20,312 bases of DNA from positions 1-20,312 of the IMG/VR virus record IMGVR_UViG_3300024520_006865. The stretch is one strand, 5' to 3'. Within the stretch, counting starts at the first letter, position 1. Each line of letters begins with the position of its first letter. This document shows positions 1-20,312 of the stretch, in pieces. This DNA is from a virus. Made by a program: the position numbers and the translations under genes. The notes under the pieces are model-generated. The model ran no database searches and had not been told where the DNA came from. It saw only the letters and a list, made by a program, of their open reading frames with translations.

Positions 1-2
1 AT

Positions 3-173
3 GAAAAGCATGGCGACCAATTAATCTGGCCGCCACAGTTCAACCACCACCTAAACCCACAAACCTATTTGGACGCCATCCGCCAGGCCGATGAAGAACG
101 GCTGCAAATGGTGGCGGAACAGACAAATGCTTACGGGAAAACGCTGGATAAAAATAATAAGGGGGGCAAATAA
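3..173 (+). CDS. C-terminal fragment of an unrecognised protein
   Basis: An open frame enters from the left edge and ends at TAA 171-173, giving 56 residues beginning EKHGDQLIWPPQFNHHLNPQ and ending in a Lys/Asn/Gly-rich tail (KTLDKNNKGGK). The middle (YLDAIRQADEERLQMVAEQ) is a charged helix. The part seen has no diagnostic motif, so no function is proposed. The WPPQF stretch loosely recalls the end of terminase or replication proteins, but this is too little to call. The stop overlaps the next ATG (TAATG), so the two frames could be translationally coupled. It lies on the strand opposite to the virion genes and left of the integrase, so it may be host or early-phage DNA. Confidence 0.55.
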   Translation, partial: EKHGDQLIWPPQFNHHLNPQTYLDAIRQADEERLQMVAEQTNAYGKTLDKNNKGGK

Positions 174-295
174 TGGTTCACACCAAAAAACCCGCCACCC
201 TTTTCATTGCCATCAATCAGGAAAAAAATAAAGCGAAGGCTGTTCATCGCCCGCCGCTGCATCCAACTCCCGTGCCCTCATCAAATAAGAAATAA
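173..295 (+). CDS. Short coupled ORF, 40 aa, hypothetical
   Basis: This ORF starts with an ATG that shares its A with the preceding stop (TAATG). It encodes a 40-residue basic, Pro-rich peptide (MVHTKKPATLFIAINQEKNK, then PPLHPTPVPSSNKK). The only support is the overlap with the upstream gene; no motif is visible. It overlaps the minus-strand ORF at 213-422, and at most one of the two is likely to be functional. Composition gives slightly better support to the minus-strand frame. Confidence 0.3.
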   Translation: MVHTKKPATLFIAINQEKNKAKAVHRPPLHPTPVPSSNKK

Positions 296-422
296 ACACA
301 CGCTCCCAGGCAACGCCCGTTCCCTCATAACAAGCATCCAATTCCTGCGCCTTCTTTTCCCCAACAATACTCCGCACTTCACCCTTAATCATAATTACCA
401 CATCCGTTGAATTAAGCGGCAA
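213..422 (-). CDS. Possible small acidic protein, divergent to the Xre regulator
   Basis: The frame is open for 69 residues from a TTG at 422. An ATG at 392 (MIKGEVRSIVGEKKAQ...) is an alternative start giving 59 residues. Neither has a strong Shine-Dalgarno sequence. The residue mix is that of an ordinary soluble protein, with balanced acidic and basic residues and a helix-like IVGEKKAQELDACYEG, which random frames here lack. I do not recognise the family. It would be transcribed away from the regulator at 561, with an operator-like palindrome between them, an arrangement typical of small phage or toxin-antitoxin switches. Its 3' half overlaps the plus-strand ORF at 173-295. Confidence 0.4.
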   Translation of the reverse strand: MPLNSTDVVIMIKGEVRSIVGEKKAQELDACYEGTGVAWERVFISYLMRARELDAAAGDEQPSLYFFPD

Positions 423-464
423 GACTTAGCAAAAGGTGCGCCAACACACAAAGCACACCTCAGA

Positions 465-484
465 TTATTACCTATAGGTAATAA
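465..484. promoter_or_regulatory. Perfect 20-bp palindrome, candidate operator
   Basis: Positions 465-484 read TTATTACCTATAGGTAATAA, which equals its own reverse complement. It lies about 77 bp upstream of the Xre-type regulator and about 43 bp upstream of the divergent ORF at 422. A half-site-like ACCTAT recurs at 514-519. The size and position suit a dimeric HTH repressor site, which is an inference. Confidence 0.5.
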
Positions 485-496
485 AACAGTGCTATT

Positions 497-511
497 TAGT
501 ATTTAATACTA
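497..511. promoter_or_regulatory. Second palindrome (7-1-7) in the regulator spacer
   Basis: TAGTATT-T-AATACTA is a perfect inverted repeat with a single central base, 12 bp from the 20-bp palindrome. Its sequence differs from the first, so it may be a second operator or AT-rich promoter DNA. No convincing -35/-10 pair was found in this spacer. Confidence 0.35.
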
Positions 512-560
512 GACCTATTTTAGATTTCATCCCATTAAATGAAGCTAGAACGGGAGCCTC

Positions 561-851
561 ATGTCAAAATTCGGAACAGAACTCACTCACGCCATGGCAC
601 GCCTGAACATAACCGAAAACCAACTCGCCAAAGAAATCGATAAAAGCCAAGGGTGGATCAACCGCATCAAAAACGCCAAAACCCCACCAACACAAGCCAC
701 CCTCACCGCCATCTGCGCAGCCATTGAAAAGCACTCGCACTACCACGCCCTGCGCATCCTCATCGGCGCACTCAAAGACCAATGCACCGCCACCGGCTAC
801 GACACCCAGCACATCCTCATAAAGCCCAATAAAAAGAATCCAAAAACCTGA
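561..851 (+). CDS. Xre/Cro-CI type HTH transcriptional regulator
   Basis: This is a 96-residue DNA-binding protein. Residues about 8-55 form the lambda-repressor-like helix bundle: the first HTH helix in ITENQLAKEIDKS, the recognition helix in SQGWINRIKNA, then TPPTQATLTAICAAI packing as the last helices. The remaining 40 residues contain a possible helix (HYHALRILIGALKDQ) and a basic tail and show no peptidase domain, so it is Cro-like in size. GGGAG at 552-556 lies 4 bases before the ATG. The palindromes upstream suggest autoregulation. The coding strand is A/C-rich and G-poor, unlike the integrase and virion genes, which may indicate a different origin for this left block. The lysogeny-control role is inferred. 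Confidence 0.8.
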   Translation: MSKFGTELTHAMARLNITENQLAKEIDKSQGWINRIKNAKTPPTQATLTAICAAIEKHSHYHALRILIGALKDQCTATGYDTQHILIKPNKKNPKT

Positions 852-876
852 CACCTTAAAAAGACCATGCTATAAA
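848..876 (+). promoter_or_regulatory. Sigma70-like promoter for the secreted/membrane gene pair
   Basis: A -35 box CTGACA (848-853, one mismatch from TTGACA) is separated by 17 bp from a -10 box TATAAA (871-876). An inverted repeat ATACCC (877-882) / GGGTAT (896-901) surrounds the expected transcription start near 883 and could be an operator. The promoter overlaps the end of the upstream regulator gene, so the following pair can be transcribed separately. Confidence 0.6.
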
Positions 877-904
877 ATACCCCTAACAACAGAAAGGGTA
901 TCCA

Positions 905-1414
905 ATGAAAGCACTCATCATCATACTGATCAGCCTCGCCGCCACCACCCACGCCGCCCCCAAAATCGAAATCAAAAAGCACGGCGTAAACTTTGAAAAA
1001 AACAAATACGCATGCGCACTAGATCCATACGTAACTATTCAGAATCGGGCAAGCACCACCAAATATGATACCCGCCCACTTATTAGCATGAGCGTGCTTT
1101 TAAAACTCAAAAACACAGGAACTCTAAAAGTCATTAAACTTTATTACAACTGGGAACAAACCCAATGGGTCGAGCAAGCCAAAAGCTTCAATCCAGAGAA
1201 AGAATCAACCATGCAGCCAACTTGCGATTATAAAAAAATAAACAACGAAACCCTGCGTGCAAAGGAAGTGAATGTAACCTATTCCGATTTAGGATTTAAA
1301 GACCGGCCCAAAGTACTCGCCACAAAATCCCGCATCTACATCGGCGGACAGCTCATCGAAGAACACGAAACCAAAGATCGCACCTGCACCTGGTCCGACT
1401 GGGAGAACATCTAA
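905..1414 (+). CDS. Secreted protein of unknown function (Sec signal peptide)
   Basis: This is a 169-residue protein. Residues 1-17 are a classic signal peptide: Met-Lys, a hydrophobic core ALIIILISLAA, then THA before the probable cleavage site, leaving APKIEIKK at the mature N-terminus. The rest alternates charged and hydrophobic residues as in a beta-sandwich and holds a few Cys (YACAL, PTCDY, RTCTW) that could form disulfides in the periplasm. I do not recognise the family. AAGGG at about 894-898 is the ribosome-binding site. The stop overlaps the start of the next gene (TAATG), so the two are probably coupled. A secreted protein with a small membrane partner, left of an integrase, could be a lysogenic-conversion or superinfection-exclusion pair, or host genes; neither is shown. 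Confidence 0.65.
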   Translation: MKALIIILISLAATTHAAPKIEIKKHGVNFEKNKYACALDPYVTIQNRASTTKYDTRPLISMSVLLKLKNTGTLKVIKLYYNWEQTQWVEQAKSFNPEKESTMQPTCDYKKINNETLRAKEVNVTYSDLGFKDRPKVLATKSRIYIGGQLIEEHETKDRTCTWSDWENI

Positions 1415-1677
1415 TGCTCAGCCTATTTGGAACTATCTTCTTTCTTGCCGGCGGATTCTTCGCATTCATCAGCATCCCCATGGCCGCGATCGGTGCATGG
1501 ATCATCGCACTGCTCTGCGCTCTCGGCAGCATCGAAAACCAGCTCATCAAACAGAGAAAACTCACAGCCATCACCGTGGATCAACTCGAAGAGCTAATCG
1601 ATATCCAAAAACCCATCGCCCAAGCCCATAAAAAAGACCTCCTCAAAAAAGATCCCCGCTACCAGAACCAAGCCTGA
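1414..1677 (+). CDS. Small two-pass membrane protein, hypothetical
   Basis: This protein has 87 residues. A hydrophobic stretch from about 4 to 40 (LFGTIFFLAGGFFAFISIP, then AAIGAWIIALLCALG) is long enough for two short membrane helices. A charged cytoplasmic tail follows (IENQLIKQRKLTAITVDQLEELIDIQKP... KKDLLKKDPRYQNQA) with coiled-coil character. The start is coupled to the upstream secreted protein through TAATG. Transcription probably ends at the intrinsic terminator about 90 bp downstream. The family is not recognised. Its size resembles phage immunity or holin-like proteins, but the position is far from the lysis-like genes. Confidence 0.6.
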   Translation: MLSLFGTIFFLAGGFFAFISIPMAAIGAWIIALLCALGSIENQLIKQRKLTAITVDQLEELIDIQKPIAQAHKKDLLKKDPRYQNQA

Positions 1678-1701
1678 AAATTTCCCATAACGACACAATA
1701 A

Positions 1702-1947
1702 CACCACCACCAAAGTTAACTCATTGGTAATCAACGCTCTATCCGGCCCCGTTATCCTCCACCAACTTAAAAGGCCCGATCACACGATCGGGCCTTTTTT
1801 TATGCGGTTATGCTACTTTTAAAGGGGTTTATTAATATTTACTGGGCGTTTTGTATAAGCCTGTAACTGCCCCTATCTGCCTCTATTATGCCTTTTTTAT
1901 CGCCACCAAGCGCCACCAGTGCATAATAACGCCACCATTCACCACCA
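1702..1947. repeat. CCACCA-type repeats upstream of integrase, candidate arm sites
   Basis: CGCCACCA occurs at 1901-1908, 1911-1918 and 1930-1937, and CACCACCA at 1940-1947, so starts fall at about 10-bp steps with one step skipped. Related copies are at 1702-1712 (CACCACCACCA) and 1757-1764 (CTCCACCA). Helically phased direct repeats just upstream of a tyrosine integrase gene resemble arm-type integrase or excisionase sites. The 1678-1964 gap otherwise holds the terminator and no ORF I can support. Confidence 0.4.
1769..1800 (+). terminator. Strong Rho-independent terminator
   Basis: A 9-bp GC-rich stem, GGCCCGATC (1773-1781) pairing with GATCGGGCC (1786-1794), closes a 4-nt loop and is followed by seven T. 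AAAA on the 5' side also pairs with TTTT, so it may act in both directions. It insulates the secreted/membrane pair from the integrase. Confidence 0.9.
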
Positions 1948-1964
1948 CTATGGAGGCTTTAATA

Positions 1965-3086
1965 ATGGCCAGAATTGCGAAGTTGAGAAAAATTGAGCGG
2001 AAAGATCGTGGCTCTTCGAAATGGGGAATTTCTGTTCCGCAACCGGGGAAACGGTCGAAGCGAATATTTTTCGAGTCGGCGGCGAAGCGGGATGCACACT
2101 TTGCTAAATTAAAGCGGGCGGTTCAATCAGAGGGGCATGGCATTCTTTCGACTTCGGCGGCGGATGTGGCGCTACTCAGCGACCTTCGGGAGATTCTGCC
2201 AGTGGGTGTGGACCCCCGGGAGGCCGCGCGGTTTTATGTTGAACAGCTATGCCCAGATTCAACGGTATCGCTGAAGGAGGCCGTGCGGGGCTTTTTAAGG
2301 AAGCAGCAGGCGGCTCGGATTTCGCAGGATCATTATAAACACCAGGAACTTGCGCTGAAGCGGCTAACGACTGGAGTAGGTGATGAGATGATGGTGGCAG
2401 CGGTGAGTCAGGATATAATTCATGAGCTTCTTTTCGGCATGCCATTTAAGGATTCAACGCTGGACGGGTATCATAAAAACTGGGGAACCTTTTTTAATTG
2501 GTGCGTGAAGCAACGGTTTTGCGCAGTGTCGCCACTGGCCACGATGGACCGGATCAGCCTGGCAGAGAGTGAGCCGGAGTTTATGCCGGCGGGTGATGTG
2601 GCTAAGTTCTTTAAGAAAGCTTTGAAATTGCATCCGGAGATTACGCCTGCTCTGGCGTTGTCGTTTTTTGCGGGGATGCGGAGCTCAGCAATCGCCCGGC
2701 TGGAGCGCGGAGACCTGGACTTTGAACAGCATGGCATCCGCCATAAGGGTGCGTCGCACAAAATGAAGCGGCGGTTTTATGTGCAGGGTTTTGAGCCGAA
2801 CCTTTGGGAATGGCTGGAACCTTGGAAAAACCTGAAGACACTCCCCATCTGGCCGAGCAGTACCGCGATCAAGTGGAGGGAGGATATCTACAAAAGCGCA
2901 AAGGTTGCATTTCCCCACAACGCTGGGCGGCATTCGTTTTGCACCTATCATGTGGCGTTGCACGGGAGCGCGGATCGGACGGCTACCCTGCTGACCCACC
3001 GGGGCAGCATCTCAATGCTGTATGATCATTATCGAGGCAATGCGAAGAAGACAGAAGCGGAGGTTTATTTTAAAATTCTGCCCTGA
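1965..3086 (+). CDS. int: Tyrosine site-specific integrase (phage type)
   Basis: The protein has 373 residues from ATG 1965, chosen because GGAGG (1952-1956) sits 8 bases before it; an in-frame extension to 1851 has no such support. The basic N-terminus (1-55) suits an arm-binding domain, 100-200 the core-binding SAM-like domain (VSLKEAVRGFLRKQQ...), and 205-373 the catalytic domain. Visible catalytic residues are Arg239 (FAGMRSSAIARLE), a Lys in KGASHKMKRR (261-268), Arg322 in NAGRHSF, His345 (LLTHRGS) and the nucleophile most likely Tyr356 in YDHYRG (Tyr353 is the alternative). The first position of the HxxR motif is Asn319 rather than His, as I recall from PVC-group integrases. It would catalyse prophage integration and excision. 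It converges with the sulfotransferase, overlapping it by 17 bp. Confidence 0.92.
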   Translation: MARIAKLRKIERKDRGSSKWGISVPQPGKRSKRIFFESAAKRDAHFAKLKRAVQSEGHGILSTSAADVALLSDLREILPVGVDPREAARFYVEQLCPDSTVSLKEAVRGFLRKQQAARISQDHYKHQELALKRLTTGVGDEMMVAAVSQDIIHELLFGMPFKDSTLDGYHKNWGTFFNWCVKQRFCAVSPLATMDRISLAESEPEFMPAGDVAKFFKKALKLHPEITPALALSFFAGMRSSAIARLERGDLDFEQHGIRHKGASHKMKRRFYVQGFEPNLWEWLEPWKNLKTLPIWPSSTAIKWREDIYKSAKVAFPHNAGRHSFCTYHVALHGSADRTATLLTHRGSISMLYDHYRGNAKKTEAEVYFKILP

Positions 3087-3666
3087 TCGATTCGTATAAT
3101 TCGAAATCGGATCGGAAGTATTCCCGCACCAGCGTGCGCATCCGCTGTGAATAGATGTCGGCATGGTGGCGATGATTCGACCGATTCACCAGGCGCAGCT
3201 CTGTTTCGGTACGTAAATGCTTTTCTTTCAGCATGGCACAGAACGGTTCCAGCCGATCAAAGGGCCAGCATTCCACCGGAATGCTTCCATCCATTGCCTG
3301 AACAAAACTGCTTTGCGGACGGAACATGGCCATTTTTCGAAGCCGGACGATGTTTTCCGGCAGGGTATGGCAGAAATGCGTGAACGATCGGAAGCTGTGC
3401 AGCAGCTCCACATCGGCGGAGCCGGTGCGGTCGAACCGCTCCCGGCCATAGCAAAAGGCGGATAAAAGATGATCGTATGGATTGCGAATCAGGGCATACC
3501 CGGGCATGGATGAAAAATAATCCAATCCATACAGGCGCTGGTAGTCCCGCACCGTATCATGGGTATCTCGGAAGGCCGGATTCACCTTCCGGATCATAGC
3601 GGAAACCGCCATGCCGCCGGTTTTCGGAACATGGATGAAAACAAAATCAGAGCTTTTCCGCGTCAT
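3070..3666 (-). CDS. PAPS-dependent sulfotransferase (Sulfotransfer_2-like)
   Basis: This is a 198-residue cytoplasmic enzyme that should transfer sulfate from PAPS to a carbohydrate hydroxyl. The 5'-phosphosulfate-binding loop is FIHVPKTGGMA (residues 10-20, PKTGG core) and the 3'-phosphate-binding motif is RNPYDHLLSAF (61-71, Arg and Ser both present). The HVPKTGG form is that of the carbohydrate sulfotransferase branch (heparan 2-O / chondroitin type and bacterial relatives). The length is slightly short but complete, with no signal peptide or membrane segment. The start ATG (3664-3666) has AAGGA two bases upstream and lies inside the end of the glycosyltransferase gene (20-bp overlap), so they are co-translated. 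The substrate is unknown; context points to the glycan made by its neighbour. It is an unusual cargo for a phage late operon. Confidence 0.88.
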   Translation of the reverse strand: MTRKSSDFVFIHVPKTGGMAVSAMIRKVNPAFRDTHDTVRDYQRLYGLDYFSSMPGYALIRNPYDHLLSAFCYGRERFDRTGSADVELLHSFRSFTHFCHTLPENIVRLRKMAMFRPQSSFVQAMDGSIPVECWPFDRLEPFCAMLKEKHLRTETELRLVNRSNHRHHADIYSQRMRTLVREYFRSDFELYESIRAEF

Positions 3667-4864
3667 AATCCTTCACCGGAAAGCGTGTGCATTTCAGCCA
3701 TTCAAAGGGTTCATAATTCTGCATCCAGATCATAAACGATTCCGGCTTATGCGTCGAATCCATGGTGACCACCAGGGTATCCGGAAGTTTTGCGTCGATT
3801 GAAAAATCTTTTCTATAGATTTCAGTGTCGGTCGTATCCTTAACAAACAGCGCAAAACCATCGGCCCTTCCAAGCCTTGGAAGGATGGCTTTCAAATCCA
3901 GCCGGCAGGTGAATCGATAGTTTGTGCATTTTTTCCAAACACTGGAAGCAAAGTCTGGCAGCGATAGATTCACCTTGGCTTCCGGCGCAATATAGGAATT
4001 TGAAAAGCTGATTCCGGACATATTTTCAAACTGCTCCAGAGTCCGGACGCTGCCGAGCCCGTATTCAAAGAGATTAGATCCGGTTAATAACGCTTTAACC
4101 CGCTCTTTACTCACCACATCGCGGTCATGAAAGGCTGTTTCAAAACCGTTCTGAACGGTATGGTCCCCCCAATGTTTCGAGCGCCCTTCGCGGGTATATT
4201 CATGCCACACCACATTCCGATCCGGCAGAAACATATCATATCCATGCGTCCAGGAGCGGACGGCCATACTGATTTCTTCGCCAATAAAGTACAGATCCGG
4301 ATCATAGCGCACCTCTTCGCAGTATTCGCCGAAGGTGAACATGAAATGACCCGACCAAAACATATGCTTGCGCAGCCCGGCATCGGCCCGATCTTCCGGA
4401 TGAAAGGTGGTGATAATGCGCAGATGATCATAATTCGGACGCATCGCCCACAGCTTACTGCAGCGTTCTTCGGTTTCAATATTAAACGAGGGAATATACC
4501 CTGTAATAATAGGTTTATCCGATTCTGCCCGCTCCAGCATATCCATCAGCGCAACATCCCATCCCTCCGCAAAGCGATGGTGCGAATCGAGCTGCAGCGT
4601 ATATTCTTCCCCCTGCCAGAGTTTTTGAACCTCCGACCGCGCCCAGCAGGCGCCGCGCGAATCCTGAAAAGGAACCGCCAGAATCCGGAAACGCGGATCT
4701 TCCGTATACTCGGCCAGCGAATCCCACGCATCATCCGCGCTGAATTGGTGGCAGATCCCGAAGGACAGCCCCCAGGGATTCACCGCATTTTCCAGCGCCG
4801 ATTGAATGGTCGGGACGAGTTGTGGATCCCGATAGGATGCAATCTGGATAAATATTTTTTTCAT
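3647..4864 (-). CDS. GlcNAc-type polypeptide glycosyltransferase (PF11397-like)
   Basis: This 405-residue enzyme resembles the family containing the Skp1 GlcNAc-transferase and many bacterial and phage homologues. The N-terminus IFIQIASYRDPQLVPTI (4-20) is the family signature. LQLDSHHRF (90-98) supplies the Asp-x-His metal/nucleotide-sugar site, and FIGEEISMAVRSW followed by HEY is the catalytic/acceptor region. Residues from about 290 on look like an additional C-terminal beta-rich domain. It probably transfers a sugar (GlcNAc by family precedent) from a UDP-sugar to protein in the cytoplasm. Its ATG overlaps the stop of the adhesin gene (TGATG), so its dose is tied to the adhesin, which makes the adhesin's Thr-Pro tail the first acceptor to test. 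The acceptor is inferred, not seen. Confidence 0.85.
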   Translation of the reverse strand: MKKIFIQIASYRDPQLVPTIQSALENAVNPWGLSFGICHQFSADDAWDSLAEYTEDPRFRILAVPFQDSRGACWARSEVQKLWQGEEYTLQLDSHHRFAEGWDVALMDMLERAESDKPIITGYIPSFNIETEERCSKLWAMRPNYDHLRIITTFHPEDRADAGLRKHMFWSGHFMFTFGEYCEEVRYDPDLYFIGEEISMAVRSWTHGYDMFLPDRNVVWHEYTREGRSKHWGDHTVQNGFETAFHDRDVVSKERVKALLTGSNLFEYGLGSVRTLEQFENMSGISFSNSYIAPEAKVNLSLPDFASSVWKKCTNYRFTCRLDLKAILPRLGRADGFALFVKDTTDTEIYRKDFSIDAKLPDTLVVTMDSTHKPESFMIWMQNYEPFEWLKCTRFPVKDYDAEKL

Positions 4865-6369
4865 CAGGTCGGTGTTGTTGGTGGTGTTGTCGGCGGCGTG
4901 GTAGGCGGCGTCGGGCTCGGTGTTGGTGTTGGTGTAGGTGTTGGAGTTGGCGTCGGTGTTGGTGTTGGCGTGGGTGTAACATTAAACACTGTCACAGAAC
5001 CGCCCGCGATATCATTCTGCTCCGCCTCAGTGCCGCCGAAAATCACACACGTTGCATTATAAGCATATGAACCATCGGACAGATTATTTTCATTAACATC
5101 TTCCGAGTTGCCCCCACTCGCATTGCCATTATCCCATGAGATATCCAGATCCTGATTACTCGTAACATCGCCAGAACTAATATCCCCCTCCGCAGCAACT
5201 GCCACAGAAAGGGCGGCATCATACGGCTCATCACCGCTTTGAGTGACTGGATTCACTGTAGCTGTAATTCCAAACGGCGGAACCGAGGCCGTCGGGAACT
5301 GATTCGAATCGAAGGATCCGAGCCCGATTAAACCGGATTTAAATTCAGTATCCGCCGTTGCAACATCTGAATTTAATTCAGTCCACCCACTGCTCAAACC
5401 GGAACCTAATGCATTAAAATCAAACCCCAGAGGCGCGGAACTTTTCACATGCACTTTGCAGGCGCCATCGAGGGCCGGAGTGAACGAAGCTTTTGCCCCG
5501 CCGGTTAAGGCCGATAATAGTACATTAATATTCGACCACCCATCCAGTATCAGCCGGGATTCTGTGGTGGCCTTACCAAACGGCGGCACTGCCGGAGAGG
5601 ATGCGCCGGAATAATCATCCTCCGCATTCTGGTGAAGCTGTGCAATATTGCCGCCGGAAAAATTACTACCCGAAACATCCGCCGATTTTTCCCCATCGCC
5701 ATCCTCGCCCGCCTGATCGGCCCACGAAAACACACGGCCCGACCGCAAATCTACATTCGGCATCGACCACTGCACATACTGCACCGCTTTCAGTGCCGTA
5801 ATCAAATCTTCAAACAACGCCGGAACATCAAACAGATCGCCGGTCTGGCAAACGCGGGCGGAATTCGGATATTGCAAAAGGGGCTCCCCATTGGCATCCG
5901 CGTTGGTAGCATAGCGAAAACCAAAATTCCCGCCGCCATCATGCAACCCCACCGCCAGGCAAAAGTTTTCAAAATATTCAGCTGCATCCACCCAGGTATC
6001 ATATGCGCGGTCCGCCCAGGAAACATACCCTGTTAAACCAGTGCTGGCAGAGGCCGATGAATTATTATAATCTGCAGCAATCACATTCCCGAAATGCAGC
6101 CCGGTGAAAAACTCCTGAAGCGCCGCAAAGGTTGAGGCTTTTCCTGCATCTTCCGAATCGGCAGTAGGCGCAACGATATTCAGAAAATCAGACCACCCCG
6201 CCGCCAGAGCACGCTCCTTCACCGCATTAGTCAGTTTAAGCGCATCGGCGGAATCCAGCCAATCGAACACGGAAAAATCCGTCTCCGGATCATACTGAAA
6301 ATCCGGAGTCTGAACCACCACCGCATCATCAACCTCAAAACCGACACTGTCTATAACCTTGGCGATCAT
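4864..6369 (-). CDS. Tail-tip/adhesin-like protein with C-terminal Thr-Pro tail
   Basis: This 501-residue acidic protein is the last structural-looking gene of the tail module. The first ~230 residues are mixed alpha/beta with many Trp/Tyr/Phe (DFSVFDWLDSADALKLTNAV, YDTWVDAAEYFENFCLAVG) and recall tail components that assemble on the hub. Residues about 230-460 are Gly/Ser/Asn-rich and beta-like. The last ~40 residues are almost only Thr and Pro: a run of about a dozen TP dipeptides, then SPTP and three PPTT units. Such a tail should be extended and surface exposed, and is typical of O-glycosylated linkers. It follows the hub-like gene by 7 bp and is coupled to the glycosyltransferase. No enzymatic motif or intramolecular chaperone was found. 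A receptor-binding role is inferred from position. Confidence 0.6.
   Translation of the reverse strand: MIAKVIDSVGFEVDDAVVVQTPDFQYDPETDFSVFDWLDSADALKLTNAVKERALAAGWSDFLNIVAPTADSEDAGKASTFAALQEFFTGLHFGNVIAADYNNSSASASTGLTGYVSWADRAYDTWVDAAEYFENFCLAVGLHDGGGNFGFRYATNADANGEPLLQYPNSARVCQTGDLFDVPALFEDLITALKAVQYVQWSMPNVDLRSGRVFSWADQAGEDGDGEKSADVSGSNFSGGNIAQLHQNAEDDYSGASSPAVPPFGKATTESRLILDGWSNINVLLSALTGGAKASFTPALDGACKVHVKSSAPLGFDFNALGSGLSSGWTELNSDVATADTEFKSGLIGLGSFDSNQFPTASVPPFGITATVNPVTQSGDEPYDAALSVAVAAEGDISSGDVTSNQDLDISWDNGNASGGNSEDVNENNLSDGSYAYNATCVIFGGTEAEQNDIAGGSVTVFNVTPTPTPTPTPTPTPTPTPTPSPTPPTTPPTTPPTTPT
4867..4980 (-). repeat. Hexanucleotide Thr-Pro coding microsatellite
   Basis: The plus strand reads as repeated GGTGTT/GGCGTT/GGAGTT-type hexamers, followed towards 4867 by a 9-base-based GTCGG/GTGGT pattern. 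On the minus strand this encodes the (TP)n and (PPTT)n tail. A 6-bp unit can gain or lose copies without breaking frame, so tail length could vary between virions or lineages. Confidence 0.8.
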
Positions 6370-6376
6370 AGAAAAA

Positions 6377-8113
6377 CTATCTCCACTTCAAATGATCCCA
6401 TTCGCCCGCCAGCACCGTTTCAGCATTCACGGTTTTTTCAACCAGCTGCAGAACCATCCCCTTGGCTTTGCCATCGGAAGAAGGCAGTCCGCCCCCTCCC
6501 ATCATATTGCCGTTCTGGTTGGCGGTTGCGCCGCCCATGCTCACCGCACCGGATGAGCCGCTGGCCGGTTCTTTGCGCGACCAGACCGAAGGCGAACGGT
6601 TACGGGTGGCCCGCGCCATTTCAATAATATCCTGCGGTCCGAGGTGCTGCGGCGGACCGAACTGCACCGTGGTGCTGGACCGACCAGGCACATGCGAAAT
6701 CCGAACGGAATTAATGACCGCATTAATCTGATCAAACCCTGAAAAGCCATCAATGGTGTCCAGCCACTGAATCGCATCATCCCACGCTTCGGCATCATCC
6801 CAGCTTTCAGCCACTCCGCCGGGTTCCATATTACAAACCATCGAGGTGTTCGCTGTCCAGTCCGGCTCTTTGGCCACCATGGAAATGGATCCTTCATATT
6901 GAAGAAGAGAACGCTCATCCAGCAACGCATCCGCCAGACCAGTCGGGATATCTTCCGGCGGGGTATAAGAAGCCGAAGTTACCTGAGAATATTTTTTTGA
7001 TTCCGCATCGGTCAGGGTAATATTCACCGCAATGGTTTCCCCATCAATGGCCGTGCCTTTATATTTTCCCGACACTTTTGCTGTAACCACCGCTTCCTCG
7101 GCCACCCGTCCGGTCCATTCCGGCACCGACCCATTTTCAAGGATGCGCGGAAGCGCACTGGTATTCGCCTGATCTGTAATTGAAATATCAGTAATATCGG
7201 ACAAGCCTGGAATAAAGCGTTCAAAAAAAGTTTTACCCGGAGTGGCCGGCATCGTCGAAGTAACCACTTCCACCTCCTGCTCCGTGGAGCTGGCCTCCAC
7301 GCCATACAGCTCCAGCGTTTGCCGCAGCACATTCAGACCCTCCGTATCTCCAGCGGTGTCCTGCTGTGTTTTGGTGAAAAACTCCCCATCCACATTATTT
7401 CCGATCTCATAATTAATCACCACGCCATCGAGCAGGAGATCATTGCGCGGGCTGACGGATAGGGCCTGCAATTCCGTGGCCGTGAAGGTGGCGCTGGTGG
7501 CGGAGGCGCGTTTCACAAAATTGATGATCGGCGTGCCGGTGGAATAGTCCACCGAGGTGGCGACCGAGGGCGCCCAGTTGAGCAGATGCCGGATGGCCTC
7601 AAAGCAGGTGATGTCCACAAATTCTGAATCGGGCGGAATGGTTCCAATGCCTGGATAATTTACAGAGAAAGAAAGCCCCGCATTCTGGGCATAGCCCACC
7701 ACATCGCCCAGCGCCACATTCACCGTCACGCGCTGATCGTCCACATCTTTGCCGAGTTTCACGCGGCCTTTAAAATAGGTATTGTCCTCGTCTTCGTGCC
7801 AATCCTGTTCATAGATGATCCGGTTCAGATCCCAGATGATATTTTTGCAGGTATATGTGCGGGCTTCCAGTTGACCCGGCATACCAACGCGCGGATTATT
7901 GGTGCAGGTTCCGATGAATCGAATGGTGGTGTCCTGAATGAGCTGCACCGTGTCGCCATAGCCCATGACCGGGGAGGTATTCAGTGCCACCTTTTTTTCA
8001 TTCAGGCGCAGCGTATCTTCGCCGAGGTTCATCAGCACCAGATCGAACTGCTGAATACCCAGGGCGTTCAGTTCGGATTCAACTCCATTAATCTTCAGTT
8101 TCCACACACTCAT
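6377..8113 (-). CDS. Tail hub / baseplate-like minor tail protein
   Basis: The protein has 578 residues and sits immediately after the tape measure, overlapping its stop by four bases (ATGA). The N-terminus (MSVWKLKINGVESELNALGI) and the following ~350 residues are beta-rich, with segments such as TTIRFIGTCTN, ARTYTCKNIIWDLNRIIYE and CFEAIRHLLNWAPSVA that fit a gp27/hub-like tail protein in this genome position. A WDDAEAWDDAIQWLDTI stretch follows at about 440-460. Residues about 490-540 are a Gly/Met/Ala-rich low-complexity linker (GGATANQNGNMMGGGG) leading to a short terminal domain (VEKTVNAETVLAGEWDHLKWR) that may contact the adhesin encoded next. No lysozyme or peptidase motif is visible. 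The hub assignment rests mainly on gene order. Confidence 0.6.
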   Translation of the reverse strand: MSVWKLKINGVESELNALGIQQFDLVLMNLGEDTLRLNEKKVALNTSPVMGYGDTVQLIQDTTIRFIGTCTNNPRVGMPGQLEARTYTCKNIIWDLNRIIYEQDWHEDEDNTYFKGRVKLGKDVDDQRVTVNVALGDVVGYAQNAGLSFSVNYPGIGTIPPDSEFVDITCFEAIRHLLNWAPSVATSVDYSTGTPIINFVKRASATSATFTATELQALSVSPRNDLLLDGVVINYEIGNNVDGEFFTKTQQDTAGDTEGLNVLRQTLELYGVEASSTEQEVEVVTSTMPATPGKTFFERFIPGLSDITDISITDQANTSALPRILENGSVPEWTGRVAEEAVVTAKVSGKYKGTAIDGETIAVNITLTDAESKKYSQVTSASYTPPEDIPTGLADALLDERSLLQYEGSISMVAKEPDWTANTSMVCNMEPGGVAESWDDAEAWDDAIQWLDTIDGFSGFDQINAVINSVRISHVPGRSSTTVQFGPPQHLGPQDIIEMARATRNRSPSVWSRKEPASGSSGAVSMGGATANQNGNMMGGGGLPSSDGKAKGMVLQLVEKTVNAETVLAGEWDHLKWR

Positions 8114-9873
8114 CGGGCACTGGCCACCTGCTGTTTAACGGTTTCCAATCCTTGAACAAGCTCGCTAATGCCGGCGGCAATTTCATCCAGCGCACTGGCC
8201 CCTTGCTTTGCAGAAGCTTTCACGGCCTCCGCCGCACTGGCATCGGGCGAGGATCCGGAAGCAGCCTTGGCTGCATTGGTCGGATCCAGAAATTCATGAT
8301 ATTTAGAGAAGCCGGTTCCATTGGCCACCAACCGGTTTTCGCGCTCCTGCGCCATTCGATCCCAATCAGAAAGGGGTTTTTGCGGAAGCGCATCCGCGGG
8401 ATTAAAGCCGGGCTTCAATATTTCACCCAACCCCAAAGATTGCGCCGCCGCCGGAGTGGGCGTGTCACCAATGATTGCCATCACTTCATCCGAACTTTTT
8501 CCCTCCGTCGCGCCGGCGGGTGTTGGAGAAATTTTCCGCTCCGCATCACGCTTCGCCTCTTTCACCCCTTTAATAATAGCGATTTCTTCCTTCGCCGCAT
8601 TTTTTAGAAACTTAATCTGTGCCTCAATAGCCGCCTGACTCTCATCCCCGATAATCCCTTGCTGTAATATATCCTGCAGTTGCTCAATTTCCCCAAGAAT
8701 CGACTGCAGTTTCGGGCTATCAAACGCCAGCCCAACCGTGGCCGATCCATCATTAAGCGCCCAGGATAAATTTTCAATCTGCTCAGTGAGAAAACCAATG
8801 GCAATTCCCCATTCATCCGTCCGCATCAACTGCGCACCGAAGTTTTGCCAGGAGCTTTTTAATTTTTCCACCGCCCGGAGAGCTGTGCCATTGTTCTGAT
8901 CAAACGCCAGAGCAGCAGAGCCGGCGGAGTTGTAGGCATTGGCCAGACTTGCACCAAACCCTTCCGCATTTTTGCCGGTCAGATTAAGCACCCCGTTCAG
9001 TGCCTCTGTTTCGGAAAAGAATTTTGTGATCTCAATGCCGCCGCTCTGCGCGGAAGTAACCACCTGCTGCAAAGCACCCGACAATCCATAGGTCTGAATC
9101 AGCGCATCGCCATTAGTTACACCCAACTGTTTAAACAGCAGTTTCATATCCGCCGTCGGTTTTTTAAGAGCCACCATAATGGCGCGGATCTGGGTCATAG
9201 CTTCTGCCGTTGGAGCGCCGCGCTTTGTGATGGCCGCCGCAGCCGCCGCCAGCTCTTCAAAATCAATCCCCATGGCCGCCGCTAATGGCGCCGCCTTGGA
9301 AAGAGAACTGGCCAACTGATCGAAGGTGGTTTTACCATCCTTCACCGCCGCAAAAAGAATATCCGCCGCGCGTTCCGCCGAAATTGTATCACTTCCAAAC
9401 GAATTAACCACCGTGGACAAAACATCCACCGCCGTTTCTGTGGAGGATAAGCCGGCAATAGCCGCCGTGCTGGAGGTTTTCAGAAACTCCAAAAGATTTT
9501 CACGCGGAACACCGGCGGAAATGGCCTGATAAGCCGCGCGGGTGGTATCAATCAGATCCGTACCCATCAACACTGAGGCCTCCTGAATATCCTTCGTCAG
9601 CTCCTTAAAGCCGTTTTCATCCAGATTCAACAGAGAGTTTACTTCGCGGGCGGCGCGTTCAAATTCGGCAGCAGAAGTGATGATGCTTTTGGTTGCAAGA
9701 GCCGCCGAGGCCGCAATACCAACACCGGCCCCCACACCAATCAGCCGCAAACTGCGCGAGACTTTCGCCCCTTCATTGCCCAGCATGCGCATATTATTCT
9801 TTGCGGATTTAAAGGCGCGGCCTGTTTTATCTTCGGCCTCAATTGGAACATTGACTGACCCACGCTTAAACAT
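8110..9873 (-). CDS. Tail tape measure protein (TP901 family)
   Basis: This 587-residue protein determines tail length and is expelled at DNA injection. The N-terminus VPIEAEDKTGRAFKSAKNNM is the usual tape-measure opening. A hydrophobic Gly/Ala segment (LIGVGAGVGIAASAALATK, about 42-60) follows, then the conserved TP901 core at about 70-300 (AAEFERAAREVNSL, TRAAYQAISAGV, ALATKS, FEELAAAAAAITKRGAPTAEA). The rest is helical and Ala-rich, with a low-complexity Pro/Ala/Ser zone before the C-terminus. It is short for the family; at the usual ~0.15 nm per residue it predicts a tail of roughly 85-90 nm. The start overlaps the frameshifted chaperone extension by 8 bp, and the end overlaps the hub gene. 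Confidence 0.92.
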   Translation of the reverse strand: MFKRGSVNVPIEAEDKTGRAFKSAKNNMRMLGNEGAKVSRSLRLIGVGAGVGIAASAALATKSIITSAAEFERAAREVNSLLNLDENGFKELTKDIQEASVLMGTDLIDTTRAAYQAISAGVPRENLLEFLKTSSTAAIAGLSSTETAVDVLSTVVNSFGSDTISAERAADILFAAVKDGKTTFDQLASSLSKAAPLAAAMGIDFEELAAAAAAITKRGAPTAEAMTQIRAIMVALKKPTADMKLLFKQLGVTNGDALIQTYGLSGALQQVVTSAQSGGIEITKFFSETEALNGVLNLTGKNAEGFGASLANAYNSAGSAALAFDQNNGTALRAVEKLKSSWQNFGAQLMRTDEWGIAIGFLTEQIENLSWALNDGSATVGLAFDSPKLQSILGEIEQLQDILQQGIIGDESQAAIEAQIKFLKNAAKEEIAIIKGVKEAKRDAERKISPTPAGATEGKSSDEVMAIIGDTPTPAAAQSLGLGEILKPGFNPADALPQKPLSDWDRMAQERENRLVANGTGFSKYHEFLDPTNAAKAASGSSPDASAAEAVKASAKQGASALDEIAAGISELVQGLETVKQQVASAR

Positions 9874-10024
9874 CTTTCGCCTTTTCCTTTAGCCGGAGAT
9901 ACCAAACGATAAATTCAGCAGCCGGCATCCGCATCACATCTGAAACCTGAAGACCTCGATCTTCCGCCACATCGTAAATTATTCCGATGAGCCTTCCGCT
10001 TTCCCGTCCGGCGACGAAAACTCC
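9866..10024 (-). CDS. Tail-assembly chaperone -1 frameshift extension (gpT-like)
   Basis: This is the -1 reading frame relative to the chaperone gene. It is open from a TAA in the chaperone reading region (near 10070) to TAA 9866-9868, just inside the tape-measure start. The part after the proposed slip encodes 52 residues, GVFVAGRESGRLIGIIYDVA and on to MRMPAAEFIVWYLRLKEKAKDV. The MPAAEFIVWYLRL ending strongly resembles the C-terminal part of GT-type tail chaperones. There is no ATG at the right place and no Shine-Dalgarno; the only in-frame start is a GTG that would give about 34 residues. Expression as a fusion of about 164 residues with the upstream protein is therefore the best reading, as in lambda G/GT. 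Confidence 0.7.
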   Translation of the reverse strand, partial: GVFVAGRESGRLIGIIYDVAEDRGLQVSDVMRMPAAEFIVWYLRLKEKAKDV

Positions 10025-10359
10025 CCCAGCAATTTTGGATCGAGGGAGTCCGCATTCAGGATCGTATTAGCAATAATCGAGATCACAAACGGGGAAGCCT
10101 TGGTGCGCATCCACCTTTTATCCGCCAATGAGAAGGCCGGTTTTCCATGCTCATCCCGCGTGTGGCGGATAATGACCTCGATTAAATAATCCGGATGCTC
10201 TTCATCCAGTTTAATCCGATCCTCCACCGTCAGCGGGTCAAAATACAGAACGCACTCGTCATCGAGATCATCCCACTGAGGAACCCGCATGTGCTGGTTC
10301 CCAAGTGCAGTGAAATGAGCAACAGCCGGTCCGCGCCACCTGGACTTCTCAATGGCCAT
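9979..10359 (-). CDS. Tail assembly chaperone (gpG-like)
   Basis: This 126-residue protein lies between the tail tube and tape-measure genes, the standard chaperone position. The segment IEVIIRHTRDEHGKPAFSLADKRWMRTKASPFVISIIANTIL (about 60-100) matches the typical RDEDGKPLF...D...L pattern of siphoviral chaperones. The acidic Ser-rich end (EFSSPDGKAEGSSE) is the part replaced when ribosomes shift to the -1 frame. It would coat the tape measure during tail assembly and not be in the virion. The ATG overlaps the tail-tube stop (TAATG). Confidence 0.82.
   Translation of the reverse strand: MAIEKSRWRGPAVAHFTALGNQHMRVPQWDDLDDECVLYFDPLTVEDRIKLDEEHPDYLIEVIIRHTRDEHGKPAFSLADKRWMRTKASPFVISIIANTILNADSLDPKLLGEFSSPDGKAEGSSE
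10001..10027 (-). promoter_or_regulatory. Programmed -1 frameshift signal (G5 slippery site plus hairpin)
   Basis: In the chaperone frame the codons CTG GGG GAG contain GGGGGAG (minus strand, 10027 to 10021). A P-site glycine tRNA on GGG can slip back one base onto an identical GGG. Immediately downstream, 10020-10013 pairs with 10008-10001 (UUUUCGUC / GACGGGAA, loop GCCG, two G-U pairs) to form a stimulatory hairpin; its strong CGUC/GACG core starts 4 nt after the slip site. The heptamer is not a perfect X-XXY-YYZ because the A-site codon re-pairs imperfectly. Confidence 0.55.
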
Positions 10360-10763
10360 TATGCAACCGTGCCGCGAACCAGAGCGCCTTTACCGGACAC
10401 CGTCACTTCATAGGTGGTAACATCCGTTTCAGACAAGGAAACGCTCACACTCGTCACCGTGCCGGTGCCGGTGAATGTTTCATATCCAGTGGTTTCGCCG
10501 GAGAAATCAAGTTCCAGATCCACTTCCTCAGCTTCAATCAGATCAGCCTGTGGCGCATCCGATGGATCGTAATTACAAGTCAGCGAAACTTCCCAGCTTT
10601 TGATTCCGGGGAAGGTTTCCTTCCAGGTGTCACCAATGGCAGTTCCCTCGATGGTTTCCGCTGTGATATTAAGATTGAAGCTCTTCACTTCGCCGATGGC
10701 CGCAACAGTGCCGCCCGTTGTTACGGCTTTAATAATGCCGCTTTGTCCTGAATGACGTGCCAT
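10359..10763 (-). CDS. Major tail tube protein
   Basis: This 134-residue beta-rich protein would polymerise into the tail tube. Its sequence (MARHSGQSGIIKAVTTGGTV, GEVKSFNLNITAETIEGTAIGDTWKETFPGIKSWEVSLTCNYDPSD, ending VTTYEVTVSGKGALVRG) follows the TP901-1/lambda-V tube pattern, including the WKETFPGIKSWEVSL strand pair. GGAGG six bases before the ATG is one of the strongest ribosome-binding sites in the window, consistent with high copy number. It has its own 156-bp leader holding the 38-bp repeat shared with the capsid gene and two palindromes. It is coupled downstream to the chaperone. Confidence 0.85.
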   Translation of the reverse strand: MARHSGQSGIIKAVTTGGTVAAIGEVKSFNLNITAETIEGTAIGDTWKETFPGIKSWEVSLTCNYDPSDAPQADLIEAEEVDLELDFSGETTGYETFTGTGTVTSVSVSLSETDVTTYEVTVSGKGALVRGTVA

Positions 10764-10779
10764 AGTTTTGTCCTCCGTT

Positions 10780-10799
10780 GAATGGATAGCTATTCATTC
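10780..10799. promoter_or_regulatory. Imperfect 20-bp palindrome in tail-tube leader
   Basis: GAATG-G-ATAGCTAT-T-CATTC (plus strand) is symmetric except for one mismatched pair. It sits about 17 bp upstream of the tail-tube ATG, next to the Shine-Dalgarno sequence, and could be a protein-binding site or leader hairpin. Function is unknown. Confidence 0.35.
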
Positions 10800-10815
10800 T
10801 TCTTAGGACGGAAGA

Positions 10816-10853
10816 TTCGCACGGGTAAAAAAAAGGCAGGGTCAGGAGCGGAG
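10816..10853 (-). repeat. 38-bp repeat, copy A (tail-tube leader)
   Basis: This 38-bp sequence is identical to 19259-19296. On the coding (minus) strand it is a C-rich stretch, a run of eight T (10834-10827), then ACCCGTGCGAA. It ends 52 bp before the tail-tube start codon. See the finding on this repeat. Confidence 0.95.
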
Positions 10854-10859
10854 CTGCGC

Positions 10860-10885
10860 GGTGTTAGGTTTTAAAACTTAACACC
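10860..10885. repeat. 26-bp near-perfect palindrome after the phosphoesterase gene
   Basis: The sequence is GGTGTTA, then a TTTTAAAA-centred core, then TAACACC, with one mismatched pair in 13. It lies 35 bp beyond the phosphoesterase stop and 7 bp before the 38-bp repeat. There is no adjacent U-run, so it is not a standard terminator; it may act as a 3'-end stabiliser or operator. It contains the TTAGG/CTTAA motifs of the 7-bp repeats found in other gaps. Confidence 0.6.
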
Positions 10886-10919
10886 CTCAAAACATTCTGT
10901 TTCAAACAAAAGCGGACAC

Positions 10920-12098
10920 TCAGCAACTCAGTAGCAGGCGCTGCGGATTGCAGGTATGGCGTTCCACTTCACCGCATTCTTTATGGTAAACAATGCCGAC
11001 CAGATCGCGCCCGGCGCGGTAGCCATTGGATGCTTCATAGGAATCTTTGGCTTTCAGGCTTCGGAAAGCTTCCACTGTGCAGCCGCCAATTTCAATGACG
11101 CGGTGATGATGCACATGCCCGACATGCCAATAGCGGAACTTGGTGCGGCCCCAGGCTTCGGCCTGATCGCAGGTCATGACGGTATGCAGGGCAGCCGGTT
11201 TAATGATGCCATGATTCGCGCCCAGCAAAACCTGCCCGAATTCTTTAAAATGAAAGGTGGTGTATTTGGTATCCACCCACACGCGCGGCTCATTGCGATA
11301 GTGCTCATCCATCATCATGGCCAAACAGAAAGCGGTCTGATCGTCGTGATTTCCTTTCACGCAAACCAATTCCACCCGCTCATGCTTTTCAAGGCATCGA
11401 TCCACACAATGCGTCAGCATCCGCAGGGCAATTTTCACCACGCGGCCCCATCGGCCATCCACATCCAGATGATGCCCGCTGCGGCGGGTCATGGCATCTT
11501 CCGTGTCGGAGTGGAACAGATCGCCCAATTCCTCAATGCGGCACACCCCGCAGGAAGGCATGGCATCCACCACTCGATCCACCGCGCGGATGGTTTGCTG
11601 TTCGCAGATATCGCAGTTGAAATCTTCCCCGGTTTCCTCGGCCCAGGCATACATGCCCAGATGCGGATCGCCAATCGGGATATTCGCCAATAAATCAGCA
11701 TCAAAAAATTCAGGTCCAACAATCTCATAATCCCGCACCGGCACCTGATCCCGCAGCGCGGAGGCAAATAATTCCATCTGAGCCTCCAGATCCTGCTGCT
11801 GTTTATCTGTCCGCACCCACTCCTGCACCACCACGCCGTCTTTGGTATGGGTGGTCACTTTGCCCACGCGGCGGCCCGGGCCGGCCACACCTTCCGCCGA
11901 ACAGGCCTGGATCAAACCCTTTGCCGTGGCCTTCTTTTCCAGCGCTTTCAAGGAGTGGAATACAGCGGGTTTTGATTTGCCCAATGCTTTGGCGGCCCGT
12001 GCAAAAGAACCCTGCCGGCAGTATTCGGTATAGGCATCGCGCTGCACCCCCGTTCCAAGTTCCGCAATCCGTTCGTCGAATACTTTTTCAAAGGCCAT
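10920..12098 (-). CDS. HTH plus metallophosphoesterase fusion
   Basis: This protein has 392 residues. Residues about 15-70 form a helix-turn-helix (YTEYCRQGSFARAAKALGKSKPAVFHSLKALEKKA), as in phage-encoded DNA-binding modules. From about 140 a calcineurin-like phosphoesterase carries all metal-binding blocks: GDPHLG, GDLFHSD, GNHDD, the mid-domain NHG, and GHVHHHR. Two CxxC-like pairs (CDIC, CGVC) lie between the first blocks and may bind zinc. It should hydrolyse phosphodiester bonds, and the HTH suggests a DNA substrate. It sits between tail terminator and tail tube with gaps on both sides, an odd place for a nuclease. It could be a moron, a host-DNA or recombination nuclease, or a DNA-processing factor. 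ATG 12098 is the only good start. Confidence 0.8.
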   Translation of the reverse strand: MAFEKVFDERIAELGTGVQRDAYTEYCRQGSFARAAKALGKSKPAVFHSLKALEKKATAKGLIQACSAEGVAGPGRRVGKVTTHTKDGVVVQEWVRTDKQQQDLEAQMELFASALRDQVPVRDYEIVGPEFFDADLLANIPIGDPHLGMYAWAEETGEDFNCDICEQQTIRAVDRVVDAMPSCGVCRIEELGDLFHSDTEDAMTRRSGHHLDVDGRWGRVVKIALRMLTHCVDRCLEKHERVELVCVKGNHDDQTAFCLAMMMDEHYRNEPRVWVDTKYTTFHFKEFGQVLLGANHGIIKPAALHTVMTCDQAEAWGRTKFRYWHVGHVHHHRVIEIGGCTVEAFRSLKAKDSYEASNGYRAGRDLVGIVYHKECGEVERHTCNPQRLLLSC

Positions 12099-12130
12099 AC
12101 ACTCGCTCCGTTATTGTTTATCCGCCAGAT

Positions 12131-12146
12131 CCTAAAACCTAAAACC
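12131..12146. repeat. 7-bp tandem repeat (CCTAAAA x2) in gene gap
   Basis: Two exact CCTAAAA units plus CC fill part of the 55-bp gap between tail terminator and phosphoesterase genes. It is one of the heptad tracts discussed in the findings. Confidence 0.6.
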
Positions 12147-12153
12147 GCACGCC

Positions 12154-12567
12154 CTACCGATACCGCACCGCATCGGCGCACTTAGCCACGGCGGCCACAT
12201 CTTTGCCATCGTGCTCAATATCGTAGTCATCGCCAGTCGGCTGTATAAATTCCACGAGGCCGGATAAGGTTTCATCGGCCAGCACAGCGGCCTCCCGCTT
12301 TTCGCAGAGATCGTCCAGCAGGGCTTCCACCACTTCGGCATCGGCCCCCTGCACATGGATCTCGGAACTGATCTTCGCCTCCCGATCAAACACGCGCGGC
12401 GTTCCAATATGTGCCAGTTCCTTTTCCTCTTCCTCAAAATAGATGCAGATCGCGGGCATATCGCGCGGATCGATCGAGCGGCGCCGCCCCAGATAGACCT
12501 TTTCAAAGTCCGCCACCCCTTCATAAATCCCCTTCAGGGCTTCCCGTATATCTGTTCTTGTTGGCAT
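12154..12567 (-). CDS. Tail terminator protein (gpU-like)
   Basis: This 137-residue protein would cap the growing tail and join it to the head. The pattern is that of the family: an N-terminal helix (TDIREALKGIYEG), VYLGRRRSIDPRDMPAICIYFEEEEKELA as the beta hairpin, then EIHVQGADAEVVEALLDDLCEKREAAVLAD and LSGLVEFIQPTGDDYDIEHDG. The order (after the FII-like gene, before the tube) is as expected, apart from the phosphoesterase inserted next to it. GAAAGG upstream is the likely ribosome-binding site, inside a small AAACCT/AGGTTT hairpin. Confidence 0.75.
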   Translation of the reverse strand: MPTRTDIREALKGIYEGVADFEKVYLGRRRSIDPRDMPAICIYFEEEEKELAHIGTPRVFDREAKISSEIHVQGADAEVVEALLDDLCEKREAAVLADETLSGLVEFIQPTGDDYDIEHDGKDVAAVAKCADAVRYR

Positions 12568-12593
12568 AATTAAACCTTTCAGGTTTGGCCGAG

Positions 12594-12628
12594 AGCTGTC
12601 AGCCGCCAGCTACTAGCTCCCGGCTGTT
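12594..12628. repeat. 7-bp tandem repeat (AGCTNNC-type x5) in gene gap
   Basis: Five adjacent heptads (AGCTGTC, AGCCGCC, AGCTACT, AGCTCCC, GGCTGTT) lie immediately beyond the stop of the FII-like gene and before the tail-terminator leader. The unit sequence differs from the other gaps but the period is the same. Confidence 0.7.
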
Positions 12629-12631
12629 CAT

Positions 12632-12964
12632 TCACACACTCTTCAAATCCAGTTCCGTAACCCCATTACCATCCGGCTCCGGGGTGCCGACCACATAAGC
12701 CGCGCCATCCACCATCACCGAATCGCCCTCCCGGGCATTGGGAATTTCCGCCGTCTGGATTTTCACGCGCGGATTCATCGAGTCCTGCCCGGCATACCCC
12801 ATGGCTGCCCGCAGATATTCATTCGACTGAATGCCGCGCACCTCGATGGTTTCTGTGTTCACCTCATCGTCGTTCCAGACTTCCAGATCGTTCCAATAGA
12901 GCGGAACCACGCAGGGAACTGTGAGCTCTTCGCATTCAAATAATTCAGCAGTAAAGGTTTCCAT
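12632..12964 (-). CDS. Head-tail joining protein (gpFII-like)
   Basis: This 110-residue protein has the features of lambda FII-type head-tail connectors: an acidic N-terminus (METFTAELFECEELTVPCVV), a central beta region (EVNTETIEVRGIQSNEYLRAA), and RVKIQTAEIPNAREGDSVMVDGAAYVVGTPEPDGNGVTELDL, the usual RGD-like loop plus YxV-x-EPDGtG ending. It is followed by the tail terminator, as in lambda. It is flanked by 7-bp repeat tracts on both sides. Confidence 0.75.
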   Translation of the reverse strand: METFTAELFECEELTVPCVVPLYWNDLEVWNDDEVNTETIEVRGIQSNEYLRAAMGYAGQDSMNPRVKIQTAEIPNAREGDSVMVDGAAYVVGTPEPDGNGVTELDLKSV

Positions 12965-12981
12965 ATCAGCGCCTCCGGCGC

Positions 12982-13011
12982 GGCACTAGGCACTGGGCAC
13001 TAGGCACTGGG
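12982..13011. repeat. 7-bp tandem repeat (GGCACTR x4) in gene gap
   Basis: Four exact units alternate GGCACTA and GGCACTG, followed by GG, in the gap between the DUF1353 gene and the FII-like gene. The TAG stop of the DUF1353 gene (13000-13002) lies inside the tract, so the repeat encodes its last residues. Confidence 0.8.
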
Positions 13012-13410
13012 TTTTTGTTTCAGGTGGACCATTCCATTTTCACGCGCTGCACCCCCGCCGAAAAAGAAGGTGGTCCAGAGCCAGGTGAATGAGCGGATGC
13101 TGCGGCCTTCGCTTTTCAGGATGTCGGAAAGCACTTTGCTGGCCTGCCAGTTGGTGCATTTCGTTCCATCATCCCACCGGCCTGTATCGCAAAGCACATC
13201 ATGCACCCACCAGCTTTGACTGTAGATGTCGGAAGCCGGCCCGCTGGCTCCATCGGATTTATAGCCTTCCGGCACGGTTACGGTTTTATTGAACCGCTCG
13301 GAGACATAAATAAACTGCTTCGGGTTCGCATACTTAATGCGCGGAACCTTCGTTTTCCGATCGGCCCGGCGAACGAGTTTATGAATCCGTCTGGAAGCCC
13401 GCGATTTCAT
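13000..13410 (-). CDS. DUF1353 family phage protein
   Basis: This protein has 136 residues from ATG 13410, preferred over a TTG at 13425 because it overlaps the upstream stop as ATGA. The DUF1353 signature is clear: VTVPEGYKSDGASGPASD, then WWVHDVLCDTG, and ASKVLSDILKSEG. The family occurs in many tailed-phage late operons, often near lysis genes, and has a conserved His/Asp pair (here in VHDVLCDTG) suggestive of hydrolase chemistry; its function is not established. The basic N-terminus (MKSRASRRIHKLVRRADRKTK) is an extra. It lies between the small hydrophobic protein and the FII-like gene. Confidence 0.8.
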   Translation of the reverse strand: MKSRASRRIHKLVRRADRKTKVPRIKYANPKQFIYVSERFNKTVTVPEGYKSDGASGPASDIYSQSWWVHDVLCDTGRWDDGTKCTNWQASKVLSDILKSEGRSIRSFTWLWTTFFFGGGAARENGMVHLKQKPSA

Positions 13411-13583
13411 TTTGCTTTCCGCCAATCAAGAGCGCCCTGCACCAGGGCGCCAATCGCGCCGATGCCGAAAATAAACGCCTGCGTTTTCCACTCTTCGGAA
13501 GCCGCAATGGCGGTGATGGCCGCGCCGATAATTGCGGCCTTCTTGCTCATTCCGCTGCTGGGTGCTGGAGATTGATCAGCCAT
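13407..13583 (-). CDS. Small hydrophobic protein, holin-like size
   Basis: This is a 58-residue protein (MADQSPAPSSGMSKKAAIIG..., ending ALVQGALDWRKAK). Two hydrophobic segments, AAIIGAAITAIAA (16-28) and AFIFGIGAIGALVQGAL (about 36-52), are separated by a charged turn (SEEWKTQ), the layout of a small holin or other phage inner-membrane protein. The ATG overlaps the lipoprotein stop (TAATG-type junction at 13583) and the stop overlaps the DUF1353 ATG (ATGA), placing it firmly inside the operon. No specific family is recognised. Confidence 0.65.
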   Translation of the reverse strand: MADQSPAPSSGMSKKAAIIGAAITAIAASEEWKTQAFIFGIGAIGALVQGALDWRKAK

Positions 13584-14041
13584 TATGCACCGCCCGGCGT
13601 GAGCCCGTAATAGTCCACCGCTTCCTCCACACCCTGGAAGAATTCAGCAATGAGCGCAGCCTTTTCCATATCCGGATTCAGGTCGATCTGCTCCAGGAGC
13701 CGATCCTTTGCCCGCTTAAAAACCACCAGCACCGCTTCACGTTCTTCGGGTTCGGCCTTGGAGAACAATTCCTGCACTGCTTCGCGTAGCAGATCATCAG
13801 TAACGGTATCCAGATCATCGGTGGTTGTGGCAAAGGAATAGATCTCCGCAATAATGGCCCGATGCTCCTCCGCAATGAATGGCCGCGCCACCACATAAGC
13901 CTCCACCACTTCAAAGCCCGCTTCTGCAGGAGTGGCATCGGAAGAGCCGGCAAGGGTTGAGCAGCCGGATCCGGTAATCATTAAAGCCATCGACAGGATG
14001 GCAACGGCAAAACAGGCCGCATCAATTGCTTTCTTCTTCAT
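13583..14041 (-). CDS. Putative lipoprotein, unknown function
   Basis: This protein has 152 residues. The N-terminus MKKKAIDAACFAVAILSMALMITGSGCSTLAGSS has a basic start, a hydrophobic core and a lipobox-like GSGC, so Cys27 is the likely lipidation site. The mature part is acidic and helical (TDDLLREAVQELFSKAEPEEREAVLVVFKRAKDRLLEQI, then MEKAALIAEFFQGVEEAVDYYG). It is coupled to its neighbours on both sides. Lipoproteins beside small membrane proteins in a late operon may be outer-membrane spanins or morons; it is longer than typical Rz1. Confidence 0.65.
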   Translation of the reverse strand: MKKKAIDAACFAVAILSMALMITGSGCSTLAGSSDATPAEAGFEVVEAYVVARPFIAEEHRAIIAEIYSFATTTDDLDTVTDDLLREAVQELFSKAEPEEREAVLVVFKRAKDRLLEQIDLNPDMEKAALIAEFFQGVEEAVDYYGLTPGGA

Positions 14042-14340
14042 GGTGTTCCTCCATTAGTTGAATAAATGGTTTTAATTACGCCCCAGATAAAGGACAGCAC
14101 CGTGGCCGTGATGGCCGCATGCGCCATAGTGATCTTCGGTGCAGGCTGAGCCCGCCTGCAATCCACACACGCTTTTTCCATGGCAGCAACCTTCTGCTGC
14201 TCAATCCGGTGCGATTTTGAAAGATTCACCACATGCTCATTTAAAGTCGGCAGATCCTCCCGCTTCCCGTTCTGCAGAATTTTCTCACCATGCAGCAGCG
14301 TGTCGTGCCGATCTTTCGTGTCTGGATCTAAATCGGCCAT
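14038..14340 (-). CDS. C-tail-anchored coiled-coil protein
   Basis: This protein has 100 residues. The N-terminal two thirds are charged and helical (HDTLLHGEKILQNGKREDL, LNEHVVNLSKSHRIEQQKVAAMEKA) with a CVDC motif at about 58-61. A single hydrophobic helix, AHAAITATVLSFIWGVIKTIY (about 74-94), comes near the C-terminus. The layout resembles XhlA-type or i-spanin-like accessory lysis proteins. The start follows the upstream stop as TAATG and the end overlaps the lipoprotein start as ATGA. Assignment to lysis is inferred from the layout alone. Confidence 0.55.
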   Translation of the reverse strand: MADLDPDTKDRHDTLLHGEKILQNGKREDLPTLNEHVVNLSKSHRIEQQKVAAMEKACVDCRRAQPAPKITMAHAAITATVLSFIWGVIKTIYSTNGGTP

Positions 14341-14621
14341 TATGCTACCTGCTCTTTAAGTTTCCGTTTCAGACGTTGAAGCTTCCGGGCTGCTGTACCA
14401 GCTCCCGCCGTGGTGAGATATTCAACCTTCCCTGCGTCGGTATGGATGATGCACAGATCGGCTTTCAGTCCGTGGTCGTATAACCAACTCTTCATCCGTG
14501 TTTTACATTTCCCGTCATTGTCTCGATCGATCTTGTCCGGATGCTGCAGCGGGTAGGAAGCATTTACACGATGCGCCCGCTTTAATATCCGCCGATAATC
14601 CTCTGCAAAGGTGTTGATCAT
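14340..14621 (-). CDS. Small Cys-containing protein, weakly transglutaminase-like
   Basis: This 93-residue protein has no signal peptide. Residues about 30-70 (KIDRDNDGKCKTRMKSWLYDHGLKADLCIIHTDAGKVEYLTT) recall the GDCxDYAxxKrxxLxxxG...AxLxIV core of bacterial transglutaminase-like cysteine peptidases. However, the GD before Cys and the catalytic His of the GHAVL strand are not present as such; HTD is the nearest. A basic tail (RKLQRLKRKLKEQ) follows. It is the only candidate for a cell-wall enzyme in this block, but the resemblance may be chance. It overlaps its neighbours by 1-4 bases. Confidence 0.45.
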   Translation of the reverse strand: MINTFAEDYRRILKRAHRVNASYPLQHPDKIDRDNDGKCKTRMKSWLYDHGLKADLCIIHTDAGKVEYLTTAGAGTAARKLQRLKRKLKEQVA

Positions 14622-14989
14622 TCTTCAATTACCTTCCATTTAACAAACGCCACTGGTTTGTAGGATTTAAACTCGCCCGAAACCACCGTGTTTGAAAGCG
14701 CGGCCATGCACTCGATCTGGATGGTGGTAAAATTCGTCTTCGGGCCATCCAGCATCCATTGGGGCGGCGTTTCGAGAATCATCTTACCAGTCTCAGGGTC
14801 CATAGTGGCCATAAGCCACGGAAGCACCTTCACAGCGTTCGTTGTAGATCCAGATGAATCCGTAGTCACCGAATACGCTTCATTGGTGTTCACAGGGAAC
14901 GGAGGGATGTCCGCGCCACGCGCAATCGTGGCCACCAAGGACCAGATCAATATGTAGAGAGAGAGTTTCATTTTACGGAGCCCAGACAC
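14618..14989 (-). CDS. Secreted protein of unknown function
   Basis: This protein has 123 residues from GTG 14989, or 117 from ATG 14971. The GTG is favoured because GGGGG lies just upstream and because it overlaps the stop of a tiny ORF (TAGTG). A signal peptide (MKLSLYILIWSLVATIARGA) is clear with either start. The mature part has DIPPFPVNTNEAYSVTTDSSGSTTNAVKVLPWLMATMDPETGKMILETPPQWM and may be a beta-rich surface or virion-accessory protein. I do not recognise the family. It follows another Sec-signal protein, an unusual run within a capsid/tail operon. Confidence 0.6.
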   Translation of the reverse strand: MSGLRKMKLSLYILIWSLVATIARGADIPPFPVNTNEAYSVTTDSSGSTTNAVKVLPWLMATMDPETGKMILETPPQWMLDGPKTNFTTIQIECMAALSNTVVSGEFKSYKPVAFVKWKVIEE

Positions 14990-15039
14990 TAATACCCCCG
15001 CAGGACGTGCAGGATTAAGATGGCGAGTAGGCGGGTCAT
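14989..15039 (-). CDS. 16-residue hydrophobic micro-ORF
   Basis: ATG 15037-15039 opens a 17-codon frame, MTRLLAILILHVLRGY, ending at TAG 14991-14989, which shares its G with the GTG of the next gene. Its ATG lies 3 bp after the beta-helix stop and inside a perfect 7-bp inverted repeat (15033-15039 / 15045-15051). It may be a coupling peptide that carries ribosomes to the next gene, or a tiny membrane peptide. Evidence is positional only. Confidence 0.4.
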   Translation of the reverse strand: MTRLLAILILHVLRGY

Positions 15040-15051
15040 GGTTTATGACCC
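15033..15051. promoter_or_regulatory. Hairpin over stop/start junction
   Basis: GGGTCAT (15033-15039) pairs with ATGACCC (15045-15051) across a 5-nt loop. It spans the beta-helix gene's TAA and the micro-ORF's ATG, so in mRNA it would hide that start until a ribosome finishing the upstream gene opens it. Confidence 0.5.
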
Positions 15052-16746
15052 ATCCGCAAAGTTTTCAGCGTCAGCGTACCAATAGGTATCAAAGAAAAAA
15101 TAGAAGGTTATTTTATCATTAACCCCTGCTGCCCACACTGAGTCCCCAGCATCCAAGTAGTTTCCATTTAGTGTAATAACATCCCCGTCATCCGGATTTA
15201 TGCTCAGCGTTCCGCCCGTGACAATGAAGGTGATTGACATGCCCTCCTGTAGAGGGGGTAGGTTTATTGTAATTCCCCCGGCTGTAAAGAAGGTATACCC
15301 ATAGCACTGCGCATCAGTAAGGGTGGCGTTTGCGTCAATGTATGCTGTCGGGACGGTTATTTTTTGGGATTCAAGAGCCGCGATACCTGCCTCAATGGAG
15401 GCTTCCCAGTTTCCTAGCGCCGCATAGGTTAGCGCATCGGTACACTGTGACACAGAATCCGCCGCGTTTGTTACGGAAGCAGGGATTATGGAGTTCGCAA
15501 AAACGAGTACCCCGCCGTTCGTTATACTCTGCATTGATTCGTGGTGAAGACGGCAGTTGTAAAACCCACCATCTGTAATATTAGCCCCGTTCAGCATTGT
15601 GGAAGTGTTATAAAGAAAGTTATTGTAGAAAGTGGTGTTTCTGGCCTCTATCGTTACTGGCGCACCCGAGGCGACCGACATCATATTGCTTGCATTTATT
15701 TGGCAACCCTCGAACAGTACATTTACCTCGGAACCACCCCCACCACCAAGGAAGTTGCGCAAAGGCCAATGACCATCAAAGGTGGAATTTCGCAGGACCG
15801 CTTTTTTGGTGGAGGAAGACCCTACGCTACCAGTCGCTCCCCCGCCAAAAGAGTTATCAGTAACGTCGTGAAAAAAGCAATTCTCCACCGATCCATTGAA
15901 TTTAGCTCCTGTTAAATCACTCGAAGCGGTGCAGACTCCGGAATTGATGCCGATACATCCTTTAAAGATGGCGGAACAGTCTCGATTAATGTCTACATAA
16001 GAGTGATGGAAGCCGCAATTATCGAAGATGATATGCTCACCGCTGTCCGATTCAATTTCGGCCCATACAAACGAAATCCCAACGACTGTCACGCGATTGG
16101 AAATATAAATCAGTGCAGGATTGGGGGACACATTAAAATCGCCTACAATATCCGTAGTCCCGGTTTCGCCGTAAAAAATTGCCCCTGCGGCATCGGTTGA
16201 CCAGCGCGAAACCGTGTTGCTGTCCTTTGATGCCGAAACAACCTGCGGCCCAGTGTTGCATATAAGATGCACATAACTGTTTGTGAGATGGAGCGGGTTG
16301 CTGGTCAGGTCGTATTGAGCTGTCGGAACTGTTATATATATTTGATTGGTGACGCTCGTTAGTCCATCGGCCTTTCGGATTGTGGCAATCAGATTAGTGG
16401 CATTTTCTTGCGGGGTATTGCCTAGCTGTACCCGCCATGGGTCATGCACCGCATATTCTGCATTGGCGCTCCCTCCGCCCCCATTCGCCGCCACATAATC
16501 CACAATCGTGTGCTGCGTGCCGTTTTCATCCAGCATGTTCGTGACGCCGTATTGCAGGGCGGCAACATCGGAAGCATCCGCCTTCGTGGCAATATCCGCC
16601 GTGTTGGTGTTGGTCTGCAAGATGACCGCGTTCATTTTTCCACGGACCCCGGACATACTCTCGCCATTATTGATCTGATTCAGCGGAGCACCCAACGCCG
16701 AGACTGCCAACAAACACCCAATCGCCAACACCATAAATCTTTTCAT
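15043..16746 (-). CDS. Exported beta-helix protein (tailspike/pectate-lyase-like fold)
   Basis: This protein has 567 residues from ATG 16746, chosen for GGAG 8 bases upstream; a GTG at 16761 adds five residues. The signal peptide MKRFMVLAIGCLLAVSALGA is followed by a coiled-coil-like stretch (MNAVILQTNTNTADIATKADASDVAAL). Residues about 150-440 form a right-handed beta-helix: repeated short strands with Asn/Cys/Phe stacks such as HIIFDNCGFHHSYVDINRDCSAIFKGC, VENCFFHDV, AVLRNSTFDG, VLFEGCQINAS, IEARNTTFYNN. The C-terminal ~110 residues (YIDANATLTDAQCYGYTFF...LSINPDDGDVITLNG) look like a trimeric phage fibre tip. The organisation is fibre-like, yet a Sec signal is abnormal for a virion protein, so it may instead be displayed on the lysogen. 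The enzymatic activity, if any, is unknown. Confidence 0.7.
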   Translation of the reverse strand: MKRFMVLAIGCLLAVSALGAPLNQINNGESMSGVRGKMNAVILQTNTNTADIATKADASDVAALQYGVTNMLDENGTQHTIVDYVAANGGGGSANAEYAVHDPWRVQLGNTPQENATNLIATIRKADGLTSVTNQIYITVPTAQYDLTSNPLHLTNSYVHLICNTGPQVVSASKDSNTVSRWSTDAAGAIFYGETGTTDIVGDFNVSPNPALIYISNRVTVVGISFVWAEIESDSGEHIIFDNCGFHHSYVDINRDCSAIFKGCIGINSGVCTASSDLTGAKFNGSVENCFFHDVTDNSFGGGATGSVGSSSTKKAVLRNSTFDGHWPLRNFLGGGGGSEVNVLFEGCQINASNMMSVASGAPVTIEARNTTFYNNFLYNTSTMLNGANITDGGFYNCRLHHESMQSITNGGVLVFANSIIPASVTNAADSVSQCTDALTYAALGNWEASIEAGIAALESQKITVPTAYIDANATLTDAQCYGYTFFTAGGITINLPPLQEGMSITFIVTGGTLSINPDDGDVITLNGNYLDAGDSVWAAGVNDKITFYFFFDTYWYADAENFADGS

Positions 16747-16760
16747 AAAATCACTCCGCA

Positions 16761-16788
16761 CTTAATACCTAAAACCTAATACCTAATC
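16761..16788. repeat. 7-bp tandem repeat (CCTAAWA-type x4) in gene gap
   Basis: Four heptads (CTTAATA, CCTAAAA, CCTAATA, CCTAATC) lie between the 57-aa gene and the beta-helix gene. The TAG stop of the 57-aa gene (16783-16785) lies within the last unit. Confidence 0.75.
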
Positions 16789-16956
16789 ACCCGTTTCATC
16801 AGAAACAACCGGCTGTTCATCCACCACACCGGCGCGGCCGATCGATACCAGGTGATCCGCCGTCTGCCGATCCACATCCTGCGGGACCGTCAGCACCGTC
16901 TTTGCCGTCACCTTTTTGCCCTTAATCAAACACCGTTTTTTAATCCGTATCTGCAT
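16783..16956 (-). CDS. Small conserved-looking head-region protein, 57 aa
   Basis: This gene encodes MQIRIKKRCLIKGKKVTAKT, then VLTVPQDVDRQTADHLVSIGRAGVV and an acidic tail (VDEQPVVSDETGD). GGAG lies 7 bases before the ATG. The layout, a short beta-hairpin part followed by DxxTADHLVSIGRA, resembles that of its upstream neighbour at 17011 (VSDAVGRELILMKKAEAV), so both may be small head-associated proteins of one loose family. It is the first gene after a terminator. Function is not known. Confidence 0.65.
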   Translation of the reverse strand: MQIRIKKRCLIKGKKVTAKTVLTVPQDVDRQTADHLVSIGRAGVVDEQPVVSDETGD

Positions 16957-16973
16957 TGCATTGCTCCAGATTC

Positions 16974-17006
16974 AAAAAAGGGGCAGACAAAACCGCCAGC
17001 CCCTTT
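16974..17006 (-). terminator. Rho-independent terminator after the capsid gene group
   Basis: On the minus strand, AAAGGGGC (17006-16999) pairs with GCCCCTTT (16984-16977) around a 14-nt loop and runs into six T (16979-16974). It begins 5 bp after the stop of the 66-aa gene. It would cap the portal-capsid transcript or reduce read-through into the accessory block. Confidence 0.8.
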
Positions 17007-17010
17007 CAGA

Positions 17011-17211
17011 TTATTTTCCACCACGGGCTGCGCTTTTGCTGGCCGTCTTCTTTTTCGCAGGGAGGGGGGCTGCTTTATTCTTCGCAGAAACAGCTTCGGC
17101 TTTCTTCATTAGAATCAGCTCACGGCCAACCGCATCAGAAACCTCAACCACTGACCCTGCTTCAACGTGCTCCCCGGCAATCCCAACATTCTTCAGTGTT
17201 TTAATCTTCAT
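17011..17211 (-). CDS. Small head protein, 66 aa, Lys/Ala-rich tail
   Basis: The N-terminal 45 residues (MKIKTLKNVGIAGEHVEAGS, VVEVSDAVGRELILMKKAEAV) follow the pattern seen in many small proteins encoded right after phage capsid genes: a strand, V-x-AGxVVEVSDA, then a helix and a short strand. The last 20 residues are a basic Lys/Ala/Ser tail (KNKAAPLPAKKKTASKSAARGGK) that could touch DNA or the capsid lattice. GAGG precedes the ATG with good spacing. A decoration or head-completion role is inferred from position. Confidence 0.65.
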   Translation of the reverse strand: MKIKTLKNVGIAGEHVEAGSVVEVSDAVGRELILMKKAEAVSAKNKAAPLPAKKKTASKSAARGGK

Positions 17212-17230
17212 AGAAACCTCGGAGGTGAAA

Positions 17231-17287
17231 TTTAGGTTTTAGGATTTAAGTGGCAGGGCCTAACACCTAACCACCTAAAACTTAAAA
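17231..17287. repeat. 7-bp tandem repeats, inverted pair, in gene gap
   Basis: TTTAGGT, TTTAGGA, TTTAAGT (17231-17251) face CCTAACA, CCTAACCA, CCTAAAA, CTTAAAA (17259-17287), forming two oppositely oriented heptad tracts that could fold on each other. They lie between the capsid hairpin and the Shine-Dalgarno region of the 66-aa gene. Confidence 0.7.
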
Positions 17288-17295
17288 CAGACCAA

Positions 17296-17311
17296 GGGGG
17301 CCGAAGCCCCC
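17296..17311 (-). terminator. UUCG-capped hairpin after the capsid gene
   Basis: On the minus strand, GGGGGC-UUCG-GCCCCC forms a very stable 6-bp stem with a UUCG tetraloop, 7 bp beyond the capsid stop. The following sequence is only moderately U-rich (TTGGTCTGTTTT), so it may act more as a 3'-end stabiliser or partial terminator that keeps capsid mRNA abundant. Confidence 0.7.
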
Positions 17312-17317
17312 GCAGGT

Positions 17318-19249
17318 TTACGCCGTCAGCGCATCCTTCATGGCCGCGAAGCTTTCCGCATGGCGGACGCCCACATCGGCATAGGTGTTGGCAACAATGC
17401 GCACCAGGTTATTGGTGGCCTGCGTGTACGGATCCACAACCATATCCAGTCCGCCCCACTGAGCAATGACCAGATCATTCCAGTTGCCGAAGATGATCGC
17501 AGAACAAACACCGGTGGAGGTTCCTTTATCCAGATCGCTCGGAACCTGGTTGGAAACGCCGCAGGCATATTCATTGAGCGGAGTGGCACCGCCGGCCCAG
17601 ACTTTTGCAGTCTGCCCGGATTCAACAGCCGTTTTCTTCAGCTTGCCACGGGTGGCCGTGTTCACGAGATAGGCCAGATTTCCAAGATCCGCATTATCGA
17701 CCGCAACCGCAGTTTCCAGATCGATGATATGATTCAAGGTCGGAGCCAGTCCATTTGTGCCGCCTGCAACAGAACCGATGCCGGTGGTGTTCAGGATGCC
17801 TTCAGGAACATTGGAAGAGCCGGCGCCGTTGATCGCGGCATAGTCGATGGCCAAAGCAATCGAGGTGGCCAGATCTTCGCGGACCATGGCTTCCACATCG
17901 GGCGTGGACTGCATAATGAGCTGCTTAGAAATGTCGGTGAACAATCCAACACGGTTCGGGCTGAATGCAACCTGACCAATGGTCTGAGTGCCTTCGGCGT
18001 TCGCATCGTTTTCACCTTCCCACGCAGCGGATCCACCGGCGGTCATTTTCGGAATCTGGAAGTTTCCAGTTAATCCAGTAAGAACACGGGCACCAAGCTG
18101 CTGAACCAGCATCTTATTGCGAAGCAGGGTGATAAATCCCTGAATTCCAGTAGCAACCACATCAGTGCCTTCAGTCGAAACTGTCAGATCACGACTCATC
18201 AGCACAGAGTGCGGAATTCCAAGACCTTCAACCTGCGTTCCATTAGCCTTACTTTCAACCATGGCCTGCTGGTGCATTTCCGCTTCCAGTCCAGTGAGAA
18301 CCCCTTTGGACTGCTCACGGATCGCTTTAACAAAACTATATCCAGACAGATCTTTCCGCTCCTGCTTCGACAGAGACGCAGCGGAAGGCATCTGTACTGT
18401 GCCATTGGTGTAGCAATCGAGGATTTCACCACGGAAAGACTGCAGCGAGATTCCATCGCGGATCGCGGTTTTGGCGCGTTCGTTGATGTCGGCAATTTTG
18501 CCGGAATGAGCATCGGCTTCCGCACGGATGTCGGCCTGGCGTTTCAGGTCGGCATCATAATCATTTTTGGCTTCCGCTTTTGCTTTGCGGGACTGGGCTT
18601 CCATGATGCTTTCCAGGGAGGCGTCTTCATTCAGGCCAAGAGACTTGGCGAGGGCTTTCTGATCTTTCATAGGATCTTCCTTTATTTGAATTTTGGGTTT
18701 TTGCTCAGGAACATCGGACCGGCCAACACCAACTGATTGATCGGCGGGCGTGGATACGATGGAATTTTCCAAAGGTGCCCACTTGGTCACCCTGTAGCTT
18801 TCGAGCCCGTCCTTTTCAGAAACGAGCTGCATTTCATGGACGCGATATCCGACCGACACATTCGTGCGGATGCCGTCTTCCACATCCTGCTTAATTTCCT
18901 GAGCCAGTGCGCTTCTCCCGAAGCGAACAACAGCCGTGCCACGGCCATTCTCAAGTCTTGCAGATTCAATGACGCCGATCTGCTGGTCGTGATTATGTTG
19001 AAGCAACAGCGGCGCGTTGCCAGAGCTGATCCATTCCATATCGACCTCATCGGCTTTATGCCCGAGGATCTCCATGCCGAACCAGCGTTCGTAGGGTTCC
19101 TCAGAAGAAAAAGAGAGTTCAAAGGTTTTGGCCGCATCCGCCTTTTCGCCCACCGGCGCAACCGCGCGAATGGAACCATTAAAGACCGGCTTCTTTTCAT
19201 TAAGCTGATCAATCAGGCTACGGACTTCTTCAATGCTTTTTGTTTTCAT
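17318..19249 (-). CDS. Prohead protease fused to HK97-fold major capsid protein
   Basis: This protein has 643 residues. Residues about 20-175 are an HK97-type prohead protease: APLLLQHNHDQQIG (catalytic His87), NVSVGYRV (Ser132) and WAPLENSIVSTPA (Glu161). After a linker (176-193) comes the capsid protein. Residues about 205-265 form a Lys/Glu/Ala-rich coiled-coil delta (scaffold) domain. From about 330 the HK97 fold follows (GIPHSVLMSRDLTVSTEGTD, FQIPKMTAGGSAAWEGEN, FSPNRVGLFTDISKQLIMQST, and PYTQATNNLVRIVANTYADVGVRH near the end). The protease should cut away the delta domain and itself during maturation. The first ATG has only a G-run two bases before it, within a small hairpin (19253-19268). 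Met194 (ATG 18670) has a better AAGGA site and could yield capsid protein of 450 residues alone. Confidence 0.92.
   Translation of the reverse strand: MKTKSIEEVRSLIDQLNEKKPVFNGSIRAVAPVGEKADAAKTFELSFSSEEPYERWFGMEILGHKADEVDMEWISSGNAPLLLQHNHDQQIGVIESARLENGRGTAVVRFGRSALAQEIKQDVEDGIRTNVSVGYRVHEMQLVSEKDGLESYRVTKWAPLENSIVSTPADQSVGVGRSDVPEQKPKIQIKEDPMKDQKALAKSLGLNEDASLESIMEAQSRKAKAEAKNDYDADLKRQADIRAEADAHSGKIADINERAKTAIRDGISLQSFRGEILDCYTNGTVQMPSAASLSKQERKDLSGYSFVKAIREQSKGVLTGLEAEMHQQAMVESKANGTQVEGLGIPHSVLMSRDLTVSTEGTDVVATGIQGFITLLRNKMLVQQLGARVLTGLTGNFQIPKMTAGGSAAWEGENDANAEGTQTIGQVAFSPNRVGLFTDISKQLIMQSTPDVEAMVREDLATSIALAIDYAAINGAGSSNVPEGILNTTGIGSVAGGTNGLAPTLNHIIDLETAVAVDNADLGNLAYLVNTATRGKLKKTAVESGQTAKVWAGGATPLNEYACGVSNQVPSDLDKGTSTGVCSAIIFGNWNDLVIAQWGGLDMVVDPYTQATNNLVRIVANTYADVGVRHAESFAAMKDALTA
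18670..18684 (-). promoter_or_regulatory. Internal ribosome-binding site for capsid protein alone
   Basis: AAAGGAAGATCCTATG on the minus strand puts AAGGA 8 bases before an in-frame ATG (18670) exactly at the protease/capsid linker (codon 194, DP-MKDQKAL). This suggests a nested second start. Confidence 0.5.
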
Positions 19250-19252
19250 ACC

Positions 19253-19268
19253 CCCGTTTTCGCACGGG
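19253..19268 (-). promoter_or_regulatory. Leader hairpin before the protease-capsid start
   Basis: CCCGT and ACGGG pair around a GCGAAA loop on the minus strand. The 5' arm is the end of the 38-bp repeat and the 3' arm merges with the G-run next to the ATG, so the first start may be partly hidden. Confidence 0.4.
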
Positions 19269-19296
19269 TAAAAAAAAGGCAGGGTCAGGAGCGGAG
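19259..19296 (-). repeat. 38-bp repeat, copy B (capsid leader)
   Basis: This copy is identical over 38 bp to 10816-10853, including the eight-T run on the coding strand (19277-19270). It ends 9 bp before the start codon of the protease-capsid gene. Confidence 0.95.
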
Positions 19297-19310
19297 GGTT
19301 TGGAGTTGAA

Positions 19311-19331
19311 AGCTATAAGCTATAAGCCTTA
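19311..19331. repeat. 7-bp tandem repeat (AGCTATA x2 plus AGCCTTA)
   Basis: Three heptads lie in the portal-capsid gap. The portal stop (TAA, 19331-19329) is inside the last unit. Confidence 0.65.
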
Positions 19332-20312
19332 ATCATCCGACAGCAGGGCGGTGTTCTCGCCCTCGGTAAGCTCCACCGAAACGCCCCAGCTTTCCGGAAT
19401 CGGGAGGCCGAGTTTTTGATTCAGCGCAATGGCCCGGGCGAACTCTTCCGCCACGTCTTCATAATCCTGACCATTTTCCGCAGCCACACTGAAGGGCCCG
19501 CGCGACATATCGCCCAGGGCAATACTCTGCGCTTTGTGCGTTTTCATCGGGTCAATATGCCGGCGGCTCGGCGGCTGAAACTTCACCCGCTCAAACTTTG
19601 CCAGTTTGCTCATGGGCAAACGCAGGGCGCCGGAGGTGATGGCCATGGGCAGCCAGTCCACAAAATTGGGTTCTTCGAACGCATCGATCCAGAACTGCTG
19701 AAGATCCGCCCAGAAGGCAATATCGGAATGAACGCCGATCTGGCCGGCGGAATATGAAACCCCTTCAAAATCGTTTCCAAACTCCGGATAAGATACCCCG
19801 AGCCCTGCCGCCATGCTGCGGGTGATCGATTTGGTGAAATCGCCGAAATCCGCACCAGGATACCCCGGATCGAACGCTTCAAAATCAAGCCCTTCCGGAA
19901 GTTCCCAGAATTCGCCTGGCGCACAATCCGCCGGAACCCCGCCAAAACTGTCCACCGGATTTCCATCACTATCCGCGGGCGCATTATAATCTTCGTTCGG
20001 TTTAAAGAATCCCATCTTAGACGCCGCCACCCGATAACCAATGGTTACGGCAGCTTCAATCGCATCGAGCATTTTCGCCCGCTGGCCGGTGGCCATCAGA
20101 TGCGTGAACCCGCGCGTTTGGCCCGGGCGTTCTGTAATAAAGATATGGTCAATCTCATCCGCCGGAACCCGCGTGTGGCCCGAGCCATAGGCCACCGATC
20201 CAACCCACTGCACCGGCGCTTCTTTCAAAAAGTAATAGGCCACCGGACGCCCCGAACCATCGAGTTCAACCCCCATCCGGATTTCATTCAAGCCGGAAGA
20301 AGCTTTTCGATT
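19329..20312 (-). CDS. Portal protein, lambda type (5' end outside window)
   Basis: The frame is open to the right edge, so the 320-residue run from a TTG at 20291 is only the C-terminal part of a larger protein. The lambda-B-type portal pattern is clear: GVELDGSGRPVAYYFLKEAP, RVPADEIDHIFITERPGQTRGFTHL, AIEAAVTIGYRVAASKMGFF, then SITRSMAAGLGVSYPEFGNDFEGVSYSAGQIGVHSDIAFW and WLPMAITSGALRLP. FQPPSRRHIDPMKTHKAQSIAL is the usual late segment. It forms the dodecameric DNA channel at the head vertex. Terminase genes are expected further right. Confidence 0.9.
   Translation of the reverse strand, partial: NRKASSGLNEIRMGVELDGSGRPVAYYFLKEAPVQWVGSVAYGSGHTRVPADEIDHIFITERPGQTRGFTHLMATGQRAKMLDAIEAAVTIGYRVAASKMGFFKPNEDYNAPADSDGNPVDSFGGVPADCAPGEFWELPEGLDFEAFDPGYPGADFGDFTKSITRSMAAGLGVSYPEFGNDFEGVSYSAGQIGVHSDIAFWADLQQFWIDAFEEPNFVDWLPMAITSGALRLPMSKLAKFERVKFQPPSRRHIDPMKTHKAQSIALGDMSRGPFSVAAENGQDYEDVAEEFARAIALNQKLGLPIPESWGVSVELTEGENTALLSDD

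What the first reader, a model, noticed from the sequence alone, without database searches (positions are those of the whole stretch)
3070..6369. Possible phage-encoded adhesin glycosylation and sulfation cassette
Seen: three minus-strand genes in tight order (TGATG junction, then 20-bp overlap) encode a tail-tip-like protein ending in about 40 Thr/Pro residues, a PF11397-like glycosyltransferase and a PAPS-type sulfotransferase with both cofactor motifs intact. Known: PF11397 includes the Skp1 GlcNAc-transferase, which modifies protein, and Thr/Pro-rich tails are common O-glycan acceptors. Inference: the phage glycosylates its own adhesin tail in the cytoplasm and caps it with sulfate, perhaps to mimic or bind sulfated polysaccharides or to hide from antibodies or receptors. 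I know of no described sulfated virion glycoprotein system of this form.
Basis: partly seen in the sequence, partly recalled or inferred. Interest (0 to 1): 0.85.

Follow-up and report, generated by a model that had tools for sequence, protein, structure and literature searches.

The report
Phage mucin-style glycosylation gene cassette
A bacterial virus carries, side by side, a probable tail protein ending in a threonine-proline tract, an enzyme shaped like the animal enzymes that start mucin sugar chains, and a sulfate-adding enzyme; the first two types of gene sit together far more often than chance across many unrelated phages, so phages probably decorate their own particles with mucin-like sugars.

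Summary
Observation: confirmed. The three minus-strand genes exist with the stated junctions (TGATG; 20-bp overlap). The 501-aa protein ends in 37 Thr/Pro/Ser residues. The enzymes are a PF11397 glycosyltransferase (2.5e-56) and a PAPS sulfotransferase with both cofactor motifs. "Tail-tip" rests on position only.

Interpretation: the protein-glycosylation half gained strong independent support. The enzyme's predicted fold (pLDDT 91) is closest to GT27 polypeptide GalNAc-transferases (Z 19-23; next family 17), with the GT27/GT60 DxH motif. Across 41 non-redundant loci, Thr-Pro tracts occur in 20/160 ORFs within two genes of this enzyme versus 8/442 farther away; 14 other residue pairs give 0/160. 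In 10 of 13 phage records the tract lies within 3 kb of the enzyme (1.1 expected). Twenty unrelated tract-bearing families are involved. The reciprocal search agrees (16/100 versus 2/100). XacN1, the cultured phage with the closest homologue, has at least two reported glycoproteins.

The sulfate step is weaker: 0 of 80 phage sulfotransferase loci carry the glycosyltransferase. One unrelated phage (L070) repeats the glycosyltransferase-sulfotransferase overlap upstream of a mucin-like protein.

Verdict: probable phage mucin-type O-glycosylation with a possible sulfate cap; nothing biochemical is shown.

The parts
4864..6369 (-). 501-aa probable virion (tail) protein, proposed acceptor
   Evidence: ORF; lies between the 578-aa tail-operon gene and the end of the operon; no family hits outside the Thr-Pro tract
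4867..4977 (-). Thr/Pro tail, residues 465-501 (18 T, 18 P, 1 S)
   Evidence: synonymous codons mixed, longest exact repeat 16 bases
4862..4866 (-). TGATG stop-start junction between acceptor gene and glycosyltransferase
3647..4864 (-). PF11397 (GT60-type) glycosyltransferase, 405 aa: catalytic GT-A domain about 1-298 plus C-terminal beta domain about 315-405
   Evidence: AlphaFold model pLDDT 90.9; nearest folds GT27 polypeptide GalNAc-transferases
4580..4588 (-). DxH motif D93-S94-H95
   Evidence: invariant in 48 homologues; DxH is shared by GT27 and GT60 (PMC7185993)
3070..3666 (-). PAPS-dependent glycan-type sulfotransferase, 198 aa
   Evidence: phrog_3347 8e-11, weak PF03567; model pLDDT 93.3; top structure HS 2-O-sulfotransferase Z 12.4
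3613..3633 (-). 5'-phosphosulfate-binding motif HVPKTGG
3460..3486 (-). 3'-phosphate-binding motif RNPYDHLLS (R61 to S69)
   Evidence: R61 invariant and S69 nearly invariant in 50 sequences
3647..3666 (-). 20-bp overlap of glycosyltransferase and sulfotransferase genes
6377..8113 (-). 578-aa gene downstream of the tape measure (hub/tail-tip position; context)
   Evidence: position only; no family hits
8110..9873 (-). tail tape measure protein (context)
   Evidence: PF10145 3.3e-29, TIGR01760 1.8e-31
1851..3086 (+). tyrosine-recombinase-like integrase (context), convergent, 17-bp overlap with the end of the sulfotransferase gene
   Evidence: assigned by sequence motif only, no Pfam hit

Best explanation
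The three genes form the end of the phage's tail operon and make a mucin-type glycoprotein of the virion. Step 1 (inferred; probability about 0.75): the GT60/GT27-like enzyme, acting in the cytoplasm, attaches a sugar (probably GlcNAc or GalNAc from the UDP-sugar) to Thr residues of the Thr/Pro tail of the protein encoded just upstream. Step 2 (inferred; about 0.5): the glycan-type sulfotransferase transfers sulfate from PAPS to that sugar, giving a stiff, acidic, sulfomucin-like tail on the virion. Shown: gene identities, motifs, predicted folds, tight gene coupling, and the specific genomic association of this enzyme family with Thr-Pro tracts. Not shown: any glycosylation or sulfation, the sugar, the presence of the protein in virions, or the benefit (receptor binding, protease protection, shielding).
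For: Fold: model pLDDT 91; Foldseek top hits ppGalNAc-T2 (1e-10); the 29 entries listed at Z 19.4-22.9 are all polypeptide GalNAc-transferases, the next row is 17.1. DxH motif invariant; GT27 and GT60 share DxH and polypeptide Ser/Thr O-glycosylation (PMC7185993); a T. cruzi GT60 enzyme makes GlcNAc-alpha-Thr in mucin-like proteins (PMC9472816). Association: 44 of 96 glycosyltransferase loci have a Thr-Pro ORF, against 0/120 collagen-like (GPX) loci and 0/80 sulfotransferase loci; after collapsing to 41 clusters, 20/160 ORFs within two genes versus 8/442 at four or more genes, p 5e-7, and 14 other residue pairs 0/160. Strict (ACNCCN)5 DNA in 14/50 glycosyltransferase-bearing viral records versus 1/50 controls; in 10 of 13 non-duplicate records it lies within 3 kb of the enzyme, 1.1 expected, none of 20,000 random placements as good. 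Reciprocal: of records chosen only for (ACNCCN)6, 16/100 hold PF11397 versus 2/100 controls (p 8e-4). 20 mutually unrelated Thr-Pro protein families, including the crAss-like muzzle protein (PF25729). XacN1, the cultured phage with the closest homologue, has at least two reported glycoproteins (PMC5852040) and many Thr-Pro ORFs. Sulfate: L070 repeats glycosyltransferase-sulfotransferase (ATGA overlap), then further glycosyltransferase-like genes, then a 1074-aa mucin-like protein; the sulfotransferase fold is closest to glycan sulfotransferases.
Against: No biochemical data. About half of the glycosyltransferase loci have no Thr-Pro ORF within 10 kb, and most Thr-Pro loci (83 of 94) have no PF11397 enzyme in the stretch read, so each occurs without the other. 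Sulfotransferase pairing is rare and one of the pairs (L097) is chromosomal without a Thr-Pro neighbour. The upstream protein has no recognisable homologue, so its place in the virion is positional inference. The sulfotransferase end of the cassette abuts the integrase, a usual place for lysogenic-conversion genes. The statistics treat related phages as partly independent and ORFs were called mechanically.
Confidence: 0.6

Rival explanations
1. Lysogenic conversion: the two enzymes modify the host's surface glycan (LPS, capsule or a lipid-linked precursor) as O-antigen-modifying prophage genes do, and the Thr/Pro tail is only a linker.
For: The cassette lies beside the integrase, the classic place of serotype-conversion genes; phage glycosyltransferases are often proposed to act there (for example PMC10202952). 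A PF11397-sulfotransferase pair exists in an Akkermansiaceae chromosome (L097). Neighbours in other phages include LPS-type families such as GT25 and HtrL_YibB.
Against: Stop-start coupling to a tail-operon gene; no gtrA/gtrB-like membrane partners recognised in the window; nearest fold is polypeptide transferases; specific Thr-Pro co-localisation, also in records of 35-290 kb.
Confidence: 0.17
2. The glycosyltransferase modifies the Thr/Pro tail, but the sulfotransferase acts on something else (host polysaccharide, a small molecule, or a tyrosine).
For: Sulfotransferases are frequent in aquatic phages without this enzyme: 0 of 80 loci carry it; their role in phages is described as unclear (PMC10580990).
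Against: 20-bp overlap with the glycosyltransferase gene, the same pair in L070 upstream of a mucin-like protein, and nearest folds that sulfate glycans.
Confidence: 0.25
3. The association of PF11397 with Thr-Pro tracts only reflects that both lie in tail-gene modules of large aquatic phages; the enzyme has another target.
For: Several Thr-Pro neighbours are structural genes, and several loci belong to related phages (12 loci share one Thr-Pro protein family).
Against: Loci chosen for another repeat of tail-fibre type (collagen-like) show 0/120 enzymes and 0/120 Thr-Pro ORFs; other residue pairs are not enriched; the effect is positional within genomes and spans 20 unrelated protein families.
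Confidence: 0.12

Closest known systems
GT60 / PF11397 polypeptide GlcNAc-transferases (T. cruzi TcOGNT, PMC9472816; Dictyostelium Skp1 Gnt1, from own knowledge)
   Same: Same Pfam family, DxH motif, proposed acceptor in a Thr/Pro-rich protein
   Different: Encoded by a phage, no Golgi or secretion step, gene beside that of its proposed acceptor; activity not shown
GT27 mucin-type polypeptide GalNAc-transferases
   Same: Nearest solved folds (Z up to 22.9), GT-A, DxH
   Different: About 15% identity over the alignment; the ricin-type lectin domain of GT27 is not recognised here, the C-terminal part is a beta domain of unknown kinship
Mycobacteriophage virion glycosylation (Freeman et al. 2023, as cited in PMC12619734)
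   Same: Glycans near C-termini of virion proteins of a phage
   Different: Capsid and tail-tube subunits there; here Thr-Pro tracts of other proteins, a GT60/GT27-like enzyme and a sulfotransferase (enzyme families of the mycobacteriophage system were not compared here)
phrog_3347-type phage sulfotransferases / heparan sulfate 2-O-sulfotransferase fold
   Same: PAPS motifs and fold
   Different: Phage members sampled are not beside a PF11397 enzyme
Prophage O-antigen modification clusters (gtr)
   Same: Sugar-modifying genes beside the integrase of a prophage
   Different: No gtrA/gtrB-type membrane partners recognised; coupled to a tail-operon gene

Membership tests
PF11397 / GT60 polypeptide GlcNAc-transferase | Profile match above curated cut-off | tested here: met
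   2.5e-56, 192 bits vs 21
PF11397 / GT60 polypeptide GlcNAc-transferase | DxH metal-binding motif | tested here: met
   D93-S94-H95 invariant in 48 sequences
PF11397 / GT60 polypeptide GlcNAc-transferase | Transfers sugar from UDP-GlcNAc to protein | not testable with these tools
   Needs an enzyme assay
GT27 polypeptide GalNAc-transferase | Fold of the catalytic domain | tested here: met
   Z 22.9, 265 residues, rmsd 3.3; supports works-like, not membership
GT27 polypeptide GalNAc-transferase | Sequence-profile similarity to GT27 chains | tested here: not met
   No PDB chain at E 0.01 with the 46-sequence profile
Phage virion protein O-glycosylation system | Acceptor is a virion protein | tested here: inconclusive
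   Position in the tail operon only
Phage virion protein O-glycosylation system | Enzyme gene linked to candidate acceptor (Thr-Pro) genes more than by chance | tested here: met
Phage virion protein O-glycosylation system | Glycan detected on the virion protein | not testable with these tools
   Glycoproteins reported only for the relative XacN1 (PMC5852040); sites unknown
PAPS-dependent carbohydrate sulfotransferase (PF03567-like) | 5'-PSB and 3'-PB motifs | tested here: met
   HVPKTGG and RNPYDHLLS
PAPS-dependent carbohydrate sulfotransferase (PF03567-like) | Pfam match above curated cut-off | tested here: not met
   20.3 bits vs 22; phrog_3347 8e-11 and fold Z 12.4 support a divergent relative
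Prophage serotype-conversion (gtr) cluster | gtrA flippase and gtrB bactoprenol transferase partners beside the integrase | tested here: inconclusive
   None recognised by reading the ORFs around the cassette; small ORFs were not all scanned and the record is a fragment

The most novel reading that the evidence does not exclude
Many unrelated tailed phages, crAss-like phages among them, carry a phage version of mucin-type O-glycosylation: a GT60/GT27-like transferase beside the genes of Thr-Pro 'mucin' tracts in their virion proteins, with further decorating enzymes (glycosyl-, carbamoyl-, methyl- and, here and in L070, sulfotransferases), so that some phage tails are sulfomucins.
Probability: 0.5. 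Interest if true: 0.85.

Novelty: new variant of a known kind. Interest (0 to 1): 0.72.

Why it matters
Phage virion glycosylation is known from few systems and mostly without a rule for finding acceptors. If the association found here is causal, a simple rule (a PF11397 enzyme next to a Thr-Pro tract) predicts both enzyme and acceptor in hundreds of phages, crAss-like phages among them, and gives PF11397 genes of phages a testable role instead of the usual guess of DNA or host-surface modification. A sulfated, mucin-like phage tail would change ideas on how phages persist in mucus and aquatic gels and how they meet receptors.

Tried and rejected
Close relatives of the 501-aa protein, the 578-aa gene and the sulfotransferase: none in viral contigs or phage records by single-sequence search. 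The exact three-gene order in other phages: not found. Chance composition of the neighbourhood: rejected by controls. Sulfotransferase as a regular partner of the enzyme: rejected (0/80 loci). L003 889-1689 as a second sulfotransferase beside a PF11397 enzyme: similar by eye (MPRTGG) but no family support, not counted. An early impression that all neighbours of about 765 aa are carbamoyltransferases was wrong: the L062 family is, L089's is a glycosyltransferase. Solved-structure searches by sequence for enzyme, acceptor and 578-aa gene gave nothing useful. A phylum-wide search around the Akkermansiaceae genome was not possible with a locus handle. Literature searches for phage mucin-type or sulfated virion glycoproteins found no description in the held library, which lacks most subscription journals.
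Full report
What is there. The window is a complete IMG/VR virus record of 20,312 bases, classed linear. It reads as the structural half of a temperate siphovirus-like phage: portal-like gene, capsid with fused prohead protease, head closure, tail terminator, major tail protein, tape measure, a 578-aa gene, then the three genes of the finding, then a convergent integrase-like gene. The three genes are as described: 501 aa (4864-6369), 405 aa (3647-4864) and 198 aa (3070-3666), joined by TGATG and a 20-bp overlap. The tract is residues 465-501, 18 Thr, 18 Pro and one Ser; its codons vary at the third position and the longest exact DNA repeat is 16 bases, so it looks kept at the protein level.

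The glycosyltransferase. It matches PF11397 at 2.5e-56 and the phage family phrog_24687 at 5.7e-89. With an alignment of 46 sequences AlphaFold2 gives pLDDT 90.9. Foldseek's best solved structures are human ppGalNAc-T2. On VIA-align 2 the first 29 entries, Z 22.9 to 19.4, are all polypeptide GalNAc-transferases from animals and Toxoplasma; the next entry is at 17.1. A shared fold shows no function, and the aligner only re-ranked Foldseek's list, but the gap fits known kinship: GT27 and GT60 sit together in a GT-A phylogeny, share the DxH motif and a polypeptide Ser/Thr mode (PMC7185993), and a T. cruzi GT60 enzyme makes GlcNAc-alpha-Thr in mucin-like proteins (PMC9472816). That PF11397 corresponds to GT60 and includes the Skp1 enzyme is from general knowledge. 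The motif is D93-S94-H95 here, invariant in 48 homologues. No signal peptide or membrane segment is apparent from the sequence and model.

A neighbourhood signal. In 44 of them an ORF has a 20-residue window at least 80% Thr+Pro, often right beside the enzyme gene. I tested this in four ways. (1) Within loci, one per 70%-identity cluster (41): 20/160 ORFs within two genes against 8/442 at four or more genes (Fisher p 5e-7), with 11/41 at the position just upstream; none of 14 other residue pairs gave any near hit. (2) Within whole viral records: the strict DNA pattern (ACNCCN)5 occurs in 14/50 enzyme-bearing records against 1/50 controls; in 10 of 13 non-duplicate records it lies within 3 kb of the enzyme, against 1.1 expected for random placement and never reached in 20,000 trials. 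(3) Reciprocal: records taken only for (ACNCCN)6 hold PF11397 in 16/100 cases, records taken for a collagen-like repeat in 2/100 (p 8e-4); within the stretches read, 12/120 against 0/120. (4) Independence: the 49 Thr-Pro proteins within two genes fall into 20 families with no similarity outside the tract. Two control sets not chosen for Thr-Pro, 120 collagen-like and 80 sulfotransferase loci, contain no Thr-Pro ORF at all. Limits: related phages remain, ORFs were called mechanically, the control differs in base composition and habitat, and each partner often occurs alone.

In crAss-like phages the enzyme sits between a Thr-Pro protein and the muzzle protein (PF25729), itself with a Thr-Pro tract in L017, L027, L036 and L066. 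Other neighbours are sugar-decorating enzymes: HtrL_YibB, carbamoyltransferase, methyltransferases, GT25, second PF11397 copies. In XacN1, the cultured phage with the closest homologue, the authors report at least two glycoproteins by proteomic analysis and suggest the phage's own glycosyltransferases (PMC5852040); that genome has 29 matches to (ACNCCN)3 and none to the reversed control, in frame in about a dozen ORFs. Whether those ORFs are the glycoproteins is not known to me.

The sulfotransferase. Pfam is just below its cut-off (7e-4), phrog_3347 is clear (8e-11), both PAPS motifs are present and the model (pLDDT 93.3) is nearest to heparan sulfate 2-O-, 6-O-, N- and 3-O-sulfotransferases, on the whole ahead of the SULT enzymes (Z 12.4 to about 9.4; modest values). 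It is not a regular partner: none of 80 phage sulfotransferase loci has the PF11397 enzyme. Two other pairs exist. In phage L070 the genes overlap by ATGA (9977-11239 and 11236-12096; the sulfotransferase is weak by Pfam, 0.0018, but has both motifs), followed by glycosyltransferase-like genes and a 1074-aa protein with long Thr/Pro/Ser mucin-like runs. In an Akkermansiaceae chromosome (L097) the enzyme (47% identity) is followed by a sulfotransferase (PF03567 9e-17), without phage genes recognised nearby.

How it most likely works. The phage makes the tail-type protein late in infection; the coupled enzyme adds sugars to its Thr/Pro tail in the cytoplasm; the sulfotransferase adds sulfate to those sugars before or after assembly. 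The first enzymatic step I put at about 0.75, the second at about 0.5. The serotype-conversion reading is the main rival, because the cassette touches the integrase, but it explains neither the Thr-Pro association nor the polypeptide-transferase fold.

Novelty. Virion glycosylation by phages is known (mycobacteriophage capsid and tail-tube C-termini, cited in PMC12619734), and GT60 mucin-type transfer is known in protists. A phage set with this enzyme class beside Thr-Pro acceptor genes, found repeatedly, and with a sulfotransferase, was not found in the held literature. I rate it a new variant of a known kind.

Noticed in passing
L003:5151-5705 and 5698-6636: A 2OG-Fe(II) oxygenase (PF13640, 2e-11) overlaps by 8 bases a PF11397 enzyme in a phage, reminiscent of the prolyl hydroxylase plus hydroxyproline GlcNAc-transferase pair that acts on Dictyostelium Skp1.
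   Followed up: partly
L029:8847-14936, also L017, L027, L036, L066: In crAss-like phages the PF11397 enzyme lies between a Thr-Pro protein and the muzzle protein (PF25729), which often carries a Thr-Pro tract.
   Followed up: partly
L407 and L368 (many ORFs): Several (about six or seven) divergent sulfotransferase genes in single phage contigs, some in tandem.
   Followed up: no
L097:9998-12061: Chromosomal PF11397 enzyme plus sulfotransferase pair in an Akkermansiaceae genome, near an RHS-repeat protein gene.
   Followed up: partly
L070:9977-18609: Gene run of PF11397 enzyme, sulfotransferase, further glycosyltransferase-like genes and a 1074-aa mucin-like protein.
   Followed up: yes
window 17318-19249: Prohead protease (PF04586) and HK97-type capsid (PF05065) are fused in one 643-aa ORF.
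   Followed up: no
window 10920-12098: A 392-aa protein with a helix-turn-helix and a weak calcineurin-like phosphoesterase match sits inside the structural operon.
   Followed up: no
window 1851-3086: The integrase-like protein has tyrosine-recombinase-like motifs by eye but no Pfam match at 0.1 except a chance one.
   Followed up: no
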